Source: Pseudoclavibacter helvolus (GTDB lineage: Bacteria > Actinomycetota > Actinomycetes > Actinomycetales > Microbacteriaceae). From it: 64,000 bases of DNA. Every line of letters begins with the position of its first letter. Position 1 is the stretch's first letter. The notes under the pieces were generated by a model. That model did no database searches and had not been told where the DNA came from. It saw nothing but the letters and a program-made list of their open reading frames with translations. Position numbers and translations under genes: made by a program. Shown in pieces: positions 1 to 64,000 of this stretch. The stretch is taken from positions 434,001 to 498,000 of the forward strand of contig NZ_JACHWJ010000001.1 of the NCBI RefSeq assembly GCF_014191305.1, read 5' to 3'.

Positions 1-778
1 ATCGCTCCCGTGGGACGCGCAGCGCCCGTCCGGTGCGTAAGCACCACACGAGCTCGCGCTTGAGCGCGCCGCGCCCCTCGATGTAGAGCGACTGATAGAT
101 CGCTTCGGGACTGATGCGCATGGACTCATCATCCGGGAAATCGATCTTCAGGCGGTGCGAGATCTGCTCCGGACTCCATGCCCATGACCACGCTCGGTCC
201 TTGCGGTGCGGCTTGCCTCGGCCCGTGAACCGTGGCGGCTCGGGCCCCGTGACGACCGTGCCATCCGGGCGAGTGATTTTTCCCGAGAGGCGGTCCTCGA
301 CGTAGGCGCGCAATCGCGGGAATGCAACAAGCTTCGCGACTTTCGGTCGCTTCGCGGTCAGGTCAGCTTTCCATTGGGCGACCGAGGCCCGGTACTCCAC
401 TTTCCCGCCCCGTGTCGCGGCGTTGCGTCGCAGCTCACGAGAGATGGTTCCCGCGTCACGACCGATCGAGCGTGCGATCTCACGCACGCCTTTGCCTTGC
501 GCTTTTAGCAGCGCGATTTCCTCACGCTCCGCGAAGGAGAGGTAGCGGCCTGTTGGCTGCTGGGTGATGTCGAACGGTGCCATGCCGCCAGCGTGACGGA
601 ACCAGCGGGCACCGACTGCGGGCGCCACGCCGACAAGAAGAGCTGCTCCCTCCGCCAACAATCCCGCCGCCATGTGTCCCCAGAACGCCGCCTCGACCGG
701 CCGCTGGAACTTGGGATGCACGGGAGACCGAAGCTTCGGTCGAATCGCCTTGTCTGCTGCTTGCTGTCGTCGAACCAT
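1..778 (-). CDS. IS30-family transposase (C-terminus beyond window)
   Basis: DDE transposase of the IS30 family that would catalyse movement of the surrounding element. The reading frame is open from an ATG at 778 to the window edge, about 259 residues. The start is preceded by GGAGG seven to eight bases upstream. After a basic N-terminal leader comes the IS30 signature VGARWFRHAGGM, then a helix-turn-helix: YLSFAEREEIALLKAQGKG and the segment REIARSIGRDAGTISRELRRN, as in IS30 proteins. Next is the linker region WSWAWSPEQISHRLK and SPEAIYQSLY, common to the family. The DDE catalytic core lies mostly beyond the edge. Intactness of the missing part cannot be judged. Confidence 0.9.
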   Translation of the reverse strand, partial: MVRRQQAADKAIRPKLRSPVHPKFQRPVEAAFWGHMAAGLLAEGAALLVGVAPAVGARWFRHAGGMAPFDITQQPTGRYLSFAEREEIALLKAQGKGVREIARSIGRDAGTISRELRRNAATRGGKVEYRASVAQWKADLTAKRPKVAKLVAFPRLRAYVEDRLSGKITRPDGTVVTGPEPPRFTGRGKPHRKDRAWSWAWSPEQISHRLKIDFPDDESMRISPEAIYQSLYIEGRGALKRELVWCLRTGRALRVPRER

Positions 779-823
779 CGAACACCTCCGGATGAGGGTG
801 TTGCGACGACCGATTGAATCCGC
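1..823 (-). mobile_element. IS30-family insertion sequence, right part
   Basis: The segment carries an IS30-type transposase that continues past the left window edge. The right boundary is placed near 820-824, where a typical-looking terminus (TTGCGACGACCGATTGAATC, about 801-820) gives way to sequence that reads in frame as the interior of an FAD-linked oxidase. The element therefore interrupts that gene. The opposite terminus and the target duplication lie outside the window, so boundary precision is a few bases. Confidence 0.75.
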
Positions 824-1500
824 CTTGAAGCGTGCCGGCAGATCATGCAACAGGGTGCGAACCCAGCGGCGCTTCGGCTCTACGACAACCTTGAGAGCGG
901 CGTGCAGTTTGACTTGCCTGAGCAGAACGTGCTGCTCGTCGCCGACGAAGGCACACTCGAGATCGTCGACGACGGGCTCGAGATCAGCGAACGCATCTGC
1001 GCTGAGACCGGGGTGAAGCTCGACGATGCAGTGATCTTCGAGCGCTGGCTCGATACCCGCTACCTCACGGGCAAGAGCGCAGAGGGCTTCAACGCAGTCC
1101 CGGCTTCGTGGTCGACACTCTGGAGATGATCGGCCGGTGGCGTGACCTACCTGCGATCTACGACGAAGTTGTCGCCGCGATCAACGCCGTTCCGGGCACG
1201 CTCGCCGGCTCAGCACACCAGTCGCACGCGTACGTCGACGGCGCCTGCCTGTACTTCTCGCTGCGTGGTGACGTGGCCGTCGATCAACGAGCCGAGTGGT
1301 ACCGGGCAGCATGGGATGCGGCGAACGCCGTTATCCTGAAGCACAAGGCGACTCTGAGCCACCACCACGGCGTGGGGCTCCTGCGCGCGCCGTACATGGC
1401 TGCATCGTTTGGGGCGGGATTCCAGGTGCTGCGCGCCGTGAAGGCGGCGCTGGACCCGAAGAATCTTCTGAACCCCGGCAAGCTCGGGCTCGACGCCTGA
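824..1500 (+). pseudogene. FAD-linked oxidase (alkyl-DHAP synthase-like), 3' remnant
   Basis: C-terminal part of a VAO/AGPS-type FAD-binding oxidase, the family that includes alkyldihydroxyacetone-phosphate synthase and glycolate/glycerol-phosphate oxidases. The 5' half is missing, replaced by the IS30 end. Translation from about 824 reads LEACRQIMQQGANPAALRLYDN, then a second frame carries GFVVDTLEMIGRW and the active-site-like tail HKATLSHHHGVGLLRAPYM, ending with LDPKNLLNPGKLGLDA. The two frames meet near 1099-1101, where adding one C to a CCC run restores a continuous reading (AVPGFVVDTLEM). The gene thus has two lesions: IS insertion and a one-base frameshift. Its neighbour is a GlpP-like gene, suggesting a former glycerol-phosphate related operon. 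Confidence 0.8.
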
Positions 1501-1540
1501 TGGTGCTGTGAATGAGTCCGGAGATGAGGGCAGGTGCGCG

Positions 1541-2128
1541 GTGAGTGTGACCGATTTCCCACGATCACTTGAGGAGCGTTTGTTCCGGAACCCCGTGATC
1601 GCATCGCTGTACGGAACCGATGGGCTCGATGCGTTCCTCGCCGGTCCCTGCCAGGTCGCGATCGCCGCCAACGTGGCGCTCCCTGACCTTGAGGCGCTCG
1701 TTTCGAAGCTCTCATCTGCGGGCAAGTTCGTGTTCGTGAACATCGACAACAGTGACGGCCTCGCGCAGGACCGTGGCGGCGTGGAGTACCTGCGCAAGAT
1801 AGGAACGCCTGGGCTCATCACGACCCGCACCATGCTCATCCAGAAAGCCAACCAGCTCGGCATGGTGACGATGCAGAAGGTCTTCGTCACCGACCGATCC
1901 GCGTTGCCGCGGAGTACCAACGCCGTTCGACAGAAGCGGCCGCACCTCGTGCAGCTGATGCCCTGGCCCGTGATCCCGCACATCGGCCAGCAGGAACTGG
2001 CTGAGCTCACGCCATACGTTGCAGCAGGCTTCGTCCAGAATCGCGACGACGTCATAGCTGCCCTCAAGGGCGGCGCGAAGGCCGTGTCGACGAGTGACGT
2101 CGAGCTCTGGTCGATCACTCGACGCTGA
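1541..2128 (+). CDS. GlpP-like glycerol-3-phosphate responsive antiterminator
   Basis: Predicted RNA-binding antiterminator of the GlpP family, which in Bacillus responds to glycerol-3-phosphate. Recognisable blocks are RNPVIASLYG near the N-terminus, KFVFVNIDNSDGLAQDRGGVEYL, GLITTRTMLIQKANQLGMVTMQKVFVTD (written here in two overlapping parts of the barrel), PHLVQLMPWPVIPHI and AAGFVQNRDDVIAALKGGA. The length, 195 residues, fits the family. The GTG at 1541 is preferred because homology begins just after it; a GTG at 1508 in the same frame would add 11 residues without matching the family. It lies 40 bases after the oxidase remnant and 44 bases before the ABM gene, so a shared transcript is likely. 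Ligand specificity is inferred from family only. Confidence 0.8.
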   Translation: MSVTDFPRSLEERLFRNPVIASLYGTDGLDAFLAGPCQVAIAANVALPDLEALVSKLSSAGKFVFVNIDNSDGLAQDRGGVEYLRKIGTPGLITTRTMLIQKANQLGMVTMQKVFVTDRSALPRSTNAVRQKRPHLVQLMPWPVIPHIGQQELAELTPYVAAGFVQNRDDVIAALKGGAKAVSTSDVELWSITRR

Positions 2129-2172
2129 CCAGGTGCCTTCGCACTGCCACCCCGATTTGAGAGGTATTTCGC

Positions 2173-2478
2173 ATGTCTACACCGCAGTTCCAGGTCATCG
2201 CCCGGTATTTTCCGCAGGCTGGCCAGACGGAAGCCGTCCTCACCTTGCTCGGCGAACTTGCCGCCGCGAGCCGCACCGAACCCGCCAACCGGGCGTACGA
2301 TTTTTACCGCGGGGTGACGAATTCAGACGAGATCGTGATCCTCGAGCGTTACGACGACGAGGCCGGCTTCGCCGCGCACCGTGACTCTGAGCATTTCCAG
2401 CGCATCGGTGTCGGTCGCATCATCCCGCTCCTGGCCGACCGGGTCATCGAGCGCTTTCACGAGGCCACGGATGCGTAG
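2173..2478 (+). CDS. ABM-domain (putative quinol) monooxygenase
   Basis: Small 101-residue protein with a single ferredoxin-like antibiotic-biosynthesis-monooxygenase (ABM) fold, similar in layout to YgiN-type quinol monooxygenases and related dimeric proteins. Features seen are FQVIARYFPQAGQTEAVL in strand 1/helix 1, ANRAYDFYRGVTNSDEIVILERYDDEAGFAAHRDS split across the central strands, and HFQRIGVGRIIPLL. The GAGAGG upstream of the ATG supports the start. The stop codon overlaps the ATG of the next gene by eight bases, so translation of the alcohol dehydrogenase is probably coupled. Substrate is unknown. Confidence 0.75.
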   Translation: MSTPQFQVIARYFPQAGQTEAVLTLLGELAAASRTEPANRAYDFYRGVTNSDEIVILERYDDEAGFAAHRDSEHFQRIGVGRIIPLLADRVIERFHEATDA

Positions 2479-3607
2479 CGCGGTCCTCCGCGAGGCGGGA
2501 GCTTCGCGCCCATACGCCGACAGCCGCCCGCTTTCCATCGAAACTCTCGCCGTCACACCGCCCCGTGCTGGCGAGGTCGGGATTCGCATCGAGCGTGCGA
2601 GCCTTTGCCACTCCGATCTCTCCGTCGTGAACGGGGCGCGCCCGCGCCCTCTCCCGATGGCGCTGGGGCATGAGGCGGCGGGCGTCGTGGAGTCCGTTGG
2701 ACTTGGCGTCAAGGGCGTGGCTGTCGGCGACCATGTTGTGTTGGTCTTTGTGCCGAGCTGCGGTGGCTGCCGCGAGTGCCTCGCCGGCAGGCCGGCGCTG
2801 TGCTCACGCGCGGCAGAGGTGAATGGTTCTGGCGATCTGCTCCACGGCGCGTCCGTGCTTTCTGATGCTCGCGGTGCGCGCGTGAACCATCACCTGGGCG
2901 TCTCGGCGTTTGCCGAGTTCGCCGTCGTTGCAGCCGAGTCCGTCGTTGTCATCGACCGCGACGTGCCGTTCGACGTCGCTGCCATGTTCGGATGTGCTGC
3001 GCTCACGGGTATGGGGGCCGTGTTCAATACCGCCCAGATGCAGCCAGGACAGTCGGTAGTTGTGTTCGGTCTCGGCGCCGTCGGGTTGGCGGCCGTCATG
3101 GCGGCCGCCACCGTTCCTGACGCCACGGTGATCGCCGTGGACCCGAACTTCGACAAGCACGGGCTCGCCCTGCGGGCCGGGGCCGACGCGGTCACCACCC
3201 CGGAGGGCGCGGCCGCGCTTATTGCCGAGTTGGTGCCCGGCGGCATCGACCTGGCGATCGAGGCGGTCGGGAACGCCAATGTGATGGGTGCCTGCCTCGA
3301 GATGCTCGTTCGCGGCGGAGCGGTCGTCTCAGTCGGTCTTCCGCATCCCGTGCAGCAGCTCGTTGTGCCCGCCCTGCAGTTCGCCGGGTCCGGGAAGCGA
3401 CTGCTTGGCTCCCACATGGGCGACGCCGTCCCCGACCGGGACATCGCGCGGTACATCGAGATGTGGCGCGCGGGGAGACTCCCGATGGAGCTCCTGCACA
3501 CCGACACGGCCGCCTTCGAGGACATCAATGACGGCCTCGACGCTCTCGCCGATGGTCGTGTTGTTCGTCGCCTCTTCGCTCCGAACCAAGGCACGGGTCC
3601 TCACTGA
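2471..3607 (+). CDS. Zinc-dependent alcohol dehydrogenase (class III-like)
   Basis: Medium-chain zinc alcohol dehydrogenase of 378 residues, expected to oxidise an alcohol or aldehyde adduct with NAD(P). The catalytic zinc site is CHSD near residue 40 and GHEAAG near residue 65. The structural-zinc cluster is CGGCRECLAGRPALC at about residues 97-111. The Rossmann dinucleotide motif is VFGLGAVGLAAV near residue 200. The start ATG at 2471 lies inside the end of the ABM gene; longer frame extensions upstream are antisense or overlapping noise. Class III (formaldehyde/mycothiol) relatives are close, but a separate mycothiol enzyme lies at 59.3-60.4 kb, so this one probably has another substrate. 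Confidence 0.88.
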   Translation: MRSAVLREAGASRPYADSRPLSIETLAVTPPRAGEVGIRIERASLCHSDLSVVNGARPRPLPMALGHEAAGVVESVGLGVKGVAVGDHVVLVFVPSCGGCRECLAGRPALCSRAAEVNGSGDLLHGASVLSDARGARVNHHLGVSAFAEFAVVAAESVVVIDRDVPFDVAAMFGCAALTGMGAVFNTAQMQPGQSVVVFGLGAVGLAAVMAAATVPDATVIAVDPNFDKHGLALRAGADAVTTPEGAAALIAELVPGGIDLAIEAVGNANVMGACLEMLVRGGAVVSVGLPHPVQQLVVPALQFAGSGKRLLGSHMGDAVPDRDIARYIEMWRAGRLPMELLHTDTAAFEDINDGLDALADGRVVRRLFAPNQGTGPH

Positions 3608-3621
3608 GCACGGGTGGATGC

Positions 3622-4940
3622 TCACGACGCCGGAGTGCGGACCCGCAGGCTCAGCACCATGAGCGCGCAAGCCAGCATCCCGGCCCACGCCGGCCAGAAG
3701 CCGAAGAGGAGCAGCGTGACAACACTCGCGATACCCAGCCAGACTGCTGTCGGTGCGCTGGGACGTAGTCCATGGATGTGCGTGACCGCGACTTCCACGA
3801 GGCGCTCGGTCGGCGCTTCCATCCGTGTGGCAAGGGCATGAGCATTGCGGTCGCGGCGAGGACGACGGCGATCATGAGCGGTCGTGTCGCGAACCAAGCC
3901 AGGCTGAGGGGTTCTGGACACCACGCTCCGGCGACGAGGAGCACGGCCGTGACGAGGACGAGGACCGGCATGTGCCACAGGTAGAGGCACATGGAGTGGG
4001 CGTTGACGAAGCGCGAGAACGCGAAGCCGCGCGCACCGGAAGCGACGCGCGTCAACCAGGGGTGCGCCAGCATGAGCGCGCCGAGCTGCGCTGTTCCGAG
4101 CAAGATGAGGGCAATGCTCGCCGGGTTGTTGTTGTCAAGGAGTAGCTCGGGGGAGTAGCCGGCAACCGTGACGAGGAGAGCAAGTGTCAGCACACCGCCG
4201 AGGACGAGGGCGATGGGCAGGCGACGCGAGCGCGGGGCTACGACCGAGCCTCGCTCCTTCCAGTCCGCGAAGAAGAACCCGAGCTGCTGGATTGCGAGCC
4301 AGACGAAGGCGTAGTTGACGACGCCAACCGCATCCACTCCGGTCAGGGCACGGAAGGCGTCGACGAGGATGGCCCCGGAGACGAGCGCGACGAGTGTGGC
4401 GTGGGGCGCGGCCGCGTGGGCACGGAGCATGAGGGGAACGAGGGCGGTCACGCCGAGGTACACGGCGAGGAACCAGAGCGGTTGCGTCATGCGGAGGGAC
4501 GCTTCGGCGAGGAGCGCCGCGTCGACGCCAGACAGCGCGGCGAGGGTCAGCACCGCGGTGACGATCGCCGTGAATGCGAGCGAAGGCACCAGGAGGCGCC
4601 GCGTTCTGGTGGCGATGAAGTCGCGCGACGTGCCCCCGCGTGCCCGCAGGCGCATCCACTGAGCTCGGGCCGCGAAGCCGCCGATCATGAAGAAGAGCGG
4701 CATGACCTGCAGTAGCCAGGTGAGGGGAGCGAACCAGCCTTCGTTTTCGACGGCGTTCGTGATGCTGATGTCGCCGCCGACCACGGAGACCCCGGCCATC
4801 GAGATGTGGAGCACCAGCACGATCGTGAGGCAGACCGCGCGGACGAGGTCGACGGCTGCGTCGCGCTGCGATCCGCGCCACGGGCTGCGGTCGTCGGGCT
4901 CTGGGGATGCTGCGCTGCGCGGGAGGGTGAGCTGGGTCAC
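3622..4940 (-). pseudogene. Membrane acyltransferase, frameshifted near the 3' end
   Basis: Acyltransferase-3-type integral membrane protein with about ten hydrophobic segments. The N-terminal catalytic-region features are AAVDLVRAVCLTIVLVLHISM (His in the first helix) and LLQVMPLFFMIGGF. The frame from 4940 turns into low-quality arginine/serine sequence after AMLMPLP (around 3836), while the neighbouring frame continues with a plausible amphipathic segment and two more hydrophobic stretches (SVVTLLLFGFWPAWAG, LACALMVLSL) ending at 3622. Restoring one base in the GGG run at 3834-3836 (CCC on the coding strand) joins them. It could be real decay or sequencing error. Substrate is unknown. It is convergent with the alcohol dehydrogenase. 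Confidence 0.75.
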
Positions 4941-5068
4941 GGGGCTGCCTTCTCTCTACTGGCTCGGACATCCGAACCGTAGAAAGCGGCTTGCGGGCGG
5001 GGCATCACTCCGCGGGCTGCGGTAAACCGTACGAGAGGGTGAGTTCCTGGTACGGCCCCTCGAGCGGG

Positions 5069-5749
5069 CTACTGCTGTTGGGTCTCGCCGGGCGTGATGA
5101 GCCCGGATTCGTAGCCGAGGACGACGGCGTGCACGCGGTCGCGGAGGTGCAGCTTCGCCATGATGCGGCTCACGTGCGACTTCGTGGTCTGCTCGGCGAT
5201 GAAGAGGGCCTTCGAGATCTCCGAGTTGGAGTGGCCTTTCGCGACGAGTTCGAAGACCTCACGTTCGCGCTCGGTGAGGTCGTTGAAGCGGGTGGGGGAG
5301 ACGCTGCGCTTGGCGGGCGCCTGCGCGAACGCCTCGATGAGGGTGCGGGTCACCTTCGGCGCGAGGAGTGCGTCGCCGCCCGCGACCGTGCGCACCGCAG
5401 CCACGAGTTCGTGGGGCGTCGCGTCCTTGAGCAGGAATCCGCTGGCGCCCGCGCGGAGGGCGTCGAAGACGTAGTCGTCGATGTCGAACGTCGTGAGCAT
5501 GACAACTCGGGTGGGGTGCCCGCCGTCGTTGGCGGCGGCCGCGATCGCGCGGGTCGCTTCGATGCCGTTGAGGTTCGGCATGCGCACGTCCATGAGGACA
5601 ACGTCGGGTTGGAGGCTGCGGGCTCGAGCGATGGCCTCCTGACCGTCGCCGGCTTCGCCGACGATCGTGAGGTCGTCCTGCGCGCCGAGGATCGCGGCGA
5701 GCCCGATGCGGTACATGGGCTGGTCGTCGACGATCAGGATGCGGGTCAT
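5069..5749 (-). CDS. NarL/LuxR-family response regulator
   Basis: Cytoplasmic DNA-binding response regulator, 226 residues. The N-terminal receiver domain shows ILIVDDQPMYRIGL with acidic pocket residues, the phospho-acceptor Asp in VVLMDVRMPNLNG (around residue 54), the conserved Thr in VVMLTTFD and Lys in GFLLKDA. The C-terminal LuxR HTH reads LTEREREVFELVAKGHSNSEISKALFIAEQTTKSHVSRIM, in pieces across residues 158-198. The start overlaps the end of the kinase gene by four bases (ATGA), making a two-gene operon with translational coupling. Targets are not evident; the acyltransferase just downstream on the same strand may be a co-transcribed neighbour. Confidence 0.93.
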   Translation of the reverse strand: MTRILIVDDQPMYRIGLAAILGAQDDLTIVGEAGDGQEAIARARSLQPDVVLMDVRMPNLNGIEATRAIAAAANDGGHPTRVVMLTTFDIDDYVFDALRAGASGFLLKDATPHELVAAVRTVAGGDALLAPKVTRTLIEAFAQAPAKRSVSPTRFNDLTEREREVFELVAKGHSNSEISKALFIAEQTTKSHVSRIMAKLHLRDRVHAVVLGYESGLITPGETQQQ

Positions 5750-7080
5750 GCGTTCTCCGGTTCCGGCGCTTGCTGCGCTGGTCGTGCGGTCTGTTCAAGT
5801 TCGGCCGCGGGGAGGCGGGCCTCGACGACGTAGCCGCCGAACGATTGTGGCCTCGCGGTGAGGTGCCCGCCGAGGGTCGTGACGCGTTCGCGCATCCCGA
5901 GTATGCCCATGCCGCCGGGGGTGAGGGGCGAGCCCGCGCTGGTCGACTGCGTTTCGGCTTCACCTGTGGGGTCAGTGGATGCGCGTGGTGCCGTGTTGGT
6001 GACCCGCACGGTGAGCTCGGGGCCGAGGAGCATCACGGACACTTCTGCGTGGGCGCCGGGCGCGTGGCGGATGACGTTGCTGAGCGCTTCTTGGACGACG
6101 CGGTAGGCGGTGAGTTGCACGGTGTCGGGGAGCGTGCTGGGGTCGCGGTCGGTGTCGAGGTGGAGTGCGGCTTCGATACCGCCGTTTCTGCTGCCTTCGA
6201 CGAGTGCTTCGAGGTCGGTGAGCTGCGGCTGTGGGGCGAGCTCGGTGTCCTCGTCGAGGCGGAGGACGCCGAGGAGGGTGCGCATCTCGCGGAGGGCCCG
6301 GCGGGCTGAGCCTGCGATGGATTCGAACTCGGCTTTGGCGTCGTCGTTGAGCCCTGAGAGTCGGAACGGTGCGGAGCTGGCCTGCATGTGCACGATGCTC
6401 ATGCTGTGGGCGACGACGTCGTGCATTTCCCGGGCGATGCGCGAGCGCTCTTCGGCCCCCATGCGGCGCTCGTGTTCCACTTCGGCGGTGCGTTTCGCCT
6501 GTACGAGTTCGAGTTTCGTCCAGTTGCGGCGGCTGAGGTTGTAGCCGGCGGCCACGATGAGTCCCGTGTAGATGGTGATGGCGATGAGGCTCGCGGACTC
6601 CTGGGACACGTTGCCGCCGTCTTGCAGGGCAGCGAACCCCAAGAGAATGAGGGCGAGGGCAGGGGCGGCGAGGTTAAGGAGCCATGCGGTGATCGTGAGC
6701 GTCAGTGTCTCGCGGAGCGCGATGATGGCGAGGAGCATGCTGAGGGAGATGAGCTGGGGCACCGGGAGCGGCCAGGCCTCGGCATACATTGCGTAGGGGA
6801 ACGGGAAGAGCGCTGTGCCGGCGAAGTGCAGGAGGATCGCGAGGCGCGGTCGTACCGGCGCGAGGAGCAGGCCCGCAGTGCTGAGGGCCGAGATTCCGAG
6901 CGCGAATCCGACGTGCACGCCGTACACGGCACCGAGGATCGACGCGGACACGGCAAAGAGCACGGCGGTGGCGATGGAGAGCAGAATCCACTCGAGCCGG
7001 GTAAGTGGCCTTGGCGCGGGGTCTCGTGCCTCCCGCAGCTGTCGAACCAACTGGTCGATCGTGATGTCCATGAGCGTCAC
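5746..7080 (-). CDS. Two-component sensor histidine kinase (HisKA_3 type)
   Basis: Membrane sensor kinase of 444 residues paired with the response regulator that overlaps its stop codon. The N-terminal 165 residues contain about six hydrophobic helices and no extracytoplasmic sensor domain. The HisKA_3 phospho-acceptor block is RSRIAREMHDVVAHSMS at about residues 211-227. The ATPase domain shows YRVVQEALSNVIRHAPG near residue 320 and GMGILGMRERV near residue 400. Kinases of this architecture in actinobacteria often respond to membrane or envelope stress, but the signal cannot be read from this sequence. Confidence 0.92.
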   Translation of the reverse strand: MTLMDITIDQLVRQLREARDPAPRPLTRLEWILLSIATAVLFAVSASILGAVYGVHVGFALGISALSTAGLLLAPVRPRLAILLHFAGTALFPFPYAMYAEAWPLPVPQLISLSMLLAIIALRETLTLTITAWLLNLAAPALALILLGFAALQDGGNVSQESASLIAITIYTGLIVAAGYNLSRRNWTKLELVQAKRTAEVEHERRMGAEERSRIAREMHDVVAHSMSIVHMQASSAPFRLSGLNDDAKAEFESIAGSARRALREMRTLLGVLRLDEDTELAPQPQLTDLEALVEGSRNGGIEAALHLDTDRDPSTLPDTVQLTAYRVVQEALSNVIRHAPGAHAEVSVMLLGPELTVRVTNTAPRASTDPTGEAETQSTSAGSPLTPGGMGILGMRERVTTLGGHLTARPQSFGGYVVEARLPAAELEQTARPAQQAPEPENA

Positions 7081-7185
7081 GCCTTTCGTCGAGGACGACG
7101 CTAGTGGGGGAGTGGATGCGGGGGCGTCACTCGGTGGATGGTGAAGGCCGGTACCCGGGTACGGGTTACAAGAAACGTGGCACCT

Positions 7186-10116
7186 TCAGTCCGCGTGTGT
7201 GCCTGACAGGTACTCGTAGAGGCTGGCAGCTACAGGGGTTTCGAGTTCTAGGTGCATCGTGACCACCGGAATTTCGTTGCCGTCACTGTCAACCATTTGC
7301 GAGTCGTTGGCGTCTGCTGCGGTTGCACGCCCCAGATAGTAAAAATCACCACCGTCAGTGTCATCTCGCTTGACGAAAACCTCCGGCCGCACCTGGTTAG
7401 TTGCTATAGCATTCTCTTCACGTCGGTCGAGAGTGCGATTGCTGCGGGTGTACCAAAGCATTGTTGCTTGATCAACAAACTGGTCCCCATAGGCCGTGCT
7501 GGCGGAGATCTCTCCGGATTTGTGGTAGGTCACAAAGATGGGGCAGACTCCCTGGGTGTAGTTTGCTCGGTACCCATACAGCGTTGACGAGGCATTTTTC
7601 GTCCAGCCGAAGAGTCGGCATGCGTCTTTGCGTGTGTACTGCTTGCCGGGCACCATCGGAGTACCCTTCGCGTAACGGGCGAGGTTCACGGTGATCCCGG
7701 CCTGGAGCAGGTCATCTACGTCCAGGCGGAAAGATTCGTCCGCTGTGTACAGTTCACGAAATGCGGGATTGAGGTCCACAATTCTGCTGGCGTCCACGAC
7801 CAAGATCGCCTGCTTGTATTTCTCTCGATCCGGTTCCGTGTGAAAGCTCAGATCTAGGTTCCGGATGACACTTTCGATGTCTTCTGCCGTGGTCGGCACG
7901 ATCTCCGCGATGCGCCGGGTGAGCTGCTCGCGCGACGCGGCTCCTTGTCGCAGCAACGAATCTATGACTAGAACATCGTGGGGTCGCCGGCTTGAGAAGG
8001 CCTCGATCGAGGCGTACGTCAAGAAGTCAATGCCCGCCTGGCTCATCGGGCTTGGCTGTCGGAGCATCTTGCTCACGAAGTTTTCATAGTTCTGGTAGCT
8101 CGCGATGATCTCGTAGGGATCCGTGGACTCGAAGCGCAGGAAATCAGTGAGTCGAGGTGGGTGGCCGAGGCGAGCTTTGAGGTCTTCGAACGCGCGTCGA
8201 ATGAGTCGGGCCCCGTTGAGCTTTGTTTCCGAGATAGATCGGAGTACCCGCTCCAGTGCGATGCGATCGAAGCTCACACTGGAGAGACCAGGAAGCGTAT
8301 CGGCTTCGGTTGCTCTCGAAAGATTGAGTCTCAGCGACTCTTTATTTAGGCTCTCATCTCCGAGGAGTGCAATCGGGATCATGAAGTTGTTCTGGTAGTT
8401 CCCGATGAAGTCCAGGACGACGACGTATTCCTTGCCGGGCGCCTTACGCAAGCCGCGACCCAGCTGTTGAATGAACACGATGTTGGACTGGGTTTGACGG
8501 AGCATCACGACCTGGTTGATCGTGGGGATGTCGATACCCTCGTTAAAAATGTCTACGCTGAGTAGGTAATTGAGCTCACCGCGTTCGAGAGCTGCGACAG
8601 CAAGTTCGCGCGTTGCCACCGAATCCTCTCCCGTAAGCGCGCGCGTGCGCAAGAGCTCTCCGTGCACATTGCGGGAGTTCAGTCGGTCGGATAGTTCGTG
8701 CGCCTCGGCCTTACTGCTGCAGAAGATCAGGCCACGCGGTGGTTCGGCCTTCTGGCCGTAGGTTTCGATAGTTTTCACGATGTGCTCGACCCGGAGCGAA
8801 GACACGAGGTTCTTGACGTCGGTCTGATCGCTGACGATCGTGCCGTCTTCGAGCGTGACGTCAGCAATTCCGTAGTAGTGGAACGGGGTCAAGATGTCAG
8901 CATCCAACGCTTGCTTGAGGCGAATTTCGTAGGGTACGTTGTAGTCGAAGTGCTTGAAAATGTCATAGCCGTCAGTTCGTTCGGGAGTGGCTGACATTCC
9001 CAGGAGGAACTTGGGGCGGAATTGTTCAAGAACTCGCTCAAACGACCGAGCCCCGCTGCGATGCGCTTCGTCCAGGATGATGTAGTCGAAAGCCTCAGGA
9101 GTAAACCACCTGAGCATGTCGGGTCGCGACAGTGTTTGAACAGTGGCGAAAAGGTACTTCGTTGAGCGGTCTTTGCTTGTCCCGGAGAGCTTGCCGAACT
9201 CGTGACCTGGTTCACCGAGAACGCGCTGGAACTCAGTCATCGCCTTGTCGATGATCTGCTCGCGGTGTGCCACGAAGAGCATCGTCTCTGGTTCTACGGC
9301 GCGCACGTCAAGGGCCGCAAGAATGGTCTTCCCAGTGCCCGTTGCGGAGACAATGAGCCCCTTGGTCTGCCCGCTCAGCCGCAAGTCCCGCAGCGCCTCA
9401 AGGGCCTCGAGTTGCATCGAGTTGGGAGCGACCGTGGCGGCGGGCGTATCGCGGCCCGTGTCGGTAGGGGTGTTTCGCCGATCGGCAGCTGCGAGCTTTC
9501 GGGCCAAAACCTCGAAGGACTTTTGTCTCTGATAGCCGACCGTGTACTCGTCAATCCAAGCCTGCGTGAGGGGCTCCGACAGTTGAACCTCTTCTGTAAC
9601 CAGGGTGTCGAGCTGCTCAGCAAGATTGCTGCCGCGATTGGCGGAAACCTGCAGGTTCCACTCGTGGTTCGAGACCAGAGCCTTCTCGGTCAGGTTGGAG
9701 CTACCGAAGATGGACGTGACATGGTCGTCGCGTTGAAAAATGTACCCCTTGGGATGAAATGCCGATGAGCCGTGAATGCGTGTTTCTACGCCGAGATCTC
9801 TTAGTCCCAGCAGCTCCTGAAATGCGTCCGGAGCGTTGAAGCTAAGATAGTCGGAAGTGACAATGAGACCTCGCCCACGAAAGTCCACGAAGGCTTGCTT
9901 CAACATGGCTATTGCTCGCGCCGTTACAAAGGCGACGCTGAACGTGAAATCGTCGCTCTCAGAGAGGTGATGCTTGAGGACTCTCAGCATCGTGTTTTCG
10001 TGTGCGTTCCAGACAATGCGCGGCGAGCGGACTCGCGGAGAAGTCAGATGCTTGTCGAGATATCCGAAGCGGAGATCAAGTTCGAAAGGTCCGGGCGGGT
10101 CGACGTAATCAACCAC
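7186..10116 (-). CDS. PLD-nuclease/SF2 helicase/DUF3427 fusion protein
   Basis: Large 976-residue protein predicted to act on nucleic acid. An N-terminal phospholipase-D-like nuclease domain carries the HxK motif FHPKGYIF (His121, Lys123) followed by FGSSNLTEKAL. A superfamily-2 helicase core follows: Walker A SATGTGKT (about 257-264), DEAH box ILDEAH (347-352), SATPER (375-380) and motif VI QQLGRGLRKAPGK. The rest matches the DUF3427-type C-terminal region, with YTRKDACRLFGWTKNASSTLYG and GVCPIFVTYHKS. The GTG start overlaps the upstream NUDIX gene by eight bases. Codon choice and AT content are unlike the flanking two-component genes, suggesting transfer. Helicase-nuclease fusions like this occur in defence and restriction-like settings; that role is inferred. 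Confidence 0.88.
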   Translation of the reverse strand: MVDYVDPPGPFELDLRFGYLDKHLTSPRVRSPRIVWNAHENTMLRVLKHHLSESDDFTFSVAFVTARAIAMLKQAFVDFRGRGLIVTSDYLSFNAPDAFQELLGLRDLGVETRIHGSSAFHPKGYIFQRDDHVTSIFGSSNLTEKALVSNHEWNLQVSANRGSNLAEQLDTLVTEEVQLSEPLTQAWIDEYTVGYQRQKSFEVLARKLAAADRRNTPTDTGRDTPAATVAPNSMQLEALEALRDLRLSGQTKGLIVSATGTGKTILAALDVRAVEPETMLFVAHREQIIDKAMTEFQRVLGEPGHEFGKLSGTSKDRSTKYLFATVQTLSRPDMLRWFTPEAFDYIILDEAHRSGARSFERVLEQFRPKFLLGMSATPERTDGYDIFKHFDYNVPYEIRLKQALDADILTPFHYYGIADVTLEDGTIVSDQTDVKNLVSSLRVEHIVKTIETYGQKAEPPRGLIFCSSKAEAHELSDRLNSRNVHGELLRTRALTGEDSVATRELAVAALERGELNYLLSVDIFNEGIDIPTINQVVMLRQTQSNIVFIQQLGRGLRKAPGKEYVVVLDFIGNYQNNFMIPIALLGDESLNKESLRLNLSRATEADTLPGLSSVSFDRIALERVLRSISETKLNGARLIRRAFEDLKARLGHPPRLTDFLRFESTDPYEIIASYQNYENFVSKMLRQPSPMSQAGIDFLTYASIEAFSSRRPHDVLVIDSLLRQGAASREQLTRRIAEIVPTTAEDIESVIRNLDLSFHTEPDREKYKQAILVVDASRIVDLNPAFRELYTADESFRLDVDDLLQAGITVNLARYAKGTPMVPGKQYTRKDACRLFGWTKNASSTLYGYRANYTQGVCPIFVTYHKSGEISASTAYGDQFVDQATMLWYTRSNRTLDRREENAIATNQVRPEVFVKRDDTDGGDFYYLGRATAADANDSQMVDSDGNEIPVVTMHLELETPVAASLYEYLSGTHAD

Positions 10117-10510
10117 GAGGTCCTAGCTGTTCTGCGATTTTCTCGACAGCTGGAATGTCGGCAGGCGCCCAATCCAATTCCTGGAGTTCCTCGGGGAATA
10201 GCCATTTGCTGTCTGCGTGCTCGAGAAGCCGTGGCTCGCTGCCCAACAGATCGCAGTAGTACGTCGTTAGGGTGATCTCGGCAAAATCGTAGGCGTGAAC
10301 GGTTGTGACTACGAGCTCGCCTACCTTGACATCGCAGGCAAGTTCCTCGACGATTTCTCGGACGAGCGCGGCCTCACGTGTCTCACCGGCATCGACTTTG
10401 CCTCCCGGAAACTCCCACATGCCGCCAAGGGCACCGCCGTGAGCCCGCTGAGCGCAGAGCACTCGACCGTCCCTGAGTATGACAGCGCCGACGACATCTA
10501 TTCTCTTCAC
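10109..10510 (-). CDS. NUDIX hydrolase, MutT-like (8-oxo-dGTPase type)
   Basis: 133-residue NUDIX pyrophosphohydrolase. The NUDIX box is present as GGKVDAGETREAALVREIVEEL (residues about 36-57 in two parts: GGKVDAGETREAA and LVREIVEEL), with the metal-binding REIVEE core. LCAQRAHGGALGGMWEFPGGK resembles MutT nucleotide-pool sanitising enzymes. The GTG start has TAGGAG upstream. Its stop codon lies inside the start of the helicase/DUF3427 gene, so the two are translated as a unit. I recall MutT-like genes next to DUF3427 helicases in other genomes, which suggests a conserved functional pair rather than housekeeping MutT. The substrate could be a modified nucleotide or nucleotide-derived signal. 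Confidence 0.87.
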   Translation of the reverse strand: MKRIDVVGAVILRDGRVLCAQRAHGGALGGMWEFPGGKVDAGETREAALVREIVEELACDVKVGELVVTTVHAYDFAEITLTTYYCDLLGSEPRLLEHADSKWLFPEELQELDWAPADIPAVEKIAEQLGPRG

Positions 10511-10604
10511 TTTGGGATTCTCTCCTACAGCTCGTGCGTAGCGACGAGTCTATGGTGCGAGGAAGATTCGAGTTCGCGGGGGCTAGCGAGCAGGCGTTTC
10601 TGCC

Positions 10605-11279
10605 TCAGTTTTCGCAGCCGACGCCGTCGCCATCGCGGTCAAGATGTGAGGCATACCCGGGATCGCCGATGTACACAGGGGCAGCTCCTGCGGCTCTGGC
10701 CTCGGTGCAGTTCGCGAAGTAAGCGCTCTGCTGGGGAGCCGGTGCAGGAGCCACGGGCTCAGGTTCTGGTGCTGCATAAAGCGGAGCTGGGGCATTCTGC
10801 GCCGCATCCACCTCCGGGTCCGCCACGGGAACTGGATCGGCAACAGGGACTGCTTCGGCAACGGGAGCAGCGACCGGCTCGGCGGTGACAGTGACGAACA
10901 CGGTCTCTGTGGGTGCCTGAACGGTAGAAGTCACCGTAACGGTCGGAGCAGGTGCGGCAACTGGAGTTTCACGAGAAGCTTGAGCTCCACCGATGGAGCT
11001 GCCAACAATGCTGACGACGAGGCCTGCCCCAAGGACGATCGCACCCAGCTTGCGCGAGCGCGGTAGACCCGCCCAGCTGCTCCTACGCGTGATCAGGACG
11101 TAGAGTCCGGTCAAAAATCCGATCAGCCCTGCAAGCGCGAGAAATGTCCCGATGCCTCCATTTGTTGCCGCGATGAGGAGGAGCACGACCATGACGCCTG
11201 CCACGATCCAGGAGAACGTGGTCATGCGAGAACGCCAGGTTGATTGCGGCGGCTGCACGGGGGCAGGGTAGAACGACAT
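10605..11279 (-). CDS. Membrane protein with C-terminal Excalibur domain
   Basis: Predicted 224-residue envelope protein. The ATG at 11279 has AGGAG at good spacing; the open frame further upstream is not needed. Two or three hydrophobic helices (SWIVAGVMVVLLLIAA, FLALAGLIGFLTGLYVLI, KLGAIVLGAGLVVSIVGSS) are followed by a long Ala/Pro/Val/Glu-rich linker. The C-terminal Excalibur module shows YFANCTEARAAGAAPVY and DRDGDGVGCEN, a DxDxDG calcium-binding loop with two cysteines. Excalibur domains are found on extracytoplasmic proteins of actinobacteria and firmicutes. The gene lies 94 bases downstream of the NUDIX gene start on the same strand but is read away from it; no link is evident. Confidence 0.8.
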   Translation of the reverse strand: MSFYPAPVQPPQSTWRSRMTTFSWIVAGVMVVLLLIAATNGGIGTFLALAGLIGFLTGLYVLITRRSSWAGLPRSRKLGAIVLGAGLVVSIVGSSIGGAQASRETPVAAPAPTVTVTSTVQAPTETVFVTVTAEPVAAPVAEAVPVADPVPVADPEVDAAQNAPAPLYAAPEPEPVAPAPAPQQSAYFANCTEARAAGAAPVYIGDPGYASHLDRDGDGVGCEN

Positions 11280-11638
11280 TCGGTCTCCTGATTTCGAGGG
11301 ATTCTCTGAGCCTAGAACCGCAAAATGGAGTCGATAAACCTCCCCGGGGACGAGGGGAATGTCCGTGTCGACGGACTGCGCGCAAACTATTCGGCGACTG
11401 CCTAGCGGCGTCACATCTCTTCCTTCGTGCTAATCTCCATCCCACGTTCACGAGTTGCAGCGTCAAGTACCTGGCTAGCTGCACGGCAACCCTCCACCTG
11501 AGTGGGGTGCCCCAGGGGAAGAACGGGTCGACACCGTCCGGTGTGCGGCAAGTCAGTTCACGCACCAAGCGGTGCTGAGCGCGGTTGACCCGCGCCGCGC
11601 ATCCGCTGGCCGCGTGGCGTCCCCGTGAGGAGCGCACC
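11280..11638. other. Divergent intergenic region, no gene seen
   Basis: This stretch separates the Excalibur gene (minus) from the hypothetical gene at 11639 (plus) and should contain both promoters. The only notable sites are the ribosome binding sites at its two ends (AGGAG for the minus gene, GAGGAG for the plus gene). I see no convincing small gene, palindrome or terminator. Confidence 0.5.
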
Positions 11639-12322
11639 ATGCCCGAAGCATCAACCCCTACTAGAGACACCACCCGCAATCAGAGCGGCATCTACCTGAT
11701 TCAAGCGAAGCGCGACTGGGATGCCGAGCTTGACCAGGACGCCCTCGCCGCGTTCCGAGACCTGCCCCACGAGCTGCGCCGCGACTGGCTGCTCGCCGTG
11801 CTGCGCTGGCCCCCGCACTCGCACGCCACCCCGACCTTCGCCATGGCGTTCCTCTCCGGCACGTTCCGCAAGGGCCAGCTCGACACCAAACCCGACTGGC
11901 AGGAGTTCGCGGGGCGATGGCACCAGCTCGGCTACTCACCCATGCTGTTCCTGCGGCTCAACGTCACGGCGCAGAGCAGGGCGCGGCTCCAACTCGACGC
12001 TCACGAGAAGGATCTGGAAACCCCTTCTCCGAAGAAAGCACTCAAGCGTGCCGGGTTCGAGCAGGGCAGGGTCGGCTACCGGGCAGGCCACCTGCGGCCG
12101 GCCGACTGGAAGGCGATCCCAGAGGCCTACGAGAACGGCGACTTCGCCAGCGCAGTCGGGTACTGGCTGACCAAGGCGGGGGACACCCCGAGTGGATGCG
12201 CAACCTGCGTCGCCCGAAAGCTCGAGCGTCGCGCCTTCCGCGACGAAGGGCCGCGCGGCGACGGCAGGCTCCGCGACCGGAACCTCGAGCACCTGAGCCG
12301 GAAGGCCAACACGCGAGGCTGA
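11639..12322 (+). CDS. Hypothetical protein, 227 residues
   Basis: I do not recognise a family. The ATG at 11639 follows GAGGAG with eight-base spacing, and the upstream open frame has no supporting start. The protein is soluble and charged, rich in Arg, Ala and Trp, with blocks such as LPHELRRDWLLAVLRWPP and ALKRAGFEQGRVGYRAGHLRPADWKAIP split by a charged linker. The last 50 residues contain a CATC motif (Cys-Ala-Thr-Cys) and many Arg residues, so a nucleic-acid or metal role is possible but unproven. It stands alone between a divergent membrane gene and another orphan gene in an accessory-looking area. Confidence 0.55.
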   Translation: MPEASTPTRDTTRNQSGIYLIQAKRDWDAELDQDALAAFRDLPHELRRDWLLAVLRWPPHSHATPTFAMAFLSGTFRKGQLDTKPDWQEFAGRWHQLGYSPMLFLRLNVTAQSRARLQLDAHEKDLETPSPKKALKRAGFEQGRVGYRAGHLRPADWKAIPEAYENGDFASAVGYWLTKAGDTPSGCATCVARKLERRAFRDEGPRGDGRLRDRNLEHLSRKANTRG

Positions 12323-12493
12323 GGTGAACGGGACCTCTCGAAGCCACTGCACCGCGTGCCATGAACACCGTTCAGTGGTTTCGAGGGAAAGATCCCAGTC
12401 CCGGAAGCCGTGGTCCGGCGGGCAACGAGCGACCGGCACCTGCTCTGGAAGTCAGCGAAGGACGAACCGAAGCCCGGTCCGTAGGGTGGTCGC

Positions 12494-12937
12494 GTGAGCT
12501 ACGCGATCTCGATGACCATTCAGACCCAACTCCGTAAAGACCGGCCCGCCTGGGTCACGGAGTACCTGCAATCGATCGTTTCGAAGGACCCGGCTGCCGG
12601 CCGCGGGCCGAACCTAGCGGCGGGCGCACCGCACTATCGCTGGGCCGAGTTCCTTCCCGAGCGTGACTGGTTCACCTGGGTTCCCTGCGGCCTGACCGCT
12701 GGCCTGACGTCCGACACCGAGCGGTTCTGGCTCGCCTCCGACTTCCACGACGACTTCATCCAGCACGACCAGTTCCTCATGGAACTGATCGCCAACTACA
12801 CCGCGGGAGACCGCATCATCGGGTCGATCTGGAACGACATGTCGGCGAACAAGTTCACGCAGTACGCCGCCATCGGCGGAGAGCTGCACCTGCTCTCCGT
12901 CGACGGCGGGTGGCGCCCGGCGATCAGCGAGTCGTAA
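12494..12937 (+). CDS. Hypothetical protein, 147 residues
   Basis: No family recognised. The frame opens with GTG at 12494; an internal ATG at 12512 (MTIQTQLRKDRP) is an alternative because neither has a strong ribosome binding site. The sequence is rich in Trp and aromatic residues (PAWVTEYLQSIV, HYRWAEFLPERDWFTWVPCG, RFWLASDFHDDFIQHDQFLM), suggesting a compact globular cytosolic protein without membrane segments. It is convergent with hipA 19 bases away. It may be part of the same accessory island, but there is no evidence of a joint function. Confidence 0.5.
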   Translation: MSYAISMTIQTQLRKDRPAWVTEYLQSIVSKDPAAGRGPNLAAGAPHYRWAEFLPERDWFTWVPCGLTAGLTSDTERFWLASDFHDDFIQHDQFLMELIANYTAGDRIIGSIWNDMSANKFTQYAAIGGELHLLSVDGGWRPAISES

Positions 12938-12956
12938 CTCACGCGAACGTCAGGCG

Positions 12957-14210
12957 TTACTCCACTACTAGAGGGCGCCCGGCTGCTTCCCCCGAGCGCA
13001 ATCGTTCCGCAAAAGTCCGGATCTGCGCGGCCAAGTTCGGGTACGCGCCCACGAGCGGCTGCTCGGTTGCGACCGCGGCGACAACCTCGTCGAGCGTCTC
13101 GTTGACAAGTCGCTCTGCGCCGCGCAGTCCCCACGACATGATCTCCGAGACGACATCCGAACGCTCGATCAGGTGATGCTCGTAGCGGCCGTTCACGGAC
13201 AACGCGAGTCGACCATCCACCCCAGCCTGATGCGCTTGCGGCACCACGTCGTACGCGGGAGCCAATCGAGTGCGACCGTCAACAGGGTGCAACAAGCCAA
13301 GGTTCTTGGTGTGCATGTCCAGGTTGCCGGCGGCGATACCGAGCACGAGCATCCGTGCCAGCAGGATCAGATCTGTCGAACGCGACTGACCGCGCAACGC
13401 CTGGGCGACACGCTTCAAGCTCGTGACGCCGCCCAGCTCCTGGTACTTCTGACTGCCCGACGCCCCGAGGACCTGGCTGAAGTCCTCCTGGTGCACCCGA
13501 TTACCATCGATCCGGTCGAACCTCTCGACAACAAGCGCCGGCAGGCCATCGAACTCGGCAACGGTCGTCGAGAACGACGCCAGCCCAAGCCGCCGCGCCA
13601 GGCGCGCACCATACTCCTCGTCGAAGATCACTGTCGGGTTCGCCGACAGCCTCGGCTTCAGGATGTGCGTCGACGGGAAGCCACCGAATGCCTGGCTCCA
13701 GAGCGTCCCACTCGTCGCGGACTCCGTCGCTGCAAGTACGATCTTGGGCTGCACGCCCGCCAGCGACGACTTGCCCACGTCAGCGAGATTGCCGAGCGAA
13801 GCCGACAGCGGGTTCTCGAGGAGTGCCCGAATCTGACTGTCGTCGACGGCCTTCGTGCCGGGCGTCCGTGGCTCCGTCGGATCGTCGACGTCCCAGAGCT
13901 GCACCGCACCCGCCACGTCGCGCCCGTAGCGAGCAAGAAACCCCAGGATGTCTCCGGGGCGAAGTCCCGCCTGAGCGCGCAGGTACTCGTACTGATCGCC
14001 CTCCGGCAGAAGCTCCGCGAACCAGTTGCGACGCCTGCCCGCCTTCGCCCGGGTCTGGCGAGCGACGAGCGGGAGCTCGACCCCCAGGATGCTGCTGTTT
14101 GTTCCGAACTCGGCGATACCGGCCGTGGATGCCACAAAGTCGAAGGACCGAGAGTCGTCACCCTCGAGCAGTCCGACCTCGACGCCGTAGAGCTCCACCG
14201 CCAAGCGCAT
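12957..14210 (-). CDS. hipA: HipA-family kinase toxin
   Basis: Serine/threonine kinase toxin of a type II toxin-antitoxin pair; HipA of E. coli phosphorylates glutamyl-tRNA synthetase. This protein has 417 residues, near the family norm. The N-terminal HipA_N region is at residues 1-110 with AELLPEGDQYEYL. The Gly-rich loop/autophosphorylation region is GKSSLAGVQPKIVLA (146-160). The kinase core shows VVERFDR (227-233), catalytic NLDMHTKN (296-303, with Asp298) and metal-binding PAYDVVP (319-325). The start codon shares one base with the antitoxin stop, giving translational coupling. All key residues appear present, so it is probably active. The target is not known. Confidence 0.92.
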   Translation of the reverse strand: MRLAVELYGVEVGLLEGDDSRSFDFVASTAGIAEFGTNSSILGVELPLVARQTRAKAGRRRNWFAELLPEGDQYEYLRAQAGLRPGDILGFLARYGRDVAGAVQLWDVDDPTEPRTPGTKAVDDSQIRALLENPLSASLGNLADVGKSSLAGVQPKIVLAATESATSGTLWSQAFGGFPSTHILKPRLSANPTVIFDEEYGARLARRLGLASFSTTVAEFDGLPALVVERFDRIDGNRVHQEDFSQVLGASGSQKYQELGGVTSLKRVAQALRGQSRSTDLILLARMLVLGIAAGNLDMHTKNLGLLHPVDGRTRLAPAYDVVPQAHQAGVDGRLALSVNGRYEHHLIERSDVVSEIMSWGLRGAERLVNETLDEVVAAVATEQPLVGAYPNLAAQIRTFAERLRSGEAAGRPLVVE

Positions 14211-14461
14211 CAGCGCGGCCCCGTGGACTCGTCGGCCCGCTGCTCCCAGCTCGCCGACAACTCGATGTCCAACTCGTGCATCAGATCGAAGAGGCGCCGC
14301 AGATAGATCGTCGTCTTCCCGCTCTCGATCTCGCTCACCGCACTCTGCGACAACTGCAGGCGCTCGGCGAGCTCAGCCTGACTGAGGCCGGCCTCGAGGC
14401 GCGCCTGCTGCACCGCGAGACCGAAATCGGCCGGAGCGTTGAGCCGAGCACGAGCGACCAT
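14210..14461 (-). CDS. hipB: HipB-like antitoxin, XRE-family HTH
   Basis: 83-residue antitoxin and autorepressor. The XRE helix-turn-helix is LSQAELAERLQLSQSAVSEIESGK at about residues 25-48 (shown here in parts: LSQAELAERLQ and LSQSAVSEIESG). A short C-terminal tail (ASWEQRADESTGPR) would be the flexible part. It is the first gene of the hipBA operon. Directly upstream are two perfect and one degenerate copies of a palindrome that fits a HipB operator, so negative autoregulation is expected. Confidence 0.92.
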   Translation of the reverse strand: MVARARLNAPADFGLAVQQARLEAGLSQAELAERLQLSQSAVSEIESGKTTIYLRRLFDLMHELDIELSASWEQRADESTGPR

Positions 14462-14471
14462 GATGAACTCC

Positions 14472-14542
14472 TATCTGAATATTCAGATACTACTCGAGTA
14501 TCTGAATATTCAGATGGGAGTCACCTATCTGAAAAACAAGAT
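14472..14542. promoter_or_regulatory. hipBA operator array, three sites 27 bp apart
   Basis: Two perfect 16-bp palindromes ATCTGAATATTCAGAT lie at 14473-14488 and 14500-14515. The first extends to 18 bp as TATCTGAATATTCAGATA at 14472-14489. A degenerate third copy, ATCTGAAAAACAAGAT, lies at 14527-14542. Start-to-start spacing is exactly 27 bp in both cases. The 18-bp form has the same outline as the E. coli HipB operator (TATCC, eight bases, GGATA). A further palindrome TACTCGAGTA sits between sites one and two. The array directly precedes the hipB start. Confidence 0.85.
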
Positions 14543-14546
14543 ATTG

Positions 14547-14906
14547 CTATGAGTCGACGACACCCGTGAAGCGAGTTCCGATGCCGTACGAGAACTCCCG
14601 AGTCGTTCCCGCGGCAGGTTCCGGCAGCTCGTGGAGATCGTGGTTGTCGCATGACACATACGTGAACTCGGGCCACCACTTCTTTGGCCGAACCTTTTCG
14701 ACCGTGCCGCACACCTCGCACGTCAGCGTCGCCCAAACCGGGCGCTTGCCCGTACGGTTCGCCCGCGACTGAGCCAGCCAAGCCGGCGGGTTCGCATCCA
14801 GCTCCGCCAACGCCTCCTCGGCGATATACGGGGGCAGGCCGTTCCGCTTCGCCATCTCGAGCGGGATGTCGAGACGGATCGCGGCGTCATGTCGGCTGAG
14901 CTTCAT
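14547..14906 (-). CDS. Hypothetical protein, helical N-terminus and CxxC motif
   Basis: 119-residue soluble protein of unknown role. The N-terminal 50 residues (AAIRLDIPLEMAKRNGLPPYIAEEALAELDANPPAWLAQSR in segments) resemble the second half of the DUF5997 protein at 56.0-56.4 kb: both show a short HTH-like helix pair ending in P-x-WL. The C-terminal part has LTCEVCGTVEKVRPKKWWPEF and SCDNHDLHELP, where C-x-x-C plus a later Cys/His could bind one zinc ion. Its stop lies five bases from the hip operators, so hipBA and this gene may share transcripts. It lies nine bases downstream of no other gene start; the monooxygenase ends just upstream on the same strand side. Confidence 0.6.
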   Translation of the reverse strand: MKLSRHDAAIRLDIPLEMAKRNGLPPYIAEEALAELDANPPAWLAQSRANRTGKRPVWATLTCEVCGTVEKVRPKKWWPEFTYVSCDNHDLHELPEPAAGTTREFSYGIGTRFTGVVDS

Positions 14907-14915
14907 CCCGACAGC

Positions 14916-16322
14916 CTAGAGCGCAGGCGCGCCAGCAGAGTCCGCAGCAGGGTCCGGAGCGGCATCGGAAGCAACTTCGGCAGCCGGAAGCGGCGCCAGG
15001 TACCTCGCGAGGCTGTCGTCGAGCTCGTCGATCCACTTCGTGTGGTGCGTGGATGCGATCGTGCCCGTCATGACGGACCGGTACGCGCGGTCGCGGTACC
15101 CCATGATGTCCTCCGCCTTGTCGTGCTTCCACTCGAGGAAGATCTCCACAACCTCGTCCAGGTCGAACATGGGGTAGTCCGTCGCCTTGATGAGGTCGCG
15201 CGTGTAATCGGCCTGGAAGCGGATCTCATCCGCGGCCCCACCGATCGCACGGAAACGATCGAGCCACGCGTCGATGTCGGCCTGGCGTGCATCCACCCCG
15301 GGCAGCACAACGTCGCCGAGGATGACGTCGCGCACGAACCACGCTTGCGCGTCGAACATGTTGAACGTGAACCACTGGTCCTGCGCGCCCAGGTAGAAGA
15401 GGTGCGGGTTCTGCTCCCACACGACCCCCTTGTAGAGGCCCTCCGGGTACACGTTGTTTGGCGAGTCGAGCGCCAGCTCGCTTGGCAGGAACGGGTACTT
15501 GTGCAGGTACCCCGTGCACAGCACCACCGCGTCGAAGTCCTTCTGCGTGCCATCAGCGAAGTGTGCCGTCGACCCGTCGAACTTCGTCACCAGCGGGCGC
15601 TCCTCGAAGCCAACGGGCCAGTCGTAGCCCATCGGCGCAGTCCGGTAGCTCGCCGTCACCGAGCGGGCGCCCATCTTGTGGGCCTGGCTGCCGATGTCCT
15701 CCGCCGAATAACTCGAACCGATGACCAGCACATCCTTGCCGCGCAGGTTCTCCGCACCGCGGAACTCGTGCGCGTGGCTCACCTGCCCGGGGAAAGTCTC
15801 GAGGCCCTCAAACGTCGGCATCTTCGGGAACGAGAAGTGCCCGGACCCGACGATGATGCGGTCGAACACCTCGCGCGTCGTCTTCCGCGACTCAAGGTCC
15901 TCGCTCACGAGCGTGAACTGCTGCGTCGCCTCGTCGAAGTCGACCCAACGCACCACGGTGCTGAAGCGCACGTGCTTCCGGACGCCCGCCCGCTCGACGC
16001 GGCCCGAGATGTAGTCCCACAGCGCGGGGCGCGGGGGATAGGACGAGATAGGGCGACCGAAATGCTCGTCGAAGCTGTAATCAGCGAACTCGAGGGCCTC
16101 CTTCGGTCCGTTCGACCAGAGGTTGCGATACATGCTCGAGTGGACCGGCTCGCCGTGCTCGTCGAGGCCCGTCATCCACGAGTAGTTCCACTGCCCGCCC
16201 CAGTCGGCCTGCTTCTCGAAGCAGACGATCTCAGGGATCTCCCGCCCCTGCTCGGCCGCCGACTCGAACGCTCGAAGCTGTGCCATGCCGCTCGGGCCCG
16301 CACCGATGATCGCAATTCTCAT
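14916..16322 (-). CDS. tmm: Trimethylamine monooxygenase-type FMO
   Basis: Flavin-containing monooxygenase of 468 residues, predicted to oxidise trimethylamine to its N-oxide with FAD and NADPH. The FAD site is IIGAGPSGMAQLRAF at residues 4-18. The conserved Tmm blocks are FEKQADWGGQWNYSWMTGLDE (in two parts), SMYRNLWSNGPKEALEFADYSF, the FMO fingerprint FPGQVSHAHEFRG, the NADPH motif VIGSSYSAEDIG, and DQWFTFNMFDAQAWFVRDV. The closeness to marine and soil Tmm proteins is high, but related FMOs oxidise other amines or sulfides. The last 25 residues are an Ala/Asp/Pro tail absent from most relatives. No TMAO demethylase or TMA transporter lies nearby, so it stands alone. Confidence 0.85.
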   Translation of the reverse strand: MRIAIIGAGPSGMAQLRAFESAAEQGREIPEIVCFEKQADWGGQWNYSWMTGLDEHGEPVHSSMYRNLWSNGPKEALEFADYSFDEHFGRPISSYPPRPALWDYISGRVERAGVRKHVRFSTVVRWVDFDEATQQFTLVSEDLESRKTTREVFDRIIVGSGHFSFPKMPTFEGLETFPGQVSHAHEFRGAENLRGKDVLVIGSSYSAEDIGSQAHKMGARSVTASYRTAPMGYDWPVGFEERPLVTKFDGSTAHFADGTQKDFDAVVLCTGYLHKYPFLPSELALDSPNNVYPEGLYKGVVWEQNPHLFYLGAQDQWFTFNMFDAQAWFVRDVILGDVVLPGVDARQADIDAWLDRFRAIGGAADEIRFQADYTRDLIKATDYPMFDLDEVVEIFLEWKHDKAEDIMGYRDRAYRSVMTGTIASTHHTKWIDELDDSLARYLAPLPAAEVASDAAPDPAADSAGAPAL

Positions 16323-16436
16323 GTTCTGTTTTTCCCTGGTTCTGTATGTCTGGTCGAGTTACGTATGACGCTCTGCTGACCACCAGGTTAACAAGTTGTG
16401 CGATATACCGCCGAGACGGGGCGCCGGATGCACCAC

Positions 16437-17021
16437 TCAGGGCATGCACACAGCCGGGTCTGGTCCGAAGTCGCGCTTCGACGACTCGTACCCGCCCGAC
16501 TGCACCGACGCCTCCAGCACAGCCGTTCCCATCGTCGAGAACGTGTACGTCGTCGTGACCAGCGGCGTCGGCTTCGCGGGCGCCTCCGTGTCGAGTCCGT
16601 AGATGGAGCCGTAGTCGGGCAGCTCCGGCAGGTCGATCTTCGTGGTGTCCGTCTTCAACGTGAGCTCGTGCTCGTCCGCGAACACCTGCATGGCCGACGC
16701 AGACCAACCCTCGGCGCTGCGAGTCTCATCCAGGTCGGGCTTGAGCTCCAGCTCGCAGCGCGCGGCGAGCGTCGCCCGGTACGAGAACGAGAACGCCATC
16801 ACGGTCGCGCCGATTGCCAGCAGGCACCAGACGACCCCGCCGAACCTGATGTAGCCGAGGTAGGCGTCACTCCAGTTGGGTTCGCGGTCGCGGAACATCC
16901 ACCGCTGGCCCATCGACGCTGCCGAGGCCGGCCAACCTGCCTGCCAGATGCCGAGGACGGCGAAGACCGCGGCCATCGCGAAGATCGGGAGGAAGTCCAC
17001 GAGGGCCGATGCTATGCCCAC
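16437..17021 (-). CDS. Hypothetical membrane protein, two TM segments
   Basis: 194-residue protein starting at GTG 17021. Two hydrophobic helices (FLPIFAMAAVFAVLGIWQAG and GGVVWCLLAIGATVMAFSFSY) bracket a short loop with RWMFRDREPNWSDAYLGY. The C-terminal 110 residues are extracytoplasmic-like, polar, with two Cys residues, and end in CMP. The start is uncertain because there is no strong ribosome binding site. The similar-sized membrane gene 57 bases upstream on the same strand probably forms an operon with it. I do not recognise a family. Confidence 0.6.
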   Translation of the reverse strand: MGIASALVDFLPIFAMAAVFAVLGIWQAGWPASAASMGQRWMFRDREPNWSDAYLGYIRFGGVVWCLLAIGATVMAFSFSYRATLAARCELELKPDLDETRSAEGWSASAMQVFADEHELTLKTDTTKIDLPELPDYGSIYGLDTEAPAKPTPLVTTTYTFSTMGTAVLEASVQSGGYESSKRDFGPDPAVCMP

Positions 17022-17077
17022 GCCGAGGGCAGGGATGCGCCTCGTGAACGGCCGGTCACTGGTCGCTTACGACCTCG

Positions 17078-17644
17078 TCAGCAAGCGCAGGGCATGTTCG
17101 CGAACTCGTGGAGTCCGACGATCGCGAAGATGACTCCCGTGACGAGGAAGACCGGTGCGCCCAGGATTCCGCACCAGAAGCTCGGCGCCTGCTTCTCGCT
17201 CGGGAGGAAGAACGTGACGATCGCGACGGCAATCGCCCAGATCGAGACCGGGGCGAGGAACGGCTGCTCGAACACCCAGATCATGGGCACCCAGTGCAGC
17301 CCGACGATGAGCAGCATGACGGGCGCCATGAGCTCGCCCTTCTTGCGGCGCAGCAGGATGATCGCTGCGATGACGCCGCCAACAACCTCGACCGCCACCA
17401 TGGCGATGTAGATCGTGAACGGCACCGAATCGACCTGGAGGGCCGTCGCGCTCGACCAGTTCTTGATCGCGGTTGGCAAGGTGATGCCGACGAGGGCGAC
17501 CCCCGCGAGGCCCAGCACGCCGAACACGATGCGCCACGCCCAGTGCCTGGGGCGCTCCTGCGCCCACCCCGCCCAGACGAACGTCGCGAAGCCGAACAAG
17601 GACGCAGTGAAGATGACATCTCTCGGATATTCGACGGACAACAT
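17078..17644 (-). CDS. Hypothetical integral membrane protein
   Basis: 188-residue protein with five or six hydrophobic segments, for example VIFTASLFGFATFVWAGW, IVFGVLGLAGVALVGITL, VPFTIYIAMVAVEVVGGVIA, LMAPVMLLIVGLHWVPMI, SIWAIAVAIVTFFL and GAPVFLVTGVIFAIVGL. The ATG at 17644 is preferred over GTG 17650 because AAGGGG lies at proper spacing from it. The overall pattern resembles small DUF-type or permease-like actinobacterial membrane proteins, but no motif assigns a substrate. It is followed by the two-TM gene at 16437-17021. Confidence 0.65.
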   Translation of the reverse strand: MLSVEYPRDVIFTASLFGFATFVWAGWAQERPRHWAWRIVFGVLGLAGVALVGITLPTAIKNWSSATALQVDSVPFTIYIAMVAVEVVGGVIAAIILLRRKKGELMAPVMLLIVGLHWVPMIWVFEQPFLAPVSIWAIAVAIVTFFLPSEKQAPSFWCGILGAPVFLVTGVIFAIVGLHEFANMPCAC

Positions 17645-17736
17645 GCGCACCCCTTGATCGATTTGCCGCTCAGCCTAGGGGAGCGAGCGACGAACGCGTG
17701 GGGGAGAAGTGCCCGCCCGCATCCGCCCTCAACCGC

Positions 17737-18045
17737 TCAGATCGCGTCGCTGATCGCGCCGAACGTCGCATCGGCGTCGTGCAGCCAGAACGGGTGACCG
17801 ACCTCAGGCAGGTGCCGCACATCCCAGCCCAACGCCTTGAGCTCGGCGGGGATCGGCGCCGGGGCGACGGCCTTGCCCTCCGACGAGAGAACCAGTGTGG
17901 ACGGCACGACGGGAGCGGCCGGCGCGTAGGGCGCGTGCGCGATCTGGTCGAAGATGCCGACGGTCATATTCTTGTCGAAGCGCTGCTTCGCTCGCTTGTC
18001 GAGGATGCGCGTCGAGGCTGAGTACCGCTTCGTGGCAGGCAACGA
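17737..18045 (-). pseudogene. Alpha/beta hydrolase, C-terminal remnant
   Basis: Only the last 90-100 codons remain. The frame reads RILDKRAKQRFDKNMTVGIFDQIAH, PYAPAAPVVPSTLVLSSEGKAV, and ends LGWDVRHLPEVGHPFWLHDADATFGAISDAI, which contains the catalytic-His type motif VGHPFWLHD of alpha/beta hydrolases. Upstream (toward higher coordinates) the frame runs into the opposite strand of an antiporter gene, so the 5' two-thirds have been lost. It has no start of its own and is surely not functional. The junction is discussed with the antiporter remnant. Confidence 0.7.
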
Positions 18046-18049
18046 GATC

Positions 18050-19008
18050 CGCTTCTGCAGCCTCGGCGGTGGCGTGCTTGGCCGGGCGTCGATGGCGTGG
18101 GTCGTGAGTCTCGCCATGGGGCTCGCAGCAGGGTTCCTCATCGCGCCAGGCGAAGCGGCGGTCATCATCGCCATCGCCCTGAGCTCCACAGCCCTCGGAA
18201 CGCTCATCCCCATCCTCCGCGACGCCGGCGAGCTCGGCTCCCCGTTCGGCAAAGCGACAACGGCGATGGGGGCCGTCGGCGAGTTCGGTCCGCTTGTCGC
18301 GATCTCCGTCTTCCTCGGCACCCGCTCGCCCGGCATCTCGGCGCTGGTGCTCGCGCTCTTCGTCGTCATCACCGGCATCGCGATCCTCATCGCCGTGCGC
18401 ATGCAACACGGGCACCTGCACCGGCTCGTCAGCGCGAGCCTCCACACGTCCGGCCAGTTCGCGGTGCGGGTTGTCATCTTCACGCTCGCCTGCCTCGTCG
18501 GGCTCAGCGCTGTGCTCGACCTCGACATCCTGCTCGGCGCCTTCGCAGCAGGCGTCATGTGGCAGATCATCATGCGCAGCGCCCCGGAATCAGACCGGGA
18601 GCAGGTCGAGAGCAAGATCGAAGCGATCGCGTTCGGGTTCCTCGTGCCGCTCTTCTTCATCTACACGGGGGTCACGTTCAACCTCGACGCGCTCCTCGGG
18701 AGCACGCAGGTGCTCATCCTGCTGCCAGTGTTCCTCGCACTGTTGCTGCTCATCAGGGGAGTACCCTCGCAGCTCGTCGCGTCCAAGGGGCCGCGGTGCG
18801 CGAGCGGGCGAGCCTCGGGCTGCTGAGCTCGACGGCGCTGCCCATCATCGTCGCCGTCACGGCCATCGGCGTCGACGAGAAAGTGCTCGAGCCTGCCCTC
18901 GCCTCATCGCTGGTCGGGGCCGGGATGCTCTCCGTGCTGCTCTTCCCGATCATCGGCATGGCACTTCGGCCAGCGGATGCACAGCGCGACCTGGCTGCGG
19001 ATTTCTAG
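18050..19008 (+). pseudogene. CPA2-type cation/proton antiporter, truncated and frameshifted
   Basis: Membrane antiporter of the monovalent cation:proton antiporter-2 type lacking roughly its first 70-100 residues. Recognisable helices are ASMAWVVSLAMGLAAGFLI, EAAVIIAIALSSTALGTLIPIL (the SST-type core helix), TTAMGAVGEFGPLVAISVFL, FAVRVVIFTLACLVGLSAVL and FGFLVPLFFIYTGVTFNL. After SQLVASKG (about 18785) the coding continues in the next frame as AAVRERASLGLLSSTALPIIVAVTAIG to TAG at 19006-19008. Adding one G to the GGGG run at 18786-18789 restores the frame. The 5' end fuses directly to a hydrolase remnant in the other orientation, so a deletion removed the 5' parts of two divergent genes. Confidence 0.78.
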
Positions 19009-19029
19009 CGGCGCCGCTGTAGCGGGGGT

Positions 19030-19521
19030 CTAGCGAGGTGCGCGGAACGCCGTGATGTTCGCGGAGTTCCAGCGCAGCGCATCCCATTCGCCGTGGAACG
19101 TCAGCACCGTGATTCCCGAAGTTGGGTAGCCGTGGCGGATCTCGAGCGCCAGCTCGGAGTCCTTGTCCGCGGCCAACGCGATTGCCGTGCCGGAGACCGT
19201 CGGCTCGTGCCCGATGACGAGCAGCGTCTGCACTTCGGCATCGGTCTCCTTGACCTGCTCGAGGTAGTCGTCCTCGCCGCCCATGTAGAGCGCGCTCGGG
19301 AACTCAGCGGGAGCCAGGATCTCGGCCGTCTCCAGCGTCTGCCGCGTTCGCGCGGCGGGGGAGCACAGCACCTTGTCGACCTTCGGCGCATTCTCACGCA
19401 GCCAGTCACCGGCTTCAGCGGCCTCGCGGACGCCACGATCAGCAAGCGAGCGCTGGCGATCATCGATAGTCATCGGATGCTCGGCCTTAGCGTGACGGAG
19501 CAGGATCAGAGTGCGGGGCAT
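19030..19521 (-). CDS. SixA-type histidine phosphatase
   Basis: 163-residue member of the histidine phosphatase superfamily, SixA branch, which in E. coli dephosphorylates phosphohistidine on HPt domains. The catalytic RHxK motif is [12 protein letters not shown] at residues 5-16. Other conserved elements are [24 protein letters not shown] (second Arg) and [12 protein letters not shown] with the second catalytic His. The start ATG at 19521 is the first in frame. It stands alone, divergent from the TrpB-like gene. The physiological substrate is not known in actinobacteria. Confidence 0.85.
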
Positions 19522-19611
19522 GAGGTCAGCCTAGAGAACGCGGAGGGCAACTCGGGGCAGGCTGACCGCGTCCGCTACTATCGCGGGACCGCATCCAGTG
19601 AAGGAGAGTCC

Positions 19612-20922
19612 GTGTCGACAACGCCGTCGCCCACCCAGTCCCGTTCCATCGACCCGCTCGGCGTTGAAGTGCCGTCGCTGGTTCCCACCCACTGGTACAA
19701 CCTGGCCGCCGATCTCCCTGAGCCGACGCCGCCCCACCTGCACCCGGGCACCAAGGAACCGCTGACGCCGGACGATCTCGCCCCGCTCTTCCCGATGGCG
19801 CTCATCGCGCAAGAGGTCTCGACCGAGCGCTACATCGAGATCCCGCAGACCATCCGCGAGCTGTACGCGCTGTGGCGGCCCGCGCCGCTCGTTCGCGCGC
19901 TACGCCTCGAGAGGGCGCTCGGTACGGGGGCACGCATCTACTACAAGTACGAGGGCGGCAGCCCGGCCGGCTCGCACAAGCCCAACACGGCGGTCGCGCA
20001 GGCCTACTACAACAAGCTCGAGGGCACCACCAAGCTCACGACGGAGACCGGCGCCGGTCAATGGGGTGCGTCCCTCTCGTTCGCCGGGGCGCTGCTCGGG
20101 CTCGAGGTCGAGGTGTGGCAGGTGCGCGCCTCCTACGACTCCAAGCCATACCGCAAGGCGCAGATGGAGGTGTACGGCGGCGTCTGCCATCCGTCGCCGT
20201 CCGACCTCACCGAAGCGGGTCGCGCGATGCTCGCCAAGGACCCCAACACCACGGGGTCGCTCGGCATGGCCATCAGCGAAGCCGTCGAGGTCGCCGCCCA
20301 GGATCCGAACGCGCACTACGCGCTCGGGAGCGTGCTCAACCACGTCATGCTGCACCAGTCGGTCATCGGCCAGGAGGCGATGCAGCAGCTCGCGGAAGCC
20401 GGCGACGCCGTGCCCGACATCATCTTCGGCTGTGCCGGCGGCGGCTCGAACCTCGCGGGCCTCACCTTCCCGTTCCTCGGACGCAATCTACGGGAGGGCA
20501 CCAAGACGCGCCTCGTCGCCTGCGAGCCGGCGGCCTGCCCGTCGCTCACGCAGGGCGAGTACCGCTACGACTTCGGCGACGTCGCCGGGCTCACGCCGCT
20601 GCTCAAGATGCACACGCTCGGCAAGGACTTCGTGCCGCCGTCCATCCACGCCGGCGGCCTCCGGTACCACGGCATGTCGCCCATGGTGTCCCACGCTGTA
20701 AACCTCGGCCTCATGGACGCCATCGCGATCGAGCAGGACGCCGCCTTCGAAGCTGGCCTCCTCTTCGCACGCAGCGAAGGCATCATCCCGGCGCCCGAAT
20801 CGACGCACGCGGTCGCCGGCGCGATCGCGCACGCCCGCCAGGCGGCGGACGGGGAAGTCATCGTCCTCGGGCTCTCCGGCAACGGCGTCCTCGACCTTCC
20901 GGCGTACGCGCAGTACGTGTAG
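19612..20922 (+). CDS. TrpB-like PLP enzyme (TrpB2 type)
   Basis: Tryptophan synthase beta chain homologue of the TrpB2 class, 436 residues. The GTG at 19612 follows AAGGAGAG at good spacing; the open frame before it covers the sixA antisense strand and was not used. Key motifs are [19 protein letters not shown] with the PLP-binding Lys, [17 protein letters not shown] (substrate loop), and the phosphate-binding glycine loop [11 protein letters not shown]. TrpB2 proteins occur without a TrpA partner and use indole or phosphoserine. There are no trp genes around it here, so a stand-alone salvage role is the usual inference. All catalytic parts look intact. Confidence 0.9.
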
Positions 20923-21218
20923 GGGGTGCCTGGCGGTCCGCGACGGCTGGCTGCTGACTGGCGGTTGGTCGTCGACCGCTGGTTGGCGGCCGGCTGTCTG
21001 AGTGGGTCCGTCGTCGAGGCAGTCCCTTTAGATCTTTGATATGTGACTCGTGCGCGGACCTGGGTGTGGCGGAGCGGATTCACTCTGCCCATCTGGGGTT
21101 TCGCGCGCATCGCATCATGTCGAATCTAAGTACTAGATACGCGGAAAAAGCCTGGTCTACGACTGGTTGTTCTCTGGGTCCAGTGGTAGGCTGGTGGTGA
21201 TCTTGGGGGGAGGTTACC

Positions 21219-22763
21219 GTGGCATCGGAGTCATTCAGAAGTTCGTCTCGTGAGACGGCTGTTGTGGATGCGCTCCTCGAGGCCCGAACCCAACTCTCCG
21301 GAGTCCCTGACGCGGAGATCGTGGTCGTTCTCTATGAGTTGGCTGCTCGTCGGCGAGTGCTTGACGCGGCGCTCGTGGAAGTTGCTGGTGAGATGTTGCG
21401 TCGGGAGGATGAGTCGCCGCGGTCGGAGACGGTCGCGCGAAAGGCGGGCTTCCGGAATCTCGCCGGCATGGCCGAGCAGGTGCTCGGCGTGAAGCCGTTC
21501 GAGGCGAACACGCTTGTCAGGGTCGCTTCCGCGACGCGTGAGCGGATGGGGATGACGGGCGAGCCGATTCCCGCGAAGTACGAAGCGGTGTCCAAGGCGG
21601 TTTCGTCGGGAGTGATGACGGTCGCGCAGGCGGCCGCGATCACGAAGGGCCTTGATCACACGCGCGACCGCATCGACGTGGAAGATCTCGCGCGCGCCGA
21701 GGCAGAGCTAGTCGCGTCGGCGTGCGGGGTGAACCCCGAAGACGAGCAGCCGGCGGTGCCGAAGGTGCTCGAGGTGCAGGCCGCGATGTGGGTGTCGTAC
21801 CTGGATCCGGACGGTGACGAGCCGAGGTCCGAGAAGATCGCGGCGGAGCGGGGCTTGTGGTGGTCGCGGCGCGCTGATGGGGCGATCACGGGCAAGTTCG
21901 TCGCGACACCGGAGCAGGGTGAGCAGTTGATCTTGGATATCGACGCGCTCCTCTCGCCGCACCGGGCGGTGGAGTTCCCCGCTGCGACGAGCTGCGGAGA
22001 GCCGCCCGCCGCGGCGCTCGGCGCAGACGGCGATCCGCGCGACAGTGACCTCGCAGGCGCAGGCGCAGAAACGGGTGCAGGTACAAGCGCACGCACGAAT
22101 AACGTCGGCGGCGAGGGTCGCGAGGTGGAGGTTCCGCTGCTGGACCTGCGCACGCAGCCGCAGCGGCGCATGGATGCGCTCGCCTCGATTCTGACGTCCT
22201 ACGCCGAATCGACCGACTCGCCCCGCATCGGCGGGGAAGCGCCCACGCTCGTCGTCGTGTCAACCGAGGCTGGGATCGAGGGAAACGCTGTGCGGCCTGA
22301 GGACATGCCTCACTTCGAGCACACCGGCGAGCCGGTACCGCCGTCCTTCGCGGCGAAGGTCATGTGCGACGGCTTCATCCGGATCGCTCGCCAGGGGTCG
22401 AAGGGGGAGATCCTCGACCTTGGCAGGCGCCGCCGGCTCTTCAGCACGGCGCAGCGGCGTGCGATCTTCGTCCGCGACCGACACTGCCGAGCACCCGGAT
22501 GCCGGGCGCCAGCACGGTGGTGCGAAACACACCACGCCCTGCCCTGGATCGAGGGCGGACCAACCGACGTGAAGGACGGCATTCTGCTGTGCTCGTTCCA
22601 CCACCACGAAGTGCACCGCGGACGACTCTCGCTCGTACTCGACCCCGGCGGACAATGGAGAGTCGTCGCGACCGTCGGCCACTACGTCCGACGCCGGACC
22701 CCGCGCCGCCGCATACCTGAGCGCTCCAATGTCGCGCGTCCAGAGTGGAACCGCAGAACCTGA
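21219..22763 (+). CDS. DUF222/13E12-family HNH endonuclease
   Basis: 514-residue protein of the DUF222 (13E12 repeat) family with a C-terminal HNH nuclease domain. The start GTG has a strong GGGGGGAGG. The N-terminal helical DUF222 region spans roughly residues 20-250, with AAMWVSYLDPDGDEP and RADGAITGKFVATPEQG. A Gly/Ala-rich linker (about 265-300) follows. The HNH motif is RHCRAPGCRAPARWCETHHALPWIEGG, and DGILLCSFHHHEVHRG, read across residues 425-470. Such genes are multi-copy in actinobacteria and linked to mobile or group-II-intron-like contexts; the function is not established. The last six codons overlap the first unit of a 34-bp tandem repeat. Confidence 0.9.
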   Translation: MASESFRSSSRETAVVDALLEARTQLSGVPDAEIVVVLYELAARRRVLDAALVEVAGEMLRREDESPRSETVARKAGFRNLAGMAEQVLGVKPFEANTLVRVASATRERMGMTGEPIPAKYEAVSKAVSSGVMTVAQAAAITKGLDHTRDRIDVEDLARAEAELVASACGVNPEDEQPAVPKVLEVQAAMWVSYLDPDGDEPRSEKIAAERGLWWSRRADGAITGKFVATPEQGEQLILDIDALLSPHRAVEFPAATSCGEPPAAALGADGDPRDSDLAGAGAETGAGTSARTNNVGGEGREVEVPLLDLRTQPQRRMDALASILTSYAESTDSPRIGGEAPTLVVVSTEAGIEGNAVRPEDMPHFEHTGEPVPPSFAAKVMCDGFIRIARQGSKGEILDLGRRRRLFSTAQRRAIFVRDRHCRAPGCRAPARWCETHHALPWIEGGPTDVKDGILLCSFHHHEVHRGRLSLVLDPGGQWRVVATVGHYVRRRTPRRRIPERSNVARPEWNRRT

Positions 22764-22980
22764 AACCGTGGAACGCGAGTGGCGCCGCCGAACTTGGAAC
22801 CGCGGAACGAGACCAGGGCTGCAGAAGGTGGACCTGTAAAACTCGAGTGGAGTCACCGAACTTGGACCCGCGGAACGCGAGTGGATCCTGCGAGCTCGGA
22901 CCCGCGGGACGCGAGTGGATCCTGCGAGTACGGAACCGCGGAACGCGAGTGGATCCGCAGAACCTGCACCGTCGAGTTGG
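22743..22980. repeat. 34-bp degenerate tandem repeat, seven copies
   Basis: Seven consecutive units of exactly 34 bp start at 22743, 22777, 22811, 22845, 22879, 22913 and 22947. The consensus begins GAGTGGATCC and ends CCGCGGAACGC, with a variable middle such as TGCGAGCTCGGAC. The first unit includes the stop codon of the DUF222-HNH gene at 22761-22763. 34 is not a multiple of three, so the array is not coding. The array runs up to the IS110 element, just before a run of nine G at 22990-22998. Confidence 0.9.
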
Positions 22981-23012
22981 GCCGGTCGCGGGGGGGGGTC
23001 CCTATGGTTTTG

Positions 23013-24221
23013 TCAAGGGTTTTGGGGTGTCGGGGTTTGGTAGATGGTGCCGTCTCGGAGCATTGCGTAGAGGACGTCGCAGCGTCGTCTGGCGAGTGCG
23101 ATGAGGGCTTGGTTGTGGCGTTTGCCTTGCGCGCGTTTCCGGTCGTAGTAGGTGCGCGAGACGGGGTCTTTCAGTGCCGCGAACGCGGAGAGGAACAGAG
23201 TCCGTTTCAGGATCTTGTTCCCGCGTCGGGAGGCGTGCTCGCCCCGGATGGAAGAGCCGGAGCGTCGCGTGACGGGCGCGAGTCCGGCGTAGGACGCGAG
23301 GTGACCTGCGGTCGCGAACTGTTTCCCGGCGACTTCGGTGAGGAGTCTCGCTGCGGTCCTGACGCCGACTCCTGGCATGCTCGTCAGGACCGGGTGAAGA
23401 GGGTGCGCATCGACGAGCCGTTCAACCTCGACCGCGATCTCGGCCCGTTGGGTGCGGAGGTCTTCGAGTTGTTTCGCGAGGCGCGGCAGGACGAGGCTGG
23501 CAGCGTTCGTGCCGACGACCACGACCGTCTGCTCGGAGAGCGCCTGCATGATCTCGGCCGCGAGGCGTTTGCCCATGCGGGGAGCGAGCTTTACGAGTCG
23601 GTTGGCTAGCCGTGTCGGGCCGAGCTTCGCGAGATCCGCGGGCGCGGGGTGACGCTGGAGGAGATCAACGACGGCCTTGTGATCGAGGTGCGGGCCAAGG
23701 ACTCGTTCGAGCGCGGGGTGAATCTGCGTGAGCAGGCCGCGGATGCGGTTGCTCGTCGCGGTCACTTGTCCCGCGAGGTCGTCATCGAAGCCGCAGAGCA
23801 TCGAGAGTTCCGCGACCTGCTCGTCCGCGAGCTGGATCGATCGGAGGGCGTGCGGGAGGGTCCGGGCGGCTTCCGCGATGATGGCCGCGTCTCTCGCGTC
23901 GGTTTTCGCTTCGCCCGCGTGGAGGTCCGCGATGCGGCGCATCGCGAGCCCCGGCAGGTAGCCGACGAGGACTCCCGCGGCTTGCGCGACCGCAATCGGC
24001 AGCGCGCCGATCGTGGCAGGCTGATCGACGACGAACAGTAGCGTCCCGTGGTCCTTCAACCCATCGATGAGCGCGCGGAGTTTGCTCTCGTCGTTGGGCA
24101 GCGCTTTGTCGAAGAGTTTCTTCCCCGTGCGGTCGATCGCGACCGCGTGATGCTCGCCTTTGCCGACATCGACACCGATGAACACGTCGACGCTGTCGTG
24201 TCCGGTGATGCTTGTTTCCAT
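23013..24221 (-). CDS. IS110-family DEDD transposase
   Basis: 402-residue recombinase of the IS110 family. The N-terminal RuvC-like DEDD domain shows VFIGVDVGKGEHHAVAID (first Asp), FVVDQPATIGALP, and GEAKTDARDAAIIAEA. The C-terminal transposase_20 domain with its catalytic-serine region includes LTSMPGVGVRTAARLLTEV and FATAGHLASYAGLAPVTRRSG. The ATG at 24221 follows GAGGGGAAGG; the frame upstream would add 31 unsupported residues. The reading frame is intact. IS110 enzymes are guided by a bridge RNA encoded in the adjacent non-coding end. Confidence 0.93.
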   Translation of the reverse strand: METSITGHDSVDVFIGVDVGKGEHHAVAIDRTGKKLFDKALPNDESKLRALIDGLKDHGTLLFVVDQPATIGALPIAVAQAAGVLVGYLPGLAMRRIADLHAGEAKTDARDAAIIAEAARTLPHALRSIQLADEQVAELSMLCGFDDDLAGQVTATSNRIRGLLTQIHPALERVLGPHLDHKAVVDLLQRHPAPADLAKLGPTRLANRLVKLAPRMGKRLAAEIMQALSEQTVVVVGTNAASLVLPRLAKQLEDLRTQRAEIAVEVERLVDAHPLHPVLTSMPGVGVRTAARLLTEVAGKQFATAGHLASYAGLAPVTRRSGSSIRGEHASRRGNKILKRTLFLSAFAALKDPVSRTYYDRKRAQGKRHNQALIALARRRCDVLYAMLRDGTIYQTPTPQNP

Positions 24222-24460
24222 CAGCCCTTCCCCTCTCAAATTTCGGTTCCAGCGTTGGCCGAACCAAGAAGCGGCGAGTCTCGACATCCACGTTACGAAC
24301 GACACTCGGAACACGTCCGGGCCCTGTCCCTATCAGCGATCACAAGCCGCCAAACCGGGACTCGGTGACAACACCCCCCAGATCATGAACAGCGACAGGG
24401 GGCACAGAGTCATGCCGAGCCCGGGATGGCCAACACCCTCCAAGGATCACTCCCCGAACT
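24222..24460 (-). ncRNA. Candidate IS110 bridge RNA region
   Basis: Non-coding 5' end of the IS110 element. It is known that IS110-group elements (for example IS621) transcribe a structured bridge RNA from the segment upstream of the transposase; its two loops pair with target and donor DNA. This interval has the right place and length and contains several G/C-rich inverted segments (for example GGGCCCGG and CCCGGGCTCGG) but I did not fold it. The call rests on element architecture, not on a recognised structure. Confidence 0.45.
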
Positions 24461-24582
24461 GGGTATGAAGAAGGTAACGGGGCGCCGCCCAGTGCGGCAA
24501 CGCCGCAGCGCGCTCGCCGCTCGCTCGCCGCTCGCCGTTCGCCCCTCAATGGCGACAGGCGCGCTCGGCATGAACCGATGAA

Positions 24583-24619
24583 GGGCCGGGACCGCGGCTT
24601 GGAGCTGCGGTCCCGGCCC
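24583..24619 (-). terminator. Strong hairpin, hydrolase terminator
   Basis: A perfect 13-bp stem, GGGCCGGGACCGC pairing with GCGGTCCCGGCCC, encloses an 11-base loop. It ends 16 bases beyond the stop codon of the minus-strand hydrolase gene. There is no clear T-run, as is usual in high-GC actinobacteria. Confidence 0.8.
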
Positions 24620-24634
24620 GAACCGACCTGCGGT

Positions 24635-25558
<924 letters not shown>

Positions 25559-25643
25559 TCAATACAAAGACACGCGCCTGACCTTGAACCGAGACTGTGA
25601 CGCCAGAAGGCTCCGAGCGACCTCGGGAGCGAAGCCACGAGGG

Positions 25644-25729
25644 AAACCGAGAGCGAACCCCAGAGCGAAATCCGAGAGCGGAATCCGAGAGCGGAGTCCG
25701 ACAGCGGAGTCCGAGAGTGAAATCCGCGG
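25644..25729. repeat. 13-bp degenerate tandem repeat, about six and a half copies
   Basis: Successive units of 13 bp (one of 12) have consensus AATCCGAGAGCGG: 25644-25656, 25657-25668, 25669-25681, 25682-25694, 25695-25707, 25708-25720 and a partial one. Units three and four are identical. The array lies in the intergenic region between two minus-strand genes, 35 bases beyond the stop of the gene at 25764-26120. No gene is visible in the 286 bases between those genes. Confidence 0.85.
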
Positions 25730-25763
25730 TGGATCGCGCGAGAACGTGGCGAGTCAGCGGGTG

Positions 25764-26120
25764 TCAGTTGCCGCCGAAGACCCGCAGATCTTGAGTCGGC
25801 GGGAACGGGAGGATGTACTCGCGTGTCGGCACAGTGATGTCGCCCCAGTCCTCGAGCTTCACTCGAACGCGGTTCGCGGACACCTCAGTGATCCGCACCC
25901 GAGTCCACTCGCCGTCTTCAAGGCACAGTTCGTAGGCGTCAGCGAGGTAGCTCATGCCCGTCGTCTCCAGTAGCGTTTCCGCTTCGAACCAGTCGAGAGG
26001 CGCCGAGAGCTCGCGACCGAGAAGGTCGATCACAACAAAATCCTCGCCATCGGGGCGCATCCAGCCGAGCAGCTCGCCGTCGCCGCGTCGGTGCTCGATC
26101 CATTCGCTCGGAATAGTCAC
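25764..26120 (-). CDS. Hypothetical protein, 118 residues
   Basis: Small acidic soluble protein, rich in Trp, Glu and Asp, that I do not assign to a named family. It begins MTIPSEWIEHRRGDGELLGWMRPDGEDFVVIDLLG, shown here as the N-terminal beta-rich part, and ends with VRVKLEDWGDITVPTREYILPFPP, which looks like a second beta sheet. Similar stand-alone proteins are common in Microbacteriaceae as far as I recall. No signal peptide or membrane segment is present. It is divergent from the lipoprotein gene 96 bases away. Confidence 0.6.
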   Translation of the reverse strand: MTIPSEWIEHRRGDGELLGWMRPDGEDFVVIDLLGRELSAPLDWFEAETLLETTGMSYLADAYELCLEDGEWTRVRITEVSANRVRVKLEDWGDITVPTREYILPFPPTQDLRVFGGN

Positions 26121-26216
26121 CCCTCGATGCTAGTCAGCACGCGCCCGCGGTGCCGACTGGCGTGGACTTGTGGATAACTTCTGCGCGGATTCTCCGGAAC
26201 CGCTACCTTGACGCCC

Positions 26217-26822
26217 ATGCAGTCAGGGGAGAGGTTCAAGCGTTCAACGAAGAAGGGCAGAGGGGCTATCGGTGCCCTGATTCTTGTTCTGCTCGGCTTC
26301 GGCGCGGCGGTTGGGGTGATCGGATGCACGCCGCAAGAAACCACGCCGCCCCCGACCCCCAGCCCCACCTCGGTGACTACCACGCCAGCGCTTCCCACTA
26401 ACGAGGAAGCGCTGGCGATCGTGGAGGAGCTGGTGCCGAAAGTGCTGGCTGCTGAGGGTGCTTTTCTATCGGGTACTACTGATCGTGAGTCCTTCAAGTC
26501 GCTGGCAACGGAGGCGCTGGTGTTGAAGTTTGAAGAGGCGCGCGGGGAAGCTCAATCGTCTGGATACGTCATATCCGGTGCACCTACCGCCGACACATTC
26601 GCAATTCAAAGCATTCAGCACGATCCGGGTGCCGTCGCAAGCATCATCTCCTTCTACGCCTGCCTGGACAGGAGCAACTACCACGCCCTGAACGCGGAAG
26701 GCAATTCGGTCAGAGGGCCTGATGCAGCGACCCGGTTTGCGATCGTTGGGACCGCCGTGGGTTTGGAAGGAACGTTTCAAGTTGAAGGGTACGAAGCATG
26801 GCCCGGCGCTTACTCCTGTTGA
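26217..26822 (+). CDS. Putative lipoprotein, 201 residues
   Basis: Predicted exported lipoprotein. The start ATG at 26217 gives a basic N-region (MQSGERFKRSTKKGRG), a hydrophobic core AIGALILVLLGFGAAVGVIG and a Cys in the lipobox-like GVIGCTPQ. A Pro/Thr-rich tether (PPPTPSPTSVTTTPALP) follows. The mature domain of about 140 residues contains EEALAIVEELVPKVLAAEG and ISFYACLDRSNYHALNAEG, where a Cys in ACLD and the final Cys could pair. It overlaps the next gene by 25 bases, indicating an operon of two envelope proteins. Confidence 0.7.
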   Translation: MQSGERFKRSTKKGRGAIGALILVLLGFGAAVGVIGCTPQETTPPPTPSPTSVTTTPALPTNEEALAIVEELVPKVLAAEGAFLSGTTDRESFKSLATEALVLKFEEARGEAQSSGYVISGAPTADTFAIQSIQHDPGAVASIISFYACLDRSNYHALNAEGNSVRGPDAATRFAIVGTAVGLEGTFQVEGYEAWPGAYSC

Positions 26823-27727
26823 TCTGCCTAGTTGCTGCCCACCTTTCGATAGCCCCGGGAGACGCCCCATCGTTTCGAGCGAATTGCTCCGCTGGAACAA
26901 CAGCCTGGGATGACTGCCCTTCCGCGTCTACTGACGGCGACAGCGTGAGCATCAACGTGGAGGAGACCTACGTGGGCGACCCCGGCCCATCTGATTCCTA
27001 CGACTCCTCTGACGGCGGGGGATCGGGCGGCGACGGCTACACCTCAGACGACGGCTGGGCAGAGGGTGCAGACGGCGGAGGATCGGGCGGCGACGCGAGT
27101 GGCGGCCCGCCGCCGTTCACGCCGAGCGCCAGCGCGCTCGCCTCGCCGATGAGTTCCCTCCTCACTCCCGTCCTGTGCCGTGCCTGCGACGCCGGCGGGG
27201 GAGGCGGAGGCGGCCCCTCCACGACACCTCCGCGACCCCCGACGAGCTTCACGATCAGCGACGTCCTCACGCTCGCGCCCGCATCCGTGACGCTCACCGC
27301 GGAACCCTCGACCTGGAGCATCGTCGGCTCCCACACAAACTTCTACACGGCCGCCACCAAGCACAGCGCCTCCGGGAGCGTCCTCGGCCACCCCGTCACC
27401 GTGACCTTCACCCCGATCACCTACCGGTGGGACTACGGCGACGGAACCACAGCGGAGAGCGCAACACCCGGCGCATCCTGGGCTGCCCTCGGACAAGACG
27501 ACTTCAGCGCCACCTCGACAAGCCACGTCTACGCAGAGAAGGCAACGGTCAACGCCTCCGTCACCGTCGTCTACACGGCTGTTGTCACCCTCGCGAGCGG
27601 CGCCAGCATCCCGGTGACAGGGACCCTCAACCGAGCGTCCACCACCGTCGCCCTCGAACTCTTCAACGCCGACACCGTCATCACCGTCGGCGACTGCAAC
27701 GAGCATCCGGAGCAACCGAGATGCTGA
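26798..27727 (+). CDS. Secreted protein with PKD-like domain
   Basis: 309-residue predicted secreted protein. A signal peptide (MARRLLLLICLVAAHLSIAPG) leads into a low-complexity Gly/Ser/Asp stretch (about residues 50-110) and a Gly-Gly-Gly/Pro linker. The C-terminal 140 residues have a PKD-like beta sandwich with the classical YRWDYGDGTTAES and a HVYAEKATVNASVTVVYTA strand pattern. It ends CNEHPEQPRC with two Cys. The start lies 25 bases before the lipoprotein stop, so the two are co-translated. PKD domains mediate protein or carbohydrate contacts; the role here, probably at the cell surface, is inferred. Confidence 0.75.
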   Translation: MARRLLLLICLVAAHLSIAPGDAPSFRANCSAGTTAWDDCPSASTDGDSVSINVEETYVGDPGPSDSYDSSDGGGSGGDGYTSDDGWAEGADGGGSGGDASGGPPPFTPSASALASPMSSLLTPVLCRACDAGGGGGGGPSTTPPRPPTSFTISDVLTLAPASVTLTAEPSTWSIVGSHTNFYTAATKHSASGSVLGHPVTVTFTPITYRWDYGDGTTAESATPGASWAALGQDDFSATSTSHVYAEKATVNASVTVVYTAVVTLASGASIPVTGTLNRASTTVALELFNADTVITVGDCNEHPEQPRC

Positions 27728-27809
27728 ACCGACCCGGACGCGCCTCTGGCCCTCGCTCCGACCCGGTCCGGGACGCCCTGACCCGGTCCTGGAGGCCTCG
27801 ACCCGCTCG

Positions 27810-28250
27810 CTACTCTTCCTGCCCGAACACGACGGTGCCGTCGGCGAGCACACTCCATCCCGGGTTGTGCGCGACCTCCCAGATCACGCCGTTCGGGTCC
27901 TCGACCAGCCCATGGAAGACCCCGCCGAAGTCGCCGTCCTGCGGCACCTTGAGCATCCGGCCTCCGCCCGCCGCCATCGCCGAAACCACTGCCACAACCT
28001 CCTCGCGGCTACCCACATTGTGCGCCAGCGTCACCCCGGAGACCCGCGAGCGATCTTCCCCTGTCCCGAGATCACGGTTGAACTTGTCCGCGTCGAAGAA
28101 GCCGAGCACCTGCCCGGCCCCGAGCTGGAAGAAGACGATCTCACCCTCCACATCCAACAGAGGCTCCCACCCGAGCGCCCCAACGTAGAAGCGCCGCGCA
28201 GCATCGAGGTCACGCGTCGCGAAGGTCACGAAGTTCACCTGCTGCTTCAT
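27810..28250 (-). CDS. VOC (glyoxalase-fold) family protein
   Basis: 146-residue protein of the vicinal-oxygen-chelate fold. Two beta-alpha-beta-beta-beta halves are visible: VNFVTFATRDLDAARRFYVGALGWEP, then VSGVTLAHNVGSREEVVAVVSAM and VFHGLVEDPNGVIWEVAHNPGW. The DPNGVIWEV element is typical of glyoxalase/bleomycin-resistance-like proteins without an assigned substrate. The start ATG is in a four-base overlap with the stop of the SRPBCC gene, so they form one translational unit. The metal-binding residues are only partly conserved. Confidence 0.85.
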   Translation of the reverse strand: MKQQVNFVTFATRDLDAARRFYVGALGWEPLLDVEGEIVFFQLGAGQVLGFFDADKFNRDLGTGEDRSRVSGVTLAHNVGSREEVVAVVSAMAAGGGRMLKVPQDGDFGGVFHGLVEDPNGVIWEVAHNPGWSVLADGTVVFGQEE

Positions 28251-28726
28251 GAGCGACCCACAAACGTCGACAGGTTGTCGAGCGACGAGGAGATCCCGTC
28301 GACATGATCCGTCTGACTGATGCCGCCTGGCACGTCGTACGCAGTCACCGTCACCAGGGTACCGCCGGGAAACTCCGCCAACTCCCACACCATCGTCATC
28401 GTGCCCGAGAATCCCGGATCATCCGACTCGAACACCACCTGTTGCGCGATCCGCTCGCCTTCGACGAGTTCCACGAGCACCGACTCCGACACGTCCAGCG
28501 ACTCGGTCGTCTTCCCGCCACCAGGCGGCACCTCCGAATAGGTGAGCTCGAGCACACTGCTCCCGCCCACCCACGGCTCAAAGCGCGTGTACCTGCCGGT
28601 CATCCCCGCCGGAGGCAGCCACGACTCGAGCGCCCCCTGATCGAGCAGCGCCCCATAGATCTTGGCTGCGGTCGCCGGCAACACCCGTGAGACGCGGTCG
28701 ACGCGTGGTTCGAAATCGCTCGTCAT
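28247..28726 (-). CDS. SRPBCC/AHSA1-domain protein
   Basis: 159-residue START/Bet v 1-like (SRPBCC) protein. Typical AHSA1 features are RVSRVLPATAAKIYGALLDQGALESWLPPAGM at the start, VGGSSVLELTYSEVPPGGG and the C-terminal helix GISSSLDNLSTFVG. Proteins of this group bind small hydrophobic ligands or act as ATPase activator-like modules. Operon partner is the VOC-family gene. Divergent from it is the YciI/ECF sigma pair, and such small proteins often cluster around ECF sigma factors. Confidence 0.85.
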   Translation of the reverse strand: MTSDFEPRVDRVSRVLPATAAKIYGALLDQGALESWLPPAGMTGRYTRFEPWVGGSSVLELTYSEVPPGGGKTTESLDVSESVLVELVEGERIAQQVVFESDDPGFSGTMTMVWELAEFPGGTLVTVTAYDVPGGISQTDHVDGISSSLDNLSTFVGRS

Positions 28727-28899
28727 GCCGGGACGCTAGCAAGCCGACTCGAGAATGCGCCGACCGGCCCCAGAGAAGATTCTCAAGAAGATTCACGGCG
28801 CGTGTCGAGTTCCCCGGTCGCCGTTCGACGCCATAGGAGACGGGTGCTGATCGGCACCCTGAAACCGGCCCACGAGGGCCGCAAACAAGGCGAATCATC

Positions 28900-29328
28900 A
28901 TGAAGTTCATGCTCATCATGCGCGCCACCGACGAAGCTAAGGCCGCCTACGAGAACGCCGACTTCGCCGAGATCATCAACGCCATGGGCAAGTACAACGA
29001 GTCCATGATGGAAGCCGGCGTCCTGCTGGCAGGCGAGGGCCTCGCCGACGATCTCAGCACCGCATTCGTCGTCGACTTCACGGGGGAGCAGCCCGTCGTC
29101 ACCGACGGCCCATACGGTGAGACGCACGAGCTCTTCAACGGCTTCTGGATCATCGAGACGGCCACCCGCGACGAGGCCATACAGTGGGCATCACGCGCCC
29201 TGCTGCAGGGGCCAGGCTCGAAGCTCGAAGTGCGCCGGGTCACCGACATGAGCGACTTCGCCGGGCACGAAGACAACGAGTTCCTCCGCAAGGAGGAAGG
29301 CTGGCGCGAACAGCAGGCGGGCGCCTGA
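28900..29328 (+). CDS. YciI/DGPF-domain protein
   Basis: 142-residue YciI-like (YCII, DGPF) protein with the marker VVTDGPYGETHELFNGFWIIE near residue 70, which contains the DGPF-type signature in the form DGPYGE. Also present are KFMLIMRATDEA at the start and a C-terminal helix with EDNEFLRKEEGWREQQ. It lies 34 bases before the ECF sigma factor. ECF42-group sigma factors are known to be encoded beside DGPF proteins and to control them, so co-regulation is likely. Biochemical function is unclear. Confidence 0.88.
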   Translation: MKFMLIMRATDEAKAAYENADFAEIINAMGKYNESMMEAGVLLAGEGLADDLSTAFVVDFTGEQPVVTDGPYGETHELFNGFWIIETATRDEAIQWASRALLQGPGSKLEVRRVTDMSDFAGHEDNEFLRKEEGWREQQAGA

Positions 29329-29362
29329 GCCTCGAGCTGCATCCGAAACACCGGCTACGGCC

Positions 29363-30814
29363 ATGAATGCCCCACAACGAGGCGGTGAAGCGGGCGACGA
29401 GGTCGCCGCCCGCTCACCGAGCTTGTCTGACCATCCCGGCTCACGCCCCACGCCCGTCTCGCCGGGCGGGCTCGCATCGCCGCGTACGATCGCGTCGCCT
29501 GGCGAGCCCACGTCGGAGGGCCCGTTCACGTTGCCTGATGAGCCCGCGTCGCCCGGCCGGCCCGCGTCCGCTGCGGCCGTCGCGGCCGTCTGGCGCATCG
29601 AGAGCGCCCGCATCGTTGCGACGTTGACGAGAGTGGTGGGCGACGTCGGCCTCGCCGAGGACCTCGCGCAAGAGGCTGTCCCCGACGCGCTCGCGCAGTG
29701 GCCGGCATCGGGCGTCCCGGTCAACCCTGGTGCCTGGCTCACGGCCGTCGCCAAACGCAAGGCCATCGACGGCTGGCGCCGCCGCGACCGGCTCGACGAC
29801 CGCTACAGCGCCATCGCCCGCGACCTCAGCGAGCTGGATGCCGCGGCCAACGACACCTGGGAGCCGATCCGCGACGACGTCCTTCGCCTCGTCTTCGTCG
29901 CCTGCCACCCTGCTCTCTCGAGGGAAGCGCAGGTGGCGCTCACCCTCCGCATCGTCGGCGGCCTCACAACCGACGAGATCGCGCGCCTCTTCCTGGTCCC
30001 CGTCGCGACCGTGCAACAGCGCATCGTGCGCGCCAAGAAGAGCCTCGCCGCCGCCAAGGTGCCGTTCGAGACGCCGGACCCGAATGAGTGGTCGGCGCGG
30101 CTCGGCGGCGTGCTCGCCGTGATCTACCTGATCTACCTGATCTTCACGGAGGGCTACGCAGCCAGCTCAGGCGACCGGTGGCTTCGGTCCGACCTCGCCG
30201 CAGAGGCCCTGCGTCTCGGTCGAACCCTCAGCAGCATGCTGCCGCGCGAGCCCGAGGTGCTCGGTCTTCTCTCGCTCATGGAGCTGCAGAGCTCACGCTT
30301 CGCAGCCAGGGAAGCCCCGGACGGCACGCCGACCCTCCTCGCGGACCAGGACAGGCGACGCTGGGACCGCTCTGCGATCCTCCGCGGAAGATCCCTGCTG
30401 GCGAAAGCGGATGCGCTCGGCAGGGGGCGAGGCAGCTACTGTTTGCAGGCCGCCATCGCCGAACGCCACGCGGTCGCCGCATCCGTGCAAGACACCGACT
30501 GGCCTCAAATCGTCCTGCTCTACGAGGTGCTTGGGCGGCTGGCTCCCAGCCCCATCGTCGAACTCAACCGCGCCGTCGCCGTCTCCATGGCGACCGGGCC
30601 CGCGACTGCCCTCGCGATCGTCGACCGGCTCGGCGCATCCGGTGCACTCGGCCGAGGCCCCCTGCTGGCGAGCGTCCGCGGAGAGTTGCTGACGCAGCTC
30701 GGGAGGACCGACGAGGCCAGGTCGGAACTGAGCGTCGCCGTCGAGCTGACGGGCAACGAGCAGCAGCGCCGCGTGCTGCAAGGGAAGCTCGACGCGCTCG
30801 ACTCAGGAGCTTGA
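29363..30814 (+). CDS. ECF42-type RNA polymerase sigma factor with C-terminal extension
   Basis: 483-residue sigma factor, longer than a minimal ECF (about 200). Sigma-2 region: VWRIESARIVATLTRVVGDVGLAEDLAQEAV, then LAQWPASGVPVNPGAWLTAVAKRKAIDGWRRRDRLDD. Sigma-4 region: LRIVGGLTTDEIARLFLVPVATVQQRIVRAKKSLA. The remaining half is the DUF6596/TPR-like helical extension typical of ECF42. No anti-sigma gene is adjacent. Odd feature: the first 70 residues are a Ser/Pro/Gly low-complexity stretch (SPGEPTSEGPF, DEPASPGRPAS) not usual in the family. An internal start closer to VWRIESA is possible but I see no strong ribosome site. Confidence 0.87.
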   Translation: MNAPQRGGEAGDEVAARSPSLSDHPGSRPTPVSPGGLASPRTIASPGEPTSEGPFTLPDEPASPGRPASAAAVAAVWRIESARIVATLTRVVGDVGLAEDLAQEAVPDALAQWPASGVPVNPGAWLTAVAKRKAIDGWRRRDRLDDRYSAIARDLSELDAAANDTWEPIRDDVLRLVFVACHPALSREAQVALTLRIVGGLTTDEIARLFLVPVATVQQRIVRAKKSLAAAKVPFETPDPNEWSARLGGVLAVIYLIYLIFTEGYAASSGDRWLRSDLAAEALRLGRTLSSMLPREPEVLGLLSLMELQSSRFAAREAPDGTPTLLADQDRRRWDRSAILRGRSLLAKADALGRGRGSYCLQAAIAERHAVAASVQDTDWPQIVLLYEVLGRLAPSPIVELNRAVAVSMATGPATALAIVDRLGASGALGRGPLLASVRGELLTQLGRTDEARSELSVAVELTGNEQQRRVLQGKLDALDSGA

Positions 30815-30820
30815 TCTTCA

Positions 30821-30946
30821 GCGCTGAGCGCTGAGTGCTGAGTCGTGCGCCCTGAGCCCCGCGCCCCGCGCCCCGCGCCCCGCGCCCCGCGCCCCGCGCC
30901 CTGAGCCCTGAGCCCCGCGCCCCGCGCCCTGCGCCCTGCGCTCGGG
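30821..30946. repeat. 7-bp tandem repeat array, about 18 copies
   Basis: Beginning six bases after the sigma-factor stop, the sequence steps in heptamers: GCGCTGA twice, GTGCTGA, GTCGTGC, GCCCTGA, then GCCCCGC six times, GCCCTGA twice, GCCCCGC twice, GCCCTGC twice and a last degenerate unit. The phase never slips across the interval. It is non-coding, of extreme GC content. Confidence 0.9.
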
Positions 30947-30966
30947 GCGACACCTCACCTCACCGA

Positions 30967-31060
30967 AGCGCCGCCGACCAATTTGCGTGACAGACGAACG
31001 GTCTCGGCCGAGTTCCGGCTGGACCAGCCGGTTTCGTCACGCAAGTTGGTCAGCGGCGCT
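30967..31060. repeat. 94-bp palindrome / possible bidirectional terminator
   Basis: A left arm of 25 bp at 30967-30991 (AGCGCCGCCGACCAA then TTTGCGTGAC) is the reverse complement of 31036-31060 with two mismatches. Inside is a second hairpin, CCGGCTGG-A-CCAGCCGG, at 31015-31031. It lies between the convergent sigma-factor and YceI genes. It could end transcription from both sides, or be a dispersed palindromic element; a genome search would tell. Confidence 0.7.
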
Positions 31061-31100
31061 GGGAGGATGAACCGCGGAGGATCAACCGCGGGGAGAACTC

Positions 31101-31802
31101 CTACGCGCGCTCGAGCACCAGAAGGAACTCGACGTCGCCGGTCGGCTCGACCGAGACGAAACCGAGGTTCGGGGCCTCCACGCCGTAGTCGGCGAAGGTC
31201 ACGGGGATGCTGCCAGCGACCTGCACGTTGTCACCATCGATGCCAGCCGTGATGTCGATGCTCACCTGCTGGCTGACGCCGTTGAGGGTGAGCGTGCCGG
31301 TGGCGGGGATCGTCTCTTGTGTGCCCTCGGCGAGTCCCTCGAGCGCGGCGACCGGCTCGTCGAGCGTGAAGGTCGCCTCCGGGTTCGTGGCGGTGTCGAG
31401 GGCTGAGCTGCGGAAGTATTCGTCGCGGCGTTCCTCGTCGGTCGCGATGGAGGCGACGTCAACCGTGATGTCCGCCGCCGTGAGCTCGGTTTCGGTGGTC
31501 GTGAGGGTGCCCGAGACCGTCTCGGTGCGCCCTGTGACGGTTACGTCCGTGCCGTTGAGGACCTCGTCGACGCGGTAGCCGGCGTAGGAGCCCGCGGCGA
31601 CGGTCCACGAACCGGCGAGCGAGCTGGCGTCGCCGGTGCTCGGTGTCGTCGACTCGATCTCGAGGGCAGGAGCTTCGGCGGCGGGCTCGGCGATGACATC
31701 GCGGTAGATCATGGGGCCGAACACTGCGGCGACGATGCCGATCACCACGACGACAGCCGCGATGACGATGCCGATGGTGGCTTTCTTCGATGGCTTCTTC
31801 AT
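31101..31802 (-). CDS. YceI-family protein, membrane-anchored
   Basis: 233-residue YceI-like lipid-binding protein. A single N-terminal helix (TIGIVIAAVVVVIGIVAAVFG) anchors or exports it; no lipobox Cys is seen. The beta-barrel lipocalin-like YceI domain covers residues 60-233: GSWTVAAGSYAGYRVDEVL, ERRDEYFRSSALDTATNPEATF (the family's FRS..FD-type motif) and GVSQQVSIDITAGIDGD. It ends with FLLVLERA. The ATG at 31802 is chosen; a GTG six codons upstream is an alternative. Isoprenoid binding is known for some homologues; here the ligand is unknown. Confidence 0.87.
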   Translation of the reverse strand: MKKPSKKATIGIVIAAVVVVIGIVAAVFGPMIYRDVIAEPAAEAPALEIESTTPSTGDASSLAGSWTVAAGSYAGYRVDEVLNGTDVTVTGRTETVSGTLTTTETELTAADITVDVASIATDEERRDEYFRSSALDTATNPEATFTLDEPVAALEGLAEGTQETIPATGTLTLNGVSQQVSIDITAGIDGDNVQVAGSIPVTFADYGVEAPNLGFVSVEPTGDVEFLLVLERA

Positions 31803-31986
31803 GGTTGTAGCTTGAAGCACTTTTCTATTGAGGGCCTATGGGTTTGACTTCGCCCGTGTTTGGGACCGGATGCACACCCGGGTCCGCACAGCGACGCGGC
31901 GACACGCACGGCTCCAACACAAGTGGCTCGTCCTAGGCTTCGAGCGCACAGCTGTGCGCGCAGCCGTGATCGTCGAAGGGACCCTG

Positions 31987-33714
31987 GTGAACGACGCCAA
32001 CGAGACCAGCAACAGCTCCGCCCTCGCGGCCCGGCCCTGGCTGGCCGCCTACGCGGACGACGTCCCGCACGACATCCCCGAGGTGCGAGAGTCCCTTGTT
32101 GACCTGCTCGACAACGCCGTGAAGCGATTCGGCTCGCGCCCTGCCCTGGAGTTCTTCGGAGCCGAGACGAGCTACGGCGAGCTCGGGGACCAGGTCGCCC
32201 GTGCTGCTGAGGGGCTGCGAAAGCTGGGCGTCGGCGCTGGCGACCGGGTCGCGCTTGTGCTCCCCAACTGCCCCCAGCACGTCGTCGCCTTCTATGCCGC
32301 TCTCCGCCTCGGCGCCATCGTGATCGAGCACAACCCGCTCTACACGGCCCGCGAGCTGCGGCACCAGTTCGAGGACCACGGCGCGAAGATCGCGATCGTG
32401 TGGGACAAAGTCGCCGACCTCATCTCCGAGTTGCCGAGCGACGTGGTTCCCGAGAAAGTCATTGCCGTCGACATGACCACGGCGCTGCCCTTCGGCAAGC
32501 GGCTCGCGCTGCGCCTGCCCGTCGCGAAGGCGAGAGACTCCCGCGACGCTCTGACGGCACGCCCCTCGGACCGCCGCGTGCTCAAGTGGGAGCGAGTCGC
32601 GAACGCCAAGCGCATCTCGAAGCGAGTGCCGAGCCCCGCCCTGGACGACGTCGCCCTGCTGCAGTACACGAGTGGCACGACGGGTAGCCCCAGGGGCGCC
32701 ATCCTCACCCACCGCAACCTGCGCGCCAACGCGGCGCAGGGGCGGGCCTGGGTCCCCGGCCTCACTGAGGGGCGTGAAGTCTTCTACGGTGTCCTTCCGC
32801 TCTTCCACGCCTATGGGATGACGCTATGCCTGACCTTCGCGATGAGCATCGGTGCGAGGCTCGTGCTCTTCCCGAAGTTCGACGTCGACCTCGTGGTCGC
32901 GGCAGCCAAGACGTCACCTCCCACGTTCCTGCCAGCCGTGCCGCCCATCTACGACGCCCTCTCGCGGGCCGCCTCCCGCAAGGGCGTCAGCTTCACGAGC
33001 ATCCGCTTCGCCATCTCCGGCGCCATGAGCCTTCCCGTGAAGACCGTGGAGCGCTGGGAAGAGGTCACCGGCGGGCTGCTCGTCGAGGGATACGGCATGA
33101 CGGAAACGTCGCCCGTCGCGCTCGGCAACCCCGTGGGCCCGACCCGCCGCCCCGGCACCGTCGGCGTGCCGTTCCCGAGCACGCACATCCGTGTCGTCGA
33201 CCCGGACGACCCGAGCGTCGACCGTGCCGCCGGAGAAGCGGGCGAGCTACTCATCCGCGGACCGCAGGTCTTCCAGGGCTACTGGAAGCGCCCGGACGAG
33301 ACCCGCGAAGTGCTGCTCGTGGGCGGGTGGCTCCGGACCGGCGACATCGTCACCGTCTCCGAAGACGGCTTCGTGACGGTCGTCGACCGCAAGAAGGAAC
33401 TCATCATCACGGGCGGCTTCAACGTGTCGCCCTCTGAGGTAGAGGAAGCGCTGACCGCTCATCCCAATGTCGAGGGAGCTGCCGTCGTCGGCCTCCCGCG
33501 CTCGTCCGGCGGCGAGGATGTCACCGCCGCCGTTGTCCTCCGCGACGGGGCGACGTTCGACGCCGACGCTCTCCGCGACTTCTGTCGGTCGCGCCTCGCC
33601 TCCTACAAGGTGCCGAAGCGGGTTGTCCTGGTCGACGAGCTGCCGAAGTCGCTCATCGGCAAGGTCCTCCGCCGACAGGTTCGCGATGGGCTCGTGGCCA
33701 AGCGCGGCGAGTAG
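31987..33714 (+). CDS. Long-chain fatty acid-CoA ligase (AMP-binding)
   Basis: 575-residue adenylate-forming enzyme that would activate a fatty acid to acyl-CoA with ATP. The GTG at 31987 follows GAAGGGA; the longer frame from 31828 adds an Arg-rich segment unlike the family. Motifs: P-loop A3 LLQYTSGTTGSPRGAIL (about residue 220), FHAYGMTLCLT, A5 LLVEGYGMTETSP, A7 LRTGDIV, A8 VVDRKKELIITGGFNVSPSEVEE and the catalytic Lys A10 in PKSLIGKVLRRQ. All are intact. The gene is alone, divergent from yceI. Chain-length preference cannot be read. Confidence 0.9.
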   Translation: MNDANETSNSSALAARPWLAAYADDVPHDIPEVRESLVDLLDNAVKRFGSRPALEFFGAETSYGELGDQVARAAEGLRKLGVGAGDRVALVLPNCPQHVVAFYAALRLGAIVIEHNPLYTARELRHQFEDHGAKIAIVWDKVADLISELPSDVVPEKVIAVDMTTALPFGKRLALRLPVAKARDSRDALTARPSDRRVLKWERVANAKRISKRVPSPALDDVALLQYTSGTTGSPRGAILTHRNLRANAAQGRAWVPGLTEGREVFYGVLPLFHAYGMTLCLTFAMSIGARLVLFPKFDVDLVVAAAKTSPPTFLPAVPPIYDALSRAASRKGVSFTSIRFAISGAMSLPVKTVERWEEVTGGLLVEGYGMTETSPVALGNPVGPTRRPGTVGVPFPSTHIRVVDPDDPSVDRAAGEAGELLIRGPQVFQGYWKRPDETREVLLVGGWLRTGDIVTVSEDGFVTVVDRKKELIITGGFNVSPSEVEEALTAHPNVEGAAVVGLPRSSGGEDVTAAVVLRDGATFDADALRDFCRSRLASYKVPKRVVLVDELPKSLIGKVLRRQVRDGLVAKRGE

Positions 33715-33743
33715 GCGGCGGGGGCGCCGAGCGGCGCGGTCTC

Positions 33744-33796
33744 CGCTCGTTGTGCCTCCGGTCTGCGCTCGTCCTGCCTCTGGTCTGCGCTCGTAA
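33744..33796. repeat. 22-bp tandem repeat, 2.4 copies
   Basis: Two full units, CGCTCGTTGTGCCTCCGGTC(TG) at 33744-33765 and the same with small changes at 33766-33787, followed by a partial third. The array begins 30 bases after the acyl-CoA ligase stop. No gene is visible in this 151-bp gap. Confidence 0.7.
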
Positions 33797-33865
33797 GCGC
33801 GCAAACCGGGAGGCCTAGAGGCGGCAGTCGGCGGGCGGCAGCTGGCTGTCGGCTGATGCTGAACG

Positions 33866-35058
33866 CTAGGCGGTCGCAGCGCCGGCCATGGCGGTAGCTT
33901 CGGTGTGCGAAAGGCGCGCGTCGAGCCAGTCGAGCAGCACCTCGTTCACCGCTGTGCGGGCGAGCGGCTCGCAGTGCGAGTCGGCACCGTTGACCGCCGT
34001 GAAGTGCACAAGCTCCGATTCGGGAACGAGAGCGGCGAGCTGCTCTGACTGGCCGGGCCAGAACTGCTCGTTCTCCGGCGCCGTCACCAGCAGCGGCGTC
34101 GAGATCGAGCTCGCGAGCTCCGGCGTCAGACGGTACTTCCCGACCTCGCGGTAGACCGCGAAGTAGCCGGTGCTCGAGTAGGGCTTCGCGCGGAAGCTCC
34201 AGACTGCGCGCTCTGCTGCGCTGTGGCCGAGGCCGAGCTTCATGTACTGGTCGAAGTGCTTGGAGTCACCCCTTTTCGAGCTCGTGTCGCAGCGGCGAGG
34301 GGAGGTGCTTGACCCAGGAAGTCGAGACGTCCGTCACGCCGGGGTCGACGATCGCCGCCACCACTCGGTGCTCGAAGGCGAGTGCTCACGGCACCCAGTA
34401 CCCGGCCTGGCTCACGCCATAGACCGCGATGCGCGATGCGTCGATGCCGGGCAGGGCCATGGCGTGGTCGAGAACCGGCGTCAGCACGGCCTCGAAGTCA
34501 GGCCTGAAGTGCGACCCCGCAACGAGTTGGCTCTGCTGGCCCGGCCCGTCGAAGTACAGAACGGCGTAGCCGCGAGCCGCGGCCGACGCGCCAATGGTCG
34601 CGTACAGGTCCGTCAGCGTCCCGTCGCTGCCGTTGACGAGAACAAGCAGCGGCGCGCCACCGTCTGACGCAGGCGCATCCGGCCGCTGCAGGTAACCGGG
34701 GAGGCCGCCCTTGCCATACCTGATCGAGAGGTGCTCCAACGGGACGCGCCTCAGTCTCGCGTGTCGATCCCAGGCTGCGCGGTGCATGGCGAACGCGTTC
34801 GCGGAGCCATTGGGCGGACGCCGTCACGTTGCGGCCGTTGCTCGTCGAGACCTCCGCGAGCTCCAGCGTGGCCTGGGCTCTCGCGAACCAGGCCCTGATC
34901 CACGACTCCCGCTTGCCATCCTCGATGGCGGCGAGCGTCGCGAAGATCTCGCCAAGGTCACCGGCACCCGCGCCGACCGAGCCGAGGACTATCTTGGCTT
35001 CGAAATTCTGGTCTGCGTCGTGGAACAAGGGCCGCGACAGTGCTGGATGGTGCGACAT
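33866..35058 (-). pseudogene. Alpha/beta hydrolase (dipeptidyl peptidase/esterase-like), multiply disrupted
   Basis: The remains start with MSHHPALSRPLFHDADQNFE at 35058, preceded by GGGAGG, and continue to about 34800 (NVTASAQWLRE). There the frame shifts, apparently with loss of about 25 codons, to FAMHRAAWDRHARL. The next segment runs through LYFDGPGQQSQ and the nucleophile elbow YGVSQAGYWVP, then meets a TGA at about 34388 where CGA (Arg) would give WVPRALAFEHRV. After ELEKG near 34270, one extra G in a GGGG run moves the coding to SKHFDQYMKLGLG, which ends at 33866 with the His region GADSHCEP. Three independent lesions show a genuine pseudogene. Confidence 0.85.
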
Positions 35059-35179
35059 AACCACATCATCCTCCCGTCGTCGTGCGTCGAACCCGATCCG
35101 CAGGGAGTTGAAAGAATGGCGGCTCGCTAGGATGCCAGCACGGTCGCCGACCAGCGGCGAATCCAGGGAGGGTGCATCC

Positions 35180-35479
35180 ATGTCGTTCCAGTCGTACCTC
35201 GACAACATCGAGGGCAAGACGGGCCTCACGCCGCGTCAGTTCATCGCGATCGCGGAGGAGAAGGGCTTCGACGCCCAGGACACCAAGGCCGGCGTCATCC
35301 TCGCCTGGCTCAAGGAGGACTACGACCTGGGGCGTGGCCACGGCATGGCCCTCGTGCACGTCATCAACAACGGCCCGAAGATCAGCGACAAGCACGTCGG
35401 CAAGCCGGGGGCGCACGGCGATGAATCCGACACGCTGTGGCTCGACGGTGTGGCCAGCAAGCCCGCGGCGGGGGAGTGA
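35180..35479 (+). CDS. DUF4287 protein
   Basis: 99-residue small protein of the DUF4287 family. The ATG at 35180 follows GGGAGGG. Visible features are SYLDNIEGKTGLTPRQFIAIAEEKGF and GVILAWLKEDYDLGRGHGMALVHVIN, with a helical pattern resembling short DNA- or protein-binding domains. The stop overlaps the next start as GTGA, so the YchJ-like gene is translationally coupled. Function is not established in any system I know. Confidence 0.85.
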   Translation: MSFQSYLDNIEGKTGLTPRQFIAIAEEKGFDAQDTKAGVILAWLKEDYDLGRGHGMALVHVINNGPKISDKHVGKPGAHGDESDTLWLDGVASKPAAGE

Positions 35480-35904
35480 CCTCGCCGACGGCAGCGACAG
35501 GCAGCGGCGTCGACGGCTCGCCGTCGGACGGGCCCTGCCCCTGCGGGAGCCGGCTCGGGTACGGCGCGTGTTGCGGAGTCTTCCACGATGGCTTCCCCGC
35601 GCCGACGGCCGAGACGCTCATGCGGTCCCGCTACTCGGCGTTCGCACTCGGGCTGCCCGGCTATCTTGCTGAGACCTGGGCCGACGAGACGCGGCCCGAC
35701 GAGATCGATCTCAACGACGGCACCGTCTGGCGACGCCTCCAGATCGTCGACACGGTCGATGGCGGGGCGGGGTCGCAGGCGGGCATCGTCGAGTTCCGCG
35801 CGTCCTATCGCGACTCCGACGGAGGTGGTCTGCTCCACGAGCGCAGCCGCTTCGTTCGCGAAAGCGGCCGCTGGGTCTACGTCGACGGCGAGATCCTCGG
35901 CTAA
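35476..35904 (+). CDS. YchJ-like protein with SEC-C motif
   Basis: 142-residue UPF0225/YchJ-family protein. The N-terminal zinc-binding SEC-C motif is PCPCGSRLGYGACCG at about residues 20-33, followed by the YchJ domain with LMRSRYSAFALGLPGYLAETW and FRASYRDSDGGGLLHERSRFVRESGRWVYVDGE. The GTG start overlaps the previous stop by four bases. A perfect hairpin terminator follows 49 bases later. The function of YchJ remains unknown. Confidence 0.87.
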   Translation: MTSPTAATGSGVDGSPSDGPCPCGSRLGYGACCGVFHDGFPAPTAETLMRSRYSAFALGLPGYLAETWADETRPDEIDLNDGTVWRRLQIVDTVDGGAGSQAGIVEFRASYRDSDGGGLLHERSRFVRESGRWVYVDGEILG

Positions 35905-35953
35905 GTCGTACCGGCTGGTCTCGAGCCGTGGACTTCTCGGCGCGAGCACGCAG

Positions 35954-35988
35954 AGATGGTCGTCATCGGGCTCGGATGACGACCATCT
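35954..35988. terminator. Bidirectional hairpin terminator
   Basis: A perfect 14-bp stem, AGATGGTCGTCATC with GATGACGACCATCT, encloses a seven-base loop. It lies between the convergent ychJ-like and ppc genes and is followed on the plus side by the T-rich AGCTTTGTTTG. Confidence 0.88.
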
Positions 35989-36014
35989 AGCTTTGTTTGC
36001 GAAGCAGCCTGGCG

Positions 36015-38717
36015 TCAGCCCGTGTTCTGCAGGCCAGCCGCGACACCGTTGACGGAGAGTAGCAGGAGCCGCTGGAGTTCGGCCGCCTCGTCGGCGTCCG
36101 GCTTCTTGGCGTCGTCGCGAAGTCGGCGCAGCGCCCGCAGCTGGAGCAGCGAGAGCGCGTCTACGTACGGGCTGCGCATCTTCACGGCGCGCTGCAGCAC
36201 AGGCTTGCGTTCGAGCAACTCCGCACCGCCCGTGATGCGGGTGACCCAGCTTGCCGTGAGGTCAAGCTCGCCCGTCACGAGCTCGGCGAGCTCAGGCCTG
36301 TCGCCCAGTTCGAGGTAGCGGCGCGCGATGCGCGCATCCGTCTTCGCGAGGCTCATCGCGACGTTGTCGATCATCGAGCGGAACAGTGGCCACTCCGCAT
36401 ACGCGGCCTGCAGCTGGTCGAGGTCTCCGACCGCCTCCAGGGCAGTACCCAGCCCAAACCAGCCGGTGAGGTTGATGCGTGCCTGCGTCCACGCGAACAC
36501 CCACGGGATGGCACGAAGATCCTCGAGTGACTCAACCGAGAGGCCGCGGCGCGCTGGGCGTGAGCCGAGCGCGAGCATGCCAACCTCTTCCATCGGGGTG
36601 ACTCGAGCGAACCATGGTGCGAAGCCCGGCGCCTTGACGAGCGCGAAGAATCGCTCGCGGGAAGCCGCATCCATCGTTGCCGCGACGCTGGAGTACTTCT
36701 CCGCGGCGTCGGCATTCCGCGACTCCGTCGAGGGAGCAGAGGCGAGGAGCGTCGCCGAGATGACCTGGTCGATGTGCCGCGCGGCGATGTCCGGGTCGCC
36801 GTACCTGGCGAAGATCACCTCGCCCTGCTCGGTGAGCTTGAATCGGCCGTCGACCGAGTGTGGGGGCTGCGCGAGGATCGCCACGTTCGCCGGTCCGCCA
36901 CCGCGGCCGAGGGCGCCGCCGCGGCCGTGGAAGAGCGTCAGCTCGATGCCGTTCTCCCGCGCCCAGGCTGCAATCTGACTCTGCGCCTCGTAGAGGGCGA
37001 GCGTCGCGGCGACGGGGCCGACGTCCTTCGACGAGTCGGAGTAGCCGAGCATAACCTCGAGCTTGCGGCCGTTCGCGGCGAGCAGCTCGACGACCTCAGG
37101 CTGCTCGAGCATCTCGGCGAGGATGCGGGGTGCCGCCTGCAGGTCGGCGAACGTCTCGAAGAGCGGGATCACGTTGAGGGCTGGCGGCGTCGCGCCCGGC
37201 CCCGTGGCCGCAACCGCCAGCTTGTAGACGTTGGCGATATCCTCCGACGACTGCGTGAAGGACACGATGTAGCGGCCGGCGGCGCGAGGCCCGTGGCGTT
37301 CCTGGATGAACGCGATCGAACGGAACACGTCGAGCACCTCGGCGGTGAGCTCGCTCGGCTCAGCATCCGAGGACTGCTCCGCGAGCTCGGCAAGCACCTT
37401 GCGGTGAACCTGGGAGTGCTGGCGCACCTCGAGCTCCGTGAGGTGGAAGCCGAAGGTCTCCACCTGCCAGATGAGGTGCTGCAGTTCACCGTAGGCGTGG
37501 CGCCCCGCGCCGGCCGCTACGAGCGAGGCCTGCAGGATGCGCAGCTCGCGCAGCAGTTCGTCCGGCACCTTGTAAGCCAGGTCAGCATTGCGGCGTCGGG
37601 TGGCCTCGATGCGCCGCGCGATGAGCAGCAGGACCCGGCGGTGTGGCTCCCCAGGTGAGCGCTGCGCGATCTCGGCGGCGGCCGCCTCGTCGGCGCTGCC
37701 GAGGCGCGCGAGCAGGGTTGCCGCAGCAGCGTCAAGGGGGGTCGTGTCTGAACCGAGCGTGAGCGTGCGACCGATGCGAGCGGATGCGCGCTCGAGGCCG
37801 AGCAGAACGTGCTCGGAGGCGATGACTGCTGCCTGACGGCTGACCTTCGCTGTCACGAACGGGTTGCCGTCGCGGTCTCCACCGATCCAGGAGCCGACTC
37901 GCACAAACGGCTCCGCGATGGGCGCAGCGGTGCCCGAGAGCGCGCCCTGCAGCGCTTCGTCGACGCGGCGGTAGACGCGTGGCACGGTCGTGAAGAGCGT
38001 CTCGTCGAAGACAGCCATGACGGTGCGCACCTCGTCGACGGGTGTCGGCTTGTCGCTGCGCAGCGGCGAGGTGCGCCACAGCAGGTCGATCTCCTCGAGC
38101 AGGCGACGCGTGAGCTCCTGAGCGGCCGGGCTGCCTTCGGATGCACCTCCCAGCAGGCGCAGTTCGTCGCGTTCCTCGAGCAGGTCGCTGATGCGCCTGA
38201 TCGCCGACGAAACCGCGCGTCGGCGAGCCTCCGTCGGGTGCGCCGTGAACACCGGGTGGAAGCGGAGCGCGCGCACCCGCTCGGCGGCACCGTCCGCGCC
38301 GATCTCTTCGCTCAGGCGCGCGAAGGCCTGCGAGATCGTGTCCTCCTGCTGCTTCGCGGGTGATGCCCCGCGGGCACGTAGAACGCGGACACGGTGGTGC
38401 TCCTCGGCGAGGTTCACCAAGTGGAAGTAGCAGGTGAAGGCTCTGGCGACTTCGTCGGCCCGGGCCGGCGACAGCGTATCGACGAGCTCCTCGGCGGATG
38501 CGAAGTCGTCGTCCGCGGATATGCCGCCATGCTCGTAGGCCGAGATCGTCAGGCGACGGAGCCGCTCGACGTCGCTGAGGAGGTCTGCGCCTCCCGTCTC
38601 AGTGAGGACCTGGCCGAGCAGGGTGCCGAGGAGGTGCACGTCAGAGCGCAGCTCATCTGGCAGTTCAGCGCCAGCCTCAGTGCGGCTGGCGGGGGAGTTC
38701 GTGGGGGCTTCGAGCAT
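36015..38717 (-). CDS. ppc: Phosphoenolpyruvate carboxylase
   Basis: Full-length 900-residue PEP carboxylase, which adds bicarbonate to PEP to give oxaloacetate and refills the TCA cycle. Signatures: FHPVFTAHPTEARRRAVSSAI with the catalytic His near residue 158, VRVGSWIGGDRDGNPFVT, VMLGYSDSSKDVGPVAA, FHGRGGALGRGGGPAN and the C-terminal QNTG that completes the active site. The ATG at 38717 is preferred over GTG two codons upstream. It is monocistronic, convergent with the DUF4287/ychJ pair and divergent from the oxidoreductase. Confidence 0.96.
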   Translation of the reverse strand: MLEAPTNSPASRTEAGAELPDELRSDVHLLGTLLGQVLTETGGADLLSDVERLRRLTISAYEHGGISADDDFASAEELVDTLSPARADEVARAFTCYFHLVNLAEEHHRVRVLRARGASPAKQQEDTISQAFARLSEEIGADGAAERVRALRFHPVFTAHPTEARRRAVSSAIRRISDLLEERDELRLLGGASEGSPAAQELTRRLLEEIDLLWRTSPLRSDKPTPVDEVRTVMAVFDETLFTTVPRVYRRVDEALQGALSGTAAPIAEPFVRVGSWIGGDRDGNPFVTAKVSRQAAVIASEHVLLGLERASARIGRTLTLGSDTTPLDAAAATLLARLGSADEAAAAEIAQRSPGEPHRRVLLLIARRIEATRRRNADLAYKVPDELLRELRILQASLVAAGAGRHAYGELQHLIWQVETFGFHLTELEVRQHSQVHRKVLAELAEQSSDAEPSELTAEVLDVFRSIAFIQERHGPRAAGRYIVSFTQSSEDIANVYKLAVAATGPGATPPALNVIPLFETFADLQAAPRILAEMLEQPEVVELLAANGRKLEVMLGYSDSSKDVGPVAATLALYEAQSQIAAWARENGIELTLFHGRGGALGRGGGPANVAILAQPPHSVDGRFKLTEQGEVIFARYGDPDIAARHIDQVISATLLASAPSTESRNADAAEKYSSVAATMDAASRERFFALVKAPGFAPWFARVTPMEEVGMLALGSRPARRGLSVESLEDLRAIPWVFAWTQARINLTGWFGLGTALEAVGDLDQLQAAYAEWPLFRSMIDNVAMSLAKTDARIARRYLELGDRPELAELVTGELDLTASWVTRITGGAELLERKPVLQRAVKMRSPYVDALSLLQLRALRRLRDDAKKPDADEAAELQRLLLLSVNGVAAGLQNTG

Positions 38718-38809
38718 GAACACAGGCTACCGACGCTGTGTATCGACAATGTGACACGTCATCGATCATGACCGGGAATGACATTTGCGCGAGTGAAGTT
38801 GCCTTCCGC

Positions 38810-39801
38810 ATGGGTTCAGCAACGTCGTCAACAGCACACTTGGCATCGCAGGGTGCCGACCGAGTCCGCACGGCCCAGGCCGCTCGGTACGGGAGCCCGG
38901 AGGACCTGAGGGTCGTTGAAGGCTCCCTTGAGGCGCCGGCCGCCAACGAAGTGACGATCGAGACGCGTGCGATCGGGGTCAACGGCTTCGACGCAAAAAT
39001 GCTGTCAGGGGTGTTCGGGCGTGACGAATCGGCCCTGCCGCTCGTGCCAGGCCTCGAGCTTGCCGGCGTCATCACCGCGGTCGGCGACCAGATCGCCGCT
39101 GACGGAAGCTTCACGATCGGCGACGAGGTAGTGTCGGCCATGTCGAGCGGGGCCTACGCGACATCCGTCAACCGCGACGCGGCGGGGCTGCTCCACAAGC
39201 CGAGCGACCTGACGTTCGAGCAGGCCGCCGGGCTCGTTGTTGTCGGCGGAACGGCGGCCCAGCTGGTCGCAGCAGCAGCGCCGATCGAGGGGCAGACGAT
39301 CCTCATCCACGGCGCATCCGGTGCGGTCGGGCGCCTCGCAGCGCAGTTGGCGATTGCCGACGGCGCGCGCATTATCGGCACCGCCTCTCCCAAGCACCAC
39401 GAGGGGCTGCGCGAACTCGGTGTCGAGCCCGTCTCCTACGGCGAGGGCCTCGAACAGCGTGTGCGCGACATCTCGCCAGACGGCGTCGATGCCGCCCTCG
39501 ACACCGTCGGCAACAACGAAGCCATCGACGTGTCGCTCGCGCTCGTCGGCGACCCCAGGCGGGTCTTCACGATCGCCGGCTTCGCGCGCCTCGACTCGGG
39601 CATCGTCCCCATCGACGGCAGGCCAGAGCAGCCCGCCGCTGAGGTGCGAGTCGCCTCACGGCCGGGGCTCCTGCGATCGCTCGCGACGGGGCGATCTCGT
39701 TCCCCATCGCTGCGACGTTCCCCTTCGAGCAGGCGGCAGAAGCCCTCACTCTCGTGGCGAGTGGTCGGGCCGGCAGCAAGGTCATTCTGGTGGTCGGGTA
39801 A
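38810..39801 (+). pseudogene. Quinone oxidoreductase-like MDR, frameshifted near the 3' end
   Basis: Medium-chain reductase without zinc motifs, of the NADPH:quinone reductase group. Seen are VTIETRAIGVNGFDAKMLSG, LVPGLELAGVITAVG, and the nucleotide fold TILIHGASGAVGRLAAQLA near residue 165. After RVASRPGLL (about 39670) the frame gives Arg/Ser-rich sequence, while another frame reads AIARDGAISFPIAATFPFEQAAEAL and ends LVASGRAGSKVILVVG at TAA 39799-39801, a normal family C-terminus. One missing base near 39670-39673 accounts for it. Only the last 45 residues are affected, so the product might be mildly or fully inactive. Confidence 0.85.
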
Positions 39802-39825
39802 CCGGGGCTCTCCCGCGGTCAGGGG

Positions 39826-40326
39826 TCACGCCTCGGAGGACGGGCTCTCGAGGTAGTCCTCGAATACGGGCTTCTCGAGCCCGTCTTTCGCCGCGAGCAT
39901 CGTGTCCAGGTAGAAGTTCCAGCCGGCCAGTACGTCCTTCAGCATGGCTACAGGAACATCGAAGTGCTCGAAGATCAGCAGCGTCGCGTCAGCAACTTGG
40001 TCAGCGGGTGGGTTAGCGGTCGAGGCAGGGCCCTCCAACGTGATCCGCAGATGCCACGAACCCGCGGCATCCTCGGTCGTGACCTCGAGCACGCTCGGCG
40101 CTTCGCAGCGTCGGATCGTCGCCCCGCTTGCGGGGGCTCCCTCCTCGGCGACGAGCTGCAGGCCGATCTGGCCGGCGCTCTCGTCGATGTAGTGCCAAGG
40201 GCCGATCCACTGCGCGGTCTTGTCGCTGTGCGTCAGCCACGGCCACAGTTCTTCTCGAGATACCGCGACGGTGCGCTCGATGCGGATCGACTCAGTGCCG
40301 GCAGCGGCGGAGGTTTCTTCAGACAT
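39826..40326 (-). CDS. SRPBCC-family protein (AHSA1-like)
   Basis: 166-residue START-like protein: IRIERTVAVSREELWPWLTHSDKTAQWIGPW is the typical first strand/helix, and HLRITLEGPASTANPPADQVADATLLIFEHFD contains the central sheet. The C-terminal long helix is DVLAGWNFYLDTMLAA. It ends 25 bases after the oxidoreductase stop on the other strand and begins 10 bases beyond the stop of the AlkC-like gene, so it is probably the second gene of that transcript. Ligand not known. Confidence 0.85.
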   Translation of the reverse strand: MSEETSAAAGTESIRIERTVAVSREELWPWLTHSDKTAQWIGPWHYIDESAGQIGLQLVAEEGAPASGATIRRCEAPSVLEVTTEDAAGSWHLRITLEGPASTANPPADQVADATLLIFEHFDVPVAMLKDVLAGWNFYLDTMLAAKDGLEKPVFEDYLESPSSEA

Positions 40327-40335
40327 GGGGGTATC

Positions 40336-41445
40336 TCAGCACACGTCTTCGGGAAGCAGGTCGAACTCCGCGAAGCCGTGTCGAACGCCGTTGACCTGCA
40401 GCTCGACCGCGTGCGTGCCCGGGTGATAGCGGCGCGTCGTGATCGGCTTGATGGAGTGGCGCTTCGAGATGGTGAGGGATGCGCCGGGCGCGAGCGTCGT
40501 CGTCGAGATCTTGAAGGTCTTCGGGGTCCGACTCCCGTCGGCCTTGACGTGGTGCACGACATAGTCGACAACGAGGTTCACTGGTGTCTCGCCGCGGTTG
40601 CTGACGACCGCGCCGATGAGCAGTTCCTCGCCGAGGACAATGCTCGTGCGGTCCAGCGTCGGGCCGTCAACAACAACTTCGGCGGAGCCGAAGCCGAGAA
40701 GGCCAAGAGCCACGGGATCGCCGCGCTTCACGAGCGTCCTGAGGGCGTGGCGCACAAGCTTTGGCGTGTTCTCGTCCCCGTCCGAGAGCCAGGCGGCGGC
40801 CATCTCGCACACAAGCGCCGAGTCGTGCCTGCTGATGTCGTTGAGGTGGTTCGCGACCGACCGGCGAACGTACTCGCTCTCGTCTCGGTACAGCGCATCC
40901 AGGATTGGCGCCGCCAGTCGAGCATCGCGAGTGATCGCCGCCACACGGGTGCCCCACGGCAGGTAGGGGCGGGTCCCCTCGGACGCGAGGCGCCGCACGT
41001 GTTCATCGTCGCTCGTGGTCCACTCGAGCATGATCTCCAGCGTCCGCTCGAGTCGTGCGCGCAGCATGGCCCGCACCGCCCATTCGCACGTGAGCCGAGG
41101 GGTCAGTTCGGCGAGCAGCTTCATGCCATCATCGAACGCGCCGTCACTGCCATCTGCAATGGATGAAGCCGAGACGGCGCTCGAGACGGGCCACACCATC
41201 CACCCGGTGAGCGTCGGCGACTGCAGCGCACGCCGCACGATCGCGGCGAACTCCGAATACGGCACGGGCAGGTCCGCCACGAGGGAAGACGCGAGGTGTG
41301 AGCTCCGAGCGCCGAGGGCGAGGTCATCGAGCTCCGCGGTCGCGCTTCGGGTTGCTGCAAGCGAACGCCCGTCTGAGACCGACTCGAACAGGTCTGTCAT
41401 GGCCGTTGCCTGCGGGCGTCCCAGTAGTTCGTCAGCGAAAGGCAT
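40336..41445 (-). CDS. AlkC-like DNA alkylation repair protein
   Basis: 369-residue HEAT-repeat protein of the AlkC/AlkD DNA glycosylase superfamily. Repeats of the form WTTSDDEHVRRLASEGTRPYLPW and DALYRDESEYVRRSVANHLNDISRHDSALV are visible across residues 120-230. The C-terminal 110 residues (GAVVSNRGETPVNLVVDYVVHHVKADG, SLTISKRHSIKPITTRRYHPGTHAVELQVNG) form an Ig-like beta sandwich found on a subset of AlkC proteins, where it helps DNA binding. These enzymes excise 3-methyl and related cationic alkylation lesions. It is followed by the SRPBCC gene. Confidence 0.87.
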   Translation of the reverse strand: MPFADELLGRPQATAMTDLFESVSDGRSLAATRSATAELDDLALGARSSHLASSLVADLPVPYSEFAAIVRRALQSPTLTGWMVWPVSSAVSASSIADGSDGAFDDGMKLLAELTPRLTCEWAVRAMLRARLERTLEIMLEWTTSDDEHVRRLASEGTRPYLPWGTRVAAITRDARLAAPILDALYRDESEYVRRSVANHLNDISRHDSALVCEMAAAWLSDGDENTPKLVRHALRTLVKRGDPVALGLLGFGSAEVVVDGPTLDRTSIVLGEELLIGAVVSNRGETPVNLVVDYVVHHVKADGSRTPKTFKISTTTLAPGASLTISKRHSIKPITTRRYHPGTHAVELQVNGVRHGFAEFDLLPEDVC

Positions 41446-41531
41446 GTGCCATCTCTTCCCGGCGCGATGTCACTCGCGCGGCCGGCTCGCCCGAGCGCCG
41501 CAGTCAAGGCGGCGGCGCGCGGCGACGATTT

Positions 41532-42206
41532 TCAGTCGTTCACCACATACTCGCTGAAGACGGCGTCGAGCAGGGACGTGACGCGCTCAGCGTTCTCGGG
41601 CGGTGCGAGGCCAGGCAGGATGATCCGCCAGTGCAGGGCAACGCGATCAACGATGTCCTGACGCTTGCTGACCGCGCCCGAGAGCAGCTGTGTGCCCGTG
41701 AACGTCGACACGAGCAGCGAACTGAGGTCGGCCGCCCTGAACTCTCGGCGCAGGTTTCCCTCACGCTGGCAGATCTCGATCAGCGGCTTGAGCCGGGCAA
41801 GCCAGTCGAGGTACGGGCCGTAGGCGAGGAAGTTCGAACCGATCTCCGTCGTCACCAGCACTCCCGCGAGGACAACAACGTCCGTGCGGAGGAGCTCAGC
41901 GAAGGCGACCGAGACCTTGAGGAGTGCCTCCATGCCGCTGGTCGCCGTGCCCGTTGCATCCGTCACGGTCTGCGTGGCGCGAGCTGCGTACTCAGCCAGG
42001 ACGGCCTCGGCAACCGCATCTCGCGTCGCGAAGTGGTGGTAGAAAGCGCCGTTCGTCACACCGGAGTTCGCGCGGATCCGCGCAAGCGTCGATCCCGCGA
42101 AGCCGTATTCCACAAACGTCATGGCGGCCGCCTGAACCAAGCGGCTCCTGGTTTCGACGCTGCGCTGCTGTTGCGGCGCGCCGGCAGGACGGGGGAGGGC
42201 ACTCAT
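41532..42206 (-). CDS. TetR-family regulator, gamma-butyrolactone receptor-like
   Basis: 224-residue TetR repressor. The N-terminal HTH is TRSRLVQAAAMTFVEYGFAGSTLARIRANSGVTNGAFYHHFATRDAVAEAVLAEY, spread over residues 19-72, including the recognition helix GVTNGAFYHHF. The ligand domain has FAELLRTDVVVLAGVLVTTEIGSNF and ALHWRIILPGL with the Trp typical of ArpA/ScbR-type receptors. It is 67 bases downstream of, and on the same strand as, an AfsA-like synthase, the classical partner. That context makes a butyrolactone receptor the leading reading. Confidence 0.8.
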   Translation of the reverse strand: MSALPRPAGAPQQQRSVETRSRLVQAAAMTFVEYGFAGSTLARIRANSGVTNGAFYHHFATRDAVAEAVLAEYAARATQTVTDATGTATSGMEALLKVSVAFAELLRTDVVVLAGVLVTTEIGSNFLAYGPYLDWLARLKPLIEICQREGNLRREFRAADLSSLLVSTFTGTQLLSGAVSKRQDIVDRVALHWRIILPGLAPPENAERVTSLLDAVFSEYVVND

Positions 42207-42273
42207 AGCCAGTGAGTGTAGTGACGATCGGGTCGGCTACCTGCGCAGTCGTGCGGCGAGTGGTCGCCCAAAC

Positions 42274-43110
42274 TCACGAAGCACACTTGACTTCGGCCAC
42301 GCTCTCCTCGGCCTGAGCGGCCGCCGTCGCGACGTGCTTCCCGAAGCGTCTGGCGCTGATGGAGACCACTTCGCCGATCTCCGCGAAGCGAGGGCACACA
42401 AGCGACACGTTGTGAGGAGGCTCCCCAGTGAGGTGCTCATGCGCTTCAATGCCAGCTTGTGCGAAGAGCATGCCGGGAATGTGGTCGACGTCGTGGTCGA
42501 AGATGAGGCGGTTCGCCGAAGGCCAGCCGAGGTGCGCCTGGAGGTCAGTGCCGTCCACGGACACTTCGTCGAGCGCGTCGTCGGTTGTGGGATCAGCTTG
42601 ACGCGGCACCCGAAGGTTTCGACGCCGGAGGGCCTCATACGTGCGCCGAGGTACGCACCGGAACGATCCGGAGCCGGTCGCCACCTCTTCGCCTTCGAGC
42701 TCGAACACGGCATGGGCGGTCATCTCGTCGCAGCGGCCTGCGTGCACTCGGGCATTGCTGATGTGGACGGCAGCGGTCATCTCCGAGGCCCGAGTGGCGA
42801 TCGCGCGTGCGAAGGGCTCCGAACCCTGGAAGCTCAGCTTGTTGAGAAGAAAAGCCCAATCCAGCGGAATGCCCCCTGCCCGGTGGCCCATGAGGAGGCC
42901 CAGCTGGCGCGTGACCTCGAGGCCGAGCAGAGTCGGCGACGTTACGGCGTGCAGCCTGCCTCTCCCGCCGACTCCCTCAGCGGCTGTCTGAATCGGCTCG
43001 ACCACGGCACGAAGCCTCGCGCGGTAGTTGTCTGGTCGCACCTCCTCGACAGTCGCGACGAGCATCGTCTCCTCGCTGTCCTTGTGCACAAGTTCCCGAC
43101 TTACACGCAT
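42274..43110 (-). CDS. AfsA-like gamma-butyrolactone biosynthesis protein
   Basis: 278-residue protein with two AfsA hotdog-type repeats. AfsA of Streptomyces condenses a beta-ketoacyl-ACP with dihydroxyacetone phosphate in the first step to A-factor-type butyrolactones. Repeat 1 contains SRELVHKDSEETMLVATVE (the VHK..E signature) and SPTLLGLEVTRQLGLLMGHRAGG. Repeat 2 contains LIFDHDVDHIPGMLFAQAGIEA with the FDH.xDH/PGML motif. The start has AAGGAG upstream. AfsA homologues are common in Streptomyces but rarer in small actinobacteria. The upstream intergenic DNA carries a palindrome like a receptor binding site. Confidence 0.85.
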   Translation of the reverse strand: MRVSRELVHKDSEETMLVATVEEVRPDNYRARLRAVVEPIQTAAEGVGGRGRLHAVTSPTLLGLEVTRQLGLLMGHRAGGIPLDWAFLLNKLSFQGSEPFARAIATRASEMTAAVHISNARVHAGRCDEMTAHAVFELEGEEVATGSGSFRCVPRRTYEALRRRNLRVPRQADPTTDDALDEVSVDGTDLQAHLGWPSANRLIFDHDVDHIPGMLFAQAGIEAHEHLTGEPPHNVSLVCPRFAEIGEVVSISARRFGKHVATAAAQAEESVAEVKCAS

Positions 43111-43233
43111 CTCTGCTCCTTCGGATTCGCTCTTCGGGCACGAACGCGGCTCTCATCGGGGAAGCCGCTCCCCGGCTTGACGCGTCAACGTGCGTCTCGC
43201 TGGATGTGAAGAGGGCTTCGTCATCGAATGCCC

Positions 43234-43255
43234 ACAAACAGAGCGTCCTGTATGT
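43234..43255. promoter_or_regulatory. ARE-like butyrolactone-receptor operator
   Basis: A 22-bp imperfect palindrome with left half ACAAACAGAGC and right half GTCCTGTATGT, matching 8 of 11 positions when the right half is reverse-complemented. Its ACAwAC...GTwTGT-like ends are those of autoregulatory elements (ARE) bound by ArpA/ScbR-type TetR proteins. It lies in the divergent region between the afsA-like gene (start 43110) and the cyclase-like gene (start 43312), where it could control both. Prediction by eye only. Confidence 0.55.
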
Positions 43256-43311
43256 TACCTTGCCCGAAGGGGGCATCTAAACATCAGTGGTCAAGAAGTG
43301 ACGGGGGAGTC

Positions 43312-43908
43312 ATGGGAGTGCTCGTTCATCCGGACCAACAAGTGCACCCCGCGGTGCAGCGGGCGCTTGATGACGGACGGTTGCGTGCCGTCTCGAACCA
43401 TCGCTCGGGCCATCCCTGGCTCCTCGCGCGTCATTGGGAGCGCACCCTCACGGAGGTCCGCACCAAGCACCTCGATATCGTCATCCTTAGTCACCTTGAC
43501 GGCGAGACGGCAACCGCGGTGGTGCTGCTGGCGCAGGGGCGGCGGACACTCGAGGAGCTGGATGACCTGCAAATGCTGCTCCCGGAATCGACGATCGTGA
43601 TCGCGAAGGACGAAGCGGGGGAGACCCGCGTCGAGGGGGCACTCGCGGGGCAGAAGCGAGCCGTGTGGGTGGAAGAGGGCTCAGTGGCGTTCGTGAGCGA
43701 CGACCGTGGGCTCCTCATGGATATCTTCGCGCTCGGTGGCGAACGTCAGGGGCGCGACCCACAGGGTGACGATCGGCAGGAGAGAGTCGGTTGGATGCCG
43801 CTCTGGACTGTCCCGACGGGGATGTGGCTGCATACGAATACCGGCGCCATCCCTCGCGTTCGCGCCGTCGCCGCGGCGGGGACTGCGCGCGCAAGTCGGC
43901 CGAGCTGA
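43312..43908 (+). pseudogene. Lasso peptide cyclase-like N-terminal fragment
   Basis: 198-residue protein whose features match the N-terminal glutaminase-like domain of asparagine synthase-related lasso cyclases: MGVLVHPDQQVHPAVQRAL, SGHPWLLARHWE, LEELDDLQMLLPESTIVIAKDEAGETRVEGALAGQKRAVWV, FVSDDRGLLMDIFAL, and PLWTVPTGMWLHT. The ATG has GGGGGAG upstream, and expression could be controlled by the ARE-like palindrome. The ATP-pyrophosphatase half with its SGGxDS loop is missing: a stop follows, and nothing resembling it lies in the next 100 bases. It may be a truncated remnant or a stand-alone regulator-like domain. The family call is by motif memory, hence moderate confidence. Confidence 0.5.
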
Positions 43909-44005
43909 CCCAGCACGCCGGATGGCCCGCGCGGGCGACGGCACCACCGGCGGCGCCGGACGCTGTGCGCGCCGGACGGTGCGTGCGCCGCTGGAGTTTC
44001 CTGCG

Positions 44006-44914
44006 TCAGGCCTGCAGTGTGGCGGCGTACCAGTCGAGGTCAGCCTGGGTCAGCCGGACGCCCTCCTTCGCGCGCACGCCCGTGCGGCTGCTGAGCAGCT
44101 CGCCGCTGTAGCTGTGGTCGACGTAGGCGCGCTGCAGGAGCTGAGCGGGGACCTGCGCCAGGAGTGGGTGATCGATGGGGGTGTCACGGTCGGAGAGCGT
44201 GATTCCGAGCTGGTCGGCGACGAGCGTCAGGATCTCTCGAAATGTAGCCGGGGCGGGGTCTGCTGCGTGGAAGACGGATTCCTCGATCGTGTCGAACCCG
44301 ATCGCGAGGGCCGCGCCCTGTGCTGCCAGCGTGGAGACGTGAATCGTCGACAGCCGTGCGCCGCCGCCGCCCACCCAGCCGCTAACTGCCTGCACCCCAG
44401 CAAGCGCTGTCGGTAGGAACCAGCGATCCCCAGGGCCGTAGGTCAGTGCTGCCCTGACCACTTTGCCCCCTGCTTCCAAGACGTGGGACTCGCCTTCGTT
44501 CCGCGAGGCGCTTGCTACGGACATCGGATGTGCGGAGAGCTCGCCCTCCCGGGCGAGCCGGTGTGGGCCAGGGCCGTAGACAGCGGTTGTGCTCACGTAG
44601 ACGATTCGTGTTGCCGTGCGCCGGCACTCGCCAACGAGAGCTGCCGTTCCGAGGTCGTTCACGGCAGTGGCGACGCTCGCGTCCGCGCCGACGTAGCTCG
44701 CGGCGTGGACAACAACGTCCACTCCGGTGGTGAGTCCCTCGAAGCTCGACGGGTCCGTCAGATCGGCGCGGAAGATCTCGGTCTTGCTGTCCGGCGCGGC
44801 GGAACCTGGGCTCCTGACCAGGAGTCGGACCCCCGACACATCTGGCATCGATTGCAGCTGCTCCTGCACGGCCGCGCCGACGAACCCTGTTGCTCCAGTA
44901 AGAAGTACCTTCAT
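44006..44914 (-). CDS. NAD-dependent epimerase/reductase (extended SDR)
   Basis: 302-residue extended short-chain dehydrogenase. The NAD(P) fold is KVLLTGATGFVGAAVQEQL at residues 2-20, then VVVHAASYVGAD, the Ser/Thr region RIVYVSTTAVYG with Tyr (active site YxxxK is degraded: SVASASRNEGE replaces it). The latter part shows VRAALTYGPGDRWFLPTAL and FHAADPAPATFREILTLVADQLG. Reductases of this kind act on the ketone of butyrolactone precursors in some Streptomyces loci (for example jadW2). Its place near afsA suggests this role, yet the missing YxxxK-type Tyr/Lys argues for caution. Confidence 0.8.
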   Translation of the reverse strand: MKVLLTGATGFVGAAVQEQLQSMPDVSGVRLLVRSPGSAAPDSKTEIFRADLTDPSSFEGLTTGVDVVVHAASYVGADASVATAVNDLGTAALVGECRRTATRIVYVSTTAVYGPGPHRLAREGELSAHPMSVASASRNEGESHVLEAGGKVVRAALTYGPGDRWFLPTALAGVQAVSGWVGGGGARLSTIHVSTLAAQGAALAIGFDTIEESVFHAADPAPATFREILTLVADQLGITLSDRDTPIDHPLLAQVPAQLLQRAYVDHSYSGELLSSRTGVRAKEGVRLTQADLDWYAATLQA

Positions 44915-45009
44915 GCCGCCCCCAGCTCTGTACCGTTCCGATCAGCGTATCTGCAGGAAACCGCGAGTGCCGGCGCCCGACGACGGTCGGGCACTGACAT
45001 CCTTGATCC

Positions 45010-46188
45010 ATGAAGCTCTCGCACCGCGCCCAGACAGTCGAGCCGTTCCACGCCATGGCCTTCGGGCAGCGTGCCGCCGAGCTCGAGGCGCACGGACACC
45101 GTGTTGTGAAGCTCTCACTGGGGGAGCCGGACTTCGGTGCGCCCCCGGCCGTACGCGAGGCGATGCGCGACGCCATGGACGGTCGGCCACTCCCGTACAC
45201 GGTGGCGTTCGGCCTGCCAGCGCTTCGTGAGGCGATCAGTGGGTTCTATCGCTTCCGCCACGGGGTCGACGTCGATCCGGCGCGCATCGTCGTGACTTCG
45301 GGCGCGTCCGCTGCCTTACTGCTCGTGGTGGCAGCGACAACCGACACGGGCGACGACGTCATCATGGCCGACCCGTCGTACCCCTGCAATCGTCAGCTCG
45401 TGCAGAGCTTCGGCGGTCGCGTGGTCAGCGTGCCGACAACCGTCGAATCGCGCTACCAGATCGATGCGCGCAGCGTCGAGCAGGCCTGGACCGAGAGCAC
45501 GTCGGCGCTCATGGTCGCGACGCCCTCGAACCCGACGGGCACTTCGGTCCCGTTCGACGAACTGACCGCGATCTGCGAGTTCGCCCGCGAGCGAGGAGCC
45601 TGGCGCATTATCGACGAGATCTACTTGAACCTGTCCGACCCAGGTTCGGACGGCAGTCCGCCGCGGAGCATCCTGAGTGTAGATCCGGACGCCATCGTCA
45701 TCAACAGCTTCTCGAAGTACTTCGGCATGACCGGGTGGCGACTCGGCTGGGCGGTGCTGCCAGAGGTGCTTGTTCCGGCCGCTGAGAAGCTCGCGACGAA
45801 CTACTTCCTCTCGGCCTCCGCGCCGGCGCAGATCGCGGCACTGTCAGCGTTCACGCCAGAGTCGCTGGCGGTCTGCGAGGAACGCCGACTCGAACTGGCC
45901 GCTCGGCGGGCGGTCGTGCTGGACGGACTCGAAGCCATCGGACTGCCCGTTCCCGTGCTGCCTGACGGTGCCTTCTACGTGTACTTCGACGTGGCAGGCA
46001 CAGGGCTCACGGCGTGGGAATTCTGCCGCCGCGCCCTCGAGGAGGAGCTCGTCGCCCTCACCCCCGGGCGAGACTTCGGGTCCAACACTGGTGAGACGCA
46101 CGTGCGGCTCTCTTACGCTGCATCCCGGAGCGAGCTCGTGGAGGGGCTGAGCAGGCTCGGCAAGTTCGTGCGGGAGCTGCGCGACTGA
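45010..46188 (+). CDS. Class I/II PLP aminotransferase
   Basis: 392-residue fold-type I aminotransferase. Core motifs: VVKLSLGEPDFGAPPAVREAM, LPYTVAFGLPALREAISGFY, VVTSGASAALLLVVAATT, VATPSNPTGTSVPFDEL with the substrate Asn/Pro, WRIIDEIYLNL, and the PLP Lys in NSFSKYFGMTGWRLGW. C-terminal Arg lies in THVRLSYAASRSEL. It would convert an amino acid to its keto acid. It starts 95 bases from the divergent SDR gene and 105 bases before the ABC pair. Specificity cannot be assigned, though alanine/valine or aspartate types are similar. Confidence 0.88.
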   Translation: MKLSHRAQTVEPFHAMAFGQRAAELEAHGHRVVKLSLGEPDFGAPPAVREAMRDAMDGRPLPYTVAFGLPALREAISGFYRFRHGVDVDPARIVVTSGASAALLLVVAATTDTGDDVIMADPSYPCNRQLVQSFGGRVVSVPTTVESRYQIDARSVEQAWTESTSALMVATPSNPTGTSVPFDELTAICEFARERGAWRIIDEIYLNLSDPGSDGSPPRSILSVDPDAIVINSFSKYFGMTGWRLGWAVLPEVLVPAAEKLATNYFLSASAPAQIAALSAFTPESLAVCEERRLELAARRAVVLDGLEAIGLPVPVLPDGAFYVYFDVAGTGLTAWEFCRRALEEELVALTPGRDFGSNTGETHVRLSYAASRSELVEGLSRLGKFVRELRD

Positions 46189-46293
46189 GGTCACCTGGCT
46201 GCTCACGATCCGCCGAGGCAGAGGCTGCGGGCCATTGGGTGGTGCTGGTCGGCGAGACTTGCTCGTCTCCACGTGGGCGGGGAGGATAGCTGC

Positions 46294-46953
46294 ATGGTAG
46301 CAGTCCTCGTCGAAGACGCGTCCTTCAATCGTGGCGGCGTGCTGGTGCTCGCAGGGGTGACGTTCAACGTGGCGGAGGGGTCGGCCCTGTGCCTCACGGG
46401 GGCGAATGGCTCGGGCAAGACAACCGTGTTGCGCGCGCTGTCTGGCGTTGTGCAGCCAAGTGCGGGGCGAATCCTCGTTGCTGGTGAGCCAGTGGATGAG
46501 CGAAGTCCAGCCTTCCGGCGCAGGCTCGCCGCGTTGGTCGGTTCGGTTCCCTTTTCCCTCACCCTGACCGCCAGGGAGCATCTGATCGCGGTCTCCTCTT
46601 CCTGGGGCTCCAGCGTTACCGACGCGAAGGCCACAGCCGACCGTGTGCTGAGTCGGCTCGGTCTCGATCAGCTCGCTGAGCGCTTCCCGCACGAGCTCTC
46701 CTCCGGGCAGTTCCAGTTGCTCTCCCTGGCTACGGTGCTGGCGCGCCCGTTCGAAGTGCTGGTGCTCGACGAACCAGAGCAGCGCCTTGACGCTAATCGG
46801 CGCGAGTTGCTCGCGCGCATTCTCTCTGAGGAACGTGAGCGCGGAGCGGTCGTTGTCATCGCGACTCACAGCCAGTCGCTCCTCGATCAGCTGCAGGCGT
46901 CGGAGTTCGACCTCGGTCGGCAAGATGGTGAGGGGCGTCAACGTGCGGCGTGA
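46294..46953 (+). CDS. ABC transporter ATP-binding protein
   Basis: 219-residue ABC ATPase. Walker A is CLTGANGSGKTTVLRALSG (about residues 36-54), the ABC signature is HELSSGQFQLLSLATVLARP, Walker B is FEVLVLDEPEQRLDA and the switch His is VIATHSQSLL. The ATG at 46294 has GGGGAGG upstream; the frame open before it was not used. It overlaps the DUF6297 gene, indicating a transporter made of this ATPase and that membrane protein. Such pairs occur in actinobacterial ribosomally made peptide clusters and may export or confer immunity. Confidence 0.9.
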   Translation: MVAVLVEDASFNRGGVLVLAGVTFNVAEGSALCLTGANGSGKTTVLRALSGVVQPSAGRILVAGEPVDERSPAFRRRLAALVGSVPFSLTLTAREHLIAVSSSWGSSVTDAKATADRVLSRLGLDQLAERFPHELSSGQFQLLSLATVLARPFEVLVLDEPEQRLDANRRELLARILSEERERGAVVVIATHSQSLLDQLQASEFDLGRQDGEGRQRAA

Positions 46954-48409
46954 CGGCGCCTACCGTGTGTACTTGGTTGTAGCTGTCGGCCTGGTTGCGG
47001 TGGCGCCGCTGGTGCGGATGCTGTTCCTCGCCCTCTTGGAGCCTTCGTCGCTTGTTTGGCTCTCCTCAGGGGACTTCGCGGGGCAAGTGCACCTGCTTGC
47101 GGCGGCGGTGGTGCCTGTCGGCCTGATCGTCGGTACGGTCCGCGGGTCGGCACTCCTGTCGCCATTCGCCACCGTGACGCTCGCTTCCAACCACCTACCA
47201 AGGCGTGTGACGCTCCGCCGTGCCTTCCAGCGGACCCTTCTGGTGGTCTCTGTTGCGGCCGTCGGGCTGGCTGTCCTCCTCGGAAGTGCACTTGTTGTGG
47301 GGGCCGCCGGTTCACCGCTTGCCGCACTGAACTTGGTGGCCGCTGCCGCCACGCTGGCCTGCCTCGGTGTCGTGGCGGCCCTTGTGGGCGAGCTGCTGGG
47401 CAGCGCGCGGGCGTGGGGAGCGGCGGCCCTGTTCGGCGCCTTCGGACTGTCCCCGATCGGTATCGGGGCGTGGCTGTCCTCGACTTGGGCAGACTTGTCG
47501 GCTGGGGCCGCCGCAAGCGGGTCGGTGCCCGCGGGCACCGGCGGTGCAGGACTCGGCGGCGTGCTCTGTCTCGCTGCAGCTGCCGTTCTTGCGCTGGCGT
47601 GTGTTCCCGCGCTTCTTGACCGCCTGCGAGGTGATGTCTTGCTCATGCAAGCCAGGCGCCGCGAGGCTGCCCAGATGGCAGTGGCCACTGGCGAGCTGTC
47701 GGATGCGGCAGCGCCGTACCGCGAGCCACCGACGATCGGTCGGCGGCTGCCGGCGGTTGTCGGCGGGCCCCGCGCCGTTGCCATGCTGGTGCGTGACGCG
47801 GTGGGCGCACTCCGAACGCCGCAGCGAACGGTGCTCGGTGTCGCCGGATTGGCGTGCGCCCTGCTGCTGCTCGGAGTGACGCAGGGCCCGGGTGGCGTCG
47901 GCACGTTCGCCGCGGTGGCAGCCGCCCTCGGTTCGGTTGCGGTCTACCTTTCGCTCGGCGCTTTTAGTGACGGGTTCAGGCAGGCCGCCGAGGCGGCGGC
48001 CGGCCCCGCGGTCTTTGGAACCCCAGTGGGGGAGCAGTTCTTACTTCATGCCGTGTTCCCCGTGCTCCTGGTCGTTCTTACGGTCGGGGTCACGGCGATG
48101 CCCTCCGGCGGCAGCCTTGCCCCTCTCCTTGGCGGTCTCGCCATGGTCGCGGTGCGCGCGTACGAGGCCGCGCGCGGTTCGCTGCCCCCGCTGCTGCTGA
48201 CGCCCATGCCGAGTGAGATCGGCGACCTTTCGGCGTTGGCGCGCCTTGTCTGGCAGTTTGACTCGGTGCTCATCGCGGCGGGGCTCGGCGCGGCGACCAT
48301 GCTGTCCTGGTCTGCCGGGCTTCACGTCCTCTCATTTGCGGTACTCGGAGCGGGAGCCTCGGTGCTTGCTCTCGCGACACGCGTGCGGCTTCGTCAGAGT
48401 CGCGGGTAG
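46943..48409 (+). CDS. DUF6297-like membrane protein (ABC partner)
   Basis: 488-residue integral membrane protein with about twelve hydrophobic helices, including YRVYLVVAVGLVAVAPLVRM, VSVAAVGLAVLLGSALVVGAAG, and VLGVAGLACALLLLGVTQG. A cytoplasmic loop around residues 230-290 has RLRGDVLLMQARRREAAQMAVATGELSDA, typical of DUF6297 proteins. The GTG at 46943 follows GAGGGG; an ATG at 46925 is the alternative start. It overlaps the ATPase stop by eleven bases. Probably the permease of a two-component ABC exporter. It ends in a convergent 16-base overlap with the RibD-like pseudogene. Confidence 0.78.
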   Translation: MRRDGAYRVYLVVAVGLVAVAPLVRMLFLALLEPSSLVWLSSGDFAGQVHLLAAAVVPVGLIVGTVRGSALLSPFATVTLASNHLPRRVTLRRAFQRTLLVVSVAAVGLAVLLGSALVVGAAGSPLAALNLVAAAATLACLGVVAALVGELLGSARAWGAAALFGAFGLSPIGIGAWLSSTWADLSAGAAASGSVPAGTGGAGLGGVLCLAAAAVLALACVPALLDRLRGDVLLMQARRREAAQMAVATGELSDAAAPYREPPTIGRRLPAVVGGPRAVAMLVRDAVGALRTPQRTVLGVAGLACALLLLGVTQGPGGVGTFAAVAAALGSVAVYLSLGAFSDGFRQAAEAAAGPAVFGTPVGEQFLLHAVFPVLLVVLTVGVTAMPSGGSLAPLLGGLAMVAVRAYEAARGSLPPLLLTPMPSEIGDLSALARLVWQFDSVLIAAGLGAATMLSWSAGLHVLSFAVLGAGASVLALATRVRLRQSRG

Positions 48410-48957
48410 CGAACCTCGTAGTGTGCTTCCACGAACTGGCCATGGGCCTGAGCTGAGGTCAGGTGGAGAGCCTCCGATTCGATGCGTCTGGGAAGAACGG
48501 GGGCCCCAGATTCGAGGGTGACCGGCGCGATCGACAGGCGCAGTTCGTTGAGTCGACCTGCATCGTAGAACTGCCCGGCCAGGTCTCCACCGCCAACAAC
48601 CCAGACGCTGCCCTCGCCAGCGGCGGCCGCAATGTCGTCGAAGTGGTCGTCGACTGCACTGCGAACCACCCGGATGTTGAGGCCATCAGGAACGGGAAGG
48701 TCTCTCGTGGAGAACACGAACGTGGGGCGGTCGGCGTAGGACGCACGCCACTTGTCCGGATGCTCGTCGAGCCCCTCGTGGGCGTAGACCCACTCGTAGG
48801 TTGTGGAACCCATCACCAGGGCGCCGATGCCGTCGAGGAACGCGCCGAAGGCGTTGTCTTCCGGCTGGTCGACTACGAAGAGTCAGTCGAGCGAGTTGTT
48901 GTCGTCCGCGATGAAGCCGGAGAGGGTGGTGGCGGTGTTGTAGATCACGTGAGTCAT
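48394..48957 (-). pseudogene. RibD C-terminal/dihydrofolate reductase-like gene with nonsense codon
   Basis: The complete frame from ATG 48957 reads MTHVIYNTATTLSGFIADDNNSLD and then an in-frame TGA (48893-48895), followed without frame change by LFVVDQPEDNAFGAFLDGIGALVMGSTTYEWVY. In this family the position is Trp (LDWLF), so TGG has become TGA. The remainder, including SVWVVGGGDLAGQFYDAG with the family's VxGGG motif and RLSIAPVTLESGAP, is intact to 48394. The gene is a likely null, though re-initiation near 48816 could make a short product. Confidence 0.88.
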
Positions 48958-49089
48958 GCGAGCAAGTTAACCCCGACCACCGACAAAGACGAAGAGCGCC
49001 GAACTGGAACCGATAAGACGCGGCACTGCGGAATCCGACACGCGACTGACTCTGGGAATGCCGGGCGCATCCCAGGCGCTGTGACATGC

Positions 49090-50133
49090 ATGCGCAAGAA
49101 AATCGGCTTCCTCTCGTTCGGTCACTGGCACCCGTCTCCGCAGTCGGGAACACGTACCGGAGGTGACGCGCTTGTGCAGTCGATCGAGCTGGCCGTCGCC
49201 GCCGAGGAGCTGGGCATCGACGGCGCCTACTACCGGGTCCACCACTTCGCGCGGCAGCTCGCCGCGCCGTTCCCGCTGCTAGCAGCGGTCGGGGCTCGGA
49301 CGAGTCGCATCGAAATCGGCACGGGCGTCATCGATATGCGCTACGAGAACCCGCTGTACATGGCAGAAGAGGCGGCCGCGGCCGACCTCATCAGTGCGCA
49401 CTCCGGTGGTGTGGGGCGACTGCAGCTCGGCCTGAGCCGTGGGTCACCCGAGCCGGCCCAGGACGGTGCTCATGCGTTCGGGTTCACCCCGCCCGAGGGC
49501 AAGACCGACGACGAGCTGGCGCGCGCCAAAACCGAGCTCTTCCGCGCAGCCATCAACGGTGCCGGACTCGTAGCGGGCAACCCGCAGATGACGGGGTCCA
49601 CAGCTCCGCTTCCTATCCAGCCGCAGTCTCAGGGGCTCGACGACCGAATCTGGTGGGGTTCAGGGAGCCGCGCGAGCGCAGTTTGGGTGGCGGAGCAGGG
49701 CATGAACCTCATGAGTTCGACGCTGCTCACTGAGGACACCGGTGTGCCGTTCGACCAGCTGCAGGCCGAGCAGATCCAGGGCTTCCGTGATGCGTGGGCG
49801 GCCGCCGGCCACGCACGAGAACCGCGGGTATCCGTGAGCCGAAGCGTCATTCCGATCACAACCGACGAAGACGTCACCTACTTCGGCGGGCGCGGCGGGA
49901 GCGAGGGGGACCAGGTCGGCATGCTGGAAGGTATGCGCTCCAGATTCGGGCGCACCTATCAGGGCACGCCCGACCGCATCGCCGAAGAGCTTGCGGCAGA
50001 CGCGGCCGTCCAATCGGCCGACACGCTGCTTCTGACGGTGCCGAATCAACTTGGCGTGGCGTACAACACCCGCATGCTCGCAACGATCGCCGAGCACATC
50101 GCTCCGTCGATCGGCTGGTCCCGGGAGGCCTAG
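49090..50133 (+). CDS. LLM-class flavin-dependent oxidoreductase
   Basis: 347-residue luciferase-like monooxygenase family protein (F420 or FMN). N-terminal barrel strand KIGFLSFGHWHPSP, then LAVAAEELGIDGAYYRVHHFARQLAAPFPLLAAVGARTSRIEIGTGVIDMRYENPL in consecutive segments, and RLQLGLSRGSPEP in the substrate/flavin region. It ends with DTLLLTVPNQLGVAYNTRMLATIAEH. The ATG at 49090 is the first plausible start; the open frame before it covers the RibD pseudogene. Neighbours give no pathway hint. Confidence 0.88.
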   Translation: MRKKIGFLSFGHWHPSPQSGTRTGGDALVQSIELAVAAEELGIDGAYYRVHHFARQLAAPFPLLAAVGARTSRIEIGTGVIDMRYENPLYMAEEAAAADLISAHSGGVGRLQLGLSRGSPEPAQDGAHAFGFTPPEGKTDDELARAKTELFRAAINGAGLVAGNPQMTGSTAPLPIQPQSQGLDDRIWWGSGSRASAVWVAEQGMNLMSSTLLTEDTGVPFDQLQAEQIQGFRDAWAAAGHAREPRVSVSRSVIPITTDEDVTYFGGRGGSEGDQVGMLEGMRSRFGRTYQGTPDRIAEELAADAAVQSADTLLLTVPNQLGVAYNTRMLATIAEHIAPSIGWSREA

Positions 50134-50152
50134 CCGCCGCCGCTTGGCTCGC

Positions 50153-50716
50153 CTATCGAATGACGCCGTAGCGGAGATGCACGACGCCGGACTCGAACGT
50201 GCGGGAGTCGAGCAGCTGGAGCTTCGTGCGTCGGTTGTTACGCGAGAAGAACGGGGTGCCGCCGCCGACGAGCACGGGGCAGACGCGGAGTAAGTACTCG
50301 TCGATCAAGTCCAGATCGGCCACTTGATGAGCGAGCTCGGCGCCGCCGATCGCGATTGTGCCATCGCCAGGTTCGGCCTTCAGTTGCGCGATCTCGTCGG
50401 CGAGGCTGGCTCCCGCGAGTCGGGTATTGCCCACGACCTCCGAGATTGAGTTCGAGAAGACGACCTTCGGGAGGGCACGCCAGAGCTCGGCGAACCCGAG
50501 CTCGAGTTCGCCCCAGTCCTGCTCCTCGGCACCCGGCTCCCAGTAGACCATCGTCTCGTAGAGGCGCCGGCCCATGAGATGCACGTCGGCGCCGCGGACC
50601 TCATCGGTCGCCAGACGGAAGACTTCCTCGCTTGGGTCACCCCAGTCGAAGTGGCCGTCCTCATCCTTGATGTAGCCGTCCAGCGTGAGGGCGAGGGAGT
50701 AGGTGACCTTGCGCAT
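50153..50716 (-). CDS. Dihydrofolate reductase-family (RibD C-terminal) protein
   Basis: 187-residue NADPH-dependent reductase-like protein. Motifs: KVTYSLALTLDGYIKDEDGHFDW, ADVHLMGRRLYETMVYW, PKVVFSNSISEV, and GDGTIAIGGAELAHQVADLDLIDEYLLRVCPVLVGGGTPFF, the last with the G-G-x-x-L signature. The ATG has AAGGAGG upstream. It is intact, unlike the similar gene at 48.4-49.0 kb. Members of this group are not true DHFRs; some reduce pyrimidine or pterin compounds. It ends 20 bases from the LLM gene stop. Confidence 0.88.
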   Translation of the reverse strand: MRKVTYSLALTLDGYIKDEDGHFDWGDPSEEVFRLATDEVRGADVHLMGRRLYETMVYWEPGAEEQDWGELELGFAELWRALPKVVFSNSISEVVGNTRLAGASLADEIAQLKAEPGDGTIAIGGAELAHQVADLDLIDEYLLRVCPVLVGGGTPFFSRNNRRTKLQLLDSRTFESGVVHLRYGVIR

Positions 50717-50873
50717 GACCGAACCTCCTTGTTCGAGAATCTGAACCTACCACCGGGAATCGACGCGCACGAAGGTAGGGGCGGACCAGCGAGACACGCC
50801 TAAGGATCTGGGTTTTTCTTGGCTTGCTGCGACGTGGACGTGGATTGTCGGTGGTCCGGTCCAAGCTGTGGTC

Positions 50874-51274
50874 ATGAACGACTTCGACGACGATGGTGAA
50901 CCGCTGAAGGTTTTGGGGCTTGATCCTCACGACCCGGCGTCGGTCGTGGTGTGGCGAGAGTTCCTGTTGGATTGGGATGCGCACCTTGCTGTCATGGCGG
51001 CAGCGGTGGCTGCGGATCAGGTGCGGGTGCGGGCGAAGTTGGCTGAGATGGCGTCGGTGCTGGATGCGTTGGAGGGCACCACGGAGCACGCCATGCATGT
51101 GCAGTCGGTCGCGGCGGAGGTCGCGTTGATCGAGCAGATCGGGCAGTCGGCGGCCGAGGGCGCGTTGTCGGACGCGGGTATCGCGGTGCGCGAGTTCCCC
51201 GGCCTCGTGGACGCGCTCGGTGACGGGAAGCTCAGCGAGGAGCAGCTGCGGGTCCTCACGGGGGCTGGGTTGTC
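50874..51274 (+). pseudogene. DUF222/HNH gene, N-terminal fragment cut by ISL3
   Basis: First 133 codons of a DUF222-type gene starting MNDFDDDGEPLKVLGLDPHD. The helical region reads FLLDWDAHLAVMAAAVAADQVRVRAKLAEMASVL and IGQSAAEGALSDAGIAVREFPGLVDALGDGKLSEEQL, typical of DUF222 N-termini. After GAGLS the frame runs into the terminal repeat of an ISL3-family element at 51275 and stops 16 bases later. The matching 3' remnant is beyond two IS copies at 54.13-54.45 kb, with the middle of the gene missing. Confidence 0.82.
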
Positions 51275-52697
51275 GGCTCATCGCGTTTGAGAGTGTAGAT
51301 AGGGCCTGAATCCTCCGGTCTCGAGGAGTGATCTTGCGATGTAGTGGGTCAGGTTCCGGAAGCCGAGCGCGATACCGCGGAGGTGCTCGAGGCGCCCGTT
51401 AATGGCCTCGGTCGGGCCGTTGCTGCTCCCGGGATGATCGAAGAACGCGAGGATGTCGGCGGCCCGGCGCTTGAACGTGGTGCCGAGCGTTGCCAGCTCC
51501 GGGACCGTCTTCGCGGTAGCCTCGGCGAGCGCATTGATCACGGCGCGCAGCGCGGTCTTCCCGAGCTGCTTCCGGGGTTCTCGATAGGCAGTGATCACGC
51601 GTTGATAGATCGTCCAGACAGCCTCGACCTCGGCATGCTCGGGGTTCGCGAACACGCTCTCGAGACGCCCGATCTGACGCTCAGTGAGGAGCGTCGTCCC
51701 GGTGCGCAACGCTCGCCTGACGCCGTAGAGCGGGTCGCTCGTGCGGCCGCGGTGTCCGGTCGTTGCTTGCTGGACTCGCTGCCGGCAGGTATCGAGGGCG
51801 TCACCGGCCAGCTTCACGACATGGAACGGATCGAGGACCTCGACCGCGTCTGGGAGCTGTTCGACCGCGGCGGACTTGAAGCCCGTGAACCCGTCCATCG
51901 CGACGATCTCGACACCGGTGCGCCATGCGTCGGGGCGGGCTTCGAGCCAGTCCCGGAACACGGCCTTCGATCTGCCCTCGACCATGTCCAGAAGGCGGGA
52001 TGGGCCTGTCTTGGCGCGGATCGGGGTGAGGTCGATGATCACGGTCACGTACTTGTCTCCGTGTCGCGTGTGTCTCCAGACATGCTCATCGACCCCGATC
52101 GTGGTGACGTGCTCGAAACGGCGCTCATCGTCGATGAGCAAGCGATGCCCTTCGGCCAGGACGGCGCGGTTCGCGGCGTCCCAAGACACATCAAGCGCTT
52201 CAGCGACTCGCGCGACCGAGAGATGCTGACACACGAGCGAGACCAGACTCCATCGCAGCGCGGCTCGGGAGAGCTTCGCGCGAGGTGCGGCCGCGGCGGT
52301 CGTGTCTTGCCGCCAAACGTGCTTGCAGTGCTCGCACCGGTAGCGGCGCACCTGGAGCAGGAGCACAGTAGGTCGCCATCCGGAAGGTTCGTGCGCGAGC
52401 CTGCGCGTCACCGAGTCTCTCAGCCTCCCCTGGCTGCCGCAGCGGTGACACCAGTCATCGGCCTCAACGACCCGGCACATGAGGACCGTTCGCTCGTGCG
52501 TCACGAGCTGCCCGGTCACCTCCAGCCCGAGGTCGTCAAGACGGCAGAAGGTCGTGAGGTTCGGCGACTGGAGGGTAGCGTTACGCATGTCGAGGTCTCT
52601 CGGATGGGTGTGTAGGAACTTCCATCCTGGGAGACCCCGACCTCTACCAGCGCAAAGACGCGCTACCCCACTCCTACACTCTCAAACGCGATGAGCC
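51275..52697 (-). mobile_element. ISL3-family insertion sequence, copy 1 (intact)
   Basis: 1,423 bp bounded by perfect 24-bp inverted repeats beginning GGCTCATCGCGTTTGAG: left at 51275-51298, right at 52674-52697. It holds one intact transposase. The left flank GGGTTGTC and right flank GGGTTGGC (52698-52705) match at 7 of 8 positions, as expected for an 8-bp ISL3 target duplication. The right copy includes the first three bases of IS copy 2, which implies that copy 1 inserted into the left junction of copy 2. Confidence 0.9.
51278..52588 (-). CDS. ISL3-family transposase (intact)
   Basis: 436-residue ISL3 (DDE) transposase. N-terminal zinc-ribbon/HTH: VVEADDWCHRCGSQGRLRDS with CxxC, then VRRYRCEHCKHVWRQD with a second CxxC. 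The HTH-like segment includes LVCQHLSVARVAEALDVSWDAAN. The catalytic domain shows VTTIGVDEHVWRHTRHGDKYVTVIIDL with the first Asp, VEIVAMDGFTGFKSA, EVLDPFHVVKLAGDALDTCR, and the C-terminal Glu region SSNGPTEAINGRLEHLRGIALGFRN. The stop codon lies inside the left terminal repeat. All domains appear complete. Confidence 0.95.
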   Translation of the reverse strand: MRNATLQSPNLTTFCRLDDLGLEVTGQLVTHERTVLMCRVVEADDWCHRCGSQGRLRDSVTRRLAHEPSGWRPTVLLLQVRRYRCEHCKHVWRQDTTAAAAPRAKLSRAALRWSLVSLVCQHLSVARVAEALDVSWDAANRAVLAEGHRLLIDDERRFEHVTTIGVDEHVWRHTRHGDKYVTVIIDLTPIRAKTGPSRLLDMVEGRSKAVFRDWLEARPDAWRTGVEIVAMDGFTGFKSAAVEQLPDAVEVLDPFHVVKLAGDALDTCRQRVQQATTGHRGRTSDPLYGVRRALRTGTTLLTERQIGRLESVFANPEHAEVEAVWTIYQRVITAYREPRKQLGKTALRAVINALAEATAKTVPELATLGTTFKRRAADILAFFDHPGSSNGPTEAINGRLEHLRGIALGFRNLTHYIARSLLETGGFRPYLHSQTR

Positions 52698-52702
52698 GGG
52701 TT

Positions 52703-54126
52703 GGCTCATCGCAATCGAGGGTGTAGGTGGGATCTGAATCCTCCGGCTTCGAGTAGCGATCTGGCAACATAGTTCGTCAGGTTTCGGAAGCCGAGCGCTG
52801 AGCCTCTGAGGTGTTCGAGGCGACCGTTGATCGCCTCCGTGGGGCCGTTGCTGGTGCCGGGGCGGTCGAAGTAAGCGAGCACGTCAGCGGCGCGCTGTTT
52901 CAACGTTCGGCCGAGGCGGCGGATCTCGATCAGCGCGGTGGGAACACCGCTGGTGACGGCGTCGATGACGGCCTGCATCATCTGCTTGCCCTTGGTCTTG
53001 TCCGGTTCACGGTAGGCGGCAACGATGCGCTGGTAGATTCCCCAGGTCGCTTCAACCTCAACATGATCATCACCGGTGAATAGTGCTTGAAGGCGTGCGC
53101 GTTGCTTGTCGGTGAGGAGGCTGTCGCCGGTGTGCAGGGTGCGGCGGGCCTTGTAGAGCGGGTCGCCCGAACGGCCTCGATGCCCGAGCGTGGCCTGCTG
53201 AACGCGTTGCCGGCACCGATCCAGCCCGTCGCCGGCGAGGCGGACGACGTGGAACGGATCCATCACGGGGACCGCGTCGGGCAGCTCTTCGGCGGCGGCG
53301 GTCTTGAAGCCGCTGAACCCGTCCATCGCGACGACCTCGATCCGATCTCGCCACTGTTTCGGCCGCTGCGCGAGCCACTGCTTGAACACTGCCTTCGAGC
53401 GTCCCTCGACCATGTCCAGCAGTCGCGCGGGGCCGGTCTTGTCCCGCACGGGGGTGAGGTCGATGATGACCGTGACGTATTTGTCGCCCTTGCGCGTGTG
53501 ACGCCAGACATGCTCGTCGACACCGATGGTGCTCACGCCGTCGAAACGGTGAGGGTCATCGATTAGACGTCGCTTGCCTTCGGCGAGGATCGCGCTGTTC
53601 GCGGTATGCCAGGACACCCCAAGCCCGGCGGCGGCACGAGAGACGGTGAGATGGTCGACCACGAGAGCTTCCAACGCCCACCGCACCCCGCTTCGGGAGA
53701 TCTTCGTCCGCGGCGACGATGCCTTCGACATGTCCTGCCGCCAGGTGCGCTTGCAATGATCACACCGGTATCGACGAACCCGAACCTGCAGCGTCGTGGG
53801 CCGGTGACCGAACGGCTCATGCGCAAGACAACGAATCACCGTATCCCGAATGACGCCCTCGGCGCCGCACCCCCCGACACCACGGATCAGCCTCAACGGC
53901 CCGGCACTCGATCACCGCCCGATCCGGCTCCAGGCGCTGCCCGACAGCTTGCAGGCCGAGCTCGTCAAGGCGACAGAAGGTAGTCAGATCGGGCGCGGCA
54001 AAGGTAGCGTGGAACACGTCGAGGTCTTTCCGGTGGACAGCGTAGGAACTTCCATCCTGGAAGACCTCGACCCCTATCCACCAATCGCCGCGCGCATCCT
54101 GACTACACCCTCATCTGCGAAGAGCC
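52703..54126 (-). mobile_element. ISL3-family insertion sequence, copy 2 (diverged)
   Basis: 1,424 bp with imperfect inverted repeats: left GGCTCATCGCAATCGAGG from 52703, right the complement of GGCTCTTCGCAGATGAGG ending at 54126, both continuing into GGTGTAG. It is related to but distinct from copy 1, five bases away, and lies in the same orientation. No target duplication is seen: right flank ACTAATTA does not match the left flank. Its transposase is frameshifted. Confidence 0.88.
52706..54017 (-). pseudogene. ISL3-family transposase with one-base frameshift
   Basis: The N-terminus is in one frame (MFHATFAAPDLTTFCRLDELG, then AVEADPWCRG) and the rest in another (CGAEGVIRDTVIRCLAHEPFG through FRSHLHPRLR). 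The junction is a run of six G on the coding strand (C at 53870-53875); five would give the continuous CRGCGAEG, matching CHRCGSQG in copy 1. The catalytic domain with VSTIGVDEHVWRHTRKGDKY and TSNGPTEAINGRLEHLRG is otherwise whole. The element is therefore probably immobile unless copy 1 acts on its ends. Confidence 0.88.
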
Positions 54127-54447
54127 ACTAATTATCCAACAAACCACGCGAATAATCGAGGGTTGCGAACTCATGGCCGGATTCGTGCGACAGCCTCGCC
54201 TCTGCAGACACCACCACGTCATGAATCACGCCACCGCCTGGACCGCCACCCAACTCCCGGCGGCGTCATGCAACTCCGCACCCCAAGCGGCAAAATCATC
54301 ACCGACCGACCCGAACACCACGACGTCCACTTCACACCCAACGACGAAAATCTCGGGCCATTGGAGCCATCGTCCTGGAGTAGTGGGGCGAGCCCGCCCG
54401 CCGTTGAGCCTTCGAAGAGGTCGGCTGCAGATGACGCTCCGTTCTGA
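54127..54447 (+). pseudogene. DUF222/HNH gene, C-terminal fragment
   Basis: The end of a DUF222-HNH protein in two frames. One reads LCRHHHVMNHATAWTATQLP, a typical HNH tail with CxxHH; the other continues GGVMQLRTPSGKIITDRPEH and ends PSKRSAADDAPF at 54445-54447. One missing C in the CCC run at 54256-54258 joins them. Upstream the HNH box itself is degraded. It is probably the 3' part of the gene whose 5' part lies left of the ISL3 pair, with roughly 250 codons lost between. Confidence 0.7.
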
Positions 54448-54496
54448 CCGAGGCCGGACCGTCGCGGAGCGCAGGCGATGCCCGGCCCCCGGCGAG

Positions 54497-54616
54497 GCTC
54501 TACGGGAGCATCCGACAACGCTGGGTGATGCCGAGCGGCAACGTGCGACGACGCTGCGCGATGGCGTACGGAAACGTCCGAGGACGCTGCGCGAGGCCGG
54601 ACGGAGACGCCCGGCG
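54497..54616. repeat. 33-bp degenerate tandem repeat, 3.6 copies
   Basis: Three full units at 54518-54550, 54551-54583 and 54584-54616 begin ACGCTGCGCGATGGC and end AAACGTCCGACG-like; a 21-base part of a fourth precedes them. 33 bp equals eleven codons, so open frames run through it (TLRDGVRKRPR), but there is no gene start or homology, and I treat it as non-coding. It follows the DUF222 fragment by about 50 bases. Confidence 0.75.
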
Positions 54617-54759
54617 ACGCAAATCGGCAGGGCGTGCGGCGGAGGGCCCGGGGCGCACCGTCGAGGTGGACGGACAAGCGGCGGCACGGCCAAGCTGCCC
54701 GGGAATGCTGCGCGTCGCGCGAGGTCTGGTTGATCGGGATCTCGCCGAACCGGATCACC

Positions 54760-55119
54760 GATCGAGATCCCACCGATCAAGATCTGGCCGATCAAGATCT
54801 GGCCGATCGAGATCCCATCGATCGAGATCCCACCGATCGAGATCTAGCCGATCGAGATCCCACCGATCAAGATCTGGCCGATCGAGATCCCATCGATCGA
54901 GATCCCATCGATCGAGATCCCACCGATCGAGATCCCACCGATCGAGAGCCCACCGATCGAGAGCCCACCGATCGAGAGCCCACCGATCGAGAGCCCACCG
55001 ATCGAGAGCCCACCGATCGAGAGCCCACCGATCGAGAGCCCACCGATCGAGAGCCCACCGATCGAGAGCCCACCGAACGAGATCCCACCGAACGAGATCC
55101 CATCGAACGAGATCTCACC
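54760..55119. repeat. 15-bp tandem repeat, 24 exact-length copies
   Basis: Twenty-four consecutive 15-bp units with no phase slip. Three variant classes occur: GATCGAGATCCCACC, GATCAAGATCTGGCC and GATCGAGAGCCCACC; the last class forms a homogeneous block of about nine. The final three units carry GAAC in place of GATC. Because 15 is a multiple of three, all frames stay open and would encode pentapeptide repeats (DREPT, HRSRA or, antisense, GSRSV). No credible start or homology supports translation. Each unit contains one or two GATC sites. Confidence 0.93.
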
Positions 55120-55179
55120 AAACGAGGACTACTGGCTCCGATGCGGCGTGTGAGCCGGGTTTCTGCCGGGTGGATGGGC

Positions 55180-55989
55180 CTATCGGCGCTTGCGCTTCCC
55201 GCCTGAGCCGCCCGCCTTGGCGCGCTTTGCGGCCAACTGGGCTCCGCGACTCGTGCCAGACGACGTGCCGATCCGCTTGGCGGTTGCCTTCTTCTGCTGC
55301 TGTTCCTTGACACGACGCTCAGCCTCGGCGAGCGCCTGCTGTTCCTCGCGCTGCAGCGCAGCCGACTTCGCCCCGGTTCGTCCCCGAGAGCTTCCAGCGG
55401 TCCGTCCTCGAACGATGCCGACAAACTCTTCCGTGTCGAGACGGTCATCCTCAGCGGCCCAGACGATCGACACGGGCACTCGGGGGAGGTCGCTGATGAC
55501 CCGGTATGTGACGTCCTTGCGCGCATGCTGCCTCGCCACCGACTGCGGCACGATCGCAACCCCCGCGCCTCCGGCGACGAGCTCCATCGCATCCGCCGGA
55601 TCAGTAGTCATAGCCGACGCACCGGAGTCGAGCCCCAGACGTTCCGCAGCCTCTGCCCAGTCGGGAGTCCAAGCCGCGAGCACCAACTGCCAGTCGTCAA
55701 GCTCCTCGAGCCGCAAAGGCTCGTCGATGTCGAGATCCGACTCCACCGCGACCACGGCCACAACGTCCTCGGCGAAGAGATCGATCGCGTTCAAGCCCTC
55801 GAGCTCGAAGGGGTGTCGCACGAACGCGACCTGCGCGCCGTCGTCGAGAACGAGCTGGCGGGCCTCGGCAGCGTGCAGCGTCGCGAACTCCAGTGGCGTC
55901 TCAGCTCGCCGCTCCTCCCACACTCGAGACCACTTGCGTGGGTTGATGCCGGGGGCGAGAGCGACCGTGAGGTGCGTCGGAGTCTCCAT
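55180..55989 (-). CDS. LysR-type substrate-binding domain protein without HTH
   Basis: 269-residue protein that covers the effector-binding part of LysR-type regulators but starts directly at it: METPTHLTVALAPGINPRKW, ARQLVLDDGAQVAFVRHPFELEGL, VVAVVAVESDLDIDEPL and VAGGAGVAIVPQSVARQH. No helix-turn-helix precedes it; upstream is the divergent DUF5997 gene only 30 bases away. The C-terminal 70 residues are Lys/Arg/Gln-rich (EERRVKEQQQKK-like, AAKRAKAGGSGGKRKRR), which could bind nucleic acid. I recall this pairing with DUF5997 in related genomes; together they may form a composite regulator. Confidence 0.8.
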   Translation of the reverse strand: METPTHLTVALAPGINPRKWSRVWEERRAETPLEFATLHAAEARQLVLDDGAQVAFVRHPFELEGLNAIDLFAEDVVAVVAVESDLDIDEPLRLEELDDWQLVLAAWTPDWAEAAERLGLDSGASAMTTDPADAMELVAGGAGVAIVPQSVARQHARKDVTYRVISDLPRVPVSIVWAAEDDRLDTEEFVGIVRGRTAGSSRGRTGAKSAALQREEQQALAEAERRVKEQQQKKATAKRIGTSSGTSRGAQLAAKRAKAGGSGGKRKRR

Positions 55990-56019
55990 GCCCGCAAGGC
56001 TACTGGGTACGATGCTCAA

Positions 56020-56436
56020 ATGAGTGAATCAGAGGACCAGACCGCCGCGGACCGCGGGTCGGAACAGACGATGAAGCCGGCAACCGCCGCAAAGAAGCTC
56101 GGCATCTACCTGCCGGCCACCCCCGAAGCCTTCCAGGAGACCCCGCTCAGCCGAAGCGCCTTCCTCGAACTGCAGGAAACGCCGCCGGAATGGCTCCAGG
56201 AGCTGCGCCGGACCGGCCCCCACCCGCGCGACATCGTCGCCCGCAAGCTAGGCATCACCAACTCCGGCCTGGCCAGGGGCGGCGTCACCGAAGCTCTGAC
56301 GACGGCACAGATCCAAGAGCTCCTCGAGCAGGCCCCCTCCTGGCTCTCCCACGAGCGAGGCGTACAGGCGAAGGTTCGGGAAGAGAACACCCGCGTCGTA
56401 GCACTGCACGCCAAGAACGCCAAGCGCGCCGACTGA
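56020..56436 (+). CDS. DUF5997 family protein
   Basis: 138-residue protein with two copies of a short helical motif: AAKKLGIYLPATPEAFQETPLSRSAFLELQETPPEWLQELRRTG, then IVARKLGITNSGLARGGVTEALTTAQIQELLEQAPSWLSHER. Each contains an HTH-like xxKLGI and ends P-x-WL. The divergent start from the LysR-like gene shares a 30-bp promoter. The second half resembles the N-terminus of the protein at 14547-14906. A DNA-binding role is inferred from the helix pattern. The ATG at 56020 is chosen because the frame upstream is antisense to the LysR-like gene. Confidence 0.85.
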   Translation: MSESEDQTAADRGSEQTMKPATAAKKLGIYLPATPEAFQETPLSRSAFLELQETPPEWLQELRRTGPHPRDIVARKLGITNSGLARGGVTEALTTAQIQELLEQAPSWLSHERGVQAKVREENTRVVALHAKNAKRAD

Positions 56437-56443
56437 GCCAGCC

Positions 56444-57022
56444 TTGGCCAAACTGCTCGCCATCTGCGCAGTCGCGCAGCTCCGCCACGACCCCGGCAGC
56501 GTCGGTGTCACCGCCATCGACAAGCGCCCCATCGAGGGCGCAGTCAAAGTGGGGCGCTACGGGGTCTACGGCGACGTGCAAGCCGACCGGAAGCACCACG
56601 GCGGCCTCGACCAGGCCGTCTACGCCTACTCGCAGTCCGACGCCGAGTATTGGGCCGGCGAACTCGGCCGCCCACTCGCGCCCGGCTTCTTCGGTGAGAA
56701 CCTGCGCATCGACGGCCTCGATGTCAACGAGCTCCACATCGGCGACACCCTCCGAGTGGGCGACCCGAACGCCGCGGGTTCGTCCCGCGTCGTGGAACTC
56801 GTCGTGACCGCCCCGCGCGTCCCCTGCCAGACCTTCGCCAGATGGGTCGGGGGAGCGGATGAGCGCGGCTGGGTCAAGCGCTTCAGCACGGCAGGCCGCG
56901 TCGGCGCCTACCTGAGCGTCGCGAAGACCGGCAAGATAGCAGCCGGCGACCTCGTCGAGATCGTCACGCACGATCCGAACGCACCCACCGTGCGCGACGT
57001 GTTCACCGGCGCCCACGCCTGA
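56444..57022 (+). CDS. MOSC-domain protein
   Basis: 192-residue MOSC (molybdenum cofactor sulfurase C-terminal) protein of the YiiM type. Key parts: GRYGVYGDVQADRKHHGGLDQAVYAYSQSDAEYWAGELG, FFGENLRIDGLDVNELHIGDTL and the conserved Cys in APRVPCQTFARWVGG. Homologues handle N-hydroxylated base analogues or carry molybdenum-cofactor sulfur. Translation appears to begin at TTG 56444, eight bases after the DUF5997 stop. The 18-bp repeat array starts two bases after its stop codon. Confidence 0.87.
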   Translation: MAKLLAICAVAQLRHDPGSVGVTAIDKRPIEGAVKVGRYGVYGDVQADRKHHGGLDQAVYAYSQSDAEYWAGELGRPLAPGFFGENLRIDGLDVNELHIGDTLRVGDPNAAGSSRVVELVVTAPRVPCQTFARWVGGADERGWVKRFSTAGRVGAYLSVAKTGKIAAGDLVEIVTHDPNAPTVRDVFTGAHA

Positions 57023-57024
57023 GC

Positions 57025-57110
57025 CCGACCGTCGAGCGCGTCCCGACCGTCGAGCGCGTCCCGACCGTCGAGCGCGACCCGACCATCGAGCGCGACCCGA
57101 CCGTTGAAGG
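57025..57110. repeat. 18-bp tandem repeat, 4.7 copies
   Basis: Units of 18 bp, consensus CCGACCGTCGAGCGCGTC, at 57025-57042, 57043-57060, 57061-57078, 57079-57096 and a partial one. The first two are identical. The array begins two bases after the MOSC stop codon and lies in the 203-bp convergent gap before the flavin reductase gene. No other gene is visible there. Confidence 0.85.
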
Positions 57111-57225
57111 TGAGGCCTTCACCGACGCGTCAGCCCCGGTTCGGGGGTGCGGGCGCCAGTCGGCCGGCCGTCATGCGCAAGGGGCCGGCGATCGCTGCTC
57201 GCGCGCCGGCCCCGAAGCTTCGCTC

Positions 57226-58689
57226 CTAGTCGGGCCGCCCGTAGGCCTCGAGCAGGCGCAACCACAACTCGCTCATCGTCGGGAATGACGGCACCGCGTG
57301 CCAGAGCCGAGTGAGTGGCACCTCGCCGACCACAGCGATCGTTGCCGCATGCAGCAGCTCTCCCACGTCGGGGCCCACCATCGTGAACCCGACAACAACG
57401 CCGCGGTCCTCGTCCACGATCATCCGTGCCGTGCCCTCGTAGCCCTCCGCGTGCAGCGAAGCGCCGGACACGTTGCCGATCGGAACATCGACCGAACGCA
57501 CCCGCAGGCCCAGCTTCTCCGCCGCCGCGGTCGTCAAACCGACCGCCGCGACCTCTGGATCCGAATAGACGAGCTGCGGCACCGCCGAGTGGTCGGCCGT
57601 CGCGACATGGGCTCCCCACGGTCCGTCGTCGAGGGTGCGTCCCGCAGCGCGTGCAGCGATCGCATCGCCCGCCGCCCTCGCCTGGTACTTCCCCTGGTGC
57701 GTCAGCAGCGCGCGATGATTGACGTCGCCCGCCGCGTACAGCCAGTCGCTGCCGCGCGCGAGCATCGTGTCGTCCACGTCGATCCAGGAGGCGGGCTCAA
57801 GCCCGGCGACCTCGAGCCCGAGATCCTCGGTACGCGGGACTCGGCCCGTAGCGACCAGAAGCTCCTCACTTTGGAGTACGCGGTCGTCGTCGAGCGTCAC
57901 CGTGACCCGGCCAGCCTCGTCGCGGGCGACGCTCGACGGGGAGGCACCCGTGATGATCGTCGCACCGCGAGAGCTGAGCGCCTTCGCGACGGCCTCGCCG
58001 GCGAACTGCTCGAACCCGCCGAGCACGCGGCTCCTCGCGACGAGCGTGACCTTCGCGCCGAGATCCGTGTACGCGGTCGCGATCTCGACAGCGACGACGC
58101 CGCCTCCGATGATCGTGATCGATTCGGGGATCGTCTTGACAGCCGTCGCCTCACGGCTTGTCCACGGGGCGGCGGCCGCGAGCCCAGGGATGTCGGGAAG
58201 GAGCGCGGCGGAACCTGTTGCCACGACAACTGCGACCCTCGCCGTGTACCTCGTGTCGCCCACCGTCACCTCTCGATCGCCAGAGATACGGGCGTGCCCG
58301 CGGACCAGGTCGATGCCCGCGCCCGAAAGCCACTTCACCTGTCCCTCGTCGCTCCAGTTGGAAACGTACGAGTCGCGTCGAGCGAGAACCGCCGCGACGT
58401 CCAGGTCGCCAGTCGCGGCCTCTCGGGCACCAGGGACCACGCGAGCCGCCCGAAGCGCCGAACCGCTGCGCAGGAGCGCCTTCGACGGTATGCACGCCCA
58501 ATACGAGCACTCGCCGCCGACGAGCTCCTTCTCGACGATGAGCGTGCTGAGCCCGCCCTTCACCGTGCGGTCCGCGACGTTCTCGCCCACCGGCCCGGCA
58601 CCGATCACGATGACATCGAACGTCGTCGAGACCTCCGCGCCCTCAGAAGCTACAGCGGTATCAGCGCCTTCAGCGCGCTCAGTGGCCAC
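57226..58689 (-). CDS. FAD-dependent pyridine nucleotide-disulfide oxidoreductase
   Basis: 487-residue flavin disulfide reductase related to dihydrolipoamide dehydrogenase and mercuric reductase. FAD fold VIVIGAGPVGENVADRTV near residue 28; redox-active disulfide in GGECSYWACIPSKALLRSG (C-x4-C); NAD(P) fold ITIIGGGVVAVEIATAY; and YAAGDVNHRALLTHQGKYQARAAGD. The C-terminal dimerisation domain has the E-x-x-x-x-x-x-L motif but the usual HxxxxE is modified (LWHAVPSFPTMSELWLRL). The GTG start overlaps the MBL gene stop by eleven bases. Last gene of the mycothiol operon, so reduction of a mycothiol-derived disulfide is a possible role. Confidence 0.85.
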   Translation of the reverse strand: MATERAEGADTAVASEGAEVSTTFDVIVIGAGPVGENVADRTVKGGLSTLIVEKELVGGECSYWACIPSKALLRSGSALRAARVVPGAREAATGDLDVAAVLARRDSYVSNWSDEGQVKWLSGAGIDLVRGHARISGDREVTVGDTRYTARVAVVVATGSAALLPDIPGLAAAAPWTSREATAVKTIPESITIIGGGVVAVEIATAYTDLGAKVTLVARSRVLGGFEQFAGEAVAKALSSRGATIITGASPSSVARDEAGRVTVTLDDDRVLQSEELLVATGRVPRTEDLGLEVAGLEPASWIDVDDTMLARGSDWLYAAGDVNHRALLTHQGKYQARAAGDAIAARAAGRTLDDGPWGAHVATADHSAVPQLVYSDPEVAAVGLTTAAAEKLGLRVRSVDVPIGNVSGASLHAEGYEGTARMIVDEDRGVVVGFTMVGPDVGELLHAATIAVVGEVPLTRLWHAVPSFPTMSELWLRLLEAYGRPD

Positions 58690-59320
58690 GCGCGATCCAC
58701 TCCTCGAGGTGCGGCGCTTCCGCGCCGATCGTCGTCGCGTCGCCGTGACCCGTGAGCACGGTCGTCTCAGCCGGCAGGGTGAGCAGGCGCTCCGAGATCG
58801 ACTGGATGATCGTCCCGAAGTCGCTGAAGCTTCGTCCCGTGGCGCCGGGTCCACCGCTGAAGAGCGTGTCACCGCTGAAGAGCGTTCCGAGAGCCGGCGC
58901 GTAGAAGCACACCGATCCAGGGGAGTGCCCCGGCGTGTGGAGCACCTGCAGGTCGATCTCGTCGATCACGATGCGGTCGTCGTCCGCGAGCTCGATGTCG
59001 GGCGCCACGTCAGGGTGGACCGCATCCCAGAGCATCCGGTCAGCGCCGTGCAGCGCGACGGGCGCGTTCACGAGGGTCGCGAACTCCTGCGCCGCCGCGA
59101 TGTGGTCATCGTGCCCGTGGGTCAGGAGCACCCGGCGAACCCGGCGGCTCCCGACAGCGTCCCGAACTGCCTGCGCGTCGTGCGCCGGGTCGATCACCAC
59201 GACGTCCTCGTCGTCGCCGACGAGGTACACGTTGTTGTCGACGTCCCACGTGCCCCCGTCGAGCGAGAACGTGCCGCTCGTCACGATGCGGTCGATGCGC
59301 ACCTTGCCGTAGCCGCTCAT
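58679..59320 (-). CDS. MBL-fold hydrolase of the mycothiol-formaldehyde operon
   Basis: 213-residue metallo-beta-lactamase fold hydrolase. The metal motif HxHxDH is [13 protein letters not shown], followed by [27 protein letters not shown] and [10 protein letters not shown]. The order dehydrogenase then MBL matches the mycobacterial pair Rv2259-Rv2260, where the MBL protein is thought to hydrolyse the formyl-mycothiol made by MscR. Start and stop overlap the neighbours (four bases with mscR, eleven with the reductase). Assignment by context plus family. Confidence 0.9.
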
Positions 59321-60402
59321 AGTTCCACCACCGATCGGAGAACGGTGCCGTCCTTCATCCGCGCGAACGAAGCCTCGATGTCGTTGATTCCGATGCGCTC
59401 CGAGACGAAGGCGTCAAGGTCCAGCCTGCCGAGGCGGTACTGCTCGACGAGCATCGGGAAGTCGCGGCTGGGGAGGCAGTCGCCGTACCAGGACGACTTG
59501 AGCGAGCCGCCGCGACCGAAGACGTCGAGGAGTGGCAGCTCGAGCGTCACCTCAGGAGTCGGCACGCCCACGAGCACGACCCGACCCGCGAGGTCGCGAG
59601 CGTAGAACGCCTGCTTGTACGTCTCGGGACGCCCGACGGCCTCGATGACGACGTCGGCTCCGAACCCACCCGTGAGGGCCCGAACGCCCTCGACGACATC
59701 CTCTTCTCGGGAGTTGATCGTGTGTGTCGCGCCGAAGTGCGCCGCACGCTCGAGCTTCGCGGCGTCGATGTCGACGGCAATGATCGTCGTTGCCCCGGCA
59801 AGGGCCGCCCCGGCGATGGCGGCCATGCCGACCCCGCCGCACCCGATGACCGCGACGGACTCGCCGCGCTGTACCTCGCCGGTGTTGATGGCCGCGCCGA
59901 TGCCCGCCATGACACCGCAACCGAGGAGGCCGACCGCCGCCGCGTCCGACTCCTCGTCGACCTTGGTGCACTGGCCAGCCGCCACGAGCGTCTTCTCGAT
60001 GAACGCGCCGATGCCGAGCGCGGGGGAGAGCTCCGTGCCGTCCTCCAGCGTCATCTTCTGGGTCGCATTGTGTGTGTTGAAGCAGTACTGAGGCTGCCCC
60101 TTGGCGCAGGCCCGGCACTCCCCGCAGACCGCGCGCCAGTTCAGGATGACCCTGTCTCCGACCTCGATTTCGGTCACGCCTTCACCGATCGCGGAGACGC
60201 GGCCCGTGGCCTCGTGGCCGAGCAGGAACGGGAAGTCGTCGCTGATCCCGCCCTGCTGGTAGTGAAGATCGGTGTGGCAGACGCCACTCGTGATGATGTC
60301 GACCACGGCTTCGCCTGGCCCCGGATCGGGAACCAGCACCGTCTCAATCGACACCGGTTCGTTCTTGCCACGGACAACTGCACCTTTGACACGGGAGACC
60401 AT
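59317..60402 (-). CDS. mscR: S-(hydroxymethyl)mycothiol dehydrogenase
   Basis: 361-residue class III zinc alcohol dehydrogenase that oxidises the formaldehyde-mycothiol adduct (and may reduce S-nitrosomycothiol). N-terminal block [30 protein letters not shown], catalytic zinc residues in [13 protein letters not shown] and GHEATGRVS, structural zinc in [15 protein letters not shown], and the Rossmann segment [22 protein letters not shown]. The ATG at 60402 gives the family N-terminus; an in-frame ATG at 60444 would run into the divergent promoter. First gene of a three-gene overlapping operon for formaldehyde removal, diagnostic of a mycothiol-using actinobacterium. Confidence 0.93.
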
Positions 60403-60445
60403 GTGGCAATGGTAGTCGCAGTCTCCCTCGACGTATTCTTCACGG

Positions 60446-61396
60446 ATGGTCATCCTGATCGATCCACCCGTCTGGCCCGCGCACGGCACGATGTTCTCGC
60501 ACCTCGTGTCTGACTCGGCCGTCGAGGAGCTGCACGAGTTCGCCGCCCGAGCCGGCATTCGGAGCCGCGCCTTCGACGTCGACCACTACGACGTCCCCGC
60601 AGAGCAGTACGCCGAGCTCGTGGCCCTCGGCGCAACGCCCGTTGCAGGGTCGGAACTCGTGCGGCGCCTCGTCGCAGGGGGAGTGCGCGTACCTGCTCGC
60701 GATCGCCCGAAGCGCGCCCGACTGACGCTGCTTCGCCGCTGGGCCGAACTCGACCTTCCCGCGTCCGGCAGCGCGCCAGAGGTGACGGGCGAGACCCTGG
60801 CGACGGATGCGCTCCGTGACGACCTCCTCGACGCCTGGTCGGCCCCTCCCCGGCACTACCACGACGCCACCCACCTGCTCTCGGTGCTCGATGCCATCGA
60901 CATCATGCGGCTCCGAGCATCCGAGATCGAATCGCCGCTGAGCGAGCGAGAGCTCCTCACGGCCAGGCTCGGCGCGTGGTTCCACGACGCCGTCTACGAG
61001 GGCGTCGCGGGCGAGGACGAGCGAGCCAGCGCTGCCCTCGCCGTGGAGCGCCTCGGCTCTCTCGGCGTCGACCCGGCCCTCGTGGCCGACGTCGAGCGGC
61101 TCGTACTCGCCACGATCGACCACCGGGTCGAAGCGGGCGACCGGGCAGGCGAGCTGCTCATGGATGCCGACCTCGCCGTCCTCGCCCGCTCCGAGGACGG
61201 CTACGCCCGCTACGTGGCCCTCGTCAGGCGCGACTACGCCCACGTGCCGGACGAGCAGTGGCGCCTCGGCCGGGCCTCCGTGCTCAACACGCTTCTGGCA
61301 TCGCCGCGCCTCTTCGTCTCGCCGGCAGTCCCAGAAGACTGGGAGACGCGAGCGAGACGCAACCTGGAGAGCGAGCTCGCTGGGCTCGTCAGCTGA
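60446..61396 (+). CDS. DUF4031-HD domain fusion protein
   Basis: 316-residue protein. Residues 1-80 are DUF4031: [58 protein letters not shown] in two parts. The remainder is an HD-type phosphohydrolase with [16 protein letters not shown] (first His), [12 protein letters not shown] (HD) and ATIDHRV, and MDADLAVLA. The start ATG at 60446 is 43 bases from the divergent mscR start. HD proteins of this form may act on nucleotides; the DUF4031 role is not known. It is divergent from the mycothiol operon and convergent with the UvrA-like gene. Confidence 0.88.
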
Positions 61397-61407
61397 GGCG
61401 GCCCGAG

Positions 61408-63657
<2,250 letters not shown>

Positions 63658-63767
63658 GCCAGATGGTAGCGAGCAAAGTGCGTTCCGCAGCGAGCGAACC
63701 TGGGTTCGTGGCGAGGCGTCGCGGCGCGGGCCACGACCTGGACGCTTGAGTGTGCTTGCATTCCCTC

Positions 63768-64000
63768 ATGCCCCCCATCCACTTCCTGGACGATCTCGTC
63801 GAACTCGTCAGCAACCACCTCTCGCGCGGCGACCTGAGCGCGGCCGCGACAGCACTGGTGAGCGCCCCGGTGCCCGACGTCGCGGTCCTGCTCGAGCGGC
63901 TCCCGGCGCGCGAGGCTGGGGTCGCCTTCCGCCTGCTGCCAAAGGACGAGGCCATGACCGTCTTCGAGCGGATGGACGCGCCCGCGCAGCGAGAGGTCGT
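63768..64000 (+). CDS. mgtE: MgtE-like magnesium transporter, N-terminal part
   Basis: The frame opens at ATG 63768 and runs beyond the window end. The 77 residues visible are the N-domain of MgtE: LDDLVELVSNHLSRGDLSAAATALVSAPVPDVAVLLERLPAREAGVAFRLLPKD, read in consecutive pieces, then AMTVFERMDAPAQREVV. This helical domain senses intracellular magnesium and precedes CBS and membrane domains. The alternative is a stand-alone regulatory protein with an MgtE_N domain, which the visible part cannot exclude. Confidence 0.82.
   Translation, partial: MPPIHFLDDLVELVSNHLSRGDLSAAATALVSAPVPDVAVLLERLPAREAGVAFRLLPKDEAMTVFERMDAPAQREV

Follow-up and report, generated by a model that had tools for sequence, protein, structure and literature searches.

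A putative butyrolactone-type quorum module with an added stand-alone homologue of the lasso-cyclase N-domain in Pseudoclavibacter helvolus

Results

Core genes and gene order

Four genes of Pseudoclavibacter helvolus, encoding an autoregulator receptor, an AfsA-type synthase, a short protein termed LCN and an epimerase, form the core of the locus described here (Table 1). On balance, we read this core as a butyrolactone-type quorum module of GblR, AfsA/GblA, LCN and a GblE-type reductase/epimerase, in which LCN would be the nearest output. According to profile searches the core consists of the GblA/GblR/GblE set known from Rhodococcus, plus LCN. The largest gap among the four genes is the 201-bp AfsA/LCN spacer, and the gene order is identical in 4 of 10 Pseudoclavibacter genomes, source genome counted.

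Table 1. Features of the locus and its flank (positions in the window, i.e. the whole stretch of 64,000 nucleotides analysed)
Feature	Position	Strand	Evidence
GblR, ScbR-family autoregulator receptor (TetR), 224 aa	41532..42206	-	NF041196, 157.4 bits
GblA, AfsA-type synthase, divergent subgroup, 278 aa	42274..43110	-	PF03756, 56.6 bits
Palindrome ACAAACAG-N6-CTGTATGT, candidate receptor operator	43234..43255	.	Conserved in the 4 genomes with this AfsA
LCN, stand-alone, homologous to lasso-cyclase N-terminal (class II glutaminase-like) domain, 198 aa	43312..43908	+	Cyclase N-domain HMM, hhalign
GblE-type NAD-dependent epimerase/dehydratase (SDR), 302 aa	44006..44914	-	PF01370, 66.7 bits
Class I/II aminotransferase, conserved flank, probably outside the locus	45010..46188	+	PF00155, 205.3 bits
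ABC ATPase, conserved flank, probably outside the locus	46273..46953	+	PF00005, 94.7 bits
Second protein without family match, conserved flank, probably outside the locus	ORF overlaps ATPase end, to 48409	+	Present in 5 of 5 genomes

Synthase, receptor and epimerase

A preliminary description of the locus had proposed an AfsA-like synthase next to a receptor-type TetR gene, with an SDR close by; profiles bore out this butyrolactone-type pair in a member of the Microbacteriaceae together with the associated SDR. The synthase reached 56.6 bits with PF03756 (cut-off 24). With the ScbA/BarX equivalog NF041195 it scored 104.4 bits where 200 are needed, and it is therefore not filed as ScbA. Three orthologues, 84, 74 and 75% identical to it, scored 108.9, 101.4 and 105.9 bits against the same cut-off. 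When the alignment was read by eye, the first repeat was found to keep the ExxRQ motif and the second to lack it; a second-repeat ExxRQ was seen, likewise by eye, in 8 of 17 further AfsA proteins from the family. These 17 other AfsA loci formed the comparison set throughout, a further AfsA match (G268:C19) being left out.

The adjoining receptor scored 157.4 bits with the ScbR model NF041196, above its equivalog cut-off of 150. Its orthologues scored 158.9, 157.8, 157.5 and 148.1 bits, the last one, from strain AY1H1, being slightly below the cut-off. The tryptophan of the YLDWL segment is kept in all five genomes; in such receptors a tryptophan of this type presumably contacts the ligand. The SDR/epimerase gene is separated from AfsA by one gene, LCN, and a relative of it adjoins AfsA and TetR genes in 5 of the 17 other loci.

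LCN

The start of LCN is best placed at ATG 43312, since three of the four relatives share this start and the fourth has GTG; this gives 198 aa. The reading frame is open and about as long as the domain in all five orthologues (198, 251, 179, 179 and 206 aa), which have a common N-terminus and many invariant residues. Intact LCN ORFs occur in 5 of 10 Pseudoclavibacter genomes, covering several species, and among 299 genomes of the family LCN was found in four, all of them Pseudoclavibacter. The host of the locus is a soil bacterium.

Judged by its sequence, LCN is a homologue of the lasso-cyclase N-terminal domain. Among 4140 ORFs, LCN had the top score with an HMM of six lasso-cyclase N-domains (48.4 bits, E 2.1e-13), and this HMM matched all five orthologues (26.8-49.1 bits). 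With hhalign, LCN was matched to the cyclase N-domain at 97.2%, and its alignment to the chaxapeptin cyclase covers about residues 4-137, as computed from coordinates. In Pfam (E<=10) and in NCBIfam no family was found for LCN; the earlier call of a lasso-cyclase N-half agrees with the six-sequence HMM and hhalign. That LCN lacks the C-terminal asparagine-synthase (ATP-pyrophosphatase) domain, as had also been suggested, was confirmed: the ORFs stop near the domain border, placed by eye, and the only PF00733 match found in the genome lies on another contig. No lasso precursor or B1/B2 family turned up beside LCN when ten genes between 38.7 and 48.4 kb were scanned.

LCN is under purifying selection, with dN/dS of 0.21-0.44 in 10 pairs (dS 0.26 to 1.38). 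It evolves faster than AfsA and TetR and at about the rate of the SDR. The preliminary description had considered a truncated, perhaps dead peptide-biosynthesis locus, which does not agree with frames that are open and domain-length in 5 of 5 genomes and under selection; the alternative that it offered, a new purpose for the N-domain, proved the better half of that reading.

Both AlphaFold models of LCN were weak (mean pLDDT 64.7 and 64.5). The fold search with the first model returned no significant match, the best hit being an unrelated protein (E 0.027). With the second model, two carbapenam synthetase chains came out on top, followed by many N-terminal-nucleophile enzymes, all with E of at least 0.28 and thus a hint only; carbapenam synthetase is a member of the asparagine-synthase family. 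When the PDB sequences were searched with the LCN profile, the best of 7 matches was a kinase chain (E 5e-4), which was attributed to chance as it consists of three weak stretches (best i-Evalue 2.6). The remaining six had E of at least 0.25.

A genome without the signal genes

In AY1H1 (G004), AfsA was not found genome-wide, the SDR was not found within the 20-kb locus, and the palindrome is not conserved (10-11 of 22 positions). Receptor and LCN are still side by side. Thus, LCN groups with the receptor and not with signal synthesis, and the palindrome is not needed by LCN in that strain. The tree of the five LCN genomes is unrooted and accommodates both loss in AY1H1 and gain elsewhere.

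These observations bear on the idea that LCN is an extra enzyme or chaperone of autoregulator synthesis, which would explain its place between GblA and GblE. In four of the five genomes LCN does lie between two putative biosynthetic genes; however, AY1H1 has LCN and neither biosynthetic gene at the locus, and the LCN-profile search of the 17 other AfsA loci gave a best ORF of only E 0.054. We regard a synthesis role as unlikely.

Candidate operator

The palindrome in the AfsA/LCN spacer overlaps a possible -10 element of LCN (assigned by eye). Across the four genomes with this AfsA, 22 or 18 of its 22 positions are identical; between the two genome pairs identity is 18 of 22 in the palindrome versus 48-55% in the remaining spacer. 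It deviates at 2 of 14 informative positions from the SfbR ARE consensus of Streptomyces, as given in the excerpt of PMC7480387, and by 3 mismatches, counted by eye, from the AvaR1 consensus (PMC5744401). When up to 2 mismatches to the SfbR consensus were allowed, the 64-kb window contained 4 strand matches, compared with an average of 7.5 in shuffles (89 of 100 shuffles reached 4); close to the locus there was no further ARE match. Shuffled versions of the AfsA/LCN spacer also carried an SfbR-type match in 440 of 20000 cases. Matches of this type are thus common by chance. At the same stringency the consensus was enriched upstream of AfsA in the 17 other loci (8 sites in 8.5 kb versus 17 in 264.6 kb), although such sites occur in only 5 of the 17.

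A pattern built from the palindrome gave one perfect match genome-wide; the next best were seven places with 3 mismatches. A wider regulon was rejected: these 8 matches per strand, perfect one included, face 14 for the reversed control, so that further targets cannot be named.

Flanking genes

The SDR, aminotransferase and ABC ATPase calls of the preliminary description were confirmed by PF01370, PF00155 and PF00005, respectively. Its DUF6297 label for the protein ending at 48409 was not, as no Pfam or NCBIfam family was found at E<=1. It had furthermore placed the aminotransferase and ABC genes in one cluster with the signalling genes, and 41.5-48.4 kb might accordingly form a single autoregulator-controlled biosynthetic cluster whose genes remain together in four genomes. 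This is quite improbable. Aminotransferase, ABC ATPase and the following gene flank the locus in all five LCN genomes and keep their place in AY1H1 despite its lack of AfsA and SDR, and thus they look like chromosomal backbone. Since outer genes on both sides also stay in AY1H1, proximity says little, and the window has no ARE match (at most 2 mismatches) near the aminotransferase/ABC genes. These genes are probably unrelated to the locus. The preliminary description had beforehand singled out the AfsA profile and the neighbours in relatives as the points on which it should be judged; the synthase matches the profile, and the gene order is kept in four genomes.

Discussion

Butyrolactone-type signalling is best known from Streptomyces. 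Its chemistry is also described from Rhodococcus (excerpt of PMC5735094), and entries exist for a few other genera (excerpt of PMC4748050). Among the literature matches listed, no title or abstract opening concerned such a system in Microbacteriaceae.

Among the closest parallels are the GblA-GblR-GblE gene sets of Rhodococcus. In Rhodococcus jostii RHA1 (GblA/GblR/GblE) and Streptomyces venezuelae (JadW1/JadR2/JadW2), synthase, ScbR-type receptor and NAD-epimerase occur together as they do here (PMC5735094, as excerpted). The likeness of the SDR to GblE/JadW2 follows from its PF01370 family and gene position, by the description of GblE/JadW2 in that excerpt. Unlike these sets, our locus has LCN between synthase and epimerase, and its AfsA is divergent and falls short of the ScbA equivalog cut-off. 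Two further systems, ScbA/ScbR of Streptomyces coelicolor and SfbR of S. filipinensis, have in common with our locus a receptor of the NF041196 family and, ahead of the synthase gene, an ARE-like palindrome; here, however, the palindrome is 2 mismatches off the SfbR consensus and lies between synthase and LCN, and the window holds no second ARE match in the vicinity of the locus. A second AfsA locus, L013 of Pseudoclavibacter sp. AY1F1 (G005), likewise has AfsA, an ScbR-type receptor (177.3 bits) and an SDR relative adjacent to each other, but its AfsA passes the ScbA equivalog (209.3 bits) and LCN is absent. As to lasso cyclases such as the chaxapeptin cyclase and McjC, the comparison was made with the chaxapeptin type, to whose N-terminal domain LCN is colinear (137 columns, 23% identity, hhalign). 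LCN differs from these enzymes in lacking the synthetase domain and in that no precursor or B1/B2 family was found beside it among the ten genes scanned.

We propose that AfsA and SDR would produce a small lactone autoregulator, whose structure is left unspecified because AfsA is divergent. Without the signal, a receptor dimer would bind the palindrome and repress LCN, and probably also the divergent afsA. Signal binding would free the receptor from the palindrome, and LCN would then be expressed as the nearest output. LCN lacks the catalytic synthetase half and would thus most likely be a binding or regulatory pseudoenzyme. A circuit with the stand-alone lasso-cyclase N-domain as dedicated output, acting alone as a glutaminase-like pseudoenzyme and quorum effector, is offered tentatively.

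LCN might instead be the slowly decaying, now functionless remnant of a complete cyclase gene that was formerly under quorum control. Its faster evolution than the neighbouring AfsA and TetR, its variable length (179-251 aa) and its restriction to Pseudoclavibacter within the 299 family genomes would fit; the open frames, common N-terminus, invariant residues and dN/dS values over the pairs given above argue against, and we consider decay doubtful.

A split cyclase was suggested by complementary alignments: another contig of the source genome carries a lasso-type cluster with a precursor-like ORF (by eye), and its cyclase aligns to the chaxapeptin cyclase only from residue 138, about where the alignment of LCN ends. 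LCN would then act in trans with this N-truncated enzyme, and the quorum module would switch on lasso-peptide maturation. The truncated cyclase also occurs alongside LCN in AY1H1 (91% identical; C-part dN/dS 0.146), but there it reads in two frames. LCN moreover reaches over the N-domain part that the truncated cyclase still has (the cyclase N-domain HMM gives 36.7 bits on this cyclase), and the LCN profile does not find that cyclase (-0.5 bits). Three of the five LCN genomes (G005, G006 and G008) have neither an Asn_synthase-domain match at E<=0.001 nor a match to the truncated cyclase; LCN is thus not simply half of a split cyclase, and the proposal was rejected as very improbable.

Returning to LCN as the proposed output of the module, the system would be readily testable: the genome is small, the circuit is compact with its four genes, and there is a single conserved operator candidate with a single gene next to it. 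AY1H1, which has receptor and LCN but not the signal genes, lends itself to a natural comparison, and its lineage could represent a strain able to listen but not to speak. To our knowledge, the role of the N-domain inside a lasso cyclase is poorly defined; should LCN prove to be the output, one would learn from it what an isolated lasso-cyclase N-domain is capable of.

The AfsA locus and its conservation in Pseudoclavibacter

The window covers positions 434001-498000 of contig C1 in a 3.84 Mb genome of 12 contigs, and all genes named in the preliminary description were present at the positions it had assigned to them (see table). The TetR protein scored 157.4 on the ScbR equivalog model, above the cut-off of 150, and the labels of the SDR, aminotransferase and ABC ATPase genes were upheld by profile search, while the DUF6297 label was not reproduced in family profile searches. 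The AfsA assignment was upheld by Pfam (56.6 bits, cut-off 24), but the protein stayed below the threshold of the ScbA/BarX equivalog (104.4 vs. 200). The core of the locus is a GblR-GblA-LCN-GblE module, in which LCN is a stand-alone protein homologous to the N-terminal domain of lasso cyclases.

Features of the locus, of its surroundings and of the lasso-type cluster elsewhere in the genome
Feature	Position (strand)	Description
Helicase	7186-10116	976 aa; PLD-like, ResIII and DUF3427 domains; in the lowest-G+C stretch of the window (0.57)
TetR (GblR)	41532-42206 (-)	receptor type
AfsA (GblA)	42274-43110 (-)	
Palindrome ACAAACAGAGCGTCCTGTATGT	43234-43255	candidate operator within the 201-bp AfsA/LCN spacer
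LCN	43312-43908 (+)	198 aa; ATG start at 43312, G-rich stretch directly upstream
SDR (GblE type)	44006-44914 (-)	NAD-dependent epimerase/dehydratase
Reductase-like genes	48394-48816 and 50153-50716	related proteins, reductase-like by eye; 28-29% identical in cross-matches
Transposase ORFs	51278-53896 (-)	two similar ISL3-type ORFs in tandem; first PF01610, second by resemblance only
Lasso-type cluster (L065)	L065:9437-13353, contig C2	cyclase; precursor-like, B-protein-like and ABC-transporter-like ORFs (by eye)

Outside the locus, the helicase gene is possibly a horizontally acquired gene of defence type.

Relatives of the locus were found at four loci, all in Pseudoclavibacter (Microbacteriaceae): strains AY1F1, RFBB5 and AY1H1, and P. 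terrae THG-MD12. Of the five remaining genus genomes, four gave no match to the HEAT gene and the fifth only a weak one (G007, 33%), so the comparison of loci is confined to one group of five. A protein search detected AfsA relatives in 5 of 10 genus genomes; four occupy the orthologous place (100, 84, 74 and 75% identity), and the fifth, in G007, is distant (32%). The window, AY1F1, RFBB5 and THG-MD12 share the order ppc - AHSA1 - HEAT - TetR - AfsA - LCN - SDR - aminotransferase - ABC - membrane-type protein, and in the three relatives the distal end of the kept order consists of two reductase-like genes with one gene in between. This intervening gene is luciferase-type monooxygenase-like, and all three genes occur in all five genomes; an ADH gene after ppc gave a full match in the window and AY1F1 only. 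In AY1H1, TetR and LCN adjoin each other between HEAT and aminotransferase; AfsA and SDR are absent from this locus (20-kb stretch), and AfsA was not found anywhere in the genome. The aminotransferase, ABC and following genes, which had been taken as part of an autoregulator-controlled cluster, are conserved neighbours independent of AfsA.

Selection on the locus genes was estimated as dN/dS by Nei-Gojobori, with several dS values near or above 1 and hence rough. LCN gave 0.209-0.441 (10 pairs) and is therefore maintained, under a constraint weaker than that on AfsA (0.110-0.134, 6 pairs) and about equal to that on SDR (0.205-0.378, 6 pairs); the aminotransferase gave 0.076-0.154 (10 pairs). 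For TetR, values were 0.075-0.139 in the 6 pairs without AY1H1 vs. 0.186-0.249 in the 4 pairs with it. The faster changing AY1H1 receptor scored just under the ScbR cut-off (148.1), and its recognition-helix segment and the YLDWL tryptophan are retained.

LCN and the lasso cyclases

LCN is present in 5 of 10 genus genomes and in 4/299 family genomes, all Pseudoclavibacter (AY1H1 evidently lies outside that sample); orthologues have 251 (AY1F1), 179 (RFBB5, THG-MD12) and 206 aa (AY1H1). None of the five members matched a Pfam family, and in NCBIfam a single one matched a beta-lactamase model (E 0.11), which was taken as chance. The best tblastn match among 72,556 plasmid records was a chaxapeptin-type lasso cyclase of Streptomyces leeuwenhoekii (LCN residues 2-138, E 0.02), followed by three records at E 0.9. 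An HMM built on six cyclase N-domains (L118-L122, L124), with the truncated cyclase of the own genome (L123) left out, matched all five LCN proteins at 26.8-49.1 bits, E-values there referring to very small sets. Reciprocally, the LCN HMM matched 6/6 cyclases, with scores between 31.0 and a marginal 4.8 bits, and did not match L123 (-0.5). With hhalign, LCN aligned to the cyclase N-domains at 97.2% over 137 columns (23% identity). When 4140 ORFs of 24 loci were searched with the cyclase HMM (E≤1), the hits were the five LCN proteins, the two known lasso cyclases (L065 and its AY1H1 counterpart L127) and a further two ORFs with E-values of 0.38 and 0.96. Two AlphaFold models of LCN were both weak and gave no significant match in a fold search; the second ranked two carbapenam synthetase chains top (E 0.28 and 0.54). 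According to PMC11420955, no lasso synthetase was structurally characterised as of 2024.

An unlikely alternative is that LCN is half of a split enzyme. The only Asn_synthase-domain match of the own genome lies in the C2 lasso-type cluster, also found in AY1H1, and the cyclase there aligns to the chaxapeptin cyclase only from residue 138 (blastp: from 157), a striking complementarity to LCN. The cyclase N-domain HMM still matched it (36.7 bits), and the approximately 190 bases between precursor-like ORF and alignment start are too few for the missing part. However, AY1F1, RFBB5 and THG-MD12 carry LCN and no Asn_synthase domain was found in their genomes, so LCN must function without a cyclase in at least these three; the domain was likewise not found in G002 and G003, two genus genomes where LCN was not found. 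The truncation, covering roughly the first 100-137 N-domain residues, is common to the own genome and AY1H1; the C-part shows a dN/dS of 0.146 between them, and the AY1H1 copy occupies two reading frames.

A candidate operator in the AfsA/LCN spacer

The palindrome is identical to the window copy at 22/22 positions in AY1F1 and at 18/22 in RFBB5 and THG-MD12, the rest of the spacer showing 48-55% identity between the two genome pairs; the AY1H1 values are 10/22 and 11/22, with 55% and 37% for the rest. The palindrome has two mismatches over 14 informative positions to the SfbR consensus AAACVGNNBVNNCSGTTT, as given in PMC7480387, and three, by eye, to the AvaR1 consensus from PMC5744401. At up to two mismatches the SfbR pattern gave 4 strand matches in the window vs. 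a shuffle mean of 7.5, and 440 of 20000 spacer shuffles held a match. As such matches are common in shuffles, the fit to the consensus is weak by itself, and it is conservation and the family-wide signal that carry the weight: among 17 other AfsA loci, 8 sites fell within the 8.5 kb that lie upstream of AfsA (5/17 loci; AfsA starts approximate) and 17 in the remaining 264.6 kb. A strict pattern made from the palindrome had one perfect match genome-wide and none with 1 or 2 mismatches.

AfsA loci in the family

AfsA is patchy in the family sample (18/299 genomes, 10/85 genera). The 17 other loci compared were L012, L013 and L066-L080; one further match lies outside this set. Five of them (L013, L066, L067, L069, L070) have an SDR relative close to AfsA and TetR, the same arrangement as in the Rhodococcus GblA/GblR/GblE clusters described in PMC5735094. 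L013 is a second AfsA/ScbR/SDR locus of AY1F1, with an AfsA that scores above the ScbA cut-off (209.3 bits); the ORFs beside this locus resemble, by eye, a ketoacyl synthase III, an amidinotransferase and enoyl-CoA hydratases. L070 (Microbacteriaceae, G198) is perhaps an autoregulator-linked biosynthetic locus: its AfsA, TetR and SDR genes stand beside those of an AurF-type N-oxygenase and of a GATase_7/Asn_synthase protein, and a perfect ARE of the SfbR type lies at 8279.

By title and abstract start, the open-licence papers listed, a weak basis for absence, contained no report of a butyrolactone circuit in Pseudoclavibacter or Microbacteriaceae, nor of a stand-alone lasso-cyclase N-domain; in PMC4748050, the text on Clavibacter, Leifsonia and Microbacterium names no butyrolactone system.

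Proposed working of the module

In the GblR-GblA-LCN-GblE module, AfsA and SDR would probably produce the ligand of a receptor that probably represses LCN, and perhaps afsA too, via the palindrome. LCN would then be the output of the circuit, probably acting as a binding or regulatory protein.
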